From positions 1 through 64,000 of the IMG/VR virus record IMGVR_UViG_3300008267_000364: a DNA stretch of 64,000 nt; one strand, written 5' to 3'. Of the stretch, positions 1-64,000 are shown piece by piece. The notes below the pieces were generated by a model. The model did not search any database. It was not told the origin of the DNA and saw nothing but the letters and a program-made list of their open reading frames with translations. Positions within the stretch are counted from its first letter, which is position 1, and every line of letters starts with the position of its first letter. Source of the stretch: a virus. The position numbers and the translations under genes were made by a program.

Positions 1-1754
1 CCTAAAATTAGGAATATTTGTACTAGCAGTTTGATTTGTATTTGCTGGTGTTGTAAATGTAAATGGAGTTATTGCTAAATTTGTTCTTTGTATAGGAGTA
101 AATGTAATAATACCACTACCAAGTGTTTGTTGAATATTACTATTAAAAGATAAATAAAGAGAATTACTATTAGTACTATTTAAATAAGTATTACTACCAT
201 CATGCATTAATACAAAATTATTACTACTTGGAGTAACTTGATTCATATAAATTGCACTAGCTGTAGTTGTACCAACTAAACTACCTATATCTATACTTGC
301 CGTATCTTGACCTATTCTTACTTGTCTTTGATTAGTTGCTACAGCATTACCTATATTTACTAAATTAGTAAATGTTTTTAATCCAGTAATAGTTTCTGTA
401 CCTGTTAAATGAACTACATTAGAATCATTTGCAGGAGTATATCCTAATACTGAAGGTATAGTATTAGTTTTCCATAAGTTTGTAGAAGTATCTCTATATA
501 AAACTCCATTGCTAACATAGGTTGGAATATACACATCATGTAATTCTTCTAGTTCCCAACCATTCATTATTTTTACATAAATCTTACCATTAACTGCATG
601 AGAATATTCTACATATCCTAATACAACTATATGACCTGTAGAACCATTTGGTTTAACTTTAGTCATACCACCTGGAGTTGTAGGACTTAAATAAAGTACA
701 TCACCATCAGCCCAAGTTTCACCTTGTAATGAACCAGTAGTATTAATTCCTGTTAGTTGTCCAACAGTCATAATAAAACCTTCTTGATTAGTAGCAATAG
801 TTTCAATTACTACTCCTAATGTATCAGCACTATTTAAATCATTATTAGCTTGTGCTAAATCTACACTTAATCTACCACCTGTAGCTCCAACTACTTTAAC
901 AACTTGATATTGTGCTTTTGTTAAAGTTTGATTAGGAACAGCTTTATTAACTACTCTAGTTACTAAATCAACACCATTTTTAAGAGTTACATTTCCTCCT
1001 TTTAATAATGTTTCAGAAGTACCATCTGTATTATTCCATTGAGTTGCACCAACTACAAATCCTGCTCCTGATGGATTTACATTTAAAGAAAGATGATCTG
1101 CAGTTAAATTATAAGTTCCTAAGTCTACATCATTTGTAGCACCAGTATAAGGAACATATCCTGTTAAAGCAGGAAACGTAGCCAAAGTACCATCACCTCT
1201 TATATACTGAGATGTAGTTCCTGCACCTGTAACAGCAATATCTCCACTACTTGTTATTGGAGAATTAGAAACAGTAAATGCAGTAGGCATTGTTAATCCA
1301 ACACTAGTAACACTACCACTACCTCCTGTACCATCAATTCTTTCTGAATTAATAATATAGAAATTATCTAAGTTATGGTAATCTATTGCTTTAATATCTA
1401 TTGAATAGACTAAAGCTACTTCAGCATCTGTATAAATTCCTGAAGCAGTCCAAGTACCATCTGTATTTAAATTAGCAGTAACAACTACATTACCACTTGT
1501 TAAAGGGCTTGAATACGTTGGTTTATCTTCAACATTAATTTTTGAAAGTATTGAATTACCTGACGTACCAAACTCACCTTCGTTAATTGTTGCTCCTGTA
1601 GGGATTGTGATGCTTCCGCTTGTTCCTGACACAATCTCATAATATGTAATTTTGTAGACATTGTTTTCTAAATTAGTTACTCTATTATTTAATAAAGGAT
1701 CTGATCCAGGTTGACTGAATATTTTTTTAGAATTTTTTACAACAGATTGACCCA
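1..1754 (-). CDS. Tail fibre / appendage protein, C-terminus cut by window edge
   Basis: The reading frame is open from an ATG at 1754 to the left edge, so about 584 residues are visible and the C-terminus is missing. The N-terminus (MGQSVVKNSKKIF) is followed by an NxxVTNLENNV stretch and then low-complexity Gly/Ser/Thr repeats. The segment reading YVPYTGATNDVDLGTYNLT is a motif I recognise from tail fibre proteins of Bacteroidetes phages. It probably forms a beta-rich trimeric fibre that contacts the host surface. It is the last gene seen of the minus-strand adhesin cluster. The exact fibre class is uncertain. Confidence 0.8.
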
Positions 1755-1795
1755 TAAATTTATGTAAATTTTATTAATTAAATTTTTGAAATAAT

Positions 1796-2476
1796 TTAAA
1801 CAAATCTTGACTTAGATATGTTATAGTTTTGTAAAACTTCTTCTGCTGATAAGGATCTATTATAAATTCTTATTAATCCTAAATTTCCAGGTTGACAGAA
1901 AACTCCTCCTCTACCCATTATATTAATATTTGATGAGTTAGCTGCACCAAATCCTAAACCCATTTGATTTAGAATAGTTCCATTAAAATAAATAATGTTA
2001 AATCCTGAACCTGTTACTAATACAATATGATTCCAATTATTATTATAAATATCTGCATACTTTGTAGAAATAGTATTAAATGGATAATCTGCAAAATATA
2101 AATCATCTGCTGTATTTCCAGGTTGAAAAAACATTTTTTGATTTGCACCTTTTTCACAAATTACTCTATTACCTGAGTATGTAGTCTTTATCCAAAACTC
2201 TGTACTATAAGATCTCATAACAGATAGAGTTGCTGAATTACCTAAAATACTTAAGTATTGATTTGTACCATTAAATCTAAGATTTCCTTGTTTACCAGTA
2301 TCAAGTGTTGGAGTATTATATAAAGTTGCATTATTACTATTACCACTAATATCATACCATGAACTACCTGTACCAGGATAAGATGCAGTGTTACCTGCAT
2401 CTAAATATACTATTAGTCCATCAGTAACAACTGATGGACTTTTATCTAACATTAGTAATAAACTATTAACTCCCAT
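1796..2476 (-). CDS. LamG / ConA-like lectin-fold tail protein
   Basis: A 226-residue protein with the hallmark start of LamG-like jellyroll domains: GLIVYLDAGN near residue 22, WYDISGNSNNATL near 40 and FNGTNQYL near 68. The ending IGLIRIYNRSLSAEEVLQNY is also typical. Such domains bind glycans or proteins and occur on phage tail tips, so a receptor-binding role is inferred. It has no signal peptide and lies between other adhesin genes. Confidence 0.75.
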   Translation of the reverse strand: MGVNSLLLMLDKSPSVVTDGLIVYLDAGNTASYPGTGSSWYDISGNSNNATLYNTPTLDTGKQGNLRFNGTNQYLSILGNSATLSVMRSYSTEFWIKTTYSGNRVICEKGANQKMFFQPGNTADDLYFADYPFNTISTKYADIYNNNWNHIVLVTGSGFNIIYFNGTILNQMGLGFGAANSSNINIMGRGGVFCQPGNLGLIRIYNRSLSAEEVLQNYNISKSRFV

Positions 2477-2480
2477 TATA

Positions 2481-2645
2481 TTAGTTTTCTTCTACAACTT
2501 CAACTTCAGTATTTTCTACTTGAGCTAATGCTAATTTTTGTACTTCTAAGATTAATTTTAAAGATGCTTCAGCAGGTAATTTTCCTAATCCAGCTAATAC
2601 TAAATTAACTTCTTGTTCTGTAAATTCAAATGTAAATTTTTTCAT
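2481..2645 (-). CDS. Small acidic helical protein (54 aa)
   Basis: Short frame starting MKKFTFEFTEQEVNLVLAGL and ending in an acidic EVEVVEEN tail. The FTxQEVNxVLxxLxxLPAExxxxLIxxVQ pattern resembles small helical proteins often found beside fibre genes in Bacteroidetes phages. Role unknown; a fibre-folding helper is only a guess from position. Confidence 0.6.
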   Translation of the reverse strand: MKKFTFEFTEQEVNLVLAGLGKLPAEASLKLILEVQKLALAQVENTEVEVVEEN

Positions 2646-2716
2646 ATGTTATAATTTTAAAGTTTAGTAAATATAATAATAAGTTAATTAATAAGCACCG
2701 TAAAAATAAATTTAAA

Positions 2717-2959
2717 TTAAAAAGGTAATGGTTGTCTTATTACTTCAAAATTTATTGGCTCTCCTAAAATAGGTTGTAAAGTTTCATCAAAAATAATATA
2801 ATAAAAAATTGGATTATTCAAATCAGCTATTTGATATTCAGTCCAATTTTGAGTAATATCATCAGGATTTACAGGTATTCCATAATAAGTATCACATGCT
2901 TCCCTTGCATTAATAGCATCTTGTTCTGTTGTATATTTATATCCTTTAATAAATGCCAT
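2717..2959 (-). CDS. Conserved small tail-region protein (80 aa)
   Basis: An 80-residue protein rich in aromatic residues (KGYKYTTEQDAINAREACD, then FYYIIFDETLQPILGEP). It has no signal peptide or membrane segment. It overlaps the start of the next upstream gene by 14 bases, so the two are probably translationally coupled. I do not know its function; chaperone or fibre accessory protein are the likeliest options given the neighbours. Confidence 0.6.
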   Translation of the reverse strand: MAFIKGYKYTTEQDAINAREACDTYYGIPVNPDDITQNWTEYQIADLNNPIFYYIIFDETLQPILGEPINFEVIRQPLPF

Positions 2960-3833
2960 AATAACTATTTATATTATTTCTAAATCCTGTTAAGTTCGAA
3001 TATTGATTACTATTATATACTATGATTTCTTGCATATAACCATTGAAAGCATATGATGTGCTTACATCCAAACCTATATAACGTCTATTTGTAGCATCGC
3101 CTGCATACCTACCTGTATCTGTTACAGTTGTTAAATTATTATTTGTTATTAAATTATTAGTTACTACACCGCTTGTTAAATTATCAGAATAAGAAGCTAT
3201 AAAAGTTTGATTGTTATAAATATTATAACCTGAGTTTTTAAATGAATTTATATATAAGCCCCAATTAGCACCATTCGCATTGCTCATCATACCATTCATA
3301 ATAGGATTATAAGGAGCTGTAAAATTGTAAATTCCTTTTATAGCCGAACCATTAAATAAACTCTTAACAACTGCTGAAATTAATGAATATCCGCTGTTTA
3401 CATTTAATAAATGCGTAAAATAATCATCTGTTCCGTCAAACTGTAAAGCCATTTTACTATTTACTAAAATTAAAGAACCTGAATTTACAATAATAGGCTG
3501 ATATGATGCTATTCCTTGTGTTCCATTTAATCCATTTCCGCTTTGGTCATACCAAGTGGTAACATAACCATTTCCAGCACCAACAAATGATAATAAACTT
3601 GCCGTATCTAAAGCATTATTAACAAATCCAATATTTTGTTCCGTATTATCACTTGAGCGTCTTACTCTAATGCAGCTACCCGTATAAGTAGATGATAATT
3701 TACGCAATGAATAAGCGGCAGAAGCACCTGTATAAGTGTCTAATAAATATTGATAAGATTGAAATTGACCTCCTTCTATAAAAGATCTAATAATTCCATT
3801 CCTAGTTCTTAATCCATATTTTTCATTACTCAT
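2946..3833 (-). CDS. Tail adhesin with arabinofuranosidase-B-like ConA fold
   Basis: A 295-residue protein. Residues ~5-30 (RTRNGIIRSFIEGGQF) form a short N-terminal module also found in the gene at 4055-4891. It is followed by AAYSLRKLSSTYTG, IRVRRSSDNTEQNIGF and YVTTWYDQSGNGLNGTQ, a pattern shared with the catalytic jellyroll of alpha-L-arabinofuranosidase B (GH54-like). A glycan-binding tail tip role is inferred. I could not confirm catalytic residues, so it may be a lectin only. Confidence 0.7.
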   Translation of the reverse strand: MSNEKYGLRTRNGIIRSFIEGGQFQSYQYLLDTYTGASAAYSLRKLSSTYTGSCIRVRRSSDNTEQNIGFVNNALDTASLLSFVGAGNGYVTTWYDQSGNGLNGTQGIASYQPIIVNSGSLILVNSKMALQFDGTDDYFTHLLNVNSGYSLISAVVKSLFNGSAIKGIYNFTAPYNPIMNGMMSNANGANWGLYINSFKNSGYNIYNNQTFIASYSDNLTSGVVTNNLITNNNLTTVTDTGRYAGDATNRRYIGLDVSTSYAFNGYMQEIIVYNSNQYSNLTGFRNNINSYYGIY

Positions 3834-3836
3834 AAA

Positions 3837-4055
3837 TTAAAATAATATTGGTGTTGATGGTGCTACAAATGGACTCAATGGAATCTCTAATAAATACGCA
3901 TAAGCTGTATTAGATAAATCAATTTCATCCTGTTGGCTTAAAAATAAAAAATAAATGTCATTAATATCTTTGACAAAATTCAAAAAAGTATCAGCGTCAA
4001 TGAATGTGCCTTGTAGCTCTTCAGCTTGTTGATTAGTTACTATTCTTCCTTCCAT
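3837..4055 (-). CDS. Small hypothetical protein (72 aa)
   Basis: 72 residues, acidic, with alternating hydrophobic residues (TFIDADTFLNFVKDINDIYFLFLSQQDEIDL). It sits between two adhesin genes; its start overlaps the stop of the upstream adhesin by one base, so it is translated from the same message. No family recognised. Confidence 0.55.
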   Translation of the reverse strand: MEGRIVTNQQAEELQGTFIDADTFLNFVKDINDIYFLFLSQQDEIDLSNTAYAYLLEIPLSPFVAPSTPILF

Positions 4056-4891
4056 TATACTTGTCTATTTAATGTAGTTTGGTAAGCCTGTACGGCATTA
4101 TAAAATGATAGTGCTTCAGCATCTGTTAAGCCATCCCCTATTGATGCAAAGGCACATTGACGTAGCCCATAGTAATAGCTTGGAGCTCCTGAAGCATTTC
4201 TATAATAAAAAGCACCTAAATTATAATTAATAGCTGGTAACGCATTTGTAGATGTTACAGTATTAGTACCTACTAATGAAGCATCTCTGTATGCTTTAAA
4301 CATAGATGATGACGTTCTACTTGCCAGCATTAATCCTAAAGAGTTAGTAGCACTTGTTAATATAGTATTAGTGCCGTTTGTTTGCAAATCATAGTAAGGT
4401 GTATTAGCTGTATTATAATATTGCATAATCGCGCTTTTATATCCACCAAATACGTCTAAACAACCCACGTCGCTAACTAAATTAGTTATATTAGTTCTTG
4501 AATAGTAGCTAATATGTGCATTCATTGACGTTAATGCGGTTGATGGTATTAAGCCTGTATTTGCATTAGTAGCACCATTTGGTGTCATCCCTGTCGATGA
4601 ATGCGTCCAACCTGTAGCAAATGTTAAATTAAACGTTCCTGGTTGCTTTAAATTAACGGCATGCGATGAAGCGGAACCTCCTACAATAGGATATAACGCT
4701 TTCATTTTAGTCCAAATGTTAGCTGATTTTAAACTAAGCACTAATGTATTAACAGCACTTTTTTGAGTGGTGTCAGTAATACTTGCTGCTGTAAAGAAAG
4801 CTAATGCATCAGGGTCATAAAAAGAAAATTGACTTCCTTCTATAAATGGTCTTATTAACCCATTTCTAGTTATAGTACCAAATCTTGACAT
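4055..4891 (-). CDS. Tail adhesin / receptor-binding candidate
   Basis: 278 residues. The N-terminal module TRNGLIRPFIEGSQF is nearly the same as in the adhesin at 2946-3833, while the rest is unrelated. The segment DPDALAFFTAASITDTTQKSAVNTLVLSLK followed (~residue 60) by IWTKMKALYPIVGG is widely seen in tail proteins of Bacteroidetes phages. The shared module likely anchors interchangeable tips to the same fibre. Biochemical role is not known. Confidence 0.65.
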   Translation of the reverse strand: MSRFGTITRNGLIRPFIEGSQFSFYDPDALAFFTAASITDTTQKSAVNTLVLSLKSANIWTKMKALYPIVGGSASSHAVNLKQPGTFNLTFATGWTHSSTGMTPNGATNANTGLIPSTALTSMNAHISYYSRTNITNLVSDVGCLDVFGGYKSAIMQYYNTANTPYYDLQTNGTNTILTSATNSLGLMLASRTSSSMFKAYRDASLVGTNTVTSTNALPAINYNLGAFYYRNASGAPSYYYGLRQCAFASIGDGLTDAEALSFYNAVQAYQTTLNRQV

Positions 4892-5253
4892 TAACTAATT
4901 CTATTTACATATCCAACAATGTTGATAACATTTGTAGTTCCTGCAAATGCTCTAATATTTCTACCTGTACTACCATCACCTGTTAATATTAATCCAGGTA
5001 ATAAAATACTTAAACCACTACCTGATGGTATAGCTACAAGAATTTGATTATCAGGATTAGTAACACCACCATATTCAATAGTTAAATTTACTGATGAAGC
5101 ACTTGTATTATTAGCATATAACCAAACTTCATCAATAGTAGATGAACTAGTTCCTGTAGTATGTATTAAAGTTCCTGCAGTTGCAGTAGCAACAACCTTT
5201 ATAGGTTGTCCACCAGTTGAACCACTTAATAAAACTTTTGTATAAGTTGCCAT
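4891..5253 (-). CDS. Small beta-rich tail protein (120 aa)
   Basis: 120 residues rich in Ser, Thr, Gly and Val (TKVLLSGSTGGQPIKV near the start, IIN/NIVGYVNRIS at the end), predicted all-beta with no membrane segment. Its stop overlaps the ATG of the adhesin downstream. The composition and position suggest a fibre-associated or decoration protein, but the family is not one I can name. Confidence 0.6.
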   Translation of the reverse strand: MATYTKVLLSGSTGGQPIKVVATATAGTLIHTTGTSSSTIDEVWLYANNTSASSVNLTIEYGGVTNPDNQILVAIPSGSGLSILLPGLILTGDGSTGRNIRAFAGTTNVINIVGYVNRIS

Positions 5254-5281
5254 ATTATATTTTTATTTTTTTTTTGTAAAA

Positions 5282-6319
5282 TTAAGAAAAAACTTGAATT
5301 TGTAAAACATCCATTGTAACTGTTGATGGACTAGCTCCTTCTAAAGCAACACCTACTACATCCCATTTAGCATCATCACTATTATATACTAATGCAATAT
5401 ATAAAACTTTAGATATTGTAGTAGATACTGGTAAAGTAGTATTTACTGCTCTATACATAGTATCAAAAGCAATAGTTCTAGAAACACCATTATCTTTAAT
5501 TTTAATTAACATTGATTGTCCTTGAACAGGAGAACCTGTTGGATTAGCTAATGTTAATCCTACAGCTTGTGCTGTAATTATAACTACGTCATTATTACTT
5601 GTTGGAGTTACTGTAGCAGCACTAGTTACTGTTTGTAATCTTGGAGTTATAAAAGTTTGATCTCCAGTATTAGTTCCTGATAAAGTTAACCCACTATCTT
5701 TAATTATTTTTCCTGTTGTTCCATCAAAAAATGCAACATTATTATTTACTGAACTTGCAGGACCTGTAACAGCACCTACAATATTCTTTTGAATAATATT
5801 CCAATAAATTCCTACAGTTGCTTGATTTCCACTTACAGTTCCATCAGTGTTACAAATAATCATATCACCAACTTCAACATCTATTCCTGAAGCACCACCT
5901 ATTTTACCAGCAACATTTGCAATATACATAAATCCAGCATCTGCAGCAGGATAATTAGGATTTGTAGAACAATCTAAAACACCTTTATAAACTAAAGCAT
6001 TAGCATTTCCTAAAATATTATCAGTGTAAACTTTAACAGCATTTTGAGTAGGATATAAAGTATCACTTGTTCCTAAAGAAGTATTTGTAGATTTATTAGA
6101 TACATTTTCAGGAGTAAAACCTAAACTTGTTTGAAATAAAGAAGTTGCCCAATCATAAACTGCTTTTACACTAGGATATTTTACATTACTAGCTTGATCA
6201 GTTACAACTGAAGTACTTTTATTTGCTACATCTTCAGGAGTATAAGGTAATGGTGAACCACCTCCACCTCCACTATTGCTAGAAAAAACTTTTCTAATAT
6301 TTTTTACTATAGAAATCAT
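5282..6319 (-). CDS. Tail fibre protein with TPE-x-V-x-NKST repeats
   Basis: 345 residues. After a flexible SNSGGGGGSPLP linker come two tandem repeats, LPYTPEDVANKSTSVVTDQ and LGFTPENVSNKSTNTSLGT, each ending in YPSxxAVxxxxx. These repeats are typical of long tail fibres in phages of Bacteroidetes. A beta-rich C-terminal part follows. It shares an ATG/TAA overlap with the upstream gene. Likely a trimeric fibre shaft. Confidence 0.75.
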   Translation of the reverse strand: MISIVKNIRKVFSSNSGGGGGSPLPYTPEDVANKSTSVVTDQASNVKYPSVKAVYDWATSLFQTSLGFTPENVSNKSTNTSLGTSDTLYPTQNAVKVYTDNILGNANALVYKGVLDCSTNPNYPAADAGFMYIANVAGKIGGASGIDVEVGDMIICNTDGTVSGNQATVGIYWNIIQKNIVGAVTGPASSVNNNVAFFDGTTGKIIKDSGLTLSGTNTGDQTFITPRLQTVTSAATVTPTSNNDVVIITAQAVGLTLANPTGSPVQGQSMLIKIKDNGVSRTIAFDTMYRAVNTTLPVSTTISKVLYIALVYNSDDAKWDVVGVALEGASPSTVTMDVLQIQVFS

Positions 6320-6672
6320 TATTTATAATATTGAATATGTAAAGTATTAGTTCCTGTTGAAATAGGAATAACTCTAAAATTAATTAAATTTGGATAACCT
6401 GTAACATCAAAAAAGTCTAGTCTTGATAATGCTAAACCATCTGTAGAAGTAGGTTCAACAATACTACCTAACATTAAATATCTTAATGCAGGAGTATCTG
6501 TAATATCAGATTCTACTCTAATTTCAGCATACTTAGCATCTACTGGAATATTATTAAATCCTGTTAAACCGCTAACATCTAGTTTTTCATAACCACAAGC
6601 TAATAAATTATTTCTATTTACTCTAAGTAATTCTCTTAAAAGACTTTTACTATTATCTATTGAAGCACTCAT
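6319..6672 (-). CDS. Small tail-region protein (117 aa)
   Basis: 117 residues with an amphipathic start (LLRELLRVNRNNLLACGYEKLDVSGL) and a beta-rich remainder ending LHIQYYK. It overlaps the fibre gene downstream by one base and is probably co-translated with it. No domain recognised; a structural accessory role is inferred from position. Confidence 0.6.
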   Translation of the reverse strand: MSASIDNSKSLLRELLRVNRNNLLACGYEKLDVSGLTGFNNIPVDAKYAEIRVESDITDTPALRYLMLGSIVEPTSTDGLALSRLDFFDVTGYPNLINFRVIPISTGTNTLHIQYYK

Positions 6673-6683
6673 TATATTTTATT

Positions 6684-7886
6684 TTAGTTTATTAATTGAC
6701 AATCACAGATATTACATTCATGCATTATTTTATGCATCATATCATCTGCTTCTTCTTCTTTTAAACAATTTTTTGCTATTGTTGTAGTAATTTCACAAAC
6801 ACCGTTATTTGGTGGTGCAGCATTTGTATATTGTAATACTAAAGGTACACTATTTTCAGTATAATGTAAATCAAATCTAAGAACTTCATCTGAACATGTA
6901 AGATATAAACTATAAATAGTACAAAAACTATTACAAAATTCATCAATAAGAATACCTAATTCAGTTAATTTTTTTACTAATAATGATTGAGTATTTAAAA
7001 TACCATCTCCATATATTGTGTAACTATTAGTTAAACTATTTAAATAAATTACTAAATAGTCAGAAGTTGTAGGAATATAAGATACAAATTTACTTCTTCG
7101 TAAATTATCATTTATATAATAACAATTATTAGGTTGTATAGTAGTAACTACAGTTTCATCAAAACCATATGAAGTCAATGCTTCAATTCTATCTATTAAA
7201 TTATAATTTTCAAGAGTAGGATTTTTACCTTCAGAATAAATTATATAAGCATAACCATCTGTATCTATTTTAAGTATTACTTGTTGTAAATTATTAGGAA
7301 TAACAACTGATGTAGTTCCAGGTAAATCAAATATAATATTAAAATATAAAGTTTCATGTGGAATACAATTAGAATTTAATATAAATACAATGTATGTATT
7401 ACCTAATGTTAAATCTGGTACTGAAGCTGAAATACTATTATCCCAATACATTTTACCTTTTATAAAAACTTGATTAGTAATTGTATTTTTATAAGTTTTT
7501 AATTGAGAAGTAACTAATCCAAAAACACCTAAAGTCCCTTCAGTAACACTATATTCTATTAAACTTCCACCACTAGTACCATCTTGAGCTATAATTTCCC
7601 AAGAGTCACCATCCCAAATATAACTTTTACCTAAAGTAGTATTATAATATCCCCAATTTAAACTAGGAGATGTTGGTGCAGAAGATAAACTACCTTGCCA
7701 TACTATACTAACACCATTAGTTCCATTAGTTCCAGGTATTCCTTGTGGACCTGTAGCACCAGTTGGACCAGTAGCACCTACGTTACCTTGTAGACCTTGA
7801 ATACCCTGAATACCTTGTATTCCTTGAGGACCTTGAGGACCTGGTAAACCACTAGGTATTGTTAATGAATCACAATCTATACACAT
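6684..7886 (-). CDS. Collagen-like tail protein
   Basis: 400 residues. It starts [13 protein letters not shown] and residues ~15-60 are Gly-X-Y triplets ([19 protein letters not shown] then [13 protein letters not shown]), which form a collagen-like triple helix in phage fibres. A globular region follows, including [12 protein letters not shown], and the C-terminus is Cys-rich ([11 protein letters not shown]). The N-terminus resembles that of the next gene ([13 protein letters not shown]), which suggests the two fibres attach to the same partner. Confidence 0.8.
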
Positions 7887-7897
7887 GTTATTAATTT

Positions 7898-8521
7898 TTA
7901 AAATTGTCTTATAGGGCGAATATACAAACCTTGGTCAGAATATTTATTTTCATAAAAAACAGTTCCATGAAAAAAGTTATAATAAAATGCAGCATATGAA
8001 CTAGCTTCTGAACTACTCCAATAATAAATTATTGAAGTTGGTGTATCTACTCCTCCAAGTAATTGTGCACCAGATATTGTACTTAAAGTTTTATTTACAT
8101 TAAATCTATTATTCCATAATAAACTTAATTCATCTACTGCTGGTAAATACCAATCAGTAAAACCATCTTTAGAATAAGCTAAACATGCATTAGCTGCACC
8201 AAATGTATTACCAACTTGTGAAACTATTGCATTACTATTAGATAAGCCATTCCAACTACTTTTTGCTGTTGGACCTATTTCAATTTGAGGAGCATCACTC
8301 CAATAATTTACTACAGAATTTACATGTTCAACAGATACTATTAAACCATGTTCTACATTTTGAGAATCTTTCCATAAGTGATACACTATACCTCCTCCAA
8401 AATGTTCACCAATATAATGAACAAATCCACCTTGAGGTCCTACAGGACCTTGTGGACCAGTTGCTCCAGTAGCTCCTGTTGCACCAATAGGAATAGTTAA
8501 AGTTTTACATTTATTACACAT
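7898..8521 (-). CDS. Collagen-like protein with DUF1566 (Lcl-type) C-terminal domain
   Basis: 207 residues. A short collagen-like stalk ([20 protein letters not shown], ~13-32) leads to a globular domain containing [25 protein letters not shown] and YYWSSSE, ending [10 protein letters not shown]. Those motifs define DUF1566, the C-terminal domain of the Legionella collagen-like adhesin Lcl. A surface-binding tail tip is the natural reading. This domain can be a diversity-generating target in other genomes, but no reverse transcriptase is visible here. Confidence 0.85.
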
Positions 8522-8546
8522 ATATATAATATAATATTTTTTTTCC

Positions 8547-9137
8547 TTATTTGCAAGTTTTACAGTCAGAATTTATACAAAGTTTTGTAATTATTTTTTG
8601 CAACTTTGTAAAACTATTAACATCTGCACATTTTGCTGCATTTTTTAATGCTTGTAAAAAAGTCCAAGTTTTAGTATAATTTTTATAATCAACATCATCA
8701 CAATTACAATCACAATCTAATAATGTTAAATTATTCAATTGTTCATTGACACAACATTCAGCATTACAATAAAATAATTGATATACAGTTCTTGATAAAG
8801 CAGGACCTGTACCAGTAACATCATATTTAAAAGTCCATTTACCATCTTCTAAATTAAGTAATCCTCCTAAGTCTGTAGATGTTAAATCATAATAATGACT
8901 TACATTATTAGTAGGAAATCCTTTTGAAGTTAAGTTTACTGTATAAACTACATTGCTAGGACTAGTAATTGTTAATATTGCTGAAGTATAACTTGACAAA
9001 GGATAATTTTGTCCACTACTACCATTACCATAACCTCCTGTATTAGTAGATGAATATATTCCTGTAGTTTCATAAAATCTAATTTGTGTACATCCATTAA
9101 CTACACAACTATATAAATTTAAAGTTCCTGTTGTCAT
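8547..9137 (-). CDS. Conserved Cys-rich virion-region protein (196 aa)
   Basis: 196 residues. The first half is beta-rich (TLNLYSCVVNGCTQIRFYETTGIY) and the second half carries many cysteines (CNAECC, CDCNCDD, CINSDCKTCK at the end), which suggests metal binding or disulfides in the finished particle. It is the first gene of the adhesin block below a terminator-like hairpin. I recognise the type from related phages but not its function. Confidence 0.6.
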   Translation of the reverse strand: MTTGTLNLYSCVVNGCTQIRFYETTGIYSSTNTGGYGNGSSGQNYPLSSYTSAILTITSPSNVVYTVNLTSKGFPTNNVSHYYDLTSTDLGGLLNLEDGKWTFKYDVTGTGPALSRTVYQLFYCNAECCVNEQLNNLTLLDCDCNCDDVDYKNYTKTWTFLQALKNAAKCADVNSFTKLQKIITKLCINSDCKTCK

Positions 9138-9167
9138 TTATTATTTATTTAATTTGTTTATAAAGTA

Positions 9168-9207
9168 AAGCCCCTGGAAACTTTTAAGGAAGAAAAACCA
9201 GGGGCTT
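9168..9207 (-). terminator. Terminator-like hairpin below the 419-aa structural gene
   Basis: A perfect 10-bp GC-rich stem (AAGCCCCTGG with CCAGGGGCTT) and a 20-nt loop lie 70 bases beyond the stop of the abundant structural gene. The downstream tract on the minus strand is only moderately U-rich. A second small hairpin (TATACCA/TGGTATA, 9237-9253) lies between. Together they probably end or attenuate the transcript before the tail genes. Confidence 0.7.
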
Positions 9208-9273
9208 ATTATACTAATTAAGGCTTTAAAGTTTGATATACCAGAGTGGTATAATAAGTATTTAGATTAAGGA

Positions 9274-10533
9274 TTAACCTAAATAAGGAAGATAAGGTCT
9301 AGCAGGTGTAGTTCCTAAGAAACTATTTAATTTCTCTCTTAATACACCATAAAGATTAGATTGAGAATTATAAGAATCATTTTCATTAATAGCAGGTACT
9401 GCAAATAAAAGAGCTTTACGAGATTTAGCTACAACATCTGCACCAGTAGTGAAAGTAGTATCATCAAATAACACATTGATTACATTATAGAAATAACGTA
9501 CTTTAACTTCAAATCCACCACCAGTAGCTTGTGCAAAAGGAGTAGTTAATACTGCAGTAGTTGCATCTATTACATATTTAATTTCATAATTATAACCAGA
9601 AACAGTGATTAATTCACCTGGTCTAATAATACCTACTATAGAACCACTAAAACCAATTACATCAGAACCCAATGTTGCACCACTTGTAACAGCAAGTGCA
9701 GCAGATAAAGTTGGAGTAGCACTTACACCAAATTTAACTTGTTGAGCTGGCCATAATCTACGGTTAGAAAGACCTTCATATTGGTATTCAAAGTTTTCTT
9801 TATTGTAAATAGAGTTATAAGTTCCTGTACCAAAGCTATTAGCTAAGATTTGAGAACAAGCAGTAGTATCTTCAAAAGCTGAAGAATCATCTACAAATAC
9901 ATCAAAATATACACGGTTTTCTTTATAAGTAGAAGATTGGAATTGGTTAATATCTAAAGCTGTAATTTCTACACCGTAGTTAGTAGCTCCAGTTAAACCA
10001 TAAGCTCCAGTACCATCACCTACAACAACTGCTTTAATTTGAGTTTTGTAAGCACCATTGTTAATCAAGTTTGCTGCTTGAGTAGCAATAGATAATTGAG
10101 TAGCATTACTAGAAGAAGTAAAGTTAGCTGTAAATCTTTCAGGTCTTTCAGAATATAAAGCTTTATCATTTTTAAATTTGATATAGAAACTATACAAAGA
10201 AGCTGGATTAACTGCAATAGAACCTGTACCTTTAGCACGGTTATATCCAATAGACCATACTTCACGTTGAGCAGGAGCATATTTTTCAGCAGTAGCACTG
10301 ATTACACTTCTACCATTTACCCACATTGATTTTTTGAAAGATCCATCAGCATAAGTTAATGAAGCTTGAAAAGCTGGAGTAGTTTCTTCACTTGCAGTTT
10401 CAGAATATTGTTGTTCTAATATTTGTTGTTCGTAGTTAAACAAACCTAATTTTCCTGGTGTAAGTGTGTTTACTGTAGATTCTAATTCTTCTACATTACT
10501 TACGAATACGTTAGTTACTTTATGAATTGACAT
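9274..10533 (-). CDS. Abundant virion structural protein (probable capsid auxiliary)
   Basis: 419 residues, starting MSIHKVTNVFVSNVEELESTVNTL and ending ARPYLPYLG. It has no membrane or catalytic motif. Like the major capsid gene, and unlike most neighbours, it uses CGT arginine and other C/G-ending codons, and it is followed by its own strong hairpin; both suggest very high expression. Its place next to connector and capsid genes suggests a major particle component such as a capsid auxiliary or tail protein. The exact part is inferred, not shown. Confidence 0.7.
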   Translation of the reverse strand: MSIHKVTNVFVSNVEELESTVNTLTPGKLGLFNYEQQILEQQYSETASEETTPAFQASLTYADGSFKKSMWVNGRSVISATAEKYAPAQREVWSIGYNRAKGTGSIAVNPASLYSFYIKFKNDKALYSERPERFTANFTSSSNATQLSIATQAANLINNGAYKTQIKAVVVGDGTGAYGLTGATNYGVEITALDINQFQSSTYKENRVYFDVFVDDSSAFEDTTACSQILANSFGTGTYNSIYNKENFEYQYEGLSNRRLWPAQQVKFGVSATPTLSAALAVTSGATLGSDVIGFSGSIVGIIRPGELITVSGYNYEIKYVIDATTAVLTTPFAQATGGGFEVKVRYFYNVINVLFDDTTFTTGADVVAKSRKALLFAVPAINENDSYNSQSNLYGVLREKLNSFLGTTPARPYLPYLG

Positions 10534-10580
10534 TGTTTTTTAAATTTTAAATTTATTATTTAAGATATTGATTTTTAAGA

Positions 10581-10805
10581 TTAAAGATCTGCCATTGTAG
10601 CAAATACGTTAGTTCCACTTGCTGTAACTGCACCATCTAATGCTGCTTTTTGAGCTGCAGTAGGTACTAATAATTGTGCTGCTGCTAATTGAGTTTGTAA
10701 AGAATTTATAACTTCTATCATTTCATCAATTTTAGATGCATAAACCCTAGGATTTGTAATTTCTGCACCTAAAAAATATTTTGGTGCTACTTTAGTTATT
10801 GCCAT
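10581..10805 (-). CDS. Small structural protein (74 aa)
   Basis: 74 residues with a helical centre (KIDEMIEVINSLQTQLAAAQ) and the ending TASGTNVFATMADL, a C-terminal pattern seen in small virion proteins of related phages. Probably a coiled-coil oligomer. It is the first gene below the connector-like gene and is likely co-transcribed with the 419-residue structural gene. Confidence 0.6.
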   Translation of the reverse strand: MAITKVAPKYFLGAEITNPRVYASKIDEMIEVINSLQTQLAAAQLLVPTAAQKAALDGAVTASGTNVFATMADL

Positions 10806-10816
10806 TTTTTAAATTA

Positions 10817-11494
10817 TTATTCGTTAGTATTATTAATTAAAGGATTAAATGTTTGAGACCTCTTACCTTCTATTCCTTCTAATGCTATTTTAACAGCTTC
10901 ATCAATTATTTCACTATGCATGTGACTAGATAATTCAGAAGTAACATTTGTTGTTAAATCAATTTTATTAGGTTGTTTAATATATCTCATTCTATATTCA
11001 ACTATTTGACAAGATGATATTAATTCAACTCTACCTTTTTCCATTAATCTAAGAACAATTACATCATCTGGTTTTCCAAAAGGGTCTTTAATCCTTTTAG
11101 AAAATTCAGAGTGATTTATTGGAATAACTTCAGCAAAACTATTAGTTGGTGATCCACATATTTGACATAAAAGTTTACATCTTTCTTGAACAGTAAACCA
11201 ATGATCAGTAGGTAGATTTACAAATCTTGCACTAACGTCAATATTATCTGAAGCATAAGGTTGTGTAGTTAAGACTGCATTTACAACTATATTTTTTAAA
11301 TCCTCAATCCTTTTCTGAGTTTCTTCAAAAGATTGTCTTTTTAAGTTGGTAAACCCATATCTTTGTTTAACAATCCTCTCTTGAGCATTATTTAAAATTA
11401 AGTCTATTTCTTCAGGTAAAAAGTTAGGATAATTTAATGAATCCATTTTATCCATCCTAAACTTAAACTCTGTATGCATCTCTGCTACTGTCAT
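10817..11494 (-). CDS. Probable head-tail connector / ring protein
   Basis: 225 residues. It begins with helices (MHTEFKFRMDKMDSLNYPNFLPEEIDLILNNAQERIVKQRYG), and ends with SSHMHSEIIDEAVKIALEGIEG. The helical start with EEID.LN.AQ and the helical end are features I associate with the ring or adaptor proteins of crAss-like phages, which sit below the portal. Its ATG/TAA overlap with the upstream gene places it in the capsid transcription unit. Assigned by resemblance and position. Confidence 0.55.
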   Translation of the reverse strand: MTVAEMHTEFKFRMDKMDSLNYPNFLPEEIDLILNNAQERIVKQRYGFTNLKRQSFEETQKRIEDLKNIVVNAVLTTQPYASDNIDVSARFVNLPTDHWFTVQERCKLLCQICGSPTNSFAEVIPINHSEFSKRIKDPFGKPDDVIVLRLMEKGRVELISSCQIVEYRMRYIKQPNKIDLTTNVTSELSSHMHSEIIDEAVKIALEGIEGKRSQTFNPLINNTNE

Positions 11495-12297
11495 TACTCA
11501 ACTTCTTTTTTTAGTTTCTTAGGTTTTAACTTATTTTCTAATGCTAATTTTACAGATTGATTTTTCATATCTGTTAAGTAACCTACAACTTCATCTGTAG
11601 AACTACCTAATAAATCTTCACCATTATAGTAATAAGTACCTTTCTTTTTAATGATTTCTTTTTCTAACAATGCTTCTAACAATGCTTTAGTTGGAGTATC
11701 TTTAGAAGTAGATAATCTTAAATATTCTTTAGGATCACGTTTTACTTCTTTATATAACTCAGCTTTAATCATTGTTTCAGACATTGTATCTACTCCACGT
11801 TTACCAAAGATTCTTAGTAATCCTCTCTTCTCTTCAATAGTTGCCGTAGTAAATGCTTCAATAGCTGCAAATTCAAACTCCATTTTAGCAGCTTCAATTT
11901 TACTTGCTGCTTCAGGATCGTAAATATAAAATTTCGCTGTTGAATTACCAGGAACATCATGTTCACTATTTGCAATCCAATCATGTTCTAACAACATCTT
12001 ATATTTAATCTCATCTAATGGAGTTACCACATTAAATATTGTAATTTTATCATTTTTTAATCGCACTTCTAAATCTCCCCAAAAATCAGAATTTCTTTTA
12101 TTCAAAGTTCCTTTTGGTACATTTAAAAGTTCTTCATAATGAGCTTCATCTTTAACACTTAATCCTGTTTTATAAACACCATTTTGACTAAGTTGTGCTC
12201 CCATTATTACAGTAATAGTTTTATTGTAATAAGATTGACCTGAAAATTTATTTTTAATAATAGGTCTGATAACATACTGTTTAAATCCTTCTTCCAT
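11494..12297 (-). CDS. Virion-associated protein of unknown role (267 aa)
   Basis: 267 residues. An N-terminal beta-rich part (FKQYVIRPIIKNKFSGQSYYNKTITVIMG) is followed by an alpha-helical region with many Lys and Glu and a basic C-terminus (KNKLKPKKLKKEVE). No domain recognised. It lies directly below the major capsid gene terminator and overlaps the connector-like gene, so a capsid or connector role is likely. Confidence 0.55.
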   Translation of the reverse strand: MEEGFKQYVIRPIIKNKFSGQSYYNKTITVIMGAQLSQNGVYKTGLSVKDEAHYEELLNVPKGTLNKRNSDFWGDLEVRLKNDKITIFNVVTPLDEIKYKMLLEHDWIANSEHDVPGNSTAKFYIYDPEAASKIEAAKMEFEFAAIEAFTTATIEEKRGLLRIFGKRGVDTMSETMIKAELYKEVKRDPKEYLRLSTSKDTPTKALLEALLEKEIIKKKGTYYYNGEDLLGSSTDEVVGYLTDMKNQSVKLALENKLKPKKLKKEVE

Positions 12298-12332
12298 TTG
12301 TTTTAATAATTTGCCTTTATTAGTTTAAAAAT

Positions 12333-12357
12333 AAAGGGTGTTTAAGGTACACCCTTT
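12333..12357 (-). terminator. Intrinsic terminator after the major capsid gene
   Basis: A 9-bp stem (AAAGGGTGT with ACACCCTTT) with a 7-nt loop starts 15 bases after the capsid stop codon. On the minus strand it is followed by TATTTTTAAAC, giving a U tract. This fits a Rho-independent terminator that isolates high capsid expression. Confidence 0.8.
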
Positions 12358-12372
12358 GAAAACCTTATTATT

Positions 12373-13824
12373 TTAGTTTAATGAACTTGCATCTAAAATC
12401 AATTGAGCTGCATCAGATGGGTCACGTAACATGATTCCACATTCTGTCATAGCTTCAAAAGTGTATCCATCTACTGAACTAGCAGAAGATCCATTTTTCT
12501 TAGGACCATAAGGACCATACATTCCTTCAATATAAGTAGTTACCATTTCACGGTCTTTAGAATATACTTTTTGAATATTTGGTTCTCCTTTATTGTAAGA
12601 TTTGAAATTTAAGAAAGTAGCTTTGTAAGACTCTGCTGGTTTACCAGTTTGAGGATGTAATAGACGATTTCTCACAGTATCATTGTAAGGTTTGTATTCT
12701 TTCAAGGTAATTTTATCACCATTCAAACCTGTGTAAGTAATGAACTGACCAGATAAAGTTAATTCTTGTCCTTGACCACCAATGAATTTGCTATCTACTA
12801 AGTTGAAAGCAGATGCTGAACGCTTCATAGCTTGATCAAATAAATTCATAAATTCCCTTCCACAAAGTGCAACGTATTCACGAGGACCATCTTCAGTACC
12901 GTTATATGCTAAATCTGACATGAAATCACGAATAGTTTTTTCAGTCAAAGTAGTATAAAGACGTTTGTTACCTGGAGCAATTTGAGCTTCTAATCCAGCA
13001 CCAGAATAAACTGTATTACCAGATGCACCTTTAATGTCAGTAGTACCGTTAGCTTTAACATTAGACTCACCAAACATTAACATTACTTCGATTTCATCCA
13101 TGAACTGTTTCCAAAATTCCCACTCAGCATATTTTACCCAAGTGTTAGTTTTTTCATTAGTTTCAGGGTTTAACATTGAAATAACCATTACACGGCTATG
13201 AGCAGCACCAGTAACAGAATATTTTTTACGCAATGTAGACATGAAGTTTTCTAACATCATTGGAGTAGCATAATGAGTTTCTCCAGAAGTACGAGAATGA
13301 TCATGTTCTACAATGTTGTATTCTTTAGAAACTTCTTTACCTACTGCAACTAATACTGCAGGAATTGATTTAGTAACATCAGCAGTAACTAATTGACAAG
13401 TTAAGATATAGTCATTTCCATCGTAGTAAGGTTCTGCCATTACACGAGCTTTGTATTCAGGGCTGTCAAATAAAATAACATCACCTTCTGTGAACCATTT
13501 TTCTCCAACACCAAATTTAAAAGTAGTAGCATTTACACCTACTGATCCTGCTGCTTCAAATACTGCACGAGTAATAGAAATAGCTTTACGAGAATCACCA
13601 ATGATATTCCAACGATATTGGATACCATCAATTTCTTTAGATTTACCCATTCCACCTGTTAAGAAAGAAAGAGCATTTTTATAACCATTTTGTTTGTTAT
13701 AAATACGAGTAATAACTTGACTAGCTAAAGCTGGCTCAGTTAAAAAGAATGTGGACAAATGAGAGTCTTGAGTAAGACCTGCATGCCAATTCATGTTAGT
13801 TATTTGTAATGGACTAATTTGCAT
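12373..13824 (-). CDS. Major capsid protein (crAss-like, HK97-type)
   Basis: 483 residues. The sequence starts MQISPLQITNMNWHAGLTQD and contains FLTEPALASQVITRIYNKQNG, YVALCGREFMNLFDQAMKR and YIEGMYGPYGP, which I recognise from the major capsid proteins of crAss-like phages. That family has the HK97 fold and builds the icosahedral shell. High-expression codon choice (CGT arginine), its own terminator and a probable scaffold gene just upstream support the call. No cleaved delta domain is obvious. Confidence 0.88.
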   Translation of the reverse strand: MQISPLQITNMNWHAGLTQDSHLSTFFLTEPALASQVITRIYNKQNGYKNALSFLTGGMGKSKEIDGIQYRWNIIGDSRKAISITRAVFEAAGSVGVNATTFKFGVGEKWFTEGDVILFDSPEYKARVMAEPYYDGNDYILTCQLVTADVTKSIPAVLVAVGKEVSKEYNIVEHDHSRTSGETHYATPMMLENFMSTLRKKYSVTGAAHSRVMVISMLNPETNEKTNTWVKYAEWEFWKQFMDEIEVMLMFGESNVKANGTTDIKGASGNTVYSGAGLEAQIAPGNKRLYTTLTEKTIRDFMSDLAYNGTEDGPREYVALCGREFMNLFDQAMKRSASAFNLVDSKFIGGQGQELTLSGQFITYTGLNGDKITLKEYKPYNDTVRNRLLHPQTGKPAESYKATFLNFKSYNKGEPNIQKVYSKDREMVTTYIEGMYGPYGPKKNGSSASSVDGYTFEAMTECGIMLRDPSDAAQLILDASSLN

Positions 13825-13856
13825 TTTTTATTGTTATATTAAAGTTAATAATTGTT

Positions 13857-15005
13857 CTAAATTGTACCTGTATTTAATGCTTGTTTAAATGCACTAAAGT
13901 TATTTTTTCTTTGATCTCCAAAGCTATCAGATTGACCTGATTTTAATTTGCTTCTTCCATCTTTAAAGTTAGAAAGTTTACTAGCTAATTCTGAATTTAC
14001 TTTAGTCTTAACTTGTCTTTCTAATTTTGATAAATCCCATTCATTCATTGCTAAGTAAGCATATAAGAATTGAGCATTCTCATTAGTTTCATTATGTTTT
14101 TGTAATCCTGTTTTACCAGCTTTATCTGGAACCATAATGAAGTTCCATAAATTATCTTTCATTTTAGGAGTAAGTTTAAAACCTTGAATATCTTCTTTTG
14201 CATAAAGATTAGCTTTAAATTCCTCATATTGTTTTTTAGCTAAAACTCTTTGTTCAGCATCATACTTTTTTTGAGCTTCAACTAATTGTTCTTGGTAACT
14301 TCTTTCATAAGCTTGTAACTTATTCAAAGCCACTTTAGCTTTCTTTTCCAAAATACCAGAAACTTCATATGTATCCAAAGTTTCTTCAATATCTTCATCT
14401 TCTTCTCCTTGTGCTTTCAAGTATTCTCTTAACACTACTTTTTGAGAAACTTCTGAATCAACTTCATATTCTCCCCAAGACTTGTTATTGTAGTAAGCTT
14501 CCATAAAATCTTTTGGATTTCCTCCTGCTTCTACAAACTCTACTAACTTATGAACGTCTTCAGGTAAACTATTTTTATAGTTCTGAACTTCACGTTCTAT
14601 TGTAGCTCCTACTAGGTTTTTCAAACCTTCTTCTGAATCTTCAAAAGACTCTTCATTAAAATCTACTAGTCCTTGTTCTCCTAACCAACTAGCAAATACT
14701 TTTAAACTAGATGCTTCATCAGAACTTTGTTGAACTTCTTTTTTAGAAAGTTCTTCAACTTCTTCTTCTAACTCAGCTTCTACTTTTTTAGTAGGAACTT
14801 CTTTTTTAGGTTTTACAGTTTCTTCATTAGAAGAAAACTCGTTAAACTCTTCAGTATCAGGATCTTCACCTTCTACCATATTATTCTTTACAGAGACATC
14901 TTCCTTAAAATCATCTGTAAATTCCATTTCTAATCCATCACCAAAAGGTGTGTCAAGAATGTTGAACTCTTTTAACGGAGTTGCATCTTTATTTTCTTTA
15001 CTCAT
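13857..15005 (-). CDS. Probable capsid scaffolding / prohead core protein
   Basis: 382 residues, strongly acidic. The first ~110 residues are disordered and rich in Glu, Asp and Ser (EEEVEELSKKEVQQSSDEASS). Residues ~225-280 form a charged coiled coil (AYERSYQEQLVEAQKKYDAEQRV). This composition, plus its place directly upstream of the capsid gene, is what is expected of a scaffold protein. There is no sequence-level proof. A promoter-like element lies just before its start. Confidence 0.65.
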   Translation of the reverse strand: MSKENKDATPLKEFNILDTPFGDGLEMEFTDDFKEDVSVKNNMVEGEDPDTEEFNEFSSNEETVKPKKEVPTKKVEAELEEEVEELSKKEVQQSSDEASSLKVFASWLGEQGLVDFNEESFEDSEEGLKNLVGATIEREVQNYKNSLPEDVHKLVEFVEAGGNPKDFMEAYYNNKSWGEYEVDSEVSQKVVLREYLKAQGEEDEDIEETLDTYEVSGILEKKAKVALNKLQAYERSYQEQLVEAQKKYDAEQRVLAKKQYEEFKANLYAKEDIQGFKLTPKMKDNLWNFIMVPDKAGKTGLQKHNETNENAQFLYAYLAMNEWDLSKLERQVKTKVNSELASKLSNFKDGRSKLKSGQSDSFGDQRKNNFSAFKQALNTGTI

Positions 15006-15031
15006 AATTTGCCTTTATTAGTATTATACTA

Positions 15032-15063
15032 TAAATATAACTGGTTTAGTTATAATTTACAAC
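15032..15063 (-). promoter_or_regulatory. Bacteroidetes-type promoter before the scaffold and capsid genes
   Basis: On the minus strand a GTTG box (15063-15060) is followed by 20 bases and a TATATTTA box (15039-15032), close to the Bacteroidetes sigma consensus TTTG-N20-TAnnTTTG. The spacer ends AACTAAACCAGT and is nearly identical to the spacer of the promoter at 22985-23016, which hints at an additional phage-specific element. Transcription would begin about 20 bases before the scaffold start codon. Confidence 0.6.
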
Positions 15064-15114
15064 TGTTAAAAATTACATAATTAAGTAACTTTTTATAGCT
15101 TTAATGTATTAATG

Positions 15115-15648
15115 TTATTTGAATTCTTGTAAAAAATCTTGTCCTTTATTTGTAATATCACCAACTTTATCAAGCATGTAATATTTTCTAACACTTTTAG
15201 CTAATTTAGAAGCTCCTTTTAAATAAGGAATAGGTATTGCTCCAGCCATATTTAAAGGATTTTGTTTATTACCCATATAAAAATCTTTAACTACTTCTGC
15301 TGCATTTGATACAAAAGTTGGATCTGCAAGTTTAATAGCTCTCCAAGCCATTTCTGCAGAATGTATTCCAGAACCATCCATTTGATTAGCTCCTCTAGTT
15401 TGTGTTTCATAATTGGCTTTTTCTTCTGCAAAATTTTTAGGTTTTATAGAATTTAACATTTTTTGCCTAGCAATTATTTTATCAGATTCTTTTTTAAAGA
15501 AAGGTTCTTCTTTAATACCCCCATCACCAAACTTTTCATAACTAGTATTATAATCATTTACCATGTCACGATAAGACATGTCAGGGTTAGCCTTTTTATA
15601 GGCTTTCATTAACTCTATTCTTTCTTTAATTGGTAGTTTATAATACAT
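15115..15648 (-). CDS. Probable virion cargo / internal protein (177 aa)
   Basis: 177 residues, starting MYYKLPIKERIELMKAYKKA, with YRDMVNDYNTSYEKFGDGG at ~25-43. This N-terminal pattern is familiar from capsid-packaged proteins of crAss-like phages. A later region contains MAGAIPIPYLKGASKLAKSVRKY, which could be membrane-active. It overlaps the small gene upstream by 11 bases. Its function inside the particle is inferred only. Confidence 0.55.
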   Translation of the reverse strand: MYYKLPIKERIELMKAYKKANPDMSYRDMVNDYNTSYEKFGDGGIKEEPFFKKESDKIIARQKMLNSIKPKNFAEEKANYETQTRGANQMDGSGIHSAEMAWRAIKLADPTFVSNAAEVVKDFYMGNKQNPLNMAGAIPIPYLKGASKLAKSVRKYYMLDKVGDITNKGQDFLQEFK

Positions 15649-15847
15649 TGGTATTTATATTAAAAGTATTGTTTTTACATAATTTTACATCATTACTATT
15701 GTAATGTTTAATCATTCCAGATTCTTCAAGAGCTACAACAAATATTGTATTTTCATGTGGACCATAATCCATTATGAATAATACTACTCCATCACCATGT
15801 GGAGTAGTTACCCAAAGTATTTGTTGTACCTCGTGAATTAATGACAT
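15638..15847 (-). CDS. Conserved small protein, SH3-like (69 aa)
   Basis: 69 residues reading IHEVQQILWVTTPHGDGVVLFIMDYGPHENTIFVVALEESG in its core. The TPHGxGxxLFxxDYG pattern recurs in small phage proteins near portal genes and looks like a compact beta barrel. Three bases separate it from the ferritin gene upstream. Function unknown. Confidence 0.6.
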   Translation of the reverse strand: MSLIHEVQQILWVTTPHGDGVVLFIMDYGPHENTIFVVALEESGMIKHYNSNDVKLCKNNTFNINTNVL

Positions 15848-15850
15848 TTA

Positions 15851-16378
15851 TTATCCTTTTAATTCATGATCAAATAATCTCATTGCAATCTTATCTTCAC
15901 CAAATGCTTCTAATTGATCAACTAAAGTTTGTACTTTACCCATTTCTTCTTGTTGTTCAGTTAAGTATTTCATTGCTAATTGATATAATAAGTGATTACC
16001 ATATTTCATAGCATGTGAAGCTAAATCATTACATTGTTGAGTAACTAATACTTCATGAGCAAATGATTGTCTAATAATATCAGGTAATCCTGTAAAAGTT
16101 TGAGGTGGTTCTTTTAATGCTGGAGTTTTAGGAGTAACTCCCATATCCAATAAAAAGTCTTTAGCCCATTGAGCATGTACTAATTCATCTTGAGCATCTT
16201 TAGCCCAAACTGCAGCAGCACCCATATAACCTTTATCATTTAACCACATTGACATTGCAGTATAAAATCTAGAAGAATACTCTTCTTGTTCTATCCTAAA
16301 ATTTAATATGTCAATACATTCCTTACTTACAAAAGGATTTGTCTTTTTTGCTGGAGGGGTTAATTTTAAACTACTCAT
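15851..16378 (-). CDS. Ferritin (FtnA-type, complete ferroxidase centre)
   Basis: 175 residues, close to the usual length of bacterial ferritin (~165). It aligns along its whole length with E. coli FtnA as I remember it: RIEQEEYSSRFYTAMSMWL, GAAAVWAKDAQDELVHAQ, AHEVLVTQQCNDLASHAM and YLTEQQEEMGKVQTLVDQLE. All expected ferroxidase ligands are present (E32, E65, H68, E109, Q142, with E145). The protein should oxidise Fe(II) and store iron in a 24-mer cage. Its ATG/TAA overlap with the portal gene puts it firmly in the capsid operon, so it is expressed late, possibly packaged. Ferritin is unusual in a phage structural block. Confidence 0.9.
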   Translation of the reverse strand: MSSLKLTPPAKKTNPFVSKECIDILNFRIEQEEYSSRFYTAMSMWLNDKGYMGAAAVWAKDAQDELVHAQWAKDFLLDMGVTPKTPALKEPPQTFTGLPDIIRQSFAHEVLVTQQCNDLASHAMKYGNHLLYQLAMKYLTEQQEEMGKVQTLVDQLEAFGEDKIAMRLFDHELKG

Positions 16379-18945
16379 TATTTCTTAGGTTTGTTTTTAG
16401 CTTGTAATTTCATTTTTTCAATTTCAATCTTTTTATCCATCATCTCTTTATCCAACTTAGCTTTTTTATTAGCTAATTCTATTTGATTTTTATTTTGAAC
16501 TTCAATAGCTTTGATTTTCTTATTTTCAAGCTCATTTTTGAGCTTCATTTCTTTATCTTTAAGTTCTAATTGAGACTTATGTTTAGCACCATCATGAATT
16601 AATTTAGATTGCTCTAAATAAGACTTAGAAGATAACTCTTGTTGTTTTAAAGCATTAGCTGCTAATTCTACTGGATCAGGAATACCATTAGCATTTTGAT
16701 CTAAGTTTTTTTGTCTAGCATATACATTAATCTCAGCAACTTGAATCTTAGTTTCATTATTAGCTTCAGCAATATATCTGTCAAGTTCCATTTTTTCTCT
16801 ATCCAAATCAACTTGTTCAGCATGCATTTGTTGTTGAAGTTGTTCAATCTGCATTTGATGTTCTTGTTGAGACTTAGCATTTTCAGATTGACGTTTATAG
16901 AATTCTTCTTCTTTACGTTGTAACAATCTAATAATATCTCTAGGAGAATCATTAATTAATGTTTCAACAATAGCAGATAAATCTAATTTTTCTGATTGTA
17001 AAGCTACTTGAACTAATTGATCTAACTTACCTTTTAATTCTAAATCTTTACTGTTATTAGTTACAAATACATTAAATTCTGAATTCTCAAATTCATTTTC
17101 TTCTAATTGTAATATCTCTAATCCCATGTCATCTAAAACATATTGAGATACTAATCCTTTCTTATAAGCAATCTTAGCAACTTCAATCATTGCTGTGTAA
17201 GCTCTACGTTTTACTTCACTATGAGCTTCATATAAATATTCAGTAATTAAAGCTGATTGATTTACAGATCTTTCAACATTACCTACTAATTCAGAATTAT
17301 TAATAGCACCTAATCTTTGTGGAGTTACACCAGAAACAAAGTAAACTTGTTGCTTAATGTAATCTAACATATTGATATACTGTTGAATAGATTGACTAAG
17401 ACTTAAATCAATAGCAGTAAATTGATTAAATCCTCTAGCTAATTGACCAGTAGCAGAACCTTTTTTACCTTCTTCAAAACTATTAACAAAAGCAATATTC
17501 ATCTCTTTAAGATAATATAACCATCTGTCAATATCAATACCATGAGACTCAGGTATTTGAGCTAAATCCATTAAGAACTTTTTACCTTGATCAGAAGCAA
17601 ATGCAATCTCTAATCTATAAGATATAATATCATATAAATACTGATAAGGTTTTAACCTATCTATTAATGATACCGATTGAGAGTTAGTTGCTTCATATAT
17701 AAATCCAGTATAACCTAATCTACAGAAATAAGGATTATCTAATCTTCTTCTTTGATTAGCTTTAGGTCTAATTTCAGTATAAATATCTAATCCTATTTTA
17801 ACACCTTCCCAAGCTTCATTAATCCAATACCATTCTACTTTAGCATCAGAAAAAGCTTGTTTAAATACTCTCATATTAAATAACTCATCAATGATTTCAG
17901 TTTGTTGAACACCATCTTCATCAGTCCATGTTAACTCACCAATTTGTTTCATTGATTTCCATTCTACTCTAGTAACCCTGATAGAATAGTTATTGGTATT
18001 ATTACCATTAAATGCATTAGTAGGAGTAACTCCAGCAAAAGCATTTTGATTATTTACAACTTCAAATTGAGGTTCAAATCCACCTGCAGTATTGAAAGAT
18101 CCAAAAGTACCTCTAGTGTAATTTTCTAATTTCTCTACATCTTCTTTACTTAATATATCACCATACTCATCTAAAATAGTATTGATAGCCAACATTCTTT
18201 CTTCAACTACTGCAATAGCATCATCAATAAAAGTAGTATCTCCATCTAAAATAACAGTTAAGTTAATTGGATTTACCCTACGCATTCCAACTTGGTCATT
18301 TTCAATACCTACCCAATAAACTTCTTCACCAGCAATTAAAGCATCTTTCCAACCTTGTGAAAACAATAACCTAGTATTTAATCTTTTTTTAAGAGATTTT
18401 AATAACTTATTAGCTTTAGATTCTATAATATCAGAAGGATTATACTTTTCATGTCTAAGTATTTCTTCAGGTGGAGGAGGAGGATTATTAGGATCTGCGT
18501 TAGGATCTATTTGATAAGCCAAAGCACTTTCTAATGCTTGAAATATCTTTTGTTTAATACCTGCAGTTTTTCTATTAATATCATCTGGAGATTCAGATAC
18601 AACTAAATGATTATCAGGTCTTTTAGTCTCTTCACCAATAAGTAATCTTATAGGTTCTGAAATAATATCATAATGTTGAAATCTACTAGAGAATGTACTG
18701 TTAGCAGTAACTCCTAATGGATCACAAATAGTTTCTATATCTTTATGATTTACTTTACCATTGTATAAATCATAATTAATTAATTTTCTAAATCTATCAG
18801 CTCTAAGATTACTACCATTAGTATATCTATAATTTGAATAGTAATTTATACAAGATTTACCCCACTCCTTATCCTTCTTGGACATAGGAAGTTTTTGTTG
18901 TGGTAAATTTTGTCCACCTAAATTGGCATATATATCTTGACTCAT
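16378..18945 (-). CDS. Portal protein (crAss-like)
   Basis: 855 residues. The N-terminal two thirds (WGKSCINYYSNYRY, ISEPIRLLIGEETKRPDNHLVV, FSQGWKDALIAGEEVYWVG, VSGVTPQRLGAINNSELVGNVERSV) match the portal family of crAss-like phages. From ~residue 650 the protein is a long charged coiled coil ending in Lys-rich KIEIEKMKLQAKNKPKK. The portal forms the dodecameric vertex for DNA entry. Its start overlaps the terminase stop by one base, the usual terminase-portal order. Confidence 0.9.
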   Translation of the reverse strand: MSQDIYANLGGQNLPQQKLPMSKKDKEWGKSCINYYSNYRYTNGSNLRADRFRKLINYDLYNGKVNHKDIETICDPLGVTANSTFSSRFQHYDIISEPIRLLIGEETKRPDNHLVVSESPDDINRKTAGIKQKIFQALESALAYQIDPNADPNNPPPPPEEILRHEKYNPSDIIESKANKLLKSLKKRLNTRLLFSQGWKDALIAGEEVYWVGIENDQVGMRRVNPINLTVILDGDTTFIDDAIAVVEERMLAINTILDEYGDILSKEDVEKLENYTRGTFGSFNTAGGFEPQFEVVNNQNAFAGVTPTNAFNGNNTNNYSIRVTRVEWKSMKQIGELTWTDEDGVQQTEIIDELFNMRVFKQAFSDAKVEWYWINEAWEGVKIGLDIYTEIRPKANQRRRLDNPYFCRLGYTGFIYEATNSQSVSLIDRLKPYQYLYDIISYRLEIAFASDQGKKFLMDLAQIPESHGIDIDRWLYYLKEMNIAFVNSFEEGKKGSATGQLARGFNQFTAIDLSLSQSIQQYINMLDYIKQQVYFVSGVTPQRLGAINNSELVGNVERSVNQSALITEYLYEAHSEVKRRAYTAMIEVAKIAYKKGLVSQYVLDDMGLEILQLEENEFENSEFNVFVTNNSKDLELKGKLDQLVQVALQSEKLDLSAIVETLINDSPRDIIRLLQRKEEEFYKRQSENAKSQQEHQMQIEQLQQQMHAEQVDLDREKMELDRYIAEANNETKIQVAEINVYARQKNLDQNANGIPDPVELAANALKQQELSSKSYLEQSKLIHDGAKHKSQLELKDKEMKLKNELENKKIKAIEVQNKNQIELANKKAKLDKEMMDKKIEIEKMKLQAKNKPKK

Positions 18946-21026
18946 TAGTTCGTACTTGCGTTAAATTGAGAATTCTTTCTATTAAATATAAGAGATTTTT
19001 GATATATTTTCTCTAAAAATGATCCAGTAGTTGTTTTAACATCTAATAGCTCTTCTACATGTATTCTATGTAGTTCGTGTGTTTGTAGTATGCATAACAT
19101 AAGTGCAATAACTCTATCTGTATTAATATCTCTATCATAAGCAATTAATTCTTTAAGTAAAGGTATTGATTTTATTGTATGTAACCTAAGTATTTTTTTA
19201 CCATCTACATCATCAATTTCATCATATAACCATTTTTTTAAATATAACTCACATTGATCTTTAATACCATTAGCACCATTACTTCCTCTATTCATGTGAA
19301 TACCAAATCCACGTTGAACATTAGAATTTTTAATAATATCTTTAATGATTCCTGGTTGTTGCCAAAGTAAATATAAAGAATTCTTTTGTTCAAAATATAC
19401 TTTTAAACCCTTTAACTGATTCTCATACAACACTTTAGCATTATAATATAAACACAATCTTCTACAGTTTTCATAAAATTGTTCTGCAGTATCGGGTCTT
19501 GAAGTATATTCAGCTACAATAACATCATGTGTTTTATCTGCTCTATAAAATCTTTTATATACAACAAAAGAACCCAAAGATCCAGAATCTGATTTATCTT
19601 GGTCATAAGGGTCACATCCTGCAATATATAAATACTCAGGAATTTGTCCATTAACTTTTTCAGGATGTTCCCAAACTACAATACATCCATTAGTAGTATG
19701 ATTTTCTCCTGATTTAGGATCTTTCTTTAAAGGAAAATCTGTAATATGAATTAACTCATCATTAGGTTTCCATTGTATTTTGTTTTCTTCACCAAAGTAT
19801 AACTCTCCTTTTTGAGCTAAACCTCTAAGACTAGGTGTATTTTCTAAATTACCTAACCATTCTAACATTTCTGGAGAACCAAATACATTACCTTTATTTC
19901 TTAAAAATGCTTCTTTCCAACTTAAAGGAAACTGTGTAGTTACATTATGTAAAGCTTTAGGATCTAAACCATTTCTAGACTTAATTCTTAAAAACTCAAT
20001 GTCATCTATAGCAGCTTCAGTATTAGAATTACCATTTTCATCAACCATTGGTTTCTTAAACCAAATAGAATTAGGATTTAAACAAAGACCCCATCTACCT
20101 TTAGCAGCAGAACTAAAAAATCCAATAGTACCTTGTGGATTAAATGGATCTTCAAAAGCTAACATGTTATACTTATCAGGATTAGTAAACATTTCATAAA
20201 AATACTTACTACCTGAATCCATATCTCCAGATGAACCAAATACTAAAGCTACTCCTGTATAAGTTGAACCATCTTTAATAAGTGGTTCAGTATATCCATA
20301 AGAATCTACAATATTAGGAAATACCCCTGCTTCATCTAATACTAACCAGTTAGCAGATAGACCTACGGCAGCAGTAGGATTATCTTTAAAAGATATTGCT
20401 TTAACTTCAGAGTTATATCCTTTCCAAACTTTAACTCCACCAATATCAGCTTGGTATCTAGCTTTAATAAAATCCTTTAAATCAGGATTACGTTGTTTTC
20501 TAAATTCAGTATTAGTATTAATAAAATTTGAATTATCAACTACCATGTTCATAGTATTCTGACTAAAAGAACTAAAGAAAGCTCCAATAACAGATTTACT
20601 ATCTGGATAAAAATAGAACTCATGAGTACATAATGCTGCAGCTTTATAAGACCAACCTTGACGTCTACCTTTTACAGCAGTCATAGACTTTTGATTTTCC
20701 TTACAGTATTCTACCATATGGAAAAACTCATAATCTAAATCTACAAACTTTGGAAATATCTTAGATTTTCTACCATTCTTTTCTCCAAGTATGGGACAAA
20801 AGTTTAAGTAAAAGAAATGTTGACCTGTTATTCTAACTCCTTTAGAATTAGTAAAACCATTAATACATTTTTCTTTAACATCAGTCCAGAAATCCATATA
20901 CTCTACAGTTCCTGGAGGAACCATTGTATACATTCCTGTATCATTAAAGATATTGGCTAAATAACTAAACTCCTTACTATCAGTAAAGAGTTCAACATAA
21001 GGTATGTAAGGATTATCATTTATCAT
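18945..21026 (-). CDS. terL: Terminase large subunit
   Basis: 693 residues. The ATPase domain shows a Walker A variant GRRQGWSYK at 120-128 and Walker B WLVLDEAG with D231-E232. The nuclease domain begins near YIAGCDPYDQ with D472, the first metal-binding acid of the RNase H-like fold. This motor packages DNA into the prohead through the portal encoded just downstream. Its length and motifs agree with crAss-like terminases. Confidence 0.93.
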   Translation of the reverse strand: MINDNPYIPYVELFTDSKEFSYLANIFNDTGMYTMVPPGTVEYMDFWTDVKEKCINGFTNSKGVRITGQHFFYLNFCPILGEKNGRKSKIFPKFVDLDYEFFHMVEYCKENQKSMTAVKGRRQGWSYKAAALCTHEFYFYPDSKSVIGAFFSSFSQNTMNMVVDNSNFINTNTEFRKQRNPDLKDFIKARYQADIGGVKVWKGYNSEVKAISFKDNPTAAVGLSANWLVLDEAGVFPNIVDSYGYTEPLIKDGSTYTGVALVFGSSGDMDSGSKYFYEMFTNPDKYNMLAFEDPFNPQGTIGFFSSAAKGRWGLCLNPNSIWFKKPMVDENGNSNTEAAIDDIEFLRIKSRNGLDPKALHNVTTQFPLSWKEAFLRNKGNVFGSPEMLEWLGNLENTPSLRGLAQKGELYFGEENKIQWKPNDELIHITDFPLKKDPKSGENHTTNGCIVVWEHPEKVNGQIPEYLYIAGCDPYDQDKSDSGSLGSFVVYKRFYRADKTHDVIVAEYTSRPDTAEQFYENCRRLCLYYNAKVLYENQLKGLKVYFEQKNSLYLLWQQPGIIKDIIKNSNVQRGFGIHMNRGSNGANGIKDQCELYLKKWLYDEIDDVDGKKILRLHTIKSIPLLKELIAYDRDINTDRVIALMLCILQTHELHRIHVEELLDVKTTTGSFLEKIYQKSLIFNRKNSQFNASTN

Positions 21027-21028
21027 AA

Positions 21029-21550
21029 TTATTTATTTTCAAATAAACCTAATGTAGCATTACCTCTAATCTTATCTCCTGTAGATTGTTCTTTCATACA
21101 GTTATCAAAAGCAGATTGAATAGCTTCTTGCATTTTAGGCATATCTATTACAGCTTTCTGAATTTTAGTTACAGTATCTTCATTGTAATCTACATTTCTA
21201 AAAAACTCTTCCATCTTAACAATAGATTCTTGAACAGATCTAAATAACTTCATTGCTGGAGTTGTATTAATCTTTTCAAAAATAGCAATACATTCTTTAA
21301 CTTGATCATTAACTACAAACTTACTATCTTTAAGTATGTGTTCAACAATTAACTTATGTTTATCATTAGAAGAATGTTGAAAAAAAGGTGATTTAAAAGC
21401 AGAATAAAACCATACATATTGCATGACTTTAAAAGATTCTACTTTACCTTTAGATTTATCATTTTCATATAATGATTTAAATGGTTCAATAATTAAACAC
21501 TCTGGTGCAACAATTATCTTACCATCTTTAAGATCTATTATTTTTATCAT
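21029..21550 (-). CDS. Conserved protein upstream of terminase (173 aa)
   Basis: 173 residues, helical in the second half (SVQESIVKMEEFFRNVDYNEDTVTKIQKAVIDMPKMQEAIQ). It starts MIKIIDLKDGKIIVAPECL and contains VMQYVWFYSAFKSPFFQHS. It ends two bases before the terminase start codon. Position would suit a small terminase subunit, but I see no helix-turn-helix signature, so this is only a possibility. Confidence 0.55.
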   Translation of the reverse strand: MIKIIDLKDGKIIVAPECLIIEPFKSLYENDKSKGKVESFKVMQYVWFYSAFKSPFFQHSSNDKHKLIVEHILKDSKFVVNDQVKECIAIFEKINTTPAMKLFRSVQESIVKMEEFFRNVDYNEDTVTKIQKAVIDMPKMQEAIQSAFDNCMKEQSTGDKIRGNATLGLFENK

Positions 21551-21669
21551 AAATAAACTATTAATCTAGTTAATATTACAGCTTTCATTTTAGATATAAT
21601 AAGAGCTAACTCAGGATCTTTTTCATTTTGTAGTATTTGAAACAATTCTATGTATTCTGTATATTTCAT
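21547..21669 (-). CDS. Very small ORF (40 aa) in an ATGA chain
   Basis: Reads MKYTEYIELFQILQNEKDPE and then a hydrophobic LALIISKMKAVILTRLIVYL end. Both its ends share ATGA overlaps with the neighbouring genes, which is strong evidence that it is translated. The C-terminal half could lie in a membrane. Function unknown. Confidence 0.55.
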   Translation of the reverse strand: MKYTEYIELFQILQNEKDPELALIISKMKAVILTRLIVYL

Positions 21670-21935
21670 TTTGTTAATCCTTTAATTGTTAATGGTAAAA
21701 AATATTCATCTCTAATTTCACTATAAGGTTTATTAATCTTGTAAAACTCATTATCATATTTAGCAGTAGTAAACTTTTTAACTACAATACCTTTACTATT
21801 TACATGTTCTTCTATTTGAAGTTTATCTAATTCAAATAACTTCTTTTGAAATACTCTCATAGGTACATACCTAGCAATAGATTTACCTGTTTCAGGTAAA
21901 GGGTATTGACTTATGACTTCAAATTCTACTACCAT
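21666..21935 (-). CDS. Hypothetical protein (89 aa)
   Basis: 89 residues, mixed charge, starting MVVEFEVISQYPLPETGKSIARYVPMR. No membrane segment or known motif. It overlaps genes on both sides, so it belongs to the same small-gene operon leading into terminase. Confidence 0.5.
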   Translation of the reverse strand: MVVEFEVISQYPLPETGKSIARYVPMRVFQKKLFELDKLQIEEHVNSKGIVVKKFTTAKYDNEFYKINKPYSEIRDEYFLPLTIKGLTK

Positions 21936-22129
21936 TTTCCTTCAGGACATTTAGAATATTCTGATCTAGTTTTACTAATTAGTGGACAACCACATTTTTG
22001 ACAAATATTATTCTTATTATATGGACATTCTGCACAAATAATAGCTCTATCCATAGCTTTCTTTTCAACTTCAGGTTTAGACCAAACTACATTAGTCCAC
22101 CCATTAAGTATTTCTTTTAACTTTGACAT
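21929..22129 (-). CDS. Small zinc-ribbon protein (66 aa)
   Basis: 66 residues with paired cysteines CAECPYNKNNICQKCGCPL and a later KCPEGKW, a clear Cys4-type zinc-binding pattern. This small family is common in phages and Bacteroidetes mobile DNA. It may bind nucleic acid or a polymerase subunit; the role is not established here. Confidence 0.65.
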   Translation of the reverse strand: MSKLKEILNGWTNVVWSKPEVEKKAMDRAIICAECPYNKNNICQKCGCPLISKTRSEYSKCPEGKW

Positions 22130-22325
22130 AATCTTGATTATAAGCTGTAGGTCTAAACTTACCTAAATATATTAATTGAATTACTTTACCTTCTCTCTTA
22201 GACATAGTATCTCTAATTACCCTAAATTGTGAATCTACAATTCTTTCAATTTCCATACTAGAAATATCAGGATAAATAACTTTTATTTCTTTAACTATCT
22301 CTTCATATAACTCATTATCTATCAT
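22104..22325 (-). CDS. Conserved phage protein, possible DNA-binding (73 aa)
   Basis: 73 residues. The pattern ISSMEIERIVDSQFRVIRDTMSKREGKVIQLIYLGKFRP resembles a small family common in Bacteroidetes phages in which a conserved IVxSQFxxxxDxM helix is followed by LxYxGKF. A HU-like architecture is possible but unproven. It overlaps genes on both sides. Confidence 0.55.
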   Translation of the reverse strand: MIDNELYEEIVKEIKVIYPDISSMEIERIVDSQFRVIRDTMSKREGKVIQLIYLGKFRPTAYNQDYVKVKRNT

Positions 22326-22642
22326 ACAAAAGTTAAGTTTAAAGAATCATGTTTAAGGATGTGTAGTAGCTTAGGATTTACATTAAGTGTAATCCTATCT
22401 ACAGGAATAAGAATCTTCTTTTCTTTTAACTTCTTAATATAATTATTAAAGTTAAACTTATCCATATTTAAATGCATCCTAACATCAGTGCGAGTATCTT
22501 TATCTAATTTACTTATTTGCTTATCAGCAATAACAATTAAAATATCAATCTCTTTAGATGTTAAGTTACCTATAATAGGATTAATCATTTTAATGAAAAT
22601 CTTATTTTTATCTTTACTTGGTAAATTAAGTTTGAATTCCAT
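22322..22642 (-). CDS. Winged-helix-like regulatory candidate (106 aa)
   Basis: 106 residues. The core NLTSKEIDILIVIADKQI, then DVRMHLNMDKFNFNNYIKKLKEKKIL, has the helix-turn-helix order of a winged-helix protein and the LTxxExxIL start typical of MarR-like folds. A role in late transcription or recruitment is an inference. Four-base overlap with the downstream gene. Confidence 0.5.
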   Translation of the reverse strand: MEFKLNLPSKDKNKIFIKMINPIIGNLTSKEIDILIVIADKQISKLDKDTRTDVRMHLNMDKFNFNNYIKKLKEKKILIPVDRITLNVNPKLLHILKHDSLNLTFV

Positions 22643-22980
22643 TAATCAGTATATCCTAAATTAATTAAATCTTTAACATTAGGTGCATTTACATATTCTG
22701 TTTTAACAGTATTACCCAATATGCAATATTTAATAAGTTCTTGATAACAAGAATCTTGAGCATCTTCAAGAGTAATAATATTTAAATTATATTTTTTCCT
22801 AATGCTTACATAAGCAACATCATTTTGAGTATAAATAAATTTAAAAAGAATTTCATTATTATCAGTTATTGTTTCAGAAATACTAAATGTACCTCTATTA
22901 GGTTTTGATCTAACTGTAGAGTTAGCTTCAGTGTTTACTATTTGTAAAAACCGGTCCATATATTCTTTTGTAATTTTCAT
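22642..22980 (-). CDS. Hypothetical protein, possibly leaderless (112 aa)
   Basis: 112 residues, starting MKITKEYMDRFLQIVNTEANSTVRSKPNRG. No domain recognised. A near-perfect promoter ends only four bases before the ATG, so its mRNA may have almost no leader. It opens the small-gene operon that runs towards terminase. Confidence 0.55.
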   Translation of the reverse strand: MKITKEYMDRFLQIVNTEANSTVRSKPNRGTFSISETITDNNEILFKFIYTQNDVAYVSIRKKYNLNIITLEDAQDSCYQELIKYCILGNTVKTEYVNAPNVKDLINLGYTD

Positions 22981-22984
22981 ACAT

Positions 22985-23016
22985 CAAATATAACTGATTT
23001 AGTTATTATAACCAAA
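22985..23016 (-). promoter_or_regulatory. Consensus Bacteroidetes promoter opening the late operon
   Basis: On the minus strand TTTG (23016-23013), 20 bases, then TATATTTG (22992-22985), an exact match to TTTG-N19/21-TAnnTTTG. The last 12 spacer bases, AACTAAATCAGT, recur in the promoter at 15032-15063. Confidence 0.75.
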
Positions 23017-23330
23017 TTTATTATTAAGACATAATAAACCCCTTCAGTTTTTACACCTAATGATGGATTAATTATAAATTTATATCTATCTGTCTTAAAC
23101 CCTTCTGAGTAAACTCAGCGATTGCAAACTTTATTCCTGTTAATTCAGGAGGATACTTCATACCTGATGTTGCAACTATAGACTTTCATTTATAATCTTT
23201 TTTGTACCTATCGGAGAAACCTCATCTGCTATCAATCTCTATTATTTCAAGAGTGCGGATTACTATCCAACTTCTAACCAGGTTTTAACTTATGAGGTAT
23301 TACCCTGGTGACTTATTTTGCAATAAGAGT
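23000..23330 (-). ncRNA. Candidate ~330-nt structured RNA
   Basis: A non-coding stretch, richer in GC than the neighbouring sequence, with a consensus promoter at its upstream end. Visible helices: CTGAG/CTCAG (23105-23109 with 23114-23118), TCCTG/CAGGA (23135-23139 with 23146-23150), ACCAGG/CCTGGT (23277-23282 with 23304-23309) and ACCTCAT/ATGAGGT (23219-23225 with 23292-23298). The last two cross, so together they would form a pseudoknot. No reading frame of any length fits. I do not recognise the family; the 3' end is uncertain and may run into the next operon. Confidence 0.5.
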
Positions 23331-23335
23331 ACATA

Positions 23336-23371
23336 CAAATATAAGCTTTTGTAAGGACTTTTGCAAATATA
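23336..23371 (-). promoter_or_regulatory. Consensus promoter for the structured RNA
   Basis: On the minus strand TATATTTG (23371-23364) supplies a TTTG -33 box; 20 bases later a second TATATTTG (23343-23336) forms the -7 box. Transcription would start near 23330, at the beginning of the structured RNA candidate and downstream of the stop of the gene at 23381. Confidence 0.75.
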
Positions 23372-23380
23372 AAATGTTAA

Positions 23381-23590
23381 TTATTCAGTATCTGCAATAG
23401 GACTAGTACCTGTAAGTAAGTAAAATTTATTAATATTTTCTAAGTTAATTAAATTTTGATTAAGATGATCCATATCTTCATAATCTAACTTATCATTATA
23501 TCTCTTTCTAGTAACTCCCATCTTAAGATAAACAATACCTTCTGAAGATATACCTTTAATTTCATGTGATTTAAAATTCTTTGATTTCAT
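23381..23590 (-). CDS. Hypothetical protein (69 aa)
   Basis: 69 residues, basic N-terminus (MKSKNFKSHEIKGISSEGIVYLKMGVTRKRYNDKLDYED). No motif recognised. Its start abuts the stop of the gene upstream with a one-base overlap. Confidence 0.5.
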   Translation of the reverse strand: MKSKNFKSHEIKGISSEGIVYLKMGVTRKRYNDKLDYEDMDHLNQNLINLENINKFYLLTGTSPIADTE

Positions 23591-24087
23591 TATTTAATAT
23601 CTAATTGTTTCATAAGTTTAATTAATTCAGATTTATTTTTAATAGTTCCATTAAATTTTTTTGTTTGCCCTCCATTACTAGGATTTCTTCCATCTATATG
23701 AACTTTCATGTTTTCATCAAGAGATAATCTATATTTCCAATTACCTAATGGATGCCACATTTCTTCAGCATCAAGTATAAGTTTATCCCATTCCCACCAA
23801 GCTCCATCATATTGATTACTTAATTTCCAACCTAAACTTTCTATATCAGATTGATCTAGGTATTTAATTCTGATACAAGTTAAGTCTTCATATTTACAAG
23901 CCATATCTTGATAATTTAAATTTCTTAATAAATCATATTCTGTAAAATGCTTTAAATGATTTTCTTTAGATGGACTATTCCAAGTATCCAATGTTACTTG
24001 AACCCAAGAATCTTCTTTAGATTTATATTCAAATTCAAATCCATAATGTAGGTCTTTTAATGTAGGTGTGTAATATTTATTTTCCAT
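23590..24087 (-). CDS. Hypothetical protein (165 aa)
   Basis: 165 residues, Trp- and Tyr-rich (HYGFEFEYKSKEDSWVQVTLDTW, WKLSNQYDGAWWEWDKLIL). It contains YTPTLKDLHYGFEFEY near the start, a pattern seen in other phage hypothetical proteins. No catalytic motif found. Confidence 0.55.
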   Translation of the reverse strand: MENKYYTPTLKDLHYGFEFEYKSKEDSWVQVTLDTWNSPSKENHLKHFTEYDLLRNLNYQDMACKYEDLTCIRIKYLDQSDIESLGWKLSNQYDGAWWEWDKLILDAEEMWHPLGNWKYRLSLDENMKVHIDGRNPSNGGQTKKFNGTIKNKSELIKLMKQLDIK

Positions 24088-24199
24088 TTATTACAATATT
24101 ATTATTATCATTTATTTCCCAAATTGAATTATCTCCTAAGATAACTTCAATAGGTTTATCTTCCCAAAACTGTTGTTGTTGATATTCATCATTACTCAT
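24077..24199 (-). CDS. Very small acidic ORF (40 aa)
   Basis: Reads MSNDEYQQQQFWEDKPIEVI then LGDNSIWEINDNNNIVINGK. It overlaps the start of the next gene by 11 bases, which suggests coupled translation. Function unknown. Confidence 0.45.
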   Translation of the reverse strand: MSNDEYQQQQFWEDKPIEVILGDNSIWEINDNNNIVINGK

Positions 24200-24200
24200 A

Positions 24201-24250
24201 TTACCACTTATTACTGATTATTAGCACTTATTACCACTTATTACCACTTA
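24201..24250. repeat. Five tandem 10-bp repeats
   Basis: Consecutive decamers TTACCACTTA, TTACTGATTA, TTAGCACTTA, TTACCACTTA, TTACCACTTA with no spacer. The last copy includes the stop codon of the gene at 24241-24465. They could be slippage copies of that gene's end, or iteron-like protein-binding sites. Confidence 0.75.
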
Positions 24251-24465
24251 AATAAATTATCATCTTTAGGTTTAGTCATATTTTCTATATATTCAAATAT
24301 TAATCTTTTTCTACATTCTAAGTAAGCTTTACCTGAACCTTCTATTCTAGAACAAGGTCTAATAATATCTATATAATCAGGTAAAGATAATTCATATTCT
24401 TTATCACCTACCTCTAAAGTAACATGTTCTTCAGTAGGTGTTCTATATTTTACTAATACTTCCAT
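24241..24465 (-). CDS. Hypothetical protein (74 aa)
   Basis: 74 residues (MEVLVKYRTPTEEHVTLEVGDKEYELSLPDYID at the start, ending PKDDNLFKW). No motif recognised. It is the first minus-strand gene of the divergent region, and its stop lies in a short tandem repeat. Confidence 0.5.
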   Translation of the reverse strand: MEVLVKYRTPTEEHVTLEVGDKEYELSLPDYIDIIRPCSRIEGSGKAYLECRKRLIFEYIENMTKPKDDNLFKW

Positions 24466-24666
24466 ACTCTAAAAGTAACTAATAACTACCTTATAACCAA
24501 ATAATTATTGATTACAATGGGGTACATGCATATGGCTTTTTTAAAATTTTTTTGTAAAATTTTTTTGAAAAATTTGTGTAGGTGAAGATTTGGGGCAGCC
24601 CCAAAACACCCTCCCTCCATAAATTTAGCAGGAAAACAATTCCGTTTTCCTATAAAAACTATCATT
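24466..24666. promoter_or_regulatory. Divergent intergenic region with two perfect inverted repeats
   Basis: This 200-base gap separates the minus-strand late block from the plus-strand early block. It holds long A/T runs (24537-24575) and two perfect hairpins, TTTGGGG-CAG-CCCCAAA (24589-24605) and GGAAAAC/GTTTTCC with a 6-base loop (24631-24650). I see no clean consensus promoter for the plus strand. Operator, RNA leader or origin functions are all possible. Confidence 0.5.
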
Positions 24667-24891
24667 ATGGAAGCAATTATTTTACACATCAGCAAGTCAG
24701 GTAAATCTGCATTAGTTACTACAACAGTTGAAATGGGTGACATTATGCAAACTTTAAATGGGTTTGTAGGATTAAATCCTAAAAAAGAATACACTCTTAA
24801 ACAGGTATTAGATATACCTGCTACTAAAGTGCGTTCTGAATCTCGTAAATCTGAAGACGGAACTGAATTCTCATTCCTGATATTTGAGTAG
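24667..24891 (+). CDS. First early protein (74 aa), unknown
   Basis: 74 residues, beginning MEAIILHISKSGKSALVTTTVEMGD. No known motif; it looks like a small alpha/beta protein. It has several CGT arginine codons, suggesting high expression, and is first on the early strand. The stop codon is TAG and lies inside a strong hairpin with a GAAA loop. Confidence 0.6.
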   Translation: MEAIILHISKSGKSALVTTTVEMGDIMQTLNGFVGLNPKKEYTLKQVLDIPATKVRSESRKSEDGTEFSFLIFE

Positions 24892-25006
24892 GTAGCGAAA
24901 GCTACTTACTTAAATCTATATATTGACTAACAAACAATATATATTACAAATTATATACATACTTGGACTTCGGAGACCATTTACACCAACCTGTTAGGTG
25001 GTATGT
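24889..25006 (+). ncRNA. Structured intergenic RNA segment with three helices
   Basis: Three hairpins in 120 bases: a 10-bp stem with GAAA loop across the stop codon (24889-24912), TATATATTG/CAATATATA (24917-24943), and an outer ACATAC/GTATGT stem (24957-24962 with 25001-25006) enclosing CCAACCT/AGGTGG. It may stabilise the early mRNA or regulate the gene that follows. No known family recognised. Confidence 0.4.
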
Positions 25007-25056
25007 ATTACTTTACAAAACACAAACTATTATTAACTTTTTAAAACCTAGAAATC

Positions 25057-25239
25057 ATGACAATTCAAGAAGAATTAAACCAAGTTAGAATAGAAAAACA
25101 AAGAGAAAATTTTTATAAACTATTCAATAAATTAAATAATATCTGTAAAGAAGAATCAGATATGGATATTTATGAAGTATTAAAACAATATGATATATTA
25201 TCAGATAATGCATTTAGTATTATTTGGAAATTAACATAA
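25057..25239 (+). CDS. Small early protein (60 aa)
   Basis: 60 residues, helical and charged (MTIQEELNQVRIEKQRENFYKLFNKLNNICKEES). Preceded by CCTAGAAATC, a leader shared with several early genes. Function unknown. Confidence 0.55.
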   Translation: MTIQEELNQVRIEKQRENFYKLFNKLNNICKEESDMDIYEVLKQYDILSDNAFSIIWKLT

Positions 25240-25253
25240 ATTATAAACAAATA

Positions 25254-25429
25254 CATTTAATAATAAAGTAGTCATAAACAAGTGCTTTTAGCTTTGTGAT
25301 GTGAGGTAGTATATTCCTTTATTATTAAATGTTTTTAATGCACCACAACTCACTTCCCAAATGTGAGCAGTTGTAATGAACATTGTGCTGTGCTTTTAGT
25401 AGCTAGGTTAAATCACTTCATTACAACTG
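25254..25429 (+). ncRNA. Structured intergenic RNA or regulatory element
   Basis: A 240-base gap contains two long perfect inverted repeats: a 15-bp stem CATTTAATAATAAAG / CTTTATTATTAAATG (25254-25268 with 25317-25331) and a 13-bp stem CAGTTGTAATGAA / TTCATTACAACTG (25368-25380 with 25417-25429). A smaller CTCAC/GTGAG hairpin and an alternative CAACT/AGTTG pairing compete with the second stem. The word GTGCTTTTAG occurs twice (near 25282 and 25391). The layout resembles a small RNA or switch; no family recognised. Confidence 0.45.
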
Positions 25430-25480
25430 AGTGCTTAATATTAAATCAAACAATTAACTAACAACTAAAAACTAGAAATC

Positions 25481-25558
25481 ATGTTACACATTACAATCTT
25501 AACAATCATTGCAATTACATTTATTTACTGTGGATACAAAACAATATTAGACAAATAA
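25481..25558 (+). CDS. Tiny membrane peptide (25 aa)
   Basis: Reads MLHITILTIIAITFIYCGYK then TILDK. It is almost entirely a single hydrophobic segment. The start is supported by the shared leader ACTAGAAATC directly before the ATG. It may insert in the host inner membrane early in infection. Confidence 0.45.
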   Translation: MLHITILTIIAITFIYCGYKTILDK

Positions 25559-25567
25559 CTAGAAATC

Positions 25568-25741
25568 ATGGATACAACAACAATATTAAATATTATCACA
25601 ATACTTGATAATAGAATAGACATTCATCCTTATGCTGATAAAGGTATAACAGATAGTGAATGGATTATTGCTTTTAGAAATCATTTACAAAATTATATTG
25701 AACAACAACTTAATGCAGCAGAATTACAGTCAGAAGAATAG
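25568..25741 (+). CDS. Small acidic protein (57 aa)
   Basis: 57 residues, starting MDTTTILNIITILDNRIDIH and ending QLNAAELQSEE. It has the shared ACTAGAAATC leader and its TAG stop lies in the loop of a terminator hairpin. Function unknown. Confidence 0.55.
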   Translation: MDTTTILNIITILDNRIDIHPYADKGITDSEWIIAFRNHLQNYIEQQLNAAELQSEE

Positions 25742-25756
25742 TCTTCTGACTTTTTT
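25729..25756 (+). terminator. Intrinsic terminator overlapping a stop codon
   Basis: A perfect 9-bp stem GTCAGAAGA / TCTTCTGAC with a 4-base loop is followed directly by TTTTTT. Confidence 0.9.
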
Positions 25757-25780
25757 ATTAATCAATTAAAACTATCAACT

Positions 25781-26188
25781 ATGAAAATATTAATTAACAA
25801 ATGTCATGGCGGATATAGTATATCTGCTAATGCTCTTAGTATGTATGCTGATAAGAAAGGTTTAAAATATTCTGTTAAAAATGAATATTTACCTTTTCTT
25901 GATCTTGCAGATGGTACTAGTTTAAGTTTTTACAATATAGAACGCAATGACCCAACACTTATAGAAGTTTTTGAAGAATTAGGTTCTGAAGATTTCTCAG
26001 GTATTTGTGCTGAAGTATCTATTGTAGAAATTCCTGACAATGCTCAATATAAAATAAGTGAGTATGATGGTAAAGAATGGATAGAACAAATATGGATTGA
26101 AGTTACTTTAGATGAACTTAAAAATGGTTTATCTGTAGAACAACTATCAATGGTTTTTAAAGGATGTGATATTAAACTTAAACATTAA
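25781..26188 (+). CDS. Conserved phage protein, function unknown (135 aa)
   Basis: 135 residues. The start MKILINKCHGGYSISANALSMYADKKG, then NDPTLIEVFEELGSED, AEVSIVEIPDNAQYKISEYDGKEWI, is a pattern found in a protein family spread across many unrelated tailed phages. The family has no known function. It is probably monocistronic, following a terminator. Confidence 0.65.
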   Translation: MKILINKCHGGYSISANALSMYADKKGLKYSVKNEYLPFLDLADGTSLSFYNIERNDPTLIEVFEELGSEDFSGICAEVSIVEIPDNAQYKISEYDGKEWIEQIWIEVTLDELKNGLSVEQLSMVFKGCDIKLKH

Positions 26189-26232
26189 TTTAAAACCAAT
26201 TTAATTATTAACCAACTTAAAATCAATAGATT

Positions 26233-26427
26233 ATGAATACATCTCAAAAAACAACTAAAACAGGTAAACCTATTATCAATAGAAAATCTAAACTACCTGA
26301 ATTCTCATTATCAGTACATACTAGAATAATGAGAATTAAAAAAGAATTAGGTATTGTAAACAATAAACCAACAGATGAACAAAGATGGGATATGATTATT
26401 AATGAAATTAAAAACTTACAACAATGA
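26233..26427 (+). CDS. Small basic early protein (64 aa)
   Basis: 64 residues, Lys/Thr-rich start (MNTSQKTTKTGKPIINRKSK) then a helix (RIMRIKKELGIVNNKPTDEQRW). Could bind nucleic acid. It shares an ATGA overlap with the next small gene. Confidence 0.5.
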   Translation: MNTSQKTTKTGKPIINRKSKLPEFSLSVHTRIMRIKKELGIVNNKPTDEQRWDMIINEIKNLQQ

Positions 26428-26519
26428 AAGAATTAGCATTCAAATCAGAAGAACATATGCTTTTATGTCAAATAATATTGGTAGAACAAGCATATTTAAG
26501 ATTATTATTATTCAATTAA
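26424..26519 (+). CDS. Tiny ORF (31 aa) coupled by ATGA
   Basis: Reads MKELAFKSEEHMLLCQIILV then EQAYLRLLLFN. The ATGA overlap with the preceding gene supports translation. Unknown role. Confidence 0.4.
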   Translation: MKELAFKSEEHMLLCQIILVEQAYLRLLLFN

Positions 26520-26538
26520 CAACTAAACAAAAACTATC

Positions 26539-26952
26539 ATGAACGAAAGAACTAAAATTAGACTATTGGTAATTGGATTATCAATAGTTCTAGCAACAGC
26601 CTGTGCTAAAGGTCAAACATTTAAAATGTTTATTAAGATTACAGAATCAGATTCAGTAAGACATAATGCTACAAAATATGTTGTAAACATATTAGACTAT
26701 ACTCAAGACACTACATATAACTATGTGGTGTCTTCTAATTATACATTATTCTTTGAGTATGATCACATATACAAAATATCCATAAGTTCTTATAATACAA
26801 GTAGTTACGAGTATTATTTAATTAACACTGGACCAAAGAAAAATTATTTAATGAATCTTATAATACCACTAAACAATTCAATATTTGAAACAGTAAGCAA
26901 ATTCATCTATTATAGCAAAGCTAATGATAGATACTTTATAGACAAAATTTAA
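26539..26952 (+). CDS. Exported early protein with signal peptide (137 aa)
   Basis: 137 residues. Residues 1-8 are charged (MNERTKIR), 9-19 hydrophobic (LLVIGLSIVLA), with a cleavage region ATA before C22. That could be a weak lipobox or an ordinary Sec cleavage site. The mature part is beta-rich with many Tyr and Asn. An early exported protein could alter the host envelope or block a second infection, but this is inference. A further exported product is encoded at 27769. Confidence 0.6.
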   Translation: MNERTKIRLLVIGLSIVLATACAKGQTFKMFIKITESDSVRHNATKYVVNILDYTQDTTYNYVVSSNYTLFFEYDHIYKISISSYNTSSYEYYLINTGPKKNYLMNLIIPLNNSIFETVSKFIYYSKANDRYFIDKI

Positions 26953-27117
26953 ACAGTTAAGCTCTCATATAGATAATTAGACATTTATGTCAAATATAAC
27001 ACCGTTAATATATTATCTATATCACCTTAATAATTGTTAAATAGCTAATATATGGGCTAATTCATATATAAAAATCAAACAAATAAACAATTATAAACCA
27101 ATTAAAACCTAGAAATT
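26953..27117 (+). promoter_or_regulatory. AT-rich intergenic region with long inverted repeat
   Basis: Contains an 11-bp inverted repeat ATATAGATAAT / ATTATCTATAT enclosing a smaller GACATTTATGTC hairpin (about 26974-27024), then TAGC...GCTA near 27041-27058. No reading frame. It precedes a probably highly expressed gene and may hold its control signals; I cannot place a promoter with confidence. Confidence 0.35.
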
Positions 27118-27579
27118 ATGAAAAATCAAGTAACAATCACAGCTAACAAAGATGGTCAAGTATTCGTATCTACTGGTATCAGTGCAAAAGATGGTAAAGA
27201 ATATGGATATGTACGTCTAGAGTCTAAATGGTTAGACATGTCAGGAGCAATTGCTCAAGTTCGTAGCTTATCAGCATTAAAAACTTTCTCAAGAGAAGCT
27301 TTTGAAATGTCTGAATTAAAAGCAGGTGATAAACTAGATGGTAAAATAGTAATTAAAGAATCTATTGTTAAAAATCCATTTAGAGCTAACCAACAACCTA
27401 AAATTCAACCTAAAAATGCTTCAGTTGCAGGTGATGTAGATAAATTATTGTTATTCAATGGTGCACCAATTTACCGTGAAACAGAATTTACTACTGATAT
27501 GAATGCAGAAAATGTATTGATTAAACACACTAGTGTTCAACCAATTCAACAAACTGCAGATATTAAGTTGAATGGATAA
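27118..27579 (+). CDS. Abundant early protein, function unknown (153 aa)
   Basis: 153 residues, beginning MKNQVTITANKDGQVFVSTG, with YGYVRLESKWLDMSGAIAQVRSLSALKTFSREAFE in the first half. I have seen this type in other phages of Bacteroidetes without a function. It uses CGT arginine codons and has the CCTAGAAATT leader, both suggesting strong expression. A nucleic-acid-binding beta-barrel is possible, but there is no acidic SSB-like tail. Confidence 0.6.
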   Translation: MKNQVTITANKDGQVFVSTGISAKDGKEYGYVRLESKWLDMSGAIAQVRSLSALKTFSREAFEMSELKAGDKLDGKIVIKESIVKNPFRANQQPKIQPKNASVAGDVDKLLLFNGAPIYRETEFTTDMNAENVLIKHTSVQPIQQTADIKLNG

Positions 27580-27585
27580 TATATA

Positions 27586-27630
27586 GTCTAGTCTTGGAGT
27601 TAAGGAGGGTTCGATTCCCTCCACTAGACC
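27586..27630 (+). other. tRNA-like element lacking D and anticodon arms
   Basis: A perfect 7-bp acceptor-like stem (GTCTAGT with ACTAGAC) flanks a canonical T-arm (GAGGG, TTCGATT loop, CCCTC) separated on the 5' side by only 11 bases. The D and anticodon arms are absent, so the whole element is about 45 nt. It may be a deleted tRNA gene, a tRNA mimic, or a processing or stability element at the end of the preceding mRNA. Confidence 0.6.
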
Positions 27631-27768
27631 TTTTATTAGGTTTTATATGATAGTTTACCCTAATACATTTTAAAGTTGTTATGTAAAACAACTCCTGAAG
27701 GTGGAGGAAAACCTTACTTTTAAACAGATAATAATTAACAACTATATAAACAACTAAAAATTAAAGTC
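27631..27768 (+). promoter_or_regulatory. Intergenic region with two small hairpins
   Basis: No gene seen. Hairpins AGTTGTT / AACAACT (about 27674-27693) and AAGGT / ACCTT (about 27699-27717) lie before the lipoprotein gene. Their role is unknown; they could shape its leader. Confidence 0.35.
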
Positions 27769-28017
27769 ATGAAAACAATAACATTCTCAGCATTTACTCT
27801 ATTAGCATTAGCATTAGGTAGCTGTACATCAAGTAAATCATTTATGTTATCAGAAAGAAAAATAGATGCTTGTCCCAAATGGAGTCACAAGAAAGTTATG
27901 TGGACAAACAACATCAATAATTCTGATAACGATGAATTCATAGCAGAAATAGCATTTAATCTTAACATTAAACCAAGTGAGGTAACTCAAGAACAGTTTG
28001 ATGCAAGATATAATTAA
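27769..28017 (+). CDS. Phage-encoded lipoprotein (82 aa)
   Basis: 82 residues with a textbook lipoprotein signal: MKTIT, hydrophobic FSAFTLLALAL, then lipobox L16-G17-S18-C19. The mature chain is about 64 residues and hydrophilic. It should be lipidated and anchored in the host envelope. It stands alone between an intergenic leader and a strong terminator. Small phage lipoproteins in other systems (for example T5 Llp) block the receptor for superinfecting phages; that role is an inference here. Confidence 0.75.
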   Translation: MKTITFSAFTLLALALGSCTSSKSFMLSERKIDACPKWSHKKVMWTNNINNSDNDEFIAEIAFNLNIKPSEVTQEQFDARYN

Positions 28018-28026
28018 TAATTTAGA

Positions 28027-28077
28027 AACAGGTTTAAAGTATTGGTTTACCAATCTTTTTTCCTGTTCTCTTTTTTT
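28027..28077 (+). terminator. Intrinsic terminator after the lipoprotein gene
   Basis: Inner stem ATTGG/CCAAT (28041-28054) is followed by CTTTTTT, and an outer AACAGG/CCTGTT stem is followed by a second run of seven T. Either form gives a Rho-independent terminator. Confidence 0.8.
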
Positions 28078-28110
28078 CAGTAACGCTTTTAACAATTTAA
28101 AACTAATATT

Positions 28111-28401
28111 ATGGATAAAACAGAACAAGCTGAAAGAGCAATTCTAATATTTTGTGCTCATGCTATGACAATGTCAGATGAATACACAAGATTCTTAGGA
28201 ATGTTTAAATTCAAAGAGAAACAGAAATTCAATGATTTAGTTAAAGCTTGTGAAGCTTTTGTTAAAACAATGAAAGATAATTTAACTGAAGAAAAACAAG
28301 AAAATGTTCAAGAATTAAATGATTTAATGTGTGATTTTTATTACTCATTAATAAAAGGTGAATCTATTAAAATTATAAAAGATGATAAAGAAGATATTTA
28401 A
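28111..28401 (+). CDS. Hypothetical helical protein (96 aa)
   Basis: 96 residues, mostly helical, with FLGMFKFKEKQKFNDLVKACEAFVKTMKDNL in the centre. Several phages carry similar small helical proteins of unknown role. It overlaps the next ORF by 20 bases. Confidence 0.55.
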   Translation: MDKTEQAERAILIFCAHAMTMSDEYTRFLGMFKFKEKQKFNDLVKACEAFVKTMKDNLTEEKQENVQELNDLMCDFYYSLIKGESIKIIKDDKEDI

Positions 28402-28510
28402 TATAATAAATAAAGTTATAATAACTACATTTATTATAACATTACTATTATCAATGGTATTATTTATATCATATTGTTCAACAGTTTTTATAATAAGTAA
28501 TTATGAGTAA
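28382..28510 (+). CDS. Small single-span membrane protein (42 aa)
   Basis: Reads MIKKIFNIINKVIITTFIIT then a hydrophobic LLLSMVLFISYC stretch, giving one membrane helix with a basic N-terminus. It overlaps genes on both sides. No holin signature is clear, but a membrane role is likely. Confidence 0.45.
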   Translation: MIKKIFNIINKVIITTFIITLLLSMVLFISYCSTVFIISNYE

Positions 28511-28829
28511 TTTAACAAATATTAAAAGATTAGAAGAAAAATTAGTATTATCAGGAGAAGGTAGCACTTCAATGGATTTTATAAGAATGATGTCTGAAAC
28601 TTATGCTTTATTAGGAGAATTAGATAAGGTTAAACCTTATATCGTTGTTTCTAGGGACCAATCAGAAAATGTAGCTAAAGTAATAAACTTAATAAATGAT
28701 GGCTTTACAATAGATGAAGCTATTGATGAAATTAATATATTAAAAGCTGATTTTTACGGAAATTGTACTACAATACAAATGGAGAAAATAAGACAAACAT
28801 ATGTAAATTATATTAATATTAACAAATAA
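28503..28829 (+). CDS. Hypothetical protein (108 aa)
   Basis: 108 residues, helical (NIKRLEEKLVLSGEGSTSMDFIRMMSETYALLGEL). The later part (NVAKVINLINDGFTIDEAIDEI) resembles a short helix-hairpin motif. Unknown function. Confidence 0.5.
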   Translation: MSNLTNIKRLEEKLVLSGEGSTSMDFIRMMSETYALLGELDKVKPYIVVSRDQSENVAKVINLINDGFTIDEAIDEINILKADFYGNCTTIQMEKIRQTYVNYININK

Positions 28830-28840
28830 AACTTAAAGTT

Positions 28841-28984
28841 ATGAATAACAATCCTTCAATGACACATTTAATATTTATAGAAGAATGGTGGACTAAAAAA
28901 TCATCACCAGATGATATAAGAAGTTCATTTAATATGGAATTATTAAGAAAAGTAGTAGAAGCTAAACTAAAAAGTAATAAATAA
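28841..28984 (+). CDS. Small hypothetical protein (47 aa)
   Basis: 47 residues beginning MNNNPSMTHLIFIEEWWTKK, ending VVEAKLKSNK. Ends one base before the next start. No motif recognised. Confidence 0.5.
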   Translation: MNNNPSMTHLIFIEEWWTKKSSPDDIRSSFNMELLRKVVEAKLKSNK

Positions 28985-28985
28985 T

Positions 28986-29285
28986 ATGACAATTATTGAA
29001 GCTGTACACGTTCTTGAAAAATATAAAGGATCTAGTTTAAAGAATGTAGCCATTAAAACACTTGTTGATGAAGTTAAAAGAATTCACAAGAATAAAGGAA
29101 TGTATCCAGAAGGCTATAAAAACTATAAAATAGATCCTAAATATTATAAAATGAGAAAGTGGGGAGATCATGTTGTAATATCTAAAAAATACAACATATC
29201 TCTATCCACATTAGTTAAATCATTTAGAAAAGGTTATTGTACTAAAAGAATAATGGAAGCACTTAATGATTATTTTAAACAATAA
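28986..29285 (+). CDS. Small basic protein with HTH-like segment (99 aa)
   Basis: 99 residues, Lys-rich. The stretch WGDHVVISKKYNISLSTLVKSFRKGYCTKRIMEALNDYF looks like a helix-turn-helix of the type in small phage regulators. DNA binding is therefore possible but unproven. Confidence 0.5.
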   Translation: MTIIEAVHVLEKYKGSSLKNVAIKTLVDEVKRIHKNKGMYPEGYKNYKIDPKYYKMRKWGDHVVISKKYNISLSTLVKSFRKGYCTKRIMEALNDYFKQ

Positions 29286-29289
29286 AATT

Positions 29290-29496
29290 ATGACACCACA
29301 AGAAAAAGCAAAATGGTTAGTTTTGAAATATCTAAGAATAAATAACAATACTATAGAATGGTTTAATATACATATTGCAAAGCAATGTGCTTTAATTGCA
29401 GTTGATGAGATAATAAAACAAGAATCAACTTATGACCCATTTTTTAGTGATATTAACTATTGGCAAGAAGTTAAACAAGAAATTGAAAAGGTTTAA
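29290..29496 (+). CDS. Small hypothetical protein (68 aa)
   Basis: The preferred start gives MTPQEKAKWLVLKYLRINNN, matching the MTPxEKAxxLVxKY opening common in small Bacteroidetes phage proteins; an earlier in-frame ATG at 29266 lies inside the previous gene. Remainder: CALIAVDEIIKQESTYDPFFSDINYWQEVKQEIEKV. Function unknown. Confidence 0.55.
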   Translation: MTPQEKAKWLVLKYLRINNNTIEWFNIHIAKQCALIAVDEIIKQESTYDPFFSDINYWQEVKQEIEKV

Positions 29497-29571
29497 AAAT
29501 AGCCAATATGTATGAAATATCATGCATTATGGCTAAATATAACCTTTAATGAATGATAAATCAGACAAAAT

Positions 29572-30275
29572 ATGATAGAAAAAGTAACTAGAAAATCAAT
29601 GCTTATTAGACTTTCAGGTAGATCAACTGATTTTATATCACCAAGTTTTGGTCATGGATGTTTATATAACTGTAGTTACTGTTATATGAAAAGACATAAA
29701 TATCATGTAATGAAGACTTTGCATTACATTTAAAGTATCATAAATGGGAAAAGATATTTGATTTCTTTAAAGAGCATCCATTAGCTATGGGTTCTTTTGC
29801 TACTAAGTATGTAAATGAAAAATTAATAGAATACAATCCACAAGGTAAAATTAGAATTAGATTTAGTTTAATGCCACAAATTATGGCTGATAAATTAGAA
29901 CCTAATACATCTAAAATAATAGATAGAATCAAGGCTATTAATGCATTTATAGATGCAGGATATGATGTTCATATTAACTTTAGTCCTGTAATAGTTGCAG
30001 GTAATTGGTTAGAAGAATATGAAAATCTATTTCACATGGTTAATGATTATGTAGACTATAAAGATGTTGTAAAAGCTGAAGTTATATTCTTAACACATAA
30101 TGAAAATAAACACAAGTATAACTTAACTAATGATATTCCAGGAGAAGATGAATACTTATGGGTTCCTACTATACAAGAATCTAAAATATCTCAGTATGGT
30201 GGTAAAAACATAAGATATAAACATGACTTTAAAGCTCAGTATATTAAGTGGCTCTTATTACAAGTTTCAAGATAA
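29572..30275 (+). pseudogene. Decayed radical SAM gene (spore photoproduct lyase-like)
   Basis: The first frame (29572-29733) has the radical SAM cluster motif C30-x3-C34-x2-C37 in HGCLYNCSYCYMKRHK. It then leaves frame. Homology resumes in another frame from about 29706 (CNEDFALHLKYHKWEKIFDFF, IRIRFSLMPQIMADKLEPNTSK, VHINFSPVIV) to the stop at 30275. Compared with what I recall of this family, several tens of residues between the cluster motif and CNEDFALH are missing, and the C-terminus after KAQYIK also diverges. The intact family ligates a 4Fe-4S cluster and cleaves SAM. Here the product is probably inactive. Confidence 0.7.
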
Positions 30276-30369
30276 CCAGTGGGAAAAAAAGTACCAAGCA
30301 TGGTTAAAATCAGATGACTATAAAAAGAAGTCATTTCAGCTTTATTATGGTAATGGAGTAGTAGATTAA
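30223..30369 (+). CDS. Short ORF overlapping the radical SAM remnant (48 aa)
   Basis: Reads MTLKLSILSGSYYKFQDNQW then EKKYQAWLKSDDYKKKSFQL and YYGNGVVD, in a different frame from the radical SAM remnant. It may be the shifted C-terminus of that or another deleted gene, or a young small gene. Low certainty. Confidence 0.3.
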   Translation: MTLKLSILSGSYYKFQDNQWEKKYQAWLKSDDYKKKSFQLYYGNGVVD

Positions 30370-30375
30370 AATAAT

Positions 30376-30627
30376 ATGAAAACTAAAGAAGAAATAAAAC
30401 AGTTAAAAATAGAAATTTATAAGGCTATAAAAGGAAGTATAGGAGGTGACTATGGTTTTTTTAGTGAAGGATTTAATTTTGGATACACTCAATGCCAAGA
30501 AGATAACATGGAAAAGAGATACACAGAGGAAGATATGAGAAGAGCTATGAAATACGCTTCTGAAATTACTAATAATAAAATGAAGTATATGGAAGATTAC
30601 ATTAACTCACTAAACAAACAAGACTAA
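30376..30627 (+). CDS. Small protein, paralogue pair member 1 (83 aa)
   Basis: 83 residues, MKTKEEIKQLKIEIYKAIKG at the start and GFNFGYTQCQEDN in the middle. The next gene shares the opening MKTxEEIxxL and the GYTQCQxD motif, so the two arose by duplication. Helical, function unknown. Confidence 0.55.
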   Translation: MKTKEEIKQLKIEIYKAIKGSIGGDYGFFSEGFNFGYTQCQEDNMEKRYTEEDMRRAMKYASEITNNKMKYMEDYINSLNKQD

Positions 30628-30628
30628 T

Positions 30629-31003
30629 ATGAAAACGCAAGAAGAAATAGAAAAGTTAGCTAATGAATTTTATTTAAAAAAAGCAGAAGAAATAAATAAT
30701 TCTATTACAAAAGGATTTATAGTTTCTGCTTCAAAAGGTGGTTTTGTTGAAGGTTACACTCAATGTCAAAAAGATATGGTTAAAAACAGTAAAGAAGAAT
30801 TTTATAAATATGGTGAATCATTAGGTATTAAAATCAATGATTTACAAAGGCTTAGAATGTTAACTTGTAATGAACCATCCAGAAATTTTTATTTAAGACT
30901 TAAAAACTTTGTATTAGATGTTAAAGTTAATGATATGATGTCTGAAGAAGAAAAAGAAATGATTATTAGTGTATGTGATAAACAAATAAATAAACAAAAT
31001 TAA
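30629..31003 (+). CDS. Small protein, paralogue pair member 2 (124 aa)
   Basis: 124 residues with MKTQEEIEKLANEFYLKKAE and GGFVEGYTQCQKDM, paralogous to the gene just upstream but with a longer C-terminal helix region. Function unknown; separated by one base from the start of the thyX remnant spacer. Confidence 0.55.
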   Translation: MKTQEEIEKLANEFYLKKAEEINNSITKGFIVSASKGGFVEGYTQCQKDMVKNSKEEFYKYGESLGIKINDLQRLRMLTCNEPSRNFYLRLKNFVLDVKVNDMMSEEEKEMIISVCDKQINKQN

Positions 31004-31004
31004 T

Positions 31005-31504
31005 ATGAAAGTAGAATTATTAGGTCATTATGGTTCAGATGAAGTAATAGCATTATCAGCTTGGACAAGTACTTCAAGAGATTTAGATATTGAAAAAAGA
31101 AAAAGAATTCCTAAACTAATAGAAATGTTATGGAATGATGGTCATGAAACACCATTTGAGAAAGGTACAGTTCATTTTTTAGTAACATGTGATATAGCAA
31201 GTCATATACAGAGTTATATCATCAATCATTAGAAGAACTTACTCCTATACTTGGTAGGAAGAGAGCCAAGGAATCAGCAAGGTTTTTTAAAACTTATAAT
31301 TCTGAAATAACATCAGATGTATTGTTTAATATGAGATCTTTTGCTAACTTTGTAAAACTAAGAGATAGTGAACATGCTCAATTAGAAATCAGAATGATTG
31401 CACAACAAATGTGGAATGAAGTTGAATCTATTGAAGGAAAACCTTTCTCTGAAACATTAAGAGTAATTAAAAACAAAATAAATAATGAGAGAAACAAAGT
31501 TTAA
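31005..31504 (+). pseudogene. thyX: Decayed flavin-dependent thymidylate synthase (ThyX)
   Basis: The N-terminal part (31005-31232) carries GSDEVIALSAWTSTSRD, GHETPFEKGTVHFLVTCDIASHIQ, then stops. The C-terminal part is open in another frame from about 31211: LYHQSLEELTPILGRKRAKE, SARFFKTYNS, MRSFANFVKLRDSEHAQLEIR. Both halves match ThyX-type proteins. The middle, including the signature (R/K)HR(I/x) motif that binds dUMP and FAD, is missing at the junction. Intact ThyX makes dTMP from dUMP. This copy should not be active unless the sequence is mis-assembled. Confidence 0.75.
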
Positions 31505-31643
31505 ACAATTAGAAGTTTTATTCTGCTGGTCAGAATTTTATTCAAACAGTAAAAATCTAGCTGTTCCTGTAGTAGCTAATTTTGAAGCATTTAATAAAAC
31601 AAAAGAACAAATTCTTAAATTAAAAACTGAATTAATAGACTAA
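31485..31643 (+). CDS. Small hypothetical protein (52 aa)
   Basis: Reads MRETKFKQLEVLFCWSEFYS through AVPVVANFEAFNKTKEQIL. It overlaps the end of the thyX remnant by 20 bases and is followed after two bases by the next gene. Function unknown. Confidence 0.5.
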   Translation: MRETKFKQLEVLFCWSEFYSNSKNLAVPVVANFEAFNKTKEQILKLKTELID

Positions 31644-31645
31644 TT

Positions 31646-31891
31646 ATGAGTGATTACAAAAAATTACCAGTAACTGAAACAGCAGAATATCAATATAAAA
31701 GAGCTGCTATATTAAAAGAAATCAATGCTAATCAAGTATCAATTGATAGATCAGTATTTAAACAAACTGATAGAGCTAAATTAAAAGAATTTAAGAAATC
31801 TAAAGGTTCAGAATCATTAAAAGCTGAATTTATTAAGATTATTATAAACAATCCTATGAATTGTGGTAATTTAAAAGTAATTATAAAATGA
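31646..31891 (+). CDS. Hypothetical protein (81 aa)
   Basis: 81 residues, Lys-rich (VTETAEYQYKRAAILKEINANQVSIDRSVFKQTDRAKLKEF). Shares an ATGA overlap with the membrane protein gene that follows. No motif recognised. Confidence 0.5.
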   Translation: MSDYKKLPVTETAEYQYKRAAILKEINANQVSIDRSVFKQTDRAKLKEFKKSKGSESLKAEFIKIIINNPMNCGNLKVIIK

Positions 31892-32157
31892 TAACAGTAA
31901 TAAGTATAATAATATCTATAACATGTTTAACTCTAATAAGTTATTTATTTATTGATTCTGTAAGAAGAAATGCTTTTCTTAATTATAAAGAACAATATAG
32001 ACAAGAACTTAAAGATACTATAAGAGAAATAGAATTTAAAGTTTATGTAAGTAAATCTAAGATTCTTGCTGGTCATGATGGAGGTGAAGATGATTTAGAA
32101 TTTTATACTAACTTACTATATAAACTAAGAGATCAATTAAAACATATTGATGACTAA
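31888..32157 (+). CDS. Membrane-anchored coiled-coil protein (89 aa)
   Basis: 89 residues. An N-terminal membrane helix (MITVISIIISITCLTLISYLF) is followed by a charged coil (KEQYRQELKDTIREIEFKVYVSKSKIL). The topology resembles i-spanins or other small phage membrane proteins, but no lysis cassette is visible next to it. Role open. Confidence 0.5.
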   Translation: MITVISIIISITCLTLISYLFIDSVRRNAFLNYKEQYRQELKDTIREIEFKVYVSKSKILAGHDGGEDDLEFYTNLLYKLRDQLKHIDD

Positions 32158-32174
32158 TAGAAATATTAGTCTAT

Positions 32175-32560
32175 GGGCCTGACATGGTAAGAGAGTGAAA
32201 CATTTCTATAACAAGCAAGTATCACATTGCCTATTAAATCGTGTGATTAATAAATTAGTAGGTTAAAGAATAATTGGCAACAATGATTCAAAACTAGGAA
32301 CTATCCTAGATCTTAAATATGCTTTAGCTAACAATATGTTAGTTAAGACAGAAGTTGAAGAACTTTTAGCAGCTTAGGATTAGCAAAATCTTTCAAATCC
32401 AGGTAGTTGTAAAGACTGGGATTGTACAGTTAAACAACAAGTTGTAGTTCTTTAAAAACTAATATTCAGCTGAAACTATGAAGAAAAATTAGTTATCTAA
32501 ACTTGTAGAAACTTATAAAAAAGTTTTATTCTAACGTGGGTTCGATTCCCACCAGGTCCA
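32175..32560 (+). ncRNA. ssrA: Phage-encoded tmRNA
   Basis: A 386-nt RNA gene. The 5' end GGGCCTG pairs with CAGGTCC (32553-32559) as acceptor stem; the T-arm is GTGGG-TTCGATT-CCCAC with discriminator A at 32560; no CCA is encoded. TTTCTA-CAAG near 32203-32216 pairs with CTTG-TAGAAA near 32500 as helix P2. The D-region TGGTAAGAGAG and GTGAAAC resemble bacterial tmRNA. A frame from GGC (32276) to TAG (32375-32377) encodes a ~33-residue tag starting GNNDSK, containing KYALANN and ending EELLAA, a ClpXP-type degron. Bacteroidetes tags also start with Gly and contain YALA. It should rescue stalled ribosomes during infection. Confidence 0.85.
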
Positions 32561-32573
32561 CTAAATGCCAAAT

Positions 32574-32611
32574 AAAAGATGAGTTAGGCTGTGAAGCAAA
32601 CCTCATCTTTT
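32574..32611 (+). terminator. Hairpin terminator after the tmRNA
   Basis: A 10-bp stem AAAAGATGAG / CTCATCTTTT with an 18-base loop, ending in a T tract (TTTTGTTATTT). It would define the tmRNA 3' trailer. Confidence 0.65.
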
Positions 32612-32626
32612 GTTATTTATAAACAT

Positions 32627-32697
32627 AGTCAGGTGGCGAAATTGGTAGACGCAGGTATCTCAAGATATGATTACAGGTTCGAGTCCTGTCCTGACTA
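32627..32697 (+). tRNA. tRNA-Leu-like gene (anticodon CAA), irregular anticodon stem
   Basis: Acceptor AGTCAGG / CCTGACT with discriminator A, D-arm GCG-AAATTGGTAGA-CGC as in leucine tRNAs, and T-arm ACAGG-TTCGAGT-CCTGT are all canonical. The loop CTCAAGA at 32659-32665 would give a CAA (Leu) anticodon, but the flanking 5-base segments do not pair and the long variable arm expected of tRNA-Leu is missing. At 71 nt it is short for tRNA-Leu. It may be a damaged or unusual tRNA. Confidence 0.6.
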
Positions 32698-32735
32698 CCG
32701 AAGGTTGGTAACTCCTATAGGAATAAAAGTTACAA

Positions 32736-32851
32736 AGTCAGGTGATGAAAATGGTAGCCATAACTGGGGGTATTTCCCAGCTTAGTGAAGTTAAGGTGTA
32801 CACGAGTTGTTATAAAGACCTTGCGTGCAGGTTCGAGTCCTGTCCTGACTA
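32736..32851 (+). tRNA. tRNA-like gene with ~46-nt insertion
   Basis: Acceptor stem and T-arm are almost identical to those of the preceding tRNA, so the two are duplicates. The D-arm is ATG-AAAATGGTAGC-CAT. A perfect 5-bp, 7-nt loop hairpin CTGGG-GGTATTT-CCCAG (32764-32780) sits where the anticodon arm belongs but lacks U33. Another 46 bases, including an AAGGT/ACCTT stem, separate it from the T-arm. The amino acid cannot be assigned. Confidence 0.5.
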
Positions 32852-32861
32852 CAAAATAAAA

Positions 32862-33007
32862 AGTTAGATAGCTTAATGGTAAAGCAGGAGTACCTCCAGT
32901 GGATTAGAGTATACGAGAAGGGTGAAAGTTCCCATTCCTAGTTGACCACCACTCTCCTTTAGTGGCATCCTTTATTGGATATGTGGGTTCAAATCCCACT
33001 CTAACTA
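32862..33007 (+). tRNA. tRNA-like gene with ~100-nt insertion
   Basis: Canonical acceptor (AGTTAGA / TCTAACT, discriminator A), D-arm (GCTT-AATGGTA-AAGC) and T-arm (GTGGG-TTCAAAT-CCCAC). Between D-arm and T-arm lie about 97 bases instead of the normal 22 or so. They can fold as AGGAG/CTCCT outside AGTGG/CCACT plus an ATCC/GGAT hairpin. No classical anticodon arm is evident. It shares the word TACACGAG/TATACGAG with the insertion in the preceding element. Confidence 0.45.
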
Positions 33008-33045
33008 CAAATATTATAAATTAATAATTTAAAAACAATCATAAA

Positions 33046-33471
33046 ATGGAAAATCAATTAATAACATTTCAAACTGCTAAATTAGCTAAATCTAAAGGTT
33101 TTACTTTATTGTGGGATGATACAAAACAATATAGTTGGGATGCTTTAGATTCTCAAGGACTATTTGAAGAAAAATGGTATGATGAAAAAGGACAATTAAA
33201 TGCAATATTATATTCTTTAGAAGAAGGTTTAGATAATTATATCACTAAAGAAAATATTGATACAACTTATTTAGCTGCAACTCAATCTTTTTTACAAAAA
33301 TGGTTAAGAGAAAAACATAATATTCATATTCAAACAGTTTGTAATAATTTACAAAATTTAATGTTTAGTTCTGAAGGATATTATATTGGAGGTGAGTTTG
33401 TAACAAAAATATGTGAAACTTATGAAGAAGCTTTAGAAATTGGTTTGCAAATTGCTTTACATCAACTTTAA
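33046..33471 (+). CDS. Conserved phage protein, function unknown (141 aa)
   Basis: 141 residues. The layout FQTAKLAKSKGFTLLWDD, then ATQSFLQKWLREKHNIHIQ and ETYEEALEIGLQIAL, is that of a small family widely distributed in phages and prophages: a short N-terminal recognition region, a LRxKHxI motif and a C-terminal YEEA helix. No function is established. Confidence 0.65.
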   Translation: MENQLITFQTAKLAKSKGFTLLWDDTKQYSWDALDSQGLFEEKWYDEKGQLNAILYSLEEGLDNYITKENIDTTYLAATQSFLQKWLREKHNIHIQTVCNNLQNLMFSSEGYYIGGEFVTKICETYEEALEIGLQIALHQL

Positions 33472-33502
33472 AAATTAATTAAACTTAAAAAACAATCATA
33501 TC

Positions 33503-33829
33503 ATGGAAACAAACATTACTTTAGACAAATATTGTAAATATTTGTATTTTTGGAATGGTAAACCTACAACATTAGGTCAATTATCAAATCCACAATTAGA
33601 ATCAATTATTAAATTTATTAACAAATATCCTTCAGGATTATTAAATGGTTATAGTAAACCAATGTATGTAGAAGCAGTAACTTACATTCTTAAATGTAGA
33701 GCTAATGCAACTAATTTTAGATTGAAAAAACTAGAAAGTATTTATGCTAACAAAGCTGAAGAGAAAGCTGAAAGATTAAGTAATCATATATTACAATGTA
33801 TGATTAACACTGAAAAACAATATAAATAA
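33503..33829 (+). CDS. Hypothetical protein (108 aa)
   Basis: 108 residues with aromatic N-terminal part (LDKYCKYLYFWNGKPTTLGQL) and a basic helical C-terminus (LKKLESIYANKAEEKAERL). No domain recognised. Confidence 0.5.
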   Translation: METNITLDKYCKYLYFWNGKPTTLGQLSNPQLESIIKFINKYPSGLLNGYSKPMYVEAVTYILKCRANATNFRLKKLESIYANKAEEKAERLSNHILQCMINTEKQYK

Positions 33830-33830
33830 T

Positions 33831-34040
33831 ATGCTTAGTAAAGAAGAAGTAAAAGAAATTATTAATGGTAATAATCTTCATCCATTAGATATGGTAAAAG
33901 TAATAGTAAAATATATCTATGATCTTAAAAATGTAGAATTAGATATTAATAATATTAATTTACCTAATAATCCTAAAGATGGAATGTTTCTAAATATAAT
34001 GTATTCAGTAGCAAGTAATTATTATAGAAATGAGCAGTAA
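33831..34040 (+). CDS. Small hypothetical protein (69 aa)
   Basis: 69 residues, MLSKEEVKEIINGNNLHPLD at the start. It overlaps the DNA polymerase start by 11 bases, so the two are coupled. Function unknown. Confidence 0.5.
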   Translation: MLSKEEVKEIINGNNLHPLDMVKVIVKYIYDLKNVELDINNINLPNNPKDGMFLNIMYSVASNYYRNEQ

Positions 34041-35862
34041 ATGGCAAAAAGTAATTTGTGATGTTGAGGTTTACTCAAACTGTTTTCTCTGTGCTATACA
34101 AGATGTAGATACTAAAGAGAAAATAGTTTGGGAAATTTCAGATAGAATAAATGAATACAGTAATATTGTAGAATTTTTTAATAAGTTTAAACAATATCTT
34201 ATTACATTTAATGGAATACATTATGATAATTGTATATTGATGTATATTATCCACAATAATCTAACTAATGTAGAAAATTATCTACAAAAACTTAAAGAAT
34301 GGTCAGATTATATTATCAATAATGAATTTTGGTGGAATGACAAAGAATTAAGTAAATACAAGTATCATAATAAATGGACAGATATAGATTTGTATTTATA
34401 CTGGTCTAAAATGCTTAGATTAAGTAAGAAATTAAGCTTAAAAGGGCTTGCTATTCAACTTAATTATCCTACAGTACAAGAATTACCATTTGATCCCTCA
34501 ATGAGCTTAAATCATGCTCAAATTGATGAATTGAGACACTATAATAGTGTACATGATTTAGGTATTACTCAATTATTGTATGATTCAATGATTAATGAGA
34601 TTAGGTTAAGACAATATATCAATACTGCTTATAATTTAAAATGTTATTCTTGGGATGCTCCTAAGATAGCATCTGAATTATTGTTACAAGAATATTGTAA
34701 AATAACTGAACAAGATCCTAAATATGTTAAAAGTCTTAAGTTTGAACATAATAATAAATTAGAATTACCAGAAATTAACTTTCAATTAGATTGTTTTAAA
34801 GATTTATATAAAGGAATGTCTAACTCTTTAAATGAGTTTAGTAAAGAAATTGTATTAATTAAAAACAGTACTGCATTAAAATTAACTTATGGTAAGGGTG
34901 GTTTACATAGTGTAAATAAAAATGAATCTTATTATGAAAATGATAGTCATTGTATAATAACTTCAGATGTAGCTAGTCTATATCCAAATCTTATTATCAA
35001 TTATAAATTATTAAGATATAAAGAGGTAATTGAATTATATACTAATGTTAAAGCTGATAGGATTGAAGCTAAAAGAAATAAAGAGAAGTCTAAAGATGCT
35101 TTGTTAAAATTAATTCTTAATTCAACTTCAGGTATGATAGATAATCAATATTCTTGGCTTTATTATCCTGAAGGTGCAATGAAACTTAGATTAATGGGTC
35201 AATTAATTCTTACAGTAGCTATTGAAAGATTGGTATTAGCTGATTATCAAGTAGTTAGTGCAAATACAGATGGTATTGAAGTTGTTGTTCCTAAAAATAA
35301 AATTGAAGATTATAAACAAATTATTGATCAAGTTGGTAAAGAATTTAATTTAGAATTTGAACATGAGTTTTATAAAAAGATTATCTACATGAATGTAAAT
35401 AATTATTTAGCTGAGGGTTCTAAAATTAAACAAAAAGGTTTATTTGTTGAGAAACCTGAATTAGGTAATAGTGTAGATTATCTTGTAATACCTAAAGCAT
35501 TAAAAGCTTATTACATTGATAATATTCCTGTTAAACAATTTGTTGAATCACATAAAAACATATTAGATTTTTGTTGTAGTCAAAAAGTAGATAAGTCTTA
35601 TCATATTGAATGGACTTCACCTGATTTTGTTAAATCTAAACAACAAAGATTAAATAGGTTTTATGCTTCAACTAAAGGTGGTTATATCTTTAAATGTAGA
35701 GATGGTAAACAACATCATTTATTAAAAGAATCTGGTGTAATGATATATAATAATCATAATTCTGAAGTATTTCCTACAGATGTTAATTATAGTTTTTATA
35801 TATCAGAAATTAATAAAATTATTAATCAAATAAACTGTAATAACCAAATGAGTTTATTTTAA
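34030..35862 (+). CDS. Family B DNA polymerase with 3'-5' exonuclease
   Basis: 610 residues, short for family B. Exonuclease motifs: ICDVEVYSN (D11, E13), FNGIHYDN (N61, D66) and YNSVHDLG (Exo III). Polymerase motif A is DVASLYPNL with D313, motif B KLILNSTSGM, and motif C SANTDGI with N412-T413-D414. The usual DTD of motif C is therefore NTD. It should be the replicative enzyme of the phage, working with the helicase and primase genes downstream. Confidence 0.88.
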   Translation: MSSKWQKVICDVEVYSNCFLCAIQDVDTKEKIVWEISDRINEYSNIVEFFNKFKQYLITFNGIHYDNCILMYIIHNNLTNVENYLQKLKEWSDYIINNEFWWNDKELSKYKYHNKWTDIDLYLYWSKMLRLSKKLSLKGLAIQLNYPTVQELPFDPSMSLNHAQIDELRHYNSVHDLGITQLLYDSMINEIRLRQYINTAYNLKCYSWDAPKIASELLLQEYCKITEQDPKYVKSLKFEHNNKLELPEINFQLDCFKDLYKGMSNSLNEFSKEIVLIKNSTALKLTYGKGGLHSVNKNESYYENDSHCIITSDVASLYPNLIINYKLLRYKEVIELYTNVKADRIEAKRNKEKSKDALLKLILNSTSGMIDNQYSWLYYPEGAMKLRLMGQLILTVAIERLVLADYQVVSANTDGIEVVVPKNKIEDYKQIIDQVGKEFNLEFEHEFYKKIIYMNVNNYLAEGSKIKQKGLFVEKPELGNSVDYLVIPKALKAYYIDNIPVKQFVESHKNILDFCCSQKVDKSYHIEWTSPDFVKSKQQRLNRFYASTKGGYIFKCRDGKQHHLLKESGVMIYNNHNSEVFPTDVNYSFYISEINKIINQINCNNQMSLF

Positions 35863-35873
35863 AAACAAAAACA

Positions 35874-36275
35874 ATGAAAACTAAAAATTTTGAAGTAGGA
35901 GATTTAGTAAAATTAAAGATAAGTGATAATAATTGGAATGAAGATATGGATTATTTTCATGAAATGATTGTTGAAATTAAACAAATTTTAGAAATGCGTA
36001 ATGGTAAAACAAGAATTAGATTTGATGAAGATAATGGTTGGGAATTTGTTTATGAAGATGGTCATTTTGAATTATATGAAAAAGCTAAACCTGTTGTTAA
36101 TAAACATTCTAGTATAGATGATGAAATATCTTATCAAGAATCATTATTAAATAATATTATATTTCATGAATCTAAAAAAATAAATGAACTTAAATCTGAT
36201 ATAGAAGGTATTAAATCTAAAAGAAAAAAAGTAGATTATAATAGTATAACAATTAAATTAAATTATAAACCCTAA
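35874..36275 (+). CDS. SH3-like plus coil protein (133 aa)
   Basis: 133 residues. N-terminal FEVGDLVKLKISDNNWNEDM, GKTRIRFDEDNGWEFVYEDGHFEL suggests a small beta barrel of the type found in chromatin-like and ribosomal proteins. The C-terminal half is a charged helix (KKINELKSDIEGIKSKRKKV). Function unknown. Confidence 0.5.
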   Translation: MKTKNFEVGDLVKLKISDNNWNEDMDYFHEMIVEIKQILEMRNGKTRIRFDEDNGWEFVYEDGHFELYEKAKPVVNKHSSIDDEISYQESLLNNIIFHESKKINELKSDIEGIKSKRKKVDYNSITIKLNYKP

Positions 36276-36287
36276 AAACAAAAACAA

Positions 36288-36578
36288 ATGGCAAAAGTGG
36301 AAAAACCAGCATCAATGAAGTATGTAGATTTAATTAATCGTGATTCTTCAGAAACTAGACAAGATGAATTAGTATTACATGCAAAGACAGCAGAGCTTCA
36401 AGTAGAAGCAGATTTAATTCAAGCAGCAAGACTTGAAAATTTAGCTAAAGTAACATTGAATAATGTAATTTCAATGATTCCTTTTAGTCCAAAAAACTAT
36501 ATTAATGCAAAGCGTGATTTGCAAGATGCACAAGACTTAATTGCTGAGTTAAAAGCAATAAAACAAGAATTATTTTAA
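36288..36578 (+). CDS. Helical protein upstream of the Ubl gene (96 aa)
   Basis: 96 residues, nearly all helix (ELVLHAKTAELQVEADLIQAARLENLAKVTLNNV, then NAKRDLQDAQDLIAELKAI). Uses some CGT and GCA codons. It stands 32 bases before the ubiquitin-like gene and may be a partner or substrate, but there is no direct evidence. Confidence 0.5.
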   Translation: MAKVEKPASMKYVDLINRDSSETRQDELVLHAKTAELQVEADLIQAARLENLAKVTLNNVISMIPFSPKNYINAKRDLQDAQDLIAELKAIKQELF

Positions 36579-36610
36579 TTATTAACCTTAAACTTTAAAA
36601 AACAAAAAAC

Positions 36611-36844
36611 ATGAGAACTATTACAGTATTAAATCCACAAACACAAACTCCAGTAACTATTAACTCTGATGTTACAACTTGGGCTGAATTACAAGAAGTT
36701 TTAATTAACAATAACATTAATCCAACAGGTATGAAGGGTATTGTTAGAGAAACTCGTAATTCATTAGAGTCAGGATCTGCTATTTTACCAGAAACTAACT
36801 TTACATTATTTTTATCAGCTTCTAAAATGGCTGCAGGTCACTAA
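36611..36844 (+). CDS. Ubiquitin-like (beta-grasp) modifier protein
   Basis: 77 residues, the size of ubiquitin. The predicted order beta (RTITVLNPQTQ), beta (PVTINSD), helix (TTWAELQEVLINNN), beta (KGIVRETRNSLE), beta (LPETNFTLFLSA) fits the beta-grasp fold, and the PxTNFTLFL pattern resembles Ubl proteins in bacterial conjugation operons as I recall them. The chain ends AAGH: trimming H77 would expose G76 as a conjugation-ready Gly. E2-, JAMM- and E1-like genes follow within 2 kb. The downstream terminator would make the modifier more abundant than the enzymes. Confidence 0.72.
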   Translation: MRTITVLNPQTQTPVTINSDVTTWAELQEVLINNNINPTGMKGIVRETRNSLESGSAILPETNFTLFLSASKMAAGH

Positions 36845-36870
36845 TATTAATTTAATTAAAAAACTATAAA

Positions 36871-37119
36871 ATGTCAAGTATAGATACAAACTCTATAATT
36901 AATTCTTTAAGACAAGAATTAAGTTTAAAATTAGAAGAAATGATTGAAGAAATTCAAGAGATTCTTGAAGAAAAAATTCAAGATGCTGTTGAAAATATTC
37001 AAGATGAAATAAATAATGGTGATCATGATTCAATAGCTCCTATTAGAGGAAGAGAGCTTACTCAAGCTGAAATACTTTTAGCTGAACAACGTAAAATAGA
37101 AAGAGAACTAGGTTTGTAA
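36871..37119 (+). CDS. Coiled-coil protein in the Ubl unit (82 aa)
   Basis: 82 residues. The first 50 residues are a strongly acidic coiled coil (LKLEEMIEEIQEILEEKIQD), followed by a loop PIRGRELTQAEILLAEQRK. It lies between the Ubl gene and a terminator. It could be a scaffold or substrate for modification; function unknown. Confidence 0.55.
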   Translation: MSSIDTNSIINSLRQELSLKLEEMIEEIQEILEEKIQDAVENIQDEINNGDHDSIAPIRGRELTQAEILLAEQRKIERELGL

Positions 37120-37124
37120 CTAAC

Positions 37125-37152
37125 AAAGCCCTTCTGAAAAGAGGGGCTTTTT
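37125..37152 (+). terminator. Intrinsic terminator between Ubl and E2-like genes
   Basis: An 11-bp stem with one G-T pair, AAAGCCCTTCT / AGAGGGGCTTT, a GAAA tetraloop and a short T run. Partial read-through would set a high modifier-to-enzyme ratio. Confidence 0.88.
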
Positions 37153-37165
37153 AAATTAAATTAAA

Positions 37166-38419
37166 ATGGAAACAATAGAAGAAGTTAGCCCATTATTAGA
37201 CATATCTACGTTAAAAGAAGGTGATTATTTTTATCATAATGATTATGATCAATCATTTTTTAAATTCATAAGAATACATGATGAAAAATACATATTATCT
37301 GAAAAAATTGATAATACTAGTTTTGATTTAATATCATCAAATTATCTTTTAGAATTACCAAATCTTGCAAAAAAAATTCAAATAATTAAAGATGAATATT
37401 TTATAAACAATGTTGAAAATTTTCGTATTTCAATAGGTAATATGTATAGAGTATTATCTGATGCAGAAGATGATTATTTTGCTTATAAAAAAAGATTAAT
37501 AAATTTTGAAGATAGAAAACAAAGATCAAAGTTTATAGAAGTATTGAAACATCATTTTGATGAAGACCATTATGAAATAAATAAAGTTGGATCTGAATTA
37601 CATTTTATTTTAAAGTATGATGATATTACTATTGAAAATTCTGAAGACAGATCTCATTTTATTAAATCATTATTTGTTAAGTTAAAATTTAATACTAACA
37701 GTAATACTTTTAGTGATAATATGGAAGGTTATAGAGGTGAAATGTCTATTAAAGAGTTATGTTCTTCTTATTTTCATAGTCATTTGAGTACTCATACATC
37801 TAGTTTTCAATCATTTTGTTTAGGTGCTTCAGAATTAGGTATTCTTTTATCTGATTTACACAATAAACAATTTAATCAAGATTCTTTTGATTTACTTTTA
37901 TATACTATTTCAGAATATGTTAAATGGGAATCTTTAGCTGGTGGACCTTACATTAAAATAAAAGATTTAAGTTATTCTACTAATAGAACTACTTTAAATT
38001 CAATAAATGTTGATGATACTAATAATACTATAAAAGCTTTCATAGATTCAAAATCAGATTTTAATACTAAATTTAATTTTAGTAGTAATTCTATTGAAGT
38101 TGTTAAAGATGAACAGTTTGTAAAAAACATTACTAAACTTATTCCCGATAGATTAAAAGTAATTATGGTTAATGATACTACATCACCTATTTGTGATATG
38201 GAATCTACTAAAAGAAGTGCAGTAAGTAAATTAGGTACATTAACTAAATTTTCATTTAAAGGTAAAATGTATCCATGTTTATATGAAGAACCTGAGTTTC
38301 AACAACTTAATAATCAAGATAACATAGAAGCACATCCTTTATTAGTAGATAAAGTTAAAAAACATTTAGAACAAAAAATTAATAGTCACTTTTTAAAACA
38401 ATTAAATGAAAAAGTATAA
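37166..38419 (+). CDS. E2-like ubiquitin-conjugating candidate
   Basis: 417 residues. The key signature is YFHSHLSTHTSS followed by FCLGASELG: H204 and H206 with C218 in an FCLG context, the arrangement seen in prokaryotic E2-like proteins, where the Cys carries the modifier as a thioester. A helical N-terminal part and a C-terminal extension (residues ~300-417) flank the core. It overlaps the JAMM gene by 14 bases. Assigned on the motif and on the neighbours; the fold is not proven. Confidence 0.62.
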   Translation: METIEEVSPLLDISTLKEGDYFYHNDYDQSFFKFIRIHDEKYILSEKIDNTSFDLISSNYLLELPNLAKKIQIIKDEYFINNVENFRISIGNMYRVLSDAEDDYFAYKKRLINFEDRKQRSKFIEVLKHHFDEDHYEINKVGSELHFILKYDDITIENSEDRSHFIKSLFVKLKFNTNSNTFSDNMEGYRGEMSIKELCSSYFHSHLSTHTSSFQSFCLGASELGILLSDLHNKQFNQDSFDLLLYTISEYVKWESLAGGPYIKIKDLSYSTNRTTLNSINVDDTNNTIKAFIDSKSDFNTKFNFSSNSIEVVKDEQFVKNITKLIPDRLKVIMVNDTTSPICDMESTKRSAVSKLGTLTKFSFKGKMYPCLYEEPEFQQLNNQDNIEAHPLLVDKVKKHLEQKINSHFLKQLNEKV

Positions 38420-39518
38420 AGAAATAAATTTAAAAGCTAAATCTAAATTAATCATTTCTAAAGAACTTCAATCTCAAATTATGTTCTTACATAATAAGGT
38501 TAAAGATATTGAGTGGTCAGGTATATTATTTCACAGTGTAGTATCTGGAAATATCAATGAACCTGAAACTTTAGTATTGAAAGCTGAAAAAGTATATTTA
38601 CAAGATATTGGTGTAAGTACTTATACAGAGTTTGAAACTAATGAAAAGATATTAGATTTTTATGATGCTTATCCTCAAGCAATGTCTTGGAAAATGAGCT
38701 TAATTCACACTCATCATTCAATGCAAGCTTTCTTTAGTGGTACAGATACTCAAGAATTACATGATAATGCTGGTAAATATAATTATTATTTATCATTAAT
38801 AGTTAATCATAAATCTGAGTTTTGTGCTAAAATTGCAATAGCTGCTGAATATAACATTGAAAAAGCAAATTATACCTTTAAAGGTTTTGAAGGTATAGAA
38901 ACTATTGAAACTTCAGGTACTAAATCTGATGTATTGATGTTAATAGATTGTGATATTGAGTTTGAACAAGATGAGTTTGATGTACAAAAGTATAATGAAA
39001 TAAAAGAATCTAAGAAAGTAGTTAAACCTACTTATGATTTCTCAAATTCATTTGGTGAAGGTTTTGGTAGATATGGTTATCCTAAAACAACCTATTCTTC
39101 TAATCCTGCATATAACTATAATTACAATAGTCAAACTAATTTATTTGAAGAACCTAAAATAACTACAACTTATGAATTATCTGATTTTGAAGTAAGAAAG
39201 TTTTTAGTAAAATGGTTAACATTAGATGTTACTAATGATACAATTTTATCTGATGTATTATCTTTAGTTAATAAGTATAAAAATACTAAAATAACTAACT
39301 TTATTGAAGAAATAGATATGAATTTAGAATACTTTATTGAAGAAGTATTTCCAAACTTACCTGCTGGTAAAGAAACTGATAAGTTATTACTTGCTGCAGT
39401 AGATGTGTTATCTAAGTATTCTTCATTTAAAGTTACAAATAGTATTATTGATTTATTATCAATGTATATATCAGACTATTATAAAACTACTAAAAAATCT
39501 AAAACTAGTAAAGTATGA
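38406..39518 (+). CDS. JAMM/MPN metallopeptidase (Ubl protease)
   Basis: 370 residues. A complete JAMM motif is visible: E36 in KDIEWSGILFH, then H101-x-H103, seven residues, S111-x-x-D114 in LIHTHHSMQAFFSGTD. This zinc site cleaves ubiquitin-like C-termini or isopeptide bonds. Residues ~210-250 are a Tyr/Asn-rich linker, and the C-terminal third is a helical domain. It is sandwiched between the E2-like and E1-like genes with overlaps on both sides, as in PRTRC and Bil operons. Confidence 0.85.
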   Translation: MKKYKEINLKAKSKLIISKELQSQIMFLHNKVKDIEWSGILFHSVVSGNINEPETLVLKAEKVYLQDIGVSTYTEFETNEKILDFYDAYPQAMSWKMSLIHTHHSMQAFFSGTDTQELHDNAGKYNYYLSLIVNHKSEFCAKIAIAAEYNIEKANYTFKGFEGIETIETSGTKSDVLMLIDCDIEFEQDEFDVQKYNEIKESKKVVKPTYDFSNSFGEGFGRYGYPKTTYSSNPAYNYNYNSQTNLFEEPKITTTYELSDFEVRKFLVKWLTLDVTNDTILSDVLSLVNKYKNTKITNFIEEIDMNLEYFIEEVFPNLPAGKETDKLLLAAVDVLSKYSSFKVTNSIIDLLSMYISDYYKTTKKSKTSKV

Positions 39519-40201
39519 GTCAAATTAATGTCAAAACTTCAAGATTTAATGAAGCTCCTTGGTTTAAAGAAGGACAAGATGTTTTAATAGGTGGTTCAGG
39601 TGGTATAGGTTCTTGGTTAGCATTATTCTTAGCTAGACAAAGTTGTTATATTTATATTTTTGATGATGATAACTTTGAAGAAGTTAATATTGCAGGTCAA
39701 TTCTGTAAAGTATCTGACATTGGTAAATCTAAAACATCAGCTACTAGAGAAAATATTATTGATTTTACAGGTAATAGAAATGTAGACGAATTTGGTTTAT
39801 ATAGTGAAGACTCATTAGCTAACTCAATAACTTTTTCTGGTTTTGATAATATGAAATCAAGAAAAATTATGTTTGATAATTGGGTAAAATATATAAATGA
39901 TGATAATGAAGATAATTTTTCAGTATTTATTGATGGTAGACTTAATGCTGAAGAAGCAGAAATCTATGTTGTAACTCCAGATAAAATTGAAGATTATCGT
40001 AAAACATTATTTGATGATTCTGAAGCTAGTCCATTAAATTGTAGTTATAAATCTACTAGTCATTGTTCAGCAATGATAGCAGCATTAATGACTTCTGCAT
40101 TTAATAATGCTTTTACCAATTACAAATTAAAGCTTAATTATCGAGAAGTTCCTTTTAGTATTAAGTATCAATTACCATTATTAAATTTTGAAATAAAATG
40201 A
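39515..40201 (+). CDS. E1-like (ThiF/MoeB-type) adenylyltransferase
   Basis: 228 residues. The nucleotide-binding loop DVLIGGSGGIGSWLA has G26-G27-S28-G29-G30-I31-G32, followed by strand IYIFDDDNFEEVNIAGQ with D50-D52, the standard ThiF pattern; the usual Arg of the NxxRQ motif is replaced (NIAGQ). Candidate catalytic cysteines are C176 and C184 in PLNCSYKSTSHCSAM. The enzyme would adenylate the C-terminal Gly of the modifier and pass it to the E2-like protein. Confidence 0.85.
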   Translation: MSQINVKTSRFNEAPWFKEGQDVLIGGSGGIGSWLALFLARQSCYIYIFDDDNFEEVNIAGQFCKVSDIGKSKTSATRENIIDFTGNRNVDEFGLYSEDSLANSITFSGFDNMKSRKIMFDNWVKYINDDNEDNFSVFIDGRLNAEEAEIYVVTPDKIEDYRKTLFDDSEASPLNCSYKSTSHCSAMIAALMTSAFNNAFTNYKLKLNYREVPFSIKYQLPLLNFEIK

Positions 40202-41166
40202 TTACACCAATATTTAAAATTATACCAAATGGGCAAATTTCTAATAATTCTTTAAGTTTTAATACATCATTAGATTATATTCCTACATTACTTATTCCTA
40301 AATTTAAAATAGTTTCAAGTAATCCTATGCTTAGTAGTGGTTCTTTTAATATTAAAAATTGGGATGTTAAAAAAAGAAATGAAGTTTTTGCTAAATATAC
40401 TACTCTAAGATATAATCATCAAACTCAAAGATTAGGAAAATTATTTCATTCTCATTTATGTGTAAAAGTTATTAATAATAATTCTATTGTTGAAAGTTTA
40501 AAAACTACTAAAGAAGATATTCTTAATATTATAGATAATACTATTTATGGTATTAGTGATACTGTAAATGTTATAGATTATTTTGGTAGTAGACCATCAA
40601 CTGAATTATTAGGTTATTTTAAAAATCATTATAATTATGATCAACTTTCAAATCTTACTTATGGTTCAGGACCAAATAAAACAACTTGTTTAATAAGCTC
40701 TGAATTTATAGCAGATAATTATAATAATGTTAATTGTGATATAAGTTATGTTTTAATGATAAAGAAAGAATATATTGTTGAATATATTTTATCATCATTA
40801 TTAGGTAAACCTATAAACAAAAGTAATTTTCAATGGTGGGTTGATAGTAGAAATACTACAAGATTAAATGAATTTAAAAAGCGATCTTATAATCAGTTTG
40901 TAAAACATATAAAAGAAACTGATATTGAAATTATTGCTAAAGAAAATTTAAATAATCTTATCTTAAATTTTGAAAGTCCTAAGATTTCATCAATATCTGA
41001 AATCAGAGATTTTAATCAAAAATTAAACTTACATGTGAAAAACTTTATGTATAATTCAGAAGAAAACCTACCTGAATTAGACTTAAAAATTAGTAAAGAA
41101 GTTATAAAAACAGTACCTTTAAAAGGTATGAAAATTAAAAAAGTAGAACCACAATTAGTAGATTAA
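40198..41166 (+). CDS. Unknown partner of the Ubl module (322 aa)
   Basis: 322 residues, overlapping the E1-like gene by four bases. Visible features are VIDYFGSRPSTELLGYFKNH, GSGPNKTTCLISSEF and WWVDSRNTTRLNEFKKRSYNQFV, with a Lys-rich tail. No known family. In PRTRC operons additional proteins of unknown function also accompany the E1 and JAB genes, so it may recognise substrates or regulate the cascade. Assignment by position only. Confidence 0.55.
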   Translation: MITPIFKIIPNGQISNNSLSFNTSLDYIPTLLIPKFKIVSSNPMLSSGSFNIKNWDVKKRNEVFAKYTTLRYNHQTQRLGKLFHSHLCVKVINNNSIVESLKTTKEDILNIIDNTIYGISDTVNVIDYFGSRPSTELLGYFKNHYNYDQLSNLTYGSGPNKTTCLISSEFIADNYNNVNCDISYVLMIKKEYIVEYILSSLLGKPINKSNFQWWVDSRNTTRLNEFKKRSYNQFVKHIKETDIEIIAKENLNNLILNFESPKISSISEIRDFNQKLNLHVKNFMYNSEENLPELDLKISKEVIKTVPLKGMKIKKVEPQLVD

Positions 41167-41185
41167 CAATTAAAAACCAGTAAAC

Positions 41186-41422
41186 ATGGAAAATTTAACA
41201 TCAGAAACAACAATTTCAAGTAGTAATGAAACTACAACAACTTCTAAAGAAGTACGTCAAATTTCTAAATCTGAATTAACTAGATTAGTTAATGAAGGTA
41301 AGAAGAAGGATGAAATATCCTCTTATTATGGATTGAATAACGCTCAAACTACAAAGTTATTACAATCTGCTGGATTAAAAATTCGTAAATTTCACAAACC
41401 AACTTTTACATTAGTAGACTAA
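41186..41422 (+). CDS. Small HTH protein (78 aa)
   Basis: 78 residues. A disordered Ser/Thr-rich start is followed by SKSELTRLVNEGKKKDEISSYYGLNNAQTTKLLQSAGLKIRKF, which reads as a helix-turn-helix similar to small phage regulators. Two bases separate it from the helicase gene. DNA binding is inferred. Confidence 0.55.
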   Translation: MENLTSETTISSSNETTTTSKEVRQISKSELTRLVNEGKKKDEISSYYGLNNAQTTKLLQSAGLKIRKFHKPTFTLVD

Positions 41423-41423
41423 T

Positions 41424-42500
41424 ATGAATAGAGAAGATATTCAAAAGATAGCTTTAAATAAAGCATTAGAACATAAAAGATGTAGTTTAGCTTTAAGCGG
41501 AGGTACTGGTAAAACATTAATAGGATTGCAACACATGGCTAAACACAGTAGTGATTCTAAATTTTTAGTAGTAGCTCCAAAGAAATCTATATTTCAATCT
41601 TGGAAAGATGATGCTGTAAAGTTTAACTTTGAGTATCTTCTTAAACAAATTACATTCTGTACATACTTATCATTACCTAAACAAAAACCAGACTTTCATA
41701 CTATTTATTTAGATGAGTGTCATTCATTAAAACTTAATCATAATGAGGTTTTAAGTAAGTTTAATGGTAGTATATTAGGATTGACAGGAACACCTCCTAA
41801 ACATCCTCATTCTGAGAAATCGTTTATGATTGACAAGTACTGTCCTGTAATTTATTCTTATAATACTGATGAAGCCGTTGATCACAAAATTTTAAATGAT
41901 TATAGAATTGTAGTTCATTATGTGAATTTAGATTTAAATAAAAACATTAAAGTTACAAAACCAAATGCTACTTGGATGACTAGTGAAATTCAATTATACA
42001 ATTATTGGACAGCTAGAGTAGATTCATCTGTAGGTAAAATGAAACAGATAGCTGCTATTCAAAGAATGAAAGCTATGCAATTATTTGTATCTAAAGAAAA
42101 CAAAGCTAGAGAATTATTAAATAGCATTGGTGAGTATAATAAATGTTTATGTTTTGCTAGTACACAAGAACAAACTGCAAAGATATGTCCTGCTACATAT
42201 CATTCTAACAATAAGTTTTCTGAAAAGAACTTAGAAGCATTTAAATCTGGTACATTAAAAAAGTTATGTGCTGTAGAACAACTTAGTGAAGGTATTAACA
42301 TTCCAAATCTTAAATATGGTATAATTATGCACTCTTACGGCAATGAGAGAAAAGCTAGTCAGAAAATATTTAGATTTTTAAGGTTAAATCCTGATGAGCA
42401 ATCTACTGTACATATTCTTTGTTTTAAGAATACTATTGATGAACAATGGGTTAAATCAGCATTAGAAGATTTTAATCAAGATAAAATAACGTATATATGA
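41424..42500 (+). CDS. SF2 DNA helicase
   Basis: 358 residues. Walker A SGGTGKT (25-31), DEAD-box-like motif II YLDECH, motif III GLTGTPP and motif VI QKIFRFLRLNPDE are all present. The compact size matches SF2 helicases in the replication block of crAss-like phages. It probably acts in replication or recombination. It overlaps the next gene by four bases. Confidence 0.85.
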   Translation: MNREDIQKIALNKALEHKRCSLALSGGTGKTLIGLQHMAKHSSDSKFLVVAPKKSIFQSWKDDAVKFNFEYLLKQITFCTYLSLPKQKPDFHTIYLDECHSLKLNHNEVLSKFNGSILGLTGTPPKHPHSEKSFMIDKYCPVIYSYNTDEAVDHKILNDYRIVVHYVNLDLNKNIKVTKPNATWMTSEIQLYNYWTARVDSSVGKMKQIAAIQRMKAMQLFVSKENKARELLNSIGEYNKCLCFASTQEQTAKICPATYHSNNKFSEKNLEAFKSGTLKKLCAVEQLSEGINIPNLKYGIIMHSYGNERKASQKIFRFLRLNPDEQSTVHILCFKNTIDEQWVKSALEDFNQDKITYI

Positions 42501-43093
42501 TAGATAAAATTAATGTAGAAATTGAAAGTTTACTTTCAAACAAGTTAAAACTAGAAGAATATTTTATTTTATTTTGTTTAGTCAATAGTGATGAAGATTT
42601 ATTAGTAAAATACATTACACATTGTGGTGCTATTGATACTAATATTTTTCAAAAGTTAAGGCAATCTGGATTTATTGTTCTTTCAAATGAAGTTGATATT
42701 ACATTTAACAGTATTAGAGTAACTGATCAAACTGAAAAATTATTTGGTTCAAAAAATAGTATAGAGTTCGATTTATTATTTCAGGAAGTATTAGCAACAT
42801 ACCCTAATAAAGTTAAAAGATTAACTGGTGGTACAAGAAGATTACATAATGATTTAGTAAGATGTAAGAAGAATTATAAAACTACCATTGTGCATAATGG
42901 TGTTATTAATTTGGAATTACATAAGAAAATAATATTATGTATTCAAATGTATTATCGAGAACATTTGAAAGATAATAAACAGGAATTTATGCAATTGTTA
43001 GCTACTTTCTTATCTCAAAGAACTTGGGAACAATATTTATCTGATTTAACTAATGTAACAACTTTACCTCAAAATACTTATGACGCAATTTAA
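42497..43093 (+). CDS. Probable replication accessory protein (198 aa)
   Basis: 198 residues. The N-terminal region KLEEYFILFCLVNSDEDLLVKYI, FQKLRQSGFIVLSNEVDITFNSIRVTDQ looks like a winged helix, and the C-terminal region contains YPNKVKRLTGGTRRLHNDL. Located between two helicases and overlapping the DnaB-like gene, it may load the helicase or initiate replication. No family identified. Confidence 0.55.
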   Translation: MIDKINVEIESLLSNKLKLEEYFILFCLVNSDEDLLVKYITHCGAIDTNIFQKLRQSGFIVLSNEVDITFNSIRVTDQTEKLFGSKNSIEFDLLFQEVLATYPNKVKRLTGGTRRLHNDLVRCKKNYKTTIVHNGVINLELHKKIILCIQMYYREHLKDNKQEFMQLLATFLSQRTWEQYLSDLTNVTTLPQNTYDAI

Positions 43094-44138
43094 AGACAGA
43101 ATATTAAAAGGTTTAGGTGGTGACTATTCAGGTTTAAATAATGGTTTCAACAGAATTAACAAGTATATTTATAACATTCAAAGAGGTTGTTACACTTTAC
43201 TAGGTGGATTATCAGGTAGCTCCAAAACTACTTTATGTGATTTTATCATATTAAATGGTATCCAAGATGCTAAAGCTAAAAACATACCTGTTAATGTTAC
43301 TTATTATTCTTGGGAAATTGATGAGATAAGTAAGAAAGCAAACTGGTTATCTATTCTTATTTACAATAAGTATGATAAGATTATATCTCCTCAAACTATT
43401 AAAGGTCTAGGTGATTCAAGGCTTACAGAAGAAGAACAAGAAATTGTATTTTCTGAGTTACCTGAATTAGAAGACTTATTTAGTAAGATAACTTGGCACT
43501 GGACTCCAATGAACCCAACAGGATTATATCATGAATGGTGGAATGGAGTAGGTAACAAGGGAGAATTTTCTTATGATACTTATGTAGATGAGTCTGGACA
43601 ATCTAAAGACAGAGTTACTGGTTGGAAAGCAAATAACGCTGAAGAATACAATATTGTAGTATTAGATCACTTGGCTTTAGCTAAAATGGAAAGAGGATTT
43701 ACTCTAAAGCAAAATATTGACAAAATATCTGAATACATTGTTGCCTGTAGAAATATGTTTAATATGACATTTTATATAGTTCAACAATTTAATCAGGGTT
43801 TAAGTAATATTGACAGAATTAAATATCGTGGTGTAGACTTATCTCCAGAGCAATCTGATTTTAGAGATTCAGTTAATCCATATATTGATGCTGACGTTGT
43901 TTTAGGTTTATTAAATCCTTATAAAATGCAGTTAGAAACAAGTCTAAATTACAATATTAATGTAGAAGGATTTCCAGGTAATTTAAAAGGTAAATACAGA
44001 CTTCTCAAGGTTATTAAAAATAGATTAGGTCAAGATAATATATCTATTGGCTTATATACTAAACCTGAAGCTGGTTACTTTGAAGAATTACCTAGAGAAA
44101 TGACATTAGAAGATTATACAAAATATATAAACAAATAA
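43080..44138 (+). CDS. DnaB-like replicative helicase
   Basis: 352 residues. RecA-type core with Walker A variant GLSGSSKT (43-50), YYSWEIDE after the first strands, Walker B IVVLDHLAL and FYIVQQFNQG. The N-terminal DnaB domain is absent, which is common in phage versions. Expected to unwind DNA as a hexamer ahead of the polymerase. Neighbours encode primase, SSB and DNA polymerase. Confidence 0.82.
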   Translation: MTQFKDRILKGLGGDYSGLNNGFNRINKYIYNIQRGCYTLLGGLSGSSKTTLCDFIILNGIQDAKAKNIPVNVTYYSWEIDEISKKANWLSILIYNKYDKIISPQTIKGLGDSRLTEEEQEIVFSELPELEDLFSKITWHWTPMNPTGLYHEWWNGVGNKGEFSYDTYVDESGQSKDRVTGWKANNAEEYNIVVLDHLALAKMERGFTLKQNIDKISEYIVACRNMFNMTFYIVQQFNQGLSNIDRIKYRGVDLSPEQSDFRDSVNPYIDADVVLGLLNPYKMQLETSLNYNINVEGFPGNLKGKYRLLKVIKNRLGQDNISIGLYTKPEAGYFEELPREMTLEDYTKYINK

Positions 44139-44807
44139 ATGGGAAGAATTATTTTAACAATTGGAGAACCTGGTTCTGGTAAATCTAGAGCTATTCTTAA
44201 TTTAGATGAAGAAACGACTTTATTAGTTAAACCTAATAGAAAAGAACTACCTTTTAAAGGTGGAGCCGTAAAGTATAGTACTGAAAAAGGTAATGTAGTA
44301 AATTGTTCTACGTTTCCTGATTTAGGTAATATTTTACTTAAAGTAAATGAGGGTACAAAGTTTAAAACTGTAGTAATCGAGGATTTTACTCATTATCTGA
44401 CTAACAGAGTAATGAATGATGCTAAGATTACTGGATTTCAAAAGTGGACTGATTTAGCAGTTGACGTATTTAAAAATCTTATCAAGATAGAAGAAAAATT
44501 GAGAGAAGATTTAAATGTCATTGTTATTGGTCATACTGAAAGAAATACTGATGTGAATGGTAATAGTGTTATTACTCTACAAACTGCTGGTAAATTAATG
44601 GATAATCAAATTAAAATTCCTTCTTATTTTACTTATGTACTTCATACTGAGGTAGTTGAGAAAAATGGAAGAATGGAATATTCATTCTTAACCAATAGTG
44701 ATGGTACTAGATTAGCTAAATCTCCAGAAGGATGTTTAGATGCTCATGAACCTAATGACTATAAACTAATACTAGACAAAATTGCAAAATATCAATTAGG
44801 AGAATAA
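44139..44807 (+). CDS. P-loop ATPase (AAA_24 / RecA-like)
   Basis: 222 residues. Walker A TIGEPGSGKSRAI near the N-terminus, Walker B TVVIEDFTHY and VIVIGHTERNTD. This matches the small phage ATPase family often found next to an SSB-like protein and thought to act in recombination or replication. It begins right after the helicase stop codon. Confidence 0.8.
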   Translation: MGRIILTIGEPGSGKSRAILNLDEETTLLVKPNRKELPFKGGAVKYSTEKGNVVNCSTFPDLGNILLKVNEGTKFKTVVIEDFTHYLTNRVMNDAKITGFQKWTDLAVDVFKNLIKIEEKLREDLNVIVIGHTERNTDVNGNSVITLQTAGKLMDNQIKIPSYFTYVLHTEVVEKNGRMEYSFLTNSDGTRLAKSPEGCLDAHEPNDYKLILDKIAKYQLGE

Positions 44808-44849
44808 TCCTATTAAAAATTTATTTATTAACTAAAAAACCTTAAAATT

Positions 44850-45443
44850 ATGTTCGATTTTCAAAATGCAGAAGTAAACAAAAATTCTTATAAAGAAACT
44901 ATTAAACCTGGTGTTCATGTAGTTAAAATAACATCAGTAACTAATGGTGTAAGTGCTCAAAAACAATCTCCTTATTTAGAGTTTACAGTAGAATCTACAG
45001 ATGGTTCTGCTGAATTAAAACAACAATATTACTTGAGTACTACTGTTAATCCAGGTAAACAAAAATCTGCATGGGATATTTCTAAAAATTCAATTTTATC
45101 TTTAGTTGCTGCATCTAATAGTTTAGATGAAGAATCAGCTAAATCTAAAATGCCTTCTGCTAAATCTGCTGAAGAATTAGCTCAAAAGTTAGCTATGCTT
45201 ACAGTAGGTAAAGAATTCCGTTTAAAAGTTAATGGTGAAGAGAAAATTTCTCAAAAGGGAGTAAAATATGTTGCTTCTAACTTTGCTAATGGTGTATTTT
45301 GTGAGTCTTCTAAAGTAGCTGAAAGTAAATTAGCTTTTAGTGCTGAAAAGAATATCAAAAGATTACCTATTGATGCAGCTCCTTCTACTCCATCAGTTCA
45401 AGATGGATTCTCTGCACCAGTAGATGATTTACCAGCATTTTAA
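44850..45443 (+). CDS. SSB-like DNA-binding protein
   Basis: 197 residues. The N-terminus (MFDFQNAEVNKNSYKETIKPGVHVVKI) and the beta-rich core resemble phage DUF669-type single-strand binding proteins. The acidic C-terminus VDDLPAF resembles the DDLPF-type tip of SSB that recruits partners. CGT codons suggest high expression, as needed for an SSB. Confidence 0.72.
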   Translation: MFDFQNAEVNKNSYKETIKPGVHVVKITSVTNGVSAQKQSPYLEFTVESTDGSAELKQQYYLSTTVNPGKQKSAWDISKNSILSLVAASNSLDEESAKSKMPSAKSAEELAQKLAMLTVGKEFRLKVNGEEKISQKGVKYVASNFANGVFCESSKVAESKLAFSAEKNIKRLPIDAAPSTPSVQDGFSAPVDDLPAF

Positions 45444-45476
45444 TTTATTCCGATAGTAAAGGTAGTAGGTTTACGT

Positions 45477-45521
45477 TTTTTTAAATATTTTTCCATGACT
45501 TTTTCTAATATTTAAAAAAAA
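45477..45521 (+). repeat. 14-bp AT-only inverted repeat before the primase gene
   Basis: TTTTTTTAAATATT (45477-45490) and AATATTTAAAAAAA (45508-45521) pair perfectly around a 17-base loop. A short GTAG/CTAC hairpin follows. In an otherwise compact genome this 170-base gap could hold an origin or a regulatory region. Confidence 0.6.
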
Positions 45522-45559
45522 GGGGTAGTGCGACGCTACAAAGAATAATTTAATTTAAC

Positions 45560-45609
45560 TTAGCTGCAAGTATTTGTGTTAATTTACAGATATTTGCAGC
45601 TAATTTTTT
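45560..45609 (+). terminator. Hairpin terminator ending five bases before the primase start
   Basis: A 10-bp stem TTAGCTGCAA / TTGCAGCTAA with extra pairs inside and TTTTTT after it has the form of a Rho-independent terminator. It leaves almost no leader for the primase gene, so primase may depend on read-through or on transcription starting within this gap. Confidence 0.7.
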
Positions 45610-45613
45610 AACT

Positions 45614-46609
45614 ATGTTTGATTTTAATAATGCTAGTTTATATATCAGTAAATCTGAGATATTAAAATATATTACTGAATTACAAATACTTGAAAGATAT
45701 TGCAAAAACTTTAAATCTAAAGATTCTAGTTTTCAATCAGAGTTTTATGTAGATAAAAATCCAAGTTGTAGAATAGTAATAAGTGCTTCAGGGATACCTT
45801 ATTATAGAGATTATGGTAATGGTGATTATTTTACAGCATTTGATTATGTTAGTAAAAAATATGGTTCTAATTATCATGAAACATGCAACATTATTGCTAA
45901 TGATTTTAATATCAAAAAACATGGTGTAAGTATGTCTCCTAAATTACTTATCAATAATGATGATTCTTATAAACCAATTAAAATTAAGTCTAATATTAAA
46001 CCTTTAATTCAACCTTTCAATATTGTAGATTATAATTATTGGATTCAATTTGGATTAACATTTGATGTTTTAAATTACTTTAATGTAAAATCTTGTAGTC
46101 ATGTATTATTAAACAAAGGAGAAAATCATTATACTTTTGAGTATAAGAAAGATAATCCTGTTTATTCATACAGATTCTTTAAAGATAATACAGAATATTT
46201 TAAAATTTATTTTCCTAAAAGTACTAAAAAAGAACTTAAATGGTTAAGTAATGTTGGACCAGAATGTCTACAAGGTTATGATCAATTACCAGATTTAGGA
46301 AACTTATTAATCTTAACTAAATCATTAAAAGATGTAATGTGTTATTATATTTTAGGGATACCTGCAATAGCATTACAAGCTGAAACTAACAAGATTAGTG
46401 AGAAATCTTATAATGAATTAGTTCATAGATTTAAAAGAATTATTGTTAACTTTGATAATGATGAACAAGGTAGAATATCTACTGGTGATTTTGTTCTAAA
46501 CTATGATTTAGAATTTTATTTTATTGACGAAGAAAAAGATTTAAGTGATTACATTAAGAAATTTGGTTTAGAAAAAGCTGAATTAATGATTAAAAATAAA
46601 TTATTATGA
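45614..46609 (+). CDS. TOPRIM primase (DnaG-like)
   Basis: 331 residues. The N-terminal half includes SEFYVDKNPSCRI and YYRDYGNGDYFTAFDYVSKKYG, typical of phage primases that lack a zinc finger. The TOPRIM domain (~230-285) reads LLILTKSLKDVMCYYILGIPAIALQAE and IIVNFDNDEQGR, with the DND acids. It should make RNA primers at the fork. Starts MFDFNNA, curiously like the SSB start MFDFQNA. Confidence 0.85.
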   Translation: MFDFNNASLYISKSEILKYITELQILERYCKNFKSKDSSFQSEFYVDKNPSCRIVISASGIPYYRDYGNGDYFTAFDYVSKKYGSNYHETCNIIANDFNIKKHGVSMSPKLLINNDDSYKPIKIKSNIKPLIQPFNIVDYNYWIQFGLTFDVLNYFNVKSCSHVLLNKGENHYTFEYKKDNPVYSYRFFKDNTEYFKIYFPKSTKKELKWLSNVGPECLQGYDQLPDLGNLLILTKSLKDVMCYYILGIPAIALQAETNKISEKSYNELVHRFKRIIVNFDNDEQGRISTGDFVLNYDLEFYFIDEEKDLSDYIKKFGLEKAELMIKNKLL

Positions 46610-46896
46610 TAAATTTAAACTGGGCACAATTTACTGAGAAATACAGACCTATAAACAATACTTTTGAAAAAGATCCTCCTTGTGATGGTCATCTATTTGA
46701 AGATAGAGACTTATTAAAAAAAGTATATCCTAATAACATTTGGTCATTAATTGATGATAATGATGGTGAAGATATGTACATTACAAATGGACTTAGAATA
46801 ATAAATTGTTTAGGTTATTTAATAACAATAGAACCTTGGAAAGATAATACTACTGTTGAAGTAAGACTTGAAGATGGTTATGAAATAAAAGAATAA
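46606..46896 (+). CDS. Hypothetical protein (96 aa)
   Basis: 96 residues, FTEKYRPINNTFEKDPPCDGHLFEDRDLLKKV in the first half; the rest is beta-rich (GLRIINCLGYLITIEPW). ATGA overlap with the primase gene. Similar small proteins occur in many phages; function unknown. Confidence 0.55.
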   Translation: MINLNWAQFTEKYRPINNTFEKDPPCDGHLFEDRDLLKKVYPNNIWSLIDDNDGEDMYITNGLRIINCLGYLITIEPWKDNTTVEVRLEDGYEIKE

Positions 46897-46897
46897 T

Positions 46898-47230
46898 ATG
46901 GAAACTTTTAATCAACAAGAATTTAAAGAATTACTAGGTCCTTTTCAGTATGCAACATTAATAACAGAATATATTTATTCTCTACAAGATGATTTTAAAA
47001 CATTAAAACCAGACTTTTACTATTATGATTTTTCATTATTTAAAGGTACTTTTGATGGTGAACCTAAAGAATTTACTATTGAGTTTGTATATCATTTAAC
47101 TGAAGAAAATGTTTTTAAAATTGCAATAAATAATGTTTTTATTAAAACATCATCTGAAGATGCTGATGAACTCTTAGATAGAATAAATGAATTAGATAAA
47201 CTTAATGAATTAGACAATGGAGAAGATTAA
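46898..47230 (+). CDS. Acidic hypothetical protein (110 aa)
   Basis: 110 residues, acidic, ending DELDKLNELDNGED. No motif recognised. Overlaps the next gene by 14 bases. Confidence 0.5.
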   Translation: METFNQQEFKELLGPFQYATLITEYIYSLQDDFKTLKPDFYYYDFSLFKGTFDGEPKEFTIEFVYHLTEENVFKIAINNVFIKTSSEDADELLDRINELDKLNELDNGED

Positions 47231-47642
47231 AGTAAGTATTGAATTAACTGATAACTGGAATAGAGAAGAATTTAGACAATTAGTTTATAACATTAAAAAT
47301 AAATTATATGATACATGTGATGTAGAATATGAATTATGGATTATTACAACAAATAATAATTCAACATATGTTAATGCTGTAGCTGAACAATTAGAAGTTC
47401 CAGAATCAAGAGTTATTTTATGTTTAACAGATAGTACTAAAGTAGGTCAGATAACAACTAATGTAGATATACATTTTGATAATACTGAACCTATTGTTCA
47501 AGCAGTAACTTTAAATGGTAAAATTTGGGGTATTTTAGTAGATCGAAAATTAGATTATCAAAAATTAGGATTTAAATATATTTCTGATTTTAAAAGATTT
47601 TCTGAAATTATTTTGAGAGCAAGAAAAGATGAGACAATCTAA
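47217..47642 (+). CDS. Conserved protein, possibly HAD-like remnant (141 aa)
   Basis: 141 residues, with YVNAVAEQLEVPESRVILCLTDSTKVGQITTNVDIHFDNTEPIV. The order of a helix, strand with a Lys, then IHFDN recalls the C-terminal half of HAD-type phosphatases, but the nucleophile motif DxDx is missing. The call is tentative. Confidence 0.45.
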   Translation: MEKIKVSIELTDNWNREEFRQLVYNIKNKLYDTCDVEYELWIITTNNNSTYVNAVAEQLEVPESRVILCLTDSTKVGQITTNVDIHFDNTEPIVQAVTLNGKIWGILVDRKLDYQKLGFKYISDFKRFSEIILRARKDETI

Positions 47643-48198
47643 AATTGGAATTAGAATTAAAAAACCTATTAAAAAACCTAAGAAAAAAGCTGTACCTCAT
47701 GGTATTCCAACTAGTTTCAATGGTGTAAATTTAAGATCTGGATTAGAAAAGAACTGTTATAGAAGATTATTAGAATCAGGTATAACAGATTTTAACTATG
47801 AAAGTGATGTATTTACTTTACAAGATAAGTTTACATTTAAAGGTACATCTTATCAACTTTATAAAAGAATGATGACTTATGATCAATGTGTTAGTGAAGG
47901 TTTAAATGCTAGATTTAAAAACAAAAATAAACCTAAATACGTTTATCAATTTGGTGAAGTAAGTAATAATTTAAGAGCTATTACAATTAAACCTGATTTT
48001 AGTAAGTTAAATCATCAAACTAAAACAGGTTGGATAATAGAAACTAAAGGAGATTATACTAATGAGTATCAATTGAAATTAAGATTATTTAAAAAATATC
48101 TTAATGATAATGGGTGGGTAATAGATTATTTTGCTCCTAATAATTTAACTAATATTAATAAGTCAATAGCAATAATTAAAAAGAAATACTATGTATAA
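47629..48198 (+). CDS. PD-(D/E)XK family nuclease
   Basis: 189 residues. The active-site elements are E in LRSGLEKNCYRRLLES, D in ITIKPDFSK, and ExK in GWIIETKGDY, followed by the LKLRLFKKYL helix. This is the arrangement of small phage endonucleases of the T7 endonuclease I / DUF1064 kind. A lysine-rich N-terminus could bind DNA. Likely a junction resolvase or recombination nuclease. Confidence 0.78.
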   Translation: MRQSKIGIRIKKPIKKPKKKAVPHGIPTSFNGVNLRSGLEKNCYRRLLESGITDFNYESDVFTLQDKFTFKGTSYQLYKRMMTYDQCVSEGLNARFKNKNKPKYVYQFGEVSNNLRAITIKPDFSKLNHQTKTGWIIETKGDYTNEYQLKLRLFKKYLNDNGWVIDYFAPNNLTNINKSIAIIKKKYYV

Positions 48199-48364
48199 AG
48201 TAGAACATGCAGACTTAGAAAAGATTACAAGATTTTTAGATAAGTTTAGTAAAAACCCATATCCTACAAAAAAATTAGTTTCAAAATGCTCTAATTTATC
48301 TAAAATGATTAAAGATAAATACACAGAGATAAAACCATATTATGATAGCACTAATAGACGCTGA
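48191..48364 (+). CDS. Small basic protein (57 aa)
   Basis: Reads MYKVEHADLEKITRFLDKFS through NPYPTKKLVSKCSNLSKMI, ending STNRR. It overlaps both the nuclease stop and the flap exonuclease start, so it is embedded in the operon. Function unknown. Confidence 0.5.
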   Translation: MYKVEHADLEKITRFLDKFSKNPYPTKKLVSKCSNLSKMIKDKYTEIKPYYDSTNRR

Positions 48365-49106
48365 TCACATTCCATATATTGTCTGTCATAATAAGATAGA
48401 TGAACCTGAAAAATCTTTACAAGAATGTATTGATGGTTCAAATAGTTATTTACAAGGATTAATAAATGGATGCAAAGCAGATGAATTTCATCTGTTTTTT
48501 ACAATAGGTAGAAACTTTAGATATGATATTTATCCTGAATATAAAGCTCATAGAAAAAGTTTAGATAAACCACTTTGGTTTTATGATGTAAGAGATTATT
48601 TGATAAATGAATATCAAGGTATTTCTTTTTCAGAACTAGAAGCAGATGATTTATTATGTATTTATAAGAATAAATATATAAATGAATCAAAACCATATAT
48701 TGTAGTTTCTACAGATAAAGATATTAATAATCTTGAAGGTATGAATTATGATATTAAGAATGATGTAGTAAGAATAGTAGATAAAGAATTTGCAGATCAG
48801 TACTTTTGGAGTTCAATAGTTACAGGAGATTCTGCAGATAATATTAAAGGTATTCCAGGTAAAGGTCCAGCTTTTGTGAAAAAGTTGTGGGATCAATGTA
48901 AAGACTCAGGTGAATCATTAAATTTATTTAAAGCAAAAGTAATAAGTGAATATTTAAATTATTTTGGTGAACTAAAAGGTGTAGAAGAGTTTTATAAAAA
49001 TTATAAGTGTTTAAAAATAGTAGAATCTTATGACAGTATCCAATTTATGAATCCTTTAAACACTTCATTGATCTATGCAAAGACGCTTGGAATGGCTTTT
49101 GAATAA
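48342..49106 (+). CDS. 5'-3' flap exonuclease (FEN / T5-exo type)
   Basis: 254 residues. Metal-binding acids appear in ALIDADHI, ELEADDLL, VVSTDKDIN and VTGDSADNIKGIPGKGPAFVKKL; the last also carries the H3TH helix-hairpin-helix. This is the standard RNase H / T5 exonuclease layout for primer and flap removal. It overlaps the next gene by 32 bases. Confidence 0.88.
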   Translation: MIALIDADHIPYIVCHNKIDEPEKSLQECIDGSNSYLQGLINGCKADEFHLFFTIGRNFRYDIYPEYKAHRKSLDKPLWFYDVRDYLINEYQGISFSELEADDLLCIYKNKYINESKPYIVVSTDKDINNLEGMNYDIKNDVVRIVDKEFADQYFWSSIVTGDSADNIKGIPGKGPAFVKKLWDQCKDSGESLNLFKAKVISEYLNYFGELKGVEEFYKNYKCLKIVESYDSIQFMNPLNTSLIYAKTLGMAFE

Positions 49107-49656
49107 CGGGTATATTGAAGATAACAGTATAAAATATACCAGAACTACAAGATTTCTAATGCCTTTAATAGGGGTATCAGAATTAGAATTAAAAAAACTT
49201 TCTCCTGAAATTTTAATAAATGCACATATTAAAAGTAAAGAAGAAAAAATTATTTATGTAATACTAAATAAAGAAATTAATTTATTATTATTGCAGGATT
49301 TTATTGCAAATCAAAATTTTAATGAAAACTTTGTTGATTATATAGAAGAAGAAGATGAATTCATTCTTATTTATAGATTACAAGAACATTTTTATGAAGA
49401 TTATAATAAAATTATACAAGGACAGTACTCTAAAACTTCAGATCCATTTAAACAAATCATAACTAGAATTTATGGTAGTAAATCAAATCAAGAATGTCAT
49501 CTACCTAGTATTTATGATGCTTTATATCCTACAGATAAAAAGCGAAAAATGTATGCTAAGTTTTTAGATGTACATCACACATTACTAAATGAGGTGTCAA
49601 GTATCCCAAATCTTGAATATGAAATTTACAAACCTATAAATCAACTCTATGAATAA
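49075..49656 (+). CDS. Hypothetical protein (193 aa)
   Basis: 193 residues, starting MQRRLEWLLNNGYIEDNSIKYTRTTRFLMPLIGV. The central part has NFNENFVDYIEEEDEFILIYRLQEHFYEDYNKIIQGQYS. It resembles a family of phage proteins encoded next to replication genes; no function is known to me. Confidence 0.55.
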   Translation: MQRRLEWLLNNGYIEDNSIKYTRTTRFLMPLIGVSELELKKLSPEILINAHIKSKEEKIIYVILNKEINLLLLQDFIANQNFNENFVDYIEEEDEFILIYRLQEHFYEDYNKIIQGQYSKTSDPFKQIITRIYGSKSNQECHLPSIYDALYPTDKKRKMYAKFLDVHHTLLNEVSSIPNLEYEIYKPINQLYE

Positions 49657-49855
49657 AATCGAAGAAGTACTTGACAAAGCTAAAATTTCCAAAGATAGAA
49701 TGTTTCCTATCTTAAATAAAATTGACAGAATATGGTTAGCAAATCATGAATTATCATTTTGTGAATTAATAAAATTAATTAACATTAATAGTGTTGATGA
49801 CATTGAATTTACAAAAAAATTAGATACCTTTATAGAAACTAATAATATTAAGTAA
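49649..49855 (+). CDS. Small hypothetical protein (68 aa)
   Basis: 68 residues, helical (MNKIEEVLDKAKISKDRMFPILNKIDRIWLANHE). Overlaps the upstream gene by eight bases. No motif. Confidence 0.5.
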   Translation: MNKIEEVLDKAKISKDRMFPILNKIDRIWLANHELSFCELIKLININSVDDIEFTKKLDTFIETNNIK

Positions 49856-49856
49856 T

Positions 49857-50174
49857 ATGATGGAACAAGACTTAAGTAAAGCTGGATTAAAATATGATGA
49901 AGGCAAAACTAGGTTTGATCTCTATCCTTTAGATGCATATGAAGGTTGTGCAAAAGTATTAACTTTTGGTGCAAGTAAATATACACCTGGAGGATGGAAA
50001 TCTGTTCCTCAACCTAAGCAAAGATATTATTCAGCATTAATAAGACATCTTAATGCTCAAATGAAGTATATTCATGATGGTAATGAAGGATTAGCCTTAG
50101 ATGAAGAATCAGGTTTACCTCACTTAGATCATGCCCAATGTTGTTTAATTTTTTTAAGAGAAACTAGTAAATGA
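49857..50174 (+). CDS. dATP/dGTP diphosphohydrolase-type protein (DUF5664)
   Basis: 105 residues. The motifs GLKYDEGKTRFDLYPLDAYE, KVLTFGASKYTPGGWKSV, ALIRHLNAQM and DEESGLPHLDHAQCC define the phage family annotated as dATP/dGTP diphosphohydrolase N-terminal domain. Such enzymes trim nucleotide pools. Four-base overlap with the metallophosphoesterase gene. Confidence 0.8.
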   Translation: MMEQDLSKAGLKYDEGKTRFDLYPLDAYEGCAKVLTFGASKYTPGGWKSVPQPKQRYYSALIRHLNAQMKYIHDGNEGLALDEESGLPHLDHAQCCLIFLRETSK

Positions 50175-51046
50175 TACTAAATAAGAAACAAGAATCAATT
50201 TATACCTGGCTTACTAACAAGCCAGGTTATTTAAAATGCAGTCCTAAAGTAATTGCTAAAAACTATCCTAAAGAATCTAAAACTAAAGATATTGAAATTG
50301 CTTTACAAAAAGCTAGATTAGATACTAAACCTGTTTCAAAATCACAGGATAATAATATCATTCTTAGTAAAAATTTTAATGAAGACAATATTTTAGTTAT
50401 AGGAGATACTCATTATCCATTTCAAAGAGAAGGATATTTAGAGCATCTTCTAAAGTGTAGAACAGATTATAACTGTGGTACTATTGTACACATAGGTGAT
50501 GTAATTGATAATGCTTACTCCTCATTCCATGAAACTAATCCTGATGGACATAGTGCTGCTGATGAGTTAGAGTTTGCTACAGAGCAATTACAGTATATGT
50601 ATAAAGAGTTTCCTAAAGCTAAAGTATGTTTAGGTAATCATGATTTAATTATTAATAGGAAAGCATTTAGTTCAGGTGTTTCTAAGAGGTGGATAAAAGG
50701 ATTAGATGAAGTTTTAGATGTTCCAGGATGGGAATTTGATATTGAGCATATTATTAATGGAGTATTATTTACTCATGGAACTGGTACTTCAGGTCAGAAT
50801 GCTGCTTATAACAAAGCTTTAAACAGAAGAATGTCTGTAGTACAAGGTCATTTACATTCAGAAGCTAACATTCGTTTTAATGTATCTAAAAGTGATATTA
50901 TTTTTGGAATGCAAGTAGGATGTGGAGTAGATGATAGAAAATATGCCTTTGATTATGCTAAAGCTCACCCTAGAAAATTTATTATTTCTTGTGGTGTAGT
51001 ATTGAATAAAGGAAAATTACCAATTGTTTTACCAATGAATTTATAA
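50171..51046 (+). CDS. Calcineurin-like metallophosphoesterase 1
   Basis: 291 residues. An N-terminal ~75-residue part precedes the metallophosphoesterase core: VIGDTHYP, VHIGDVIDN, CLGNHDLI, LFTHGTG and VQGHLHS, i.e. all metal-binding blocks. The N-terminal part looks like a small helical DNA-binding-like segment (ESIYTWLTNKPGYLKCSPKVIAKNY). Substrate unknown; nucleic acid or nucleotide is likely. Confidence 0.82.
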   Translation: MILNKKQESIYTWLTNKPGYLKCSPKVIAKNYPKESKTKDIEIALQKARLDTKPVSKSQDNNIILSKNFNEDNILVIGDTHYPFQREGYLEHLLKCRTDYNCGTIVHIGDVIDNAYSSFHETNPDGHSAADELEFATEQLQYMYKEFPKAKVCLGNHDLIINRKAFSSGVSKRWIKGLDEVLDVPGWEFDIEHIINGVLFTHGTGTSGQNAAYNKALNRRMSVVQGHLHSEANIRFNVSKSDIIFGMQVGCGVDDRKYAFDYAKAHPRKFIISCGVVLNKGKLPIVLPMNL

Positions 51047-51047
51047 T

Positions 51048-51347
51048 ATGATACAAGAAGAATTACAACAATTTATAGAAAAATGGGCTGAAGATAAAGG
51101 CTTATTAAAAGAAGAAAATGCTCCTAAGCAAATGTTAAAATTATCTGAAGAAGTTGGAGAATTAGCAGGTGCTTACTTAAAGAATAAACATGAAGAAGTT
51201 GTTGATGCTATTGGAGATATTCAAGTAGTGTTAATTATTTTATCTAAGCAATTAGGTTTAGATTATAATCAATGTTTAGAAGGAGCTTACAATGTTATTA
51301 AAAATAGAACAGGTAAGTTAGTTAATGGATCTTTTATCAAAGATTAA
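51048..51347 (+). CDS. MazG-like nucleotide pyrophosphohydrolase
   Basis: 99 residues. The helix motif LSEEVGELAGAYLKNKHEEVVDAIGDIQVV provides the ExxE...ExxD metal site of all-alpha NTP pyrophosphatases, and the ending NVIKNRTGKLVNG is typical. In phages MazG-like enzymes may alter dNTP or alarmone levels. It sits with other nucleotide-related genes. Confidence 0.85.
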   Translation: MIQEELQQFIEKWAEDKGLLKEENAPKQMLKLSEEVGELAGAYLKNKHEEVVDAIGDIQVVLIILSKQLGLDYNQCLEGAYNVIKNRTGKLVNGSFIKD

Positions 51348-51348
51348 T

Positions 51349-51543
51349 ATGGATAGACAAGAAGGATATTACTATGTTAAATATGGAAATCAATTTGAAA
51401 TAGCTAAATTTGAAAAACATCAAAAAATAAGTGGTATTTCTACTTGTTGGTACATATGTGGTATAGAAAATTGTTTTTATGATGAAGATTTTGAACATAT
51501 TAATGAAGTAAGAATTAAAATGCCTGGAGAATTACCAGATTAA
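51349..51543 (+). CDS. Small hypothetical protein (64 aa)
   Basis: Start chosen just after the mazG-like stop (MDRQEGYYYVKYGNQFEIAK); an earlier in-frame ATG at 51325 lies within that gene. The core WYICGIENCFYDEDFEHI is a pattern common in small phage proteins. Function unknown. Confidence 0.55.
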   Translation: MDRQEGYYYVKYGNQFEIAKFEKHQKISGISTCWYICGIENCFYDEDFEHINEVRIKMPGELPD

Positions 51544-51553
51544 ATTATAAAAT

Positions 51554-52093
51554 ATGTCGCAAGTTAGATTTATAGGATGCTTACATTTTAGCCATGAGTC
51601 AGTAGCTAAATGGAGAGATTTTGAAAATTCTTTTTACCATGATGAACTTTTAATTAGTCATTGGAATAGAACTGTTCATAAGAAAGATTTAACTTATATT
51701 CTTGGTGATGTAACTATGGAAAAATCTAATGATTATTATCAATTAGATAGATTAAATGGTAGAAAAATAGTAGTACTTGGAAACCATGATCTATGGCAAG
51801 ATGTACCTAAATTATTAAATTATGTAGATGGAGTAGCAGGAATGATTGACTATAAAGGGTTTGCATTAACTCATGCTCCTATTCACATTAGTGAAATAGG
51901 TCAGTATAAAGGAAATATTCATGCTCATATTCATCATAATAATAAATTAGCAGATTTTGATGTTAATTTAAAATATGATGATATTGAGAACAATCCTGTA
52001 ATTAATACTAAAAATAGATATTTTTGTGTAGATGCTAAATTAATTGATTTTAAACCAAAAACTATTGAAGAACTTTTAAATAGTACATTATGA
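51554..52093 (+). CDS. Metallophosphoesterase 2
   Basis: 179 residues. RFIGCLHFSH, YILGDVTME, IVVLGNHDLW, ALTHAPI and NIHAHIHHN match the five blocks of the calcineurin-like fold, in the small version found in many phages. It differs clearly from the enzyme at 50171-51046. Ends in an ATGA overlap with the next gene. Confidence 0.85.
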   Translation: MSQVRFIGCLHFSHESVAKWRDFENSFYHDELLISHWNRTVHKKDLTYILGDVTMEKSNDYYQLDRLNGRKIVVLGNHDLWQDVPKLLNYVDGVAGMIDYKGFALTHAPIHISEIGQYKGNIHAHIHHNNKLADFDVNLKYDDIENNPVINTKNRYFCVDAKLIDFKPKTIEELLNSTL

Positions 52094-52431
52094 GTGGAGG
52101 ACATTTTTATTGGAATCAATCAAGAATTAAAGAAATTTCAGAAGAAATACAAAATCTTATTGAAAAAAATGGTCTTGAAAAAACTGAAGAAGAAATAAAA
52201 GAAGAAGGATGGAAAGATCCTAATTGGTATGAATTATATCCTGAAGATAAATTTCATCGTAAGTATTCAGAAGAAGTTCTTGATCAGTTTAAAATAGCAG
52301 TAGATATACTTAACAAATCTTATATCTATGCTCAAAGAATAGATTGGTTATTAAGTGGTGATGATAGTGAAGAAGCATTTTTAATAAGATTAAAAAATGA
52401 ATTAGATGAAAAAAATAAAACTAAAAAGTGA
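52090..52431 (+). CDS. Conserved phage hypothetical protein (113 aa)
   Basis: 113 residues, starting MSGGHFYWNQSRIKEISEEI, then LDQFKIAVDILNKSYIYAQRIDWLLSGDDSEEAF. The MSGGHF...IAxxIL..AYxYxxRIDWLLSGDDGE pattern is a family found in many phages. Function unknown. Confidence 0.7.
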   Translation: MSGGHFYWNQSRIKEISEEIQNLIEKNGLEKTEEEIKEEGWKDPNWYELYPEDKFHRKYSEEVLDQFKIAVDILNKSYIYAQRIDWLLSGDDSEEAFLIRLKNELDEKNKTKK

Positions 52432-52696
52432 AGAATTTATTATCCCTGTAATTAATTACATGCTTAGAGAGTTTGATGCAGATTATGAATCTGTTAAGAA
52501 AAAACCTATCATCAAAAAAATGGCATGGTTTGAATATTACTGGGATACTCCTGAAAGTAAACAAGAATGGAGAGATTGGACTAAAGATTTTATAAAGAAT
52601 AATGTAAATTATAAACCTTATAAAATAGATAAAATTATTAATGAAATAGATTTAATGTATGGCTTAAAAGTGTATGATAATGGTGTTAAAAAATAG
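52406..52696 (+). CDS. Hypothetical protein (96 aa)
   Basis: 96 residues with AWFEYYWDTPESKQEWRDWTKDFIKN in the centre. Overlaps the genes on both sides by more than 20 bases. No motif recognised. Confidence 0.5.
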   Translation: MKKIKLKSEEFIIPVINYMLREFDADYESVKKKPIIKKMAWFEYYWDTPESKQEWRDWTKDFIKNNVNYKPYKIDKIINEIDLMYGLKVYDNGVKK

Positions 52697-53060
52697 TGTA
52701 ATTTGTAATAAGTGTAAACAAGAAATTGAATCTAAACATAGACATGACTTTGTAGAATGTAAATGTGGTAATGTTGCTGTAGATGGAGGTCATGACTATC
52801 AAAGAGTTCTTGGTAGTGATTACACTTCAAGTAGTATTTATGATGATGGTACTCATGAACTTAGAAGAGAATATTTAACATGGGGTAAAAACTATGATGA
52901 AAATATGCGTAGATTACCTAAAACTCAATGGATTCCTATCAAAGACATGACTTCTGAACATATTAATGCTATTATATTAGGAGGATTTGCTCCTGAAGGT
53001 AGTATGATGAGACCTATATTTGTAAAAGAATTAGAGTATCGAGATTTCAAAAATAAGTAA
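52674..53060 (+). CDS. Zinc-ribbon phage protein (128 aa)
   Basis: 128 residues; a second ATG two codons in is equally possible. A four-cysteine ribbon CNKCKQEIESKHRHDFVECKCG is followed by NVAVDGGHDYQRV and WIPIKDMTSEHINAII, features of a small family of phage proteins. It is the last gene on the plus strand, ending before a bidirectional terminator. Confidence 0.65.
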   Translation: MIMVLKNSVICNKCKQEIESKHRHDFVECKCGNVAVDGGHDYQRVLGSDYTSSSIYDDGTHELRREYLTWGKNYDENMRRLPKTQWIPIKDMTSEHINAIILGGFAPEGSMMRPIFVKELEYRDFKNK

Positions 53061-53066
53061 ATTTAA

Positions 53067-53110
53067 AAAGCCCTTTCAGAAATTAAATCTAAAAGGGCTT
53101 TATTTTTTTT
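53067..53110. terminator. Bidirectional terminator between converging blocks
   Basis: A 10-bp stem AAAGCCCTTT / AAAGGGCTTT with A tracts before and T tracts after serves both strands. It separates the end of the plus-strand block from the end of the minus-strand giant genes. Confidence 0.88.
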
Positions 53111-53123
53111 TATTCAGTAATGG

Positions 53124-55061
53124 TTATTTGAAATAAAAATTACCAGAGATCATTAAGTTTTCAAATTGTGCTCTTAAATTTGCAACAGGTATAACATCTT
53201 GTATTTCCTTAGATAATTTCAATCTACCTTTATTAGGACCTTTTTGCATATACAAACCTTCATCATTATCTATTAAATAATTTATTGGAGTTTTAACTAA
53301 TTGAGATAACACATCACCAAAATCACTTGCAGCTCTTAATCCTGATACTGGATTTTTAAGATTAGCATAAATTGATTTAGGATTAACCATAGCATCTAAT
53401 TCTCCTCCAACCCTATCAGATTGTTTTCTTAAAAAGTTAACTAACATTTTAAGTTCATCATCGTCATCATCTAATCCTTTAGCTACTCCTTCAAGCAATA
53501 ATGCTAATGCTGCAGTAGTAGTCCAATAAATAAATTCTACTTGTAACTTTTTAAGATTAGATTTTTCATAATCTTGTAAAGAATTATAAGCAGCTTTTAT
53601 AGAATTGTAATCAAACATTGCTCCAGCTTTTAATACTGATATAAATCTACCAAAAGTCTTATATCTTCCTTCTGCATAATCTCCTAAAGTTTCATCAAAA
53701 TAAGTATTACCAAATCTAGATTTACCAAAGTTATACATCCATTTCTTAAATTGCATTACACTTTGAGTTAAAGCATGTTCTTGCATAGCAACTTTATCAT
53801 TTTCACTGTAGTTACCATGAATCAACTTATTCATATTTTTAATATCTACTGAAAGTGATCTACGTTGTTCAGGAGAATATTCAAATCCATCTTTAAGTTT
53901 TAATTGACCATCTACAAACTCATGAGCTTCCCATACAGATAGCTTTTCACCTGTCTTAGAATTAGTAATCATTGTACTTCTAAGTTTAGCAATAGCAGTA
54001 TTAGATTGAGCATAGAATTCACCTCCTGTAATACCACCAAACATAAGTTTACTTATTGCAGAACTTTCATCTATAATTTGATTATTGTCTATCCAGTTAA
54101 ATTTCTTTAACATAGCTTCAAACTTATTATCAGGTGTTTTTAAATATTCATCTTTACCTAAGTTTTTAGCAAAATTAAAACTACTAATATAAGATGAAGT
54201 ATCTTTAATAGCTTGATTTAAATGAGTATTATTAAATCCAAATTGTCTACCAAATCCTTCAATCCTGTTATTAATACTAGCCATTACAGTATTATTAATT
54301 GCTGAAAATGGATTTAAACCTAATGACTTATAAGCTACAAAACTATTAAAGTTCTGAATCATTTTAGCAGTCTTAGTCTGATTAGCAGTAGAACTAGAAT
54401 AGAATATCATTTTCATATAAGCTCTCATTCTTTGTTCAACTAAAGAAGTATCTTTAAGATAATCTTTTTGTCCAGCAGCGTTAAGTTTAAAAAACTTTTT
54501 ATTCTGAATAACTCTTTGAGCTATTAATAAAGTAGATTCAGCACCTTTCATTAAATCATAATTTTCAGCCATTTGAGCAGCTTTAGTTAATGATTTTAAC
54601 ATATCTGTTTCTAACTCTTCAGGAGTAAGCTTGTTTTCTTCTATTAAAATAGAGTTTTTAACAATCTTAATTTTATCTACTATTTTTAAATCAGAAGGAT
54701 TCTTAGTTAATTCAGCTCTTAATTCTTCTAACTTTTTATTTAAACCTTTAAGTTTCTCATTACTTTTTAAATCTCCAGTATAAAAGATAGGAACATCTTC
54801 AATGTAGTTACCATCTTCATCTAACTCTCTTGAAGTAAAAATTACATCAGGATTAACCCATTGTCTAATAGATTTCTTTAAAGTATTTAATACACCAATA
54901 GATTTAATATCTTTAGAAATAGTACTTCTAATTCTAAACATTTTACCTTGCATTTTTTGTTTAATAGCCAAAGGTAATTTATCTAATAATGTATTAGATG
55001 TATTTTTATAAAACTCAAAAAACTCTTTTCTAGCAATACCTTGAGGAGTTTTATCATTCAT
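53124..55061 (-). CDS. C-terminal part of a giant virion protein (645 aa visible)
   Basis: 645 residues from the first ATG, but its frame is open upstream to about 55207, where it meets the 385-residue gene after a one-base shift. Helical overall, with a hydrophobic stretch VEFIYWTTTAALALLLEGVAKG near residue 520 followed by DDDDDE. In crAss-like phages the region beside the RNA polymerase genes encodes very large capsid-packaged proteins, so this is probably a cargo or ejection protein. No catalytic motif recognised. Confidence 0.65.
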   Translation of the reverse strand: MNDKTPQGIARKEFFEFYKNTSNTLLDKLPLAIKQKMQGKMFRIRSTISKDIKSIGVLNTLKKSIRQWVNPDVIFTSRELDEDGNYIEDVPIFYTGDLKSNEKLKGLNKKLEELRAELTKNPSDLKIVDKIKIVKNSILIEENKLTPEELETDMLKSLTKAAQMAENYDLMKGAESTLLIAQRVIQNKKFFKLNAAGQKDYLKDTSLVEQRMRAYMKMIFYSSSTANQTKTAKMIQNFNSFVAYKSLGLNPFSAINNTVMASINNRIEGFGRQFGFNNTHLNQAIKDTSSYISSFNFAKNLGKDEYLKTPDNKFEAMLKKFNWIDNNQIIDESSAISKLMFGGITGGEFYAQSNTAIAKLRSTMITNSKTGEKLSVWEAHEFVDGQLKLKDGFEYSPEQRRSLSVDIKNMNKLIHGNYSENDKVAMQEHALTQSVMQFKKWMYNFGKSRFGNTYFDETLGDYAEGRYKTFGRFISVLKAGAMFDYNSIKAAYNSLQDYEKSNLKKLQVEFIYWTTTAALALLLEGVAKGLDDDDDELKMLVNFLRKQSDRVGGELDAMVNPKSIYANLKNPVSGLRAASDFGDVLSQLVKTPINYLIDNDEGLYMQKGPNKGRLKLSKEIQDVIPVANLRAQFENLMISGNFYFK

Positions 55062-55138
55062 TAATTTATAATATTCATCATCTCCAAACTTAGTCTTTTG
55101 TCCACCTTTTTCAGTAATAATTTCAACATACTCAGATT

Positions 55139-56296
55139 TTACATAAGTACTAATCCCTTCTTTAACTTCACCAGTATAAACTGTTTGACCATTAACAAAG
55201 GTTTTTTAGTCCATTCAGAATATCCATTTTCACCAACTATAAATTGTTCAAACATACTTCTTTGTTGTTTAAACTCATCAGTATATTTATGATTTTCACC
55301 ATCAATAGGAACACCACTTTTAGTATCTTCAGCTTGAAAGAATGCAGCTACTTTCTTTTTATCTTCACCTAACTTAATATTATGTTGCTTTTCAGCTTCA
55401 GAAAGTGGTTCACCAGGTTTATAAATAAATTCTCTTTTATTACCATATTCATCTTTAAGAAGATTTAATATTTTTCTTCTTTCTTTATAATATAATTCAG
55501 ATACTCTTTGTAATATTCTACCTGTAATCTTACCATCTTTTGCTTTTTGAAACATCCAGTCAAATCCTTCTACTCCAGCTTTCTTTAACTTTTCACCTTG
55601 AACTCTAATCTTATCTAACCAATTATTAGTATTCTCATAAACTTGTTCTCTAGTTTTTTCTACATGTCTTTGAAGTAACTGTAATAATGGATCCATACTA
55701 TTAGCCATACCTCCCATCTTAGCTTCAATAAAACCAATATCTTTAGACTCTTTTAACAATTGAATAATTTCTTCTTTAGTAACTTCTCTCTTAGTATTAG
55801 TCTTAATAAAGTTAATCATGTATTCTTCAAGAATTTGTTCAACTCTTTCAGACACATTATTATACATAAAATTAATATCACTAGCTGTTTTTCTAATATC
55901 AGCATTATAATCTGATATTGAAGGTAAGAAAGAATTTAATTCTTTATAAGATTCTAACTGAGTTCTAATTTGTAATAAGAAATTAATATGATCTGAATTA
56001 GTCATATCAAAATTATTTTCTAAAAAATCTTCAGTTACTGCTAATTCTTTATGCATAAAATCTGCAGTTTTAAAGAATGCTTCAACATCTTCTAAATTAG
56101 ATAAATCTTCTTTTAAATCTTTAAGTTTATTAATAGTTTCTTCTTTAGGTAAATAACCTTTTCTTTCTTTAGCAGATTCAAAAATTAAAATCCTAGTTGT
56201 AATTTTCTTAGCATATTCTCTAGCATTATTTTTTAAATATTCAATTAACTCTTCTTTAGAGTATGTTTTTCCATTATGTGTATATAAACAAGCCAT
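55139..56296 (-). CDS. N-terminal part of a giant virion protein (385 aa visible)
   Basis: 385 residues, starting MACLYTHNGKTYSKEELIEYLKNN. Long helices predominate (ILQRVSELYYKERRKILNLLKDEYGNKREFIYKPGEPLSEAE). The last ~20 codons, after SEWTKK, look unlike the rest and end early; a -1 shift at the A6 run joins it to the next frame, giving one protein of roughly 1,050 residues. The start is two bases before the stop of the upstream frame. Likely part of the virion RNA polymerase and cargo set. Confidence 0.65.
   Translation of the reverse strand: MACLYTHNGKTYSKEELIEYLKNNAREYAKKITTRILIFESAKERKGYLPKEETINKLKDLKEDLSNLEDVEAFFKTADFMHKELAVTEDFLENNFDMTNSDHINFLLQIRTQLESYKELNSFLPSISDYNADIRKTASDINFMYNNVSERVEQILEEYMINFIKTNTKREVTKEEIIQLLKESKDIGFIEAKMGGMANSMDPLLQLLQRHVEKTREQVYENTNNWLDKIRVQGEKLKKAGVEGFDWMFQKAKDGKITGRILQRVSELYYKERRKILNLLKDEYGNKREFIYKPGEPLSEAEKQHNIKLGEDKKKVAAFFQAEDTKSGVPIDGENHKYTDEFKQQRSMFEQFIVGENGYSEWTKKPLLMVKQFILVKLKKGLVLM
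55202..55207 (-). other. A6 slippery run: possible -1 frameshift site
   Basis: On the minus strand the 385-residue frame reads ACT AAA AAA CCT and soon ends. A -1 slip on the six A residues gives ACC TTT GTT and continues (FVNGQTVYTGEVKEG...) with no stop into the 645-residue frame. A sequencing error in the homopolymer would look the same. Confidence 0.6.
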
Positions 56297-56298
56297 TA

Positions 56299-56970
56299 TT
56301 ATATTTTACAAGTTTGATTAATTTCTCCAGATTCTAACATTTCATTAAATTTCATTTCTGCTTGAAAGTCAGAAATATCTTCATTATCTTTTAATTCTTC
56401 TTCATACTCCATTCTATCCTGAGCAGCTTTTCTATATGAAGTTTCCATATAACTATTAATTACTTCAGAGTTTGGTTCTATGATTAAAGAAACAATACCT
56501 GATTCATCAGTAACTCTAGCTATATCTTTTTGATTAGAGTTTACAAATTCATTATTAACTTGTTCAGCTAATCTTTTAGCAGTTTCATAAAGTTTACCTC
56601 TAGTATCTAATTTAGTACTACCAGCAACTACTTTAAACTCATAACGATTAGGTTTAACTCTTTCTATTGCAGGAGAATTTATCATTACAATTCTAGCTAT
56701 ATCATCAGACATATAGTTTTTATAATTAATAAATTCTAACCCCTTATCTAGTTCAGACAAGGAGTTAGGAAATCTATCAAAATAATTATTAAATGAACTG
56801 ACATCTATATACAAATCTAATTTAGATTTCCAAGTTTGTTCAGCTTCTTTTTGCAATTTATAAATCTTTTTGCATTTGTGAAAATAAATCATTTCCTGAA
56901 GGTAATACAGGTACTTCTGGTAAATTTTCAAAAGCTTCAAATGCAGAACCATTAGCTTCAAGTGATTCAA
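56299..56970 (-). CDS. Virion polymerase region protein, start uncertain (223 aa)
   Basis: The frame spans 223 residues, but the first ~37 lie within the end of the upstream giant gene and look like shadow sequence. Real-looking protein starts around QKEAEQTWKSKLDLYIDVSSFNNYFDRFPNSL. The upstream protein ends MQKDL-stop just before this point, so translation may continue by frameshift or reinitiation. The later part (VNSNQKDIARVTDESGIVSLIIEPNSEV) is alpha/beta. Role unknown, likely linked to the polymerase. Confidence 0.5.
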   Translation of the reverse strand: MNHLKLMVLHLKLLKIYQKYLYYLQEMIYFHKCKKIYKLQKEAEQTWKSKLDLYIDVSSFNNYFDRFPNSLSELDKGLEFINYKNYMSDDIARIVMINSPAIERVKPNRYEFKVVAGSTKLDTRGKLYETAKRLAEQVNNEFVNSNQKDIARVTDESGIVSLIIEPNSEVINSYMETSYRKAAQDRMEYEEELKDNEDISDFQAEMKFNEMLESGEINQTCKI

Positions 56971-59900
56971 GTGCTAAAGCCTGAGCTTCAAGTTTTTGTA
57001 TTAAATCTTCAGAAGGTTCTACAAATTGTTCAGTAGATGGTTGAACAGATTGTTGAACAGATTTAGTTTTTTTAACAGACATTATATCATCAGGATCTGC
57101 TTTAGGACTAACCTCTTTTATCTTACTAAATTCTTTAACAGCTTTTTCATAAGTACCTGGGAAATAAACACTTACACCTTTGTAACCTGTAAAGTTTAAT
57201 GGTTCATAAATAGCTTGTTCACCAATAGCAAAACCTAATTCAGTTTTATGATCTTGTAAAGTTCCATTACCATAAGAAGGTATTCTACTTAATACTTTTT
57301 TAAGTTCATAAACTTTAGTTTCTTTACCAACTTTAAATCTTCTAAATTGAGGAAATTTAAATTGAGCAACTGTTTTAGTTTCACCAGATTTTTTATCAAT
57401 ATAAGTAATGTTTTTAGCATCTTCACCAGTAACTTCTTCAGTTTTAAATATATTAGATAATACTTTAATATTAGTAGCAATATCCTCACTTTCTAATCTT
57501 TCTTGTAAAACTTTAATTTCAGAAGATAATTCTTTTTCTAACTCAGGACTTCTTTCACTTGCAATTCTAGCTTGTGCATTACTTAATTCTTTTTGTTTAA
57601 TAAATAATTCTAATCTAGTTTTAGAAGATACTTTAAAATCAATAGTACCATCTTCAGCAATATTAACTACCTTACCATCATTTTCAACGCTATTATATTT
57701 TACAGCCGCAAAACTAGTATTTTTATCAGTAACATAAAGTTTTCTAAAGTTATAAGCTAACTGTTCAAACTTATCCATGTTCATGCTTTCTTTATTAACT
57801 AAACCTTCAGTAATATCATCTAATAATTTAGAATAGTTACCAAACATTTCTACAGGTAAGAATTTAGAAATACTGTTATTTTTAAACAACATATTATCTT
57901 TAACCATTAAGTAACTTAACATATTACTAACAAAAGCTCTAGGTGTTAATCCAGTAGTTTCATCAATAACATCATTGTTATAATATAATGATTTAACAGC
58001 ATCTATTAATTGAGAAATAGTTTCATTACTTTCCTTAACAAAAGACTTACTAACAATGTAATCAGTAGCATTCTTAGATGTATTTTGTACTTCAGAATCT
58101 TGTTCTTCTTTAGAAGATCCATCATTAGCTATTGCGGTAGTTAAGTATCTTACAATGTAGTTATCTTTAGTAGTAGGATTAATTTTTAATTTATCTAACT
58201 GTCTAGCTAAAGTATCTTTTTCAGGACCATTTAATTCTTGGAATACTAATCCTAAATCAATACTATTTATACGTTGTTCAATAAGTTTTCTTTTTGGAGA
58301 ATTTAAAGGTTCTTTAGTTTTTAAGTTTTCTAAATTTTCTAAATAACTTCTTACTGAAATATAACCTAAAAACTCTTTACTTAATTTAGAATAATTATCA
58401 CCAATATTAGTAAATGATGTATTTAAACTATGTAATATTTTATTTAAAGATTCTTTAAATACATCAGTTTGTTCAATAAATATTTTCTTACCTACTTGAT
58501 TTTCAACTACTAAGGCTCTTTTAATATTATTAAAAGTATTAGCATCATCTTTCAATAATTCTTCAATATCAATGTGAGCTTTAACTTTATCTGGAGAACT
58601 AGTTTCTTTCTTAGGAGTATTGAATAATGCATTTAATTCAAAAGTATCAATAGCTTTATGTAAACCATTATGTAAATCATTAAATGAAATATCTAATCCT
58701 TGATTTAATTTTAAGAAACTATTTACATTAGACATTATATCATTTTGACCACTAACTTTTACAAATTGAGATAAAGCTTGTAATTGAACTTCTAATGAAG
58801 TTGAAGTATTACCTACACCTAATTCATCAGCTTTAAAGTCAATACCTTTTAATAATGCATTTATTTCATCAGTAGATATACGTTTTAATTCAGGATTCTT
58901 TTCTAAGTCACTTACCTCACTCATAGTATCTTTAGTAATCCTTTGTTTTAAAGGTTTATCTAAATTCTTAATATAAGCAATAGCAGCAATAATTGTAGAT
59001 TGTTTAGTAAAGTTATTTTCTACATCATCTTTTACAGCATATCCAGTTGTTTTTAATAACTCACCATACTTTTGAATAATAGGTATATTAATAAACTTAA
59101 CAGCATTTTCAAAACTCATACCTTGCATAATAAGTTCTGTAACACCACCTAACAATTCAAATTTAATATTTAATTTAGCAGCAATAGGATCCTTAGCATT
59201 ATCCGTAAATACGTTCAATAGAATATTCAAGTTATCAGCTATCCTTTGATCTTCAGAATTTTTTGCTTTATATGTACCTCCAACTTCTTCAGCAATTTCA
59301 AATTTAAAAGCATCTTTATTAAATGTTACAACTTTTTCTCCAACTTTAGACATTAAGAATGCAAACTGTTGAATCTTATTAGCTGCAATACCAATACCAT
59401 TTTTACCTTCAGAGTTCTTAGTATTAGCATCAAACTTACCATTAACATCATGAGCAGATTTAAATTTCTTAGATGTAGTATTGTTACTAACTTCTTTGAT
59501 AAATCCTTCATCAGTTAATTTATCAACTAAGTCTTTAAGAGCATCTGTAGATGTAGTATTGTTAGCAATCTCAACCATTCCTTTGTTAGTTAACATAGGT
59601 ATCATTGAATCTAATGCTTCATTATTTAATTCAGCACCAGTTTTAATTTTTGATTTAATAAATTCTTCTACATTAGAAGGTAATCCTAAAGATTTAGATA
59701 CATCTTCATAGATTTCATTTCTTAATTCATTTAAGAATTTATTTTTAAAATCTTTTTCTAAATTTTTATCTTTTAAAACTTGTTGATAAGCAGTACTTTT
59801 ATTTAACTCATCATTGTAATTTCTAATAAAATCTTTATTATAATTTAAATTATAAAACTTATAAGCTTCAAATTTATCTTCATTTGTTTTTTCAGTACCA

Positions 59901-62900
59901 AATTTAATAGGAACTGTTGGAGCATCTTTTTTATACCAAAAATATGCCATTTGAATAAACTCCGAGTCAATATCAAAATCCGCTCCTGATAAGTGTACAA
60001 TTTCAGATGGGAATAATCCTATACCTTGATAGTAATCAGGTAATAAACTTACTACTTTTAATGACATAGCAGACTGTTTATCCCCTGTAGGAATACGATA
60101 ACCTAACATTTTTAATACTTCAGTCATTTGAGGAGTAATAGTATCTCCTATTTTTAAACCATGTCTAGTTAAAATAGCTTGAGATAACATACATTCTGAA
60201 TACTTATTACCATCTTCATCTTCTAAGTTATATCCTAACTCTCTAGTAGAGTATTCTTTACCAGAATACAATTCTGGATTTTTAACTAATTGATGATGAG
60301 AAATAATATTACCTGTAGAATCTGTAACTACAGGTTTTAATCCAGCACTTGATGCTAATGAAACTTTATCTCCATTAACTTTTTGACTAAATCCACCTTT
60401 ACTAAAATGAGATAATACAACTTGTTCAGCTTTAACTAACATTTGAACCATGTTGTAGTTATAACCACCTTCAAAGTATTGCATAGTTTGTTCATCAGCT
60501 CCACTAGAAGCTAATGCTCTTTTAACTATATCATCTAATCCACTTTTATCAATACTTCCTTTATAAGTACTATCACTAGTTAAATTATTACCTTTAATAT
60601 CTTTAATTACAGCAATAGCCTTCTTAAATGCTTCAGATCTACTTCCAGCAATAGCATCATTATATTTCTTTCTAAGAGCACCTACAGTAGTTTTTTCACC
60701 ATTAATAACTAATTCTTCATTATCATTTTGTTCACTAGCAATAAGTGTTAAAATCTGAGAACCAAATACAATTTCTTTTTTACCAGTAGGAGTTTCTACT
60801 TGTAAACGCTTATTAGCATTAGACACTGCAAATCTAGACTTAGATAAATCTAAATCACCAGATAAACTGTTTTCAGGAATTAATGTAGCTCCTTTAGATG
60901 CAGATTCAGTAGCAACGTGATCTACTTCATTTCTATCCATATTGTTAGCTAATTCATGCCAGTATTCCATACCTTTAATAGGTTTGTATAAGTCTGCTAA
61001 TTTTCTAACAGTATCTCTATATTCTTGAGATTCAAAATCATCTGCAAAAATTAATTCTGTTAATGTATCAGTTAAACTAGTAAAGTAGTCTACATCTTTA
61101 TCTTCAATATAAGATATACTACTTCTTATTAATCCTAACTCAGACATCTTTAATAACTGTCCATTTAAACCATCAAAAACAATAGTCTTTTTAGAGTTTA
61201 ATGAAGCCATTATTCCAGCTAAATGTTCTTGACTAGAATTACCAATATTTACATTTCTAATAACTCTACCTTCTTCATCTCTTTTAGTAAACTGAATAAT
61301 GTTTTTGTAAATACTTTTAGTTTTTTCATCTAATCTACCTAATCTTAAAGTACCCATCATAATATGATATTGAGAACTATAAGACATCGCATCATTAGAT
61401 GTGTATTTACTTACTTTGTATTCAGTACCATCTATTACTGTATAATCATATAATTTTTTACCTTGATCATCTTTTTTAACTTGTACATCTTTAGGATCAA
61501 CTCTTTGAATTTTATCTCCAACAGGTTTAACAGTAGTGTATAAATCAATATCTTTAATAATTGCAGAGTTATGAGCACCTTTTCCATAATCAGGACCAGA
61601 AGCCATTGCAGATTTATTTCTTTTAGAAATATCAACTTTATCTTTTCTCTGTATAGAATAATCTCCATCTAATAACTCATTCATAGACAAAGCCATCATG
61701 TAGTCATTAATGTAAAATTGAGCTAAGTTGTTATCAGTTTTTAAATCTTTATCTAAGAAAAATCTAAGATTGTATTTATCTACTTCAGCTTTAAATTCTT
61801 GTAATCCTTTATCTAAATAAGTATTGATACCTATTTTTACAGATTCTTTTAAAGATGGACTTAACTCACTATATGGAACACCACTTAATGCTGAATTAAC
61901 TAAACTATCATATTGTTGTTTAGCAAACTCTTTATTAGTAGACATTGTTTCTTGTAAGTATTGAAACTCTGTAAAATCAAAAGCTCTACCTTTAACAGAA
62001 TCATTATATCCTTTATACTTACGACCTTCATTATTATCAAATAATTTCTTTTCTCTAAGTATTCTATTGTACTCTTTTTCTACTTGTTTATCAAAAAATG
62101 AATCTTTTACATCTCTACCTTCTTCAGTAAAAATATCTACTTTAGGAAGTTCTACAGCATAAGCAGTATTAGAAGCTTCATTTTGTCTAAAGATATATCT
62201 ACCAGTATCAGATTTACCATTATTATTAAATAAACTTAAAGCACTTAATAAGTAACTTCTTCCATCAAATCCACCAAAAGTAATACCTTGTTTAGTCTCA
62301 CCTTTATCACTTACAGTAGTATCTCTAAGACCACTTAAGATATTTAACTTAAGATTTTTAAGAAGATCTCTATGATTTTTAACTAAATAGTTTTCTTTAA
62401 CAAATTCTAAATTCCTTCTTTCTACATCAGTAGTAGTTACAGGATTTTTACTAAACATGTTTTTCCAGAAAGCATCATTCTTGTAAACTGACAATCTACT
62501 AATTACATAAGAGTTATTAATAATCTCATATACTTTTTGTCCTTCAGCATTAGTAAATGAGAAGTTACCAATAGTTTCATCAAATAAAGCATTGTTCTCT
62601 GCCATTGATTTTAAACTACTATCAGCTTCTTTACCTCTGTAAACATTATAAGGATCTTTTTCAAAGATGTCAGCTAAACTGAATCCTTCACCAATAGCCT
62701 TATTACTAAATATTGTAAAGTCAATTGGAACATAATTATCGTAAGAAGCTAATATTCCTAATTGATCTTCAGTAAAGAATTCTTTAGTTTGAGCAACTTT
62801 CTCTAATGAAGCTTTTTGTTTTAATAATGAATATCTAATGTAAGCCTTAGTTAAAGGAATACCTATTGCATCAAATTGAGATTTAATATTATTAACATTG

Positions 62901-64000
62901 TCATTAAGTTTATTTTTATCTAACTTTTTAACATTAATAACATTTCCTGATAAGTTGAAAATATTACTACAGTTTTTAGCTAAACTTTTTCCAGTAGCTT
63001 TACCATAAGTAAGTCTATTTTGTAAGTTAGTAGCCCATAAGTTTAATGATACATTACCAGGACTATTGCTATTAGCATTAACCCAAGTTAACTTACCTGT
63101 TTTTTGATCTAATAATACATCTAATTGAGCTATTCTAGATTTCTTAAAGTTAGTTAAGAAAGCTCTAAATGTGTTATAAGCATTAGCATTAGTAGGTACA
63201 GTAATTGTTTTAGTTTCAACATCAAATGTAACTCCTAAATCTTTTAATATTTGTTCATAGAATGCTTTAATATTAGGATTACTTTCTGCAGCATAGTGAA
63301 TTTTAGAAATCATTTTATCTTCACTAGTATCAGCTAATATTCTAGTTAAACCATTATATAAAGTAACTTCATCAACAGCAACTTCTCTTTCTTCTCCTGT
63401 AAGAATATCAGTCTCAGTAACAGTAGTAAATGCTATGTAACTTTTAATAGCTTGAGATAAAGAATCATGACCTCCTGATAACCATGCATCTTGAGAACCT
63501 AATTTTTCTTTAACTTCTAAAGCTTCCATTCCACCAGCTTCATTCTCTTCTATCTCATCAACTTTATTTTTAAAACTAAATACATTTAATTTATCAAGAA
63601 TTGATGAAACTAAAACTTCTTTAGCTTTAATATCACTAGAGTTTACACTAGTTGGATCATATAAATAAAGTTCTTCTTTAATTTTATTTTGTAAATTTGA
63701 ACCAAGAACTTTATCAGTTTCATATTGAGCACTAGCATAAGCTTTACCTTTAGTATTTAAATCTTCTACTCGTTTATTAATAAAATATTCTATTAATTCT
63801 TCAGTAGGTTTAACTTCTTTAGTAACTTTACCATCTACTTCAACACTATTATATAACTCTGGATTATCAGAATACTTACCTTTTTTAGCATTGTAAACTT
63901 GAATAGCAAAAGAGTTTATTATTTTTCTAGATTCTGAAGCAGTAAAGAAACCATTAGCTATAGCATTTTTCTTATTAGGTAATAATTTAAATACTGTATC
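56858..64000 (-). CDS. Giant virion RNA polymerase subunit (DFDID motif), start beyond window
   Basis: The frame is open from the right edge to a stop at 56858, so at least 2,380 residues; an internal ATG at 63529 is not the true start because homologous-looking sequence (FKLLPNKKNAIANGFFTASE) continues upstream. The catalytic signature DFDID (59966-59980) sits in PSEIVHLSGADFDID, preceded by MLGYRIPTGDKQSAMSLKVV. This is the double-psi beta-barrel of the multi-subunit-type RNA polymerases of crAss-like phages. The enzyme is thought to be injected with DNA and to transcribe early genes. Confidence 0.85.
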   Translation of the reverse strand, partial: DTVFKLLPNKKNAIANGFFTASESRKIINSFAIQVYNAKKGKYSDNPELYNSVEVDGKVTKEVKPTEELIEYFINKRVEDLNTKGKAYASAQYETDKVLGSNLQNKIKEELYLYDPTSVNSSDIKAKEVLVSSILDKLNVFSFKNKVDEIEENEAGGMEALEVKEKLGSQDAWLSGGHDSLSQAIKSYIAFTTVTETDILTGEEREVAVDEVTLYNGLTRILADTSEDKMISKIHYAAESNPNIKAFYEQILKDLGVTFDVETKTITVPTNANAYNTFRAFLTNFKKSRIAQLDVLLDQKTGKLTWVNANSNSPGNVSLNLWATNLQNRLTYGKATGKSLAKNCSNIFNLSGNVINVKKLDKNKLNDNVNNIKSQFDAIGIPLTKAYIRYSLLKQKASLEKVAQTKEFFTEDQLGILASYDNYVPIDFTIFSNKAIGEGFSLADIFEKDPYNVYRGKEADSSLKSMAENNALFDETIGNFSFTNAEGQKVYEIINNSYVISRLSVYKNDAFWKNMFSKNPVTTTDVERRNLEFVKENYLVKNHRDLLKNLKLNILSGLRDTTVSDKGETKQGITFGGFDGRSYLLSALSLFNNNGKSDTGRYIFRQNEASNTAYAVELPKVDIFTEEGRDVKDSFFDKQVEKEYNRILREKKLFDNNEGRKYKGYNDSVKGRAFDFTEFQYLQETMSTNKEFAKQQYDSLVNSALSGVPYSELSPSLKESVKIGINTYLDKGLQEFKAEVDKYNLRFFLDKDLKTDNNLAQFYINDYMMALSMNELLDGDYSIQRKDKVDISKRNKSAMASGPDYGKGAHNSAIIKDIDLYTTVKPVGDKIQRVDPKDVQVKKDDQGKKLYDYTVIDGTEYKVSKYTSNDAMSYSSQYHIMMGTLRLGRLDEKTKSIYKNIIQFTKRDEEGRVIRNVNIGNSSQEHLAGIMASLNSKKTIVFDGLNGQLLKMSELGLIRSSISYIEDKDVDYFTSLTDTLTELIFADDFESQEYRDTVRKLADLYKPIKGMEYWHELANNMDRNEVDHVATESASKGATLIPENSLSGDLDLSKSRFAVSNANKRLQVETPTGKKEIVFGSQILTLIASEQNDNEELVINGEKTTVGALRKKYNDAIAGSRSEAFKKAIAVIKDIKGNNLTSDSTYKGSIDKSGLDDIVKRALASSGADEQTMQYFEGGYNYNMVQMLVKAEQVVLSHFSKGGFSQKVNGDKVSLASSAGLKPVVTDSTGNIISHHQLVKNPELYSGKEYSTRELGYNLEDEDGNKYSECMLSQAILTRHGLKIGDTITPQMTEVLKMLGYRIPTGDKQSAMSLKVVSLLPDYYQGIGLFPSEIVHLSGADFDIDSEFIQMAYFWYKKDAPTVPIKFGTEKTNEDKFEAYKFYNLNYNKDFIRNYNDELNKSTAYQQVLKDKNLEKDFKNKFLNELRNEIYEDVSKSLGLPSNVEEFIKSKIKTGAELNNEALDSMIPMLTNKGMVEIANNTTSTDALKDLVDKLTDEGFIKEVSNNTTSKKFKSAHDVNGKFDANTKNSEGKNGIGIAANKIQQFAFLMSKVGEKVVTFNKDAFKFEIAEEVGGTYKAKNSEDQRIADNLNILLNVFTDNAKDPIAAKLNIKFELLGGVTELIMQGMSFENAVKFINIPIIQKYGELLKTTGYAVKDDVENNFTKQSTIIAAIAYIKNLDKPLKQRITKDTMSEVSDLEKNPELKRISTDEINALLKGIDFKADELGVGNTSTSLEVQLQALSQFVKVSGQNDIMSNVNSFLKLNQGLDISFNDLHNGLHKAIDTFELNALFNTPKKETSSPDKVKAHIDIEELLKDDANTFNNIKRALVVENQVGKKIFIEQTDVFKESLNKILHSLNTSFTNIGDNYSKLSKEFLGYISVRSYLENLENLKTKEPLNSPKRKLIEQRINSIDLGLVFQELNGPEKDTLARQLDKLKINPTTKDNYIVRYLTTAIANDGSSKEEQDSEVQNTSKNATDYIVSKSFVKESNETISQLIDAVKSLYYNNDVIDETTGLTPRAFVSNMLSYLMVKDNMLFKNNSISKFLPVEMFGNYSKLLDDITEGLVNKESMNMDKFEQLAYNFRKLYVTDKNTSFAAVKYNSVENDGKVVNIAEDGTIDFKVSSKTRLELFIKQKELSNAQARIASERSPELEKELSSEIKVLQERLESEDIATNIKVLSNIFKTEEVTGEDAKNITYIDKKSGETKTVAQFKFPQFRRFKVGKETKVYELKKVLSRIPSYGNGTLQDHKTELGFAIGEQAIYEPLNFTGYKGVSVYFPGTYEKAVKEFSKIKEVSPKADPDDIMSVKKTKSVQQSVQPSTEQFVEPSEDLIQKLEAQALALESLEANGSAFEAFENLPEVPVLPSGNDLFSQMQKDL

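Follow-up and report, generated by a model that had tools for sequence, protein, structure and literature searches.

A probable ubiquitin-like conjugation module, related to the plasmid PRTRC cassette, in crAss-like phages

Of the bacterial systems known to conjugate ubiquitin-like proteins, most serve in defence against phages or are plasmid cassettes to which no role has been assigned. In annotated PRTRC cassettes from plasmids, the genes stand in the order E-C-F-B-A-ThiF, with C being the ubiquitin-like protein (Ubl), B the E2, A the JAB peptidase, and ThiF the E1. The E2 of this type (6d) has been defined by the absence of an upstream histidine and the presence of an invariant downstream histidine (PMC1779556). 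The antiphage system Bil (BilABCD) combines Ubl, E2, JAB and E1 activities, with a CEHH motif in its E2, and both an inactive and an active adenylation domain in its E1 (PMC11354881).

Here, we describe an operon found in a window of 64,000 nucleotides (the whole stretch of DNA that was analyzed, itself part of a virus record of 69,178 bases, IMG/VR IMGVR_UViG_3300008267_000364), which, as judged from protein sequences and predicted folds, we consider likely to encode a ubiquitin-like conjugation pathway of the phage's own, with the PRTRC cassette as a relative. An abundant order of gut phages would thus carry its own complete-looking Ubl set, conserved over a large sequence distance and placed amid replication genes. 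In the literature searched, which mostly excludes subscription papers and bioRxiv preprints, we found no paper that treats crAss-like phages and ubiquitin-like conjugation jointly; what appears to be new here is a phage-specific clade with its own architecture.

The operon and its host virus

The genes of the locus are listed in Table 1. A preliminary description of this DNA had presented the Ubl, E2-like, JAMM and E1-like genes as consecutive on the plus strand; the strand is as given, but adjacency is not strict, as an 82-aa gene lies between the Ubl and the putative E2. The last four genes overlap by 14, 4 and 4 bases, and thus resemble one translationally coupled operon. The terminase, portal and major capsid proteins of the window match phage families, with crAss-like and other Bacteroidetes phages among the relatives of the terminase, and it is on the relatives of these three proteins that the virus is called crAss-like, in line with the preliminary description.

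Table 1. Genes of the module and the gene directly upstream, in window coordinates
Feature	Position	Strand	Description
W96	36288..36578	+	96 aa, directly upstream of the Ubl gene; open reading frame, no function assigned
Ubl	36611..36844	+	77-aa beta-grasp modifier ending KMAAGH; AF2/Foldseek fold and invariant Gly76
82-aa gene	36871..37119	+	Helical; proposed split-off tail of an ancestral Ubl-tail precursor
Putative E2-like	37166..38419	+	417 aa; YFHSHLSTHTSSFQSFCLG, H204-S-H206, C218-L-G, downstream E255-S-x-x-G
JAMM/MPN+ metallopeptidase	38406..39518	+	370 aa; E36, H101, H103, S111, D114
E1-like (ThiF superfamily)	39515..40201	+	228 aa; GGSGGIG loop, catalytic candidate Cys176
X, predicted partner	40198..41166	+	322 aa; 4-base overlap with E1; no function assigned

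The gene set is a real feature of the window, and a stronger one than could be seen at the time of the preliminary description. When the 370-aa protein is shuffled 20,000 times, the JAMM pattern HxHx7SxxD arises in only 9 cases, Pfam ThiF recognizes the 228-aa protein (7e-11), and the gene order is fixed in more than 80 loci with the catalytic residues kept, all of which argues against a chance arrangement. Scans with Pfam, NCBIfam and PADLOC gave no family for the Ubl, the putative E2 or X, nor for W96, a weak PADLOC chance match aside. Homologues of W96 are found in five searched sequences (the window and four loci). X likewise has homologues in five searched sequences, all of them close relatives, and neither aligns with nor detectably resembles the genes in the corresponding position in Steigviridae.

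The modifier, its tail and the enzymes

The preliminary description had taken the 77-residue protein for a beta-grasp modifier, and its AF2 model (pLDDT 85.5, element order b-b-a-b-b-b) bears this out, with ubiquitin, SUMO, UBX domains, Bacteroides fragilis Ubb and a bacterial Ubl-DUB complex as the top Foldseek matches (best E 8.8e-4; TM about 0.6-0.7 to ubiquitin, SUMO and UBX), while a PDB sequence search with the same protein gave no match. The alignments behind the structure models were made without rows from GenBank phage records. The Gly76 column is Gly in all 80 sequences, usually within K-x-[KRA]-[SA]-G; a divergent Ubl in locus L026 was missed by our search model, with KFG visible by eye.

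Beyond this invariant Gly, the next residue is variable among relatives, and in most of them 50-220 further residues follow, as a tail fused to the Ubl domain. The Ubl of the window and of loci L010, L017 and L069 instead stops 1-3 residues past the Gly, the window protein ending in G-H. In L069, an HNH-type gene is inserted directly after KKIKSG-KF, and the tail-like frame then stands as a gene of its own. The 82-aa gene of the window, which has homologues in L001, L002 and L010, occupies the tail position, and its end (LLAEQRKIEREL) resembles the tails of several relatives. Given this position, this resemblance and the similar split in L069, the 82-aa gene is probably the separated tail of the Ubl precursor, a point that the first reading of the sequence had missed. 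Many of the tails end in acidic-Phe motifs similar to SPYSDDEIDDMF, and no known domain is common to the tails of the relatives; that of L048 carries an L7/L12 C-terminal domain. That tag and tail can be separate proteins would fit JAMM cleavage after the Gly. The earlier idea that the JAMM protein trims His77 to expose Gly76 is likewise supported, as an idea, in that the Gly is invariant and either variable residues or a long tail come after it.

The five JAMM residues that had been noted in the window are kept throughout the relatives, with a single Met in the H101 column. Pfam Prok-JAB is matched by 27 of 40 relatives and PRTRC_A by 21 of 40, and the match between the phage JAMM and PRTRC_A profiles reaches 78% (1.8e-5). 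With the catalytic Glu at residue 36 and the motif at 101-114 of 370, the domain is N-terminal. In the E1, the ThiF loop stands as first described, while only one of the two cysteines then proposed as catalytic does so: Cys176 is present in all 87 covered sequences, whereas Cys184 is not conserved. Also conserved, in 87-88 of 88 sequences, are R10, the GxGGI loop (G27/G29/G30), D50, D52, N58, Q62, K73 and D111. The E1 further matches ThiF, UBA5, MccB and E1 structures. The fold of the Ubl, the enzyme families and the conserved residues thus uphold the claim that a Ubl, a JAMM peptidase and an E1 share one operon.

MoeB-type enzymes have an R-Q motif, in which Arg precedes Gln; the position before Q62 of the phage E1 is Gly in 87 of 88 sequences, giving G-Q there. 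This counts against the conjugation reading. In a different reading, modeled on ThiS/ThiF and JAMM-linked sulfur-carrier pathways, the E1 would thiocarboxylate the Ubl and the sulfur would pass to a nucleotide, tRNA or cofactor, with the JAMM freeing the carrier and the 417-aa protein serving as an acceptor enzyme. Several features speak for this reading: ThiF and MoeB are among the curated models closest to the phage E1, this E1 consists of one short domain, the 417-aa protein lacks a recognized E2 fold, and the Ubl ends in a single Gly after Ser or Ala. Against it, the E1 tree described below groups the phage sequences with PRTRC and not with MoeB/ThiF, Cys176 never varies, and the set of genes corresponds to that of conjugation operons. 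Furthermore, the E1's own name aside, no rhodanese, cysteine desulfurase, or thiamine or molybdopterin gene is annotated in the neighborhoods read. We consider sulfur transfer to be quite an unlikely function for these genes.

The fold of the 417-aa protein is the weak link in the reading of the operon as a conjugation module. The protein with HSH and FCLG singled out in the preliminary description is present, and Cys218 and His206 are each kept in 82 of 82 covered relatives, with H204 in 78 of 81. Its AF2 model (pLDDT 82.6, with ten-residue means above 90 over most of residues 121-270) has a core running in UBC order, namely a helix, four strands, a loop with HSH and Cys218, and two helices. 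With this model, however, Foldseek found no UBC or RWD structure with confidence in the PDB, and only phage homologues, without any UBC, in a viral model library. A PDB sequence search with this protein gave no match, and none of 61 relatives matched a Pfam E2 family. Of the two structures proposed at the outset as a check, the beta-grasp was therefore found, and the UBC fold of the 417-aa protein was not found by Foldseek. Against PRTRC protein B, the top local profile alignment, at a nonsignificant E of 0.07, pairs both cysteines together with C-x-G. Profile matches to known E2s are also not significant, although a comparison of two accepted prokaryotic E2 families fails likewise. Similarly, hhalign against the 6A-MBL E2, E1 and JAB matched the E1 alone, and since the JAMM control failed in the same comparison, the null for the E2 is uninformative. 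Topology, the invariant Cys, the C-x-G motif and the operon itself make an E2 identity probable, and the Foldseek result keeps it at that level.

Recurrence across phages and the replication setting

An IMG/VR scan with the E1 alignment led to 80 loci, and an E1 relative is present in 74 GenBank phage records. Cultured carriers include the Bacteroides phages crAss001, the PhiCrAssBcn isolates, DAC15 and DAC17, and the Flavobacterium phages Fpv1-3. Search models built from small seed sets matched 80 Ubl, 85 E2, 86 JAMM and 88 E1 sequences, the window included; the sequences lacking one of these matches are mostly truncated contigs. The order Ubl-E2-JAMM-E1 holds without exception, with X next in most loci; it recurs in more than 80 viral contigs and also in the cultured phages crAss001, DAC15, DAC17 and Fpv1, and the full order Ubl-E2-JAMM-E1-X is found in nearly all loci of sufficient length. 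That the catalytic residues are kept at 20-40% identity suggests active enzymes. Existing annotations read "thiamine biosynthesis protein", "contains metalloprotease domain" or "hypothetical", with one record giving "E1 enzyme family protein", and misleading labels such as the first would be replaced. A genome scan also placed the module on three short MAG contigs, which are likely to be phage sequence that was binned together with bacterial DNA. In a plasmid collection, the tblastn hit with the best coverage (L107) turned out to be an ordinary MoeB-like gene.

In the window, the operon is flanked on one side by a DNA polymerase (34030-35862), and on the other by helicases, a primase and a recombinase-like ATPase. 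In the long loci (at least 16 kb), the genes that lie no more than 10 kb from the operon include a primase in 65 of 65, an exonuclease in 63, a DnaB-type helicase in 59 and Sak4 in 53. The operon lies on the strand opposite to the structural genes and well away from them. This placement argues against a role in virion morphogenesis, where the Ubl and JAMM would act in particle assembly as lambda TAPI/TAPK do, rather than in conjugation to diverse targets. Lambdoid tail modules do hold pairs of a Ubl and a JAB (PMC1779556), but the lambda modules described are without an E1, and we regard this role as very unlikely.

As a conjugation pathway, the operon would work as follows. The Ubl would first be produced in a longer, precursor form, extended at its C-terminus by one residue in the window and by 50-220 in most relatives; the JAMM would cut this form after the invariant Gly. 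The E1, going by its superfamily residues, would adenylate this Gly with ATP and then take the Ubl on Cys176, from which the 417-aa protein would carry it on Cys218, in the manner of an E2, and pass it to a target, perhaps with the aid of X. The JAMM may also remove the Ubl from its targets. Thus, based on the sequences, the carrier phages probably attach their own small protein tag to other proteins during infection. The targets would most likely be found among the replication or recombination proteins of the phage, or among the host proteins that it encounters at this stage.

The preliminary description had instead proposed counter-defence or protection of the tail from Bil, beside a marking of proteins during replication. 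The first two stand as possibilities only, and we favor a replication or early role over a Bil-like counter-defence, given an operon amid replication genes in all of the long loci. Counter-defence is nevertheless the main rival reading: the Ubl would be put on a host defence protein, or the JAMM would strip or block host Ubl modification of phage proteins by systems of the Bil or CBASS type. A Bil-like system has been reported in a Bacteroides strain (PMC12135933), and the JAMM, E1 and E2 resemble the parts of such defence systems. Furthermore, the module is patchily distributed across crAss-like families, being absent from the replication half of the genome of cr10_1 (a Suoliviridae relative), the half that was searched. 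A pure antagonist, however, would need no more than a JAMM or a decoy Ubl, whereas the module has its own Ubl and E1, in a fixed order and inside a conserved replication cluster. On balance, we judge counter-defence to be rather unlikely.

PRTRC cassettes belong to plasmids with ParB, and the phage operon lies amid replication genes; replicon maintenance would thus be a common theme, which favors targets in replication or recombination, although our preference is about evenly balanced against all other targets taken together. We also put forward, tentatively, a more specific pathway at the replication fork, in which the JAMM would part tag and tail, the E1 and E2 would tag replication or recombination proteins, and the tail would dock on the machinery. 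If true, the phages would have a functional equivalent of SUMO and ubiquitin at replication forks. The phage module would also provide a functional lead for the PRTRC cassette, as a modifier in replicon maintenance. What the phages tag, and why, is directly testable, since cultured carriers (crAss001, DAC15, DAC17 and Fpv1) are listed with their hosts.

Comparison with PRTRC, Bil and other systems

The phage E1 profile matches PRTRC ThiF at 99% (4.9e-18) and the 6A-MBL E1 at 95.7% (1e-8). In a maximum-likelihood E1 tree, the phage sequences form a clade (100/96) that is sister to PRTRC ThiF (91/87), and the two stand apart from MoeB/ThiF and from CBASS/6A-MBL. The pointer to PRTRC in the preliminary description is thus backed by the tree, the profile matches and the gene order, while its pointer to Bil as close kin is not upheld, as the CEHH motif and the two-domain E1 are both absent. 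The readings of the operon as a sulfur carrier, a tail-assembly pair or a Bil system all rank lower than that of a phage conjugation module.

CBASS type II Cap2-Cap3 and 6A-MBL E2-E1-JAB have E1, E2 and JAB activities in common with the phage operon, but the phage proteins are separate and not fusions and come with a Ubl of their own, the operon contains neither a nucleotidyltransferase nor an MBL gene, and the E1 sits on another branch of the tree. Lambda tail-assembly protein I is likewise a phage Ubl in which a conserved Gly precedes a C-terminal domain, and it comes with a JAB peptidase; these modules, as described, lack both E1 and E2 and are set among tail genes. With Bil, the phage module has all four activities (Ubl, E2, JAB and E1) in common. 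It differs in having one Ubl domain, in an E1 that is a single 228-aa ThiF domain rather than a pseudodimer of inactive and active domains, in phage E2s that have no conserved residues corresponding to CEHH after C218, and in being carried by phages, amid replication genes.

The likeness to the PRTRC cassette of plasmids and ICEs (the type 6d operon of Iyer; C, F, B, A, ThiF) extends to a collinear order, Ubl-(helical)-E2-JAB-E1, to the JAMM signature H-S-H...FFS-x-TD, to the C-x-G motif of the E2, and to an association of both with replicons. There are also differences. By position and by family scans, no PRTRC ParB, E or F lies beside the phage operon; the phage E2 has HSH upstream of its Cys, rather than the downstream His of 6d, and no His after C218 is invariant among the relatives; the JAMM domain is N-terminal, whereas the PRTRC JAB follows JAB-N; the Ubl is usually fused to a tail; and X is an extra gene. 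TIGR03736 gives the window E1 17.5 bits against a cut-off of 144.75, and TIGR03737 finds no PRTRC protein in the phage itself. PF14460 finds no PRTRC proteins in the bacterial phyla searched, this family being mainly reported in others. The upstream HSH, the missing downstream His and JAB-N, and scores that fall well short of the curated cut-offs thus place the module outside PRTRC as defined. Taken together, these comparisons indicate a phage module that would work like the PRTRC and Bil systems, yet is a member of neither as defined, and whose nearest relative, by sequence and gene order, is the plasmid PRTRC cassette.

Introns and inserts in the module genes

The codons for the HSH motif of the JAMM peptidase active site have group I introns close by in three of the relatives (L042, L046 and L068), and the gene for the putative E2 is interrupted by such an intron in one relative, L062. 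In three further loci (L005, L017 and L061), a long insert, which carries an endonuclease gene in L005, splits the JAMM gene at a site similar to that of the intron-bearing relatives; none of these three inserts matched Rfam.

Introns and RNA genes
Feature	Locus	Position	Context	Source
group I intron	L042	7477-7723	inside JAMM gene	Rfam
group I intron	L046	8142-8354	inside JAMM gene	Rfam
group I intron	L068	7555-7814	inside JAMM gene	Rfam
group I intron	L062	6225-6456	inside E2 gene	Rfam
tmRNA gene	window	32175-32563	upstream of operon	ARAGORN (tag prediction)
tRNA-like gene	window	32627-32697		
tRNA-like gene	window	32862-33007		

Variant proteins and bacterial bins

One set of relatives (L023, L026, L027, L029, L035 and L077) encodes E2-like proteins of 600-720 residues with a long N-terminal extension. 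In L048 (6616-7266), Pfam recognises the C-terminal domain of ribosomal protein L7/L12 within the tail of the Ubl precursor (1.6e-10). The module, whole or partial, is also found on short contigs of bacterial MAGs assigned to Clostridium (L088) and Spirochaetia (L089 and L090), which are most likely phage contigs placed in bacterial bins.

RNA genes of the window

One of the two tRNA-like genes has an irregular anticodon loop, and the other, with an insertion of ~70 bases in its anticodon arm, is possibly intron-bearing or degenerate. ARAGORN predicts the tag GNNDSKLGTILDLKYALANNMLVKTEVEELLAA for the tmRNA, a gene also present in the Suoliviridae relative cr10_1.
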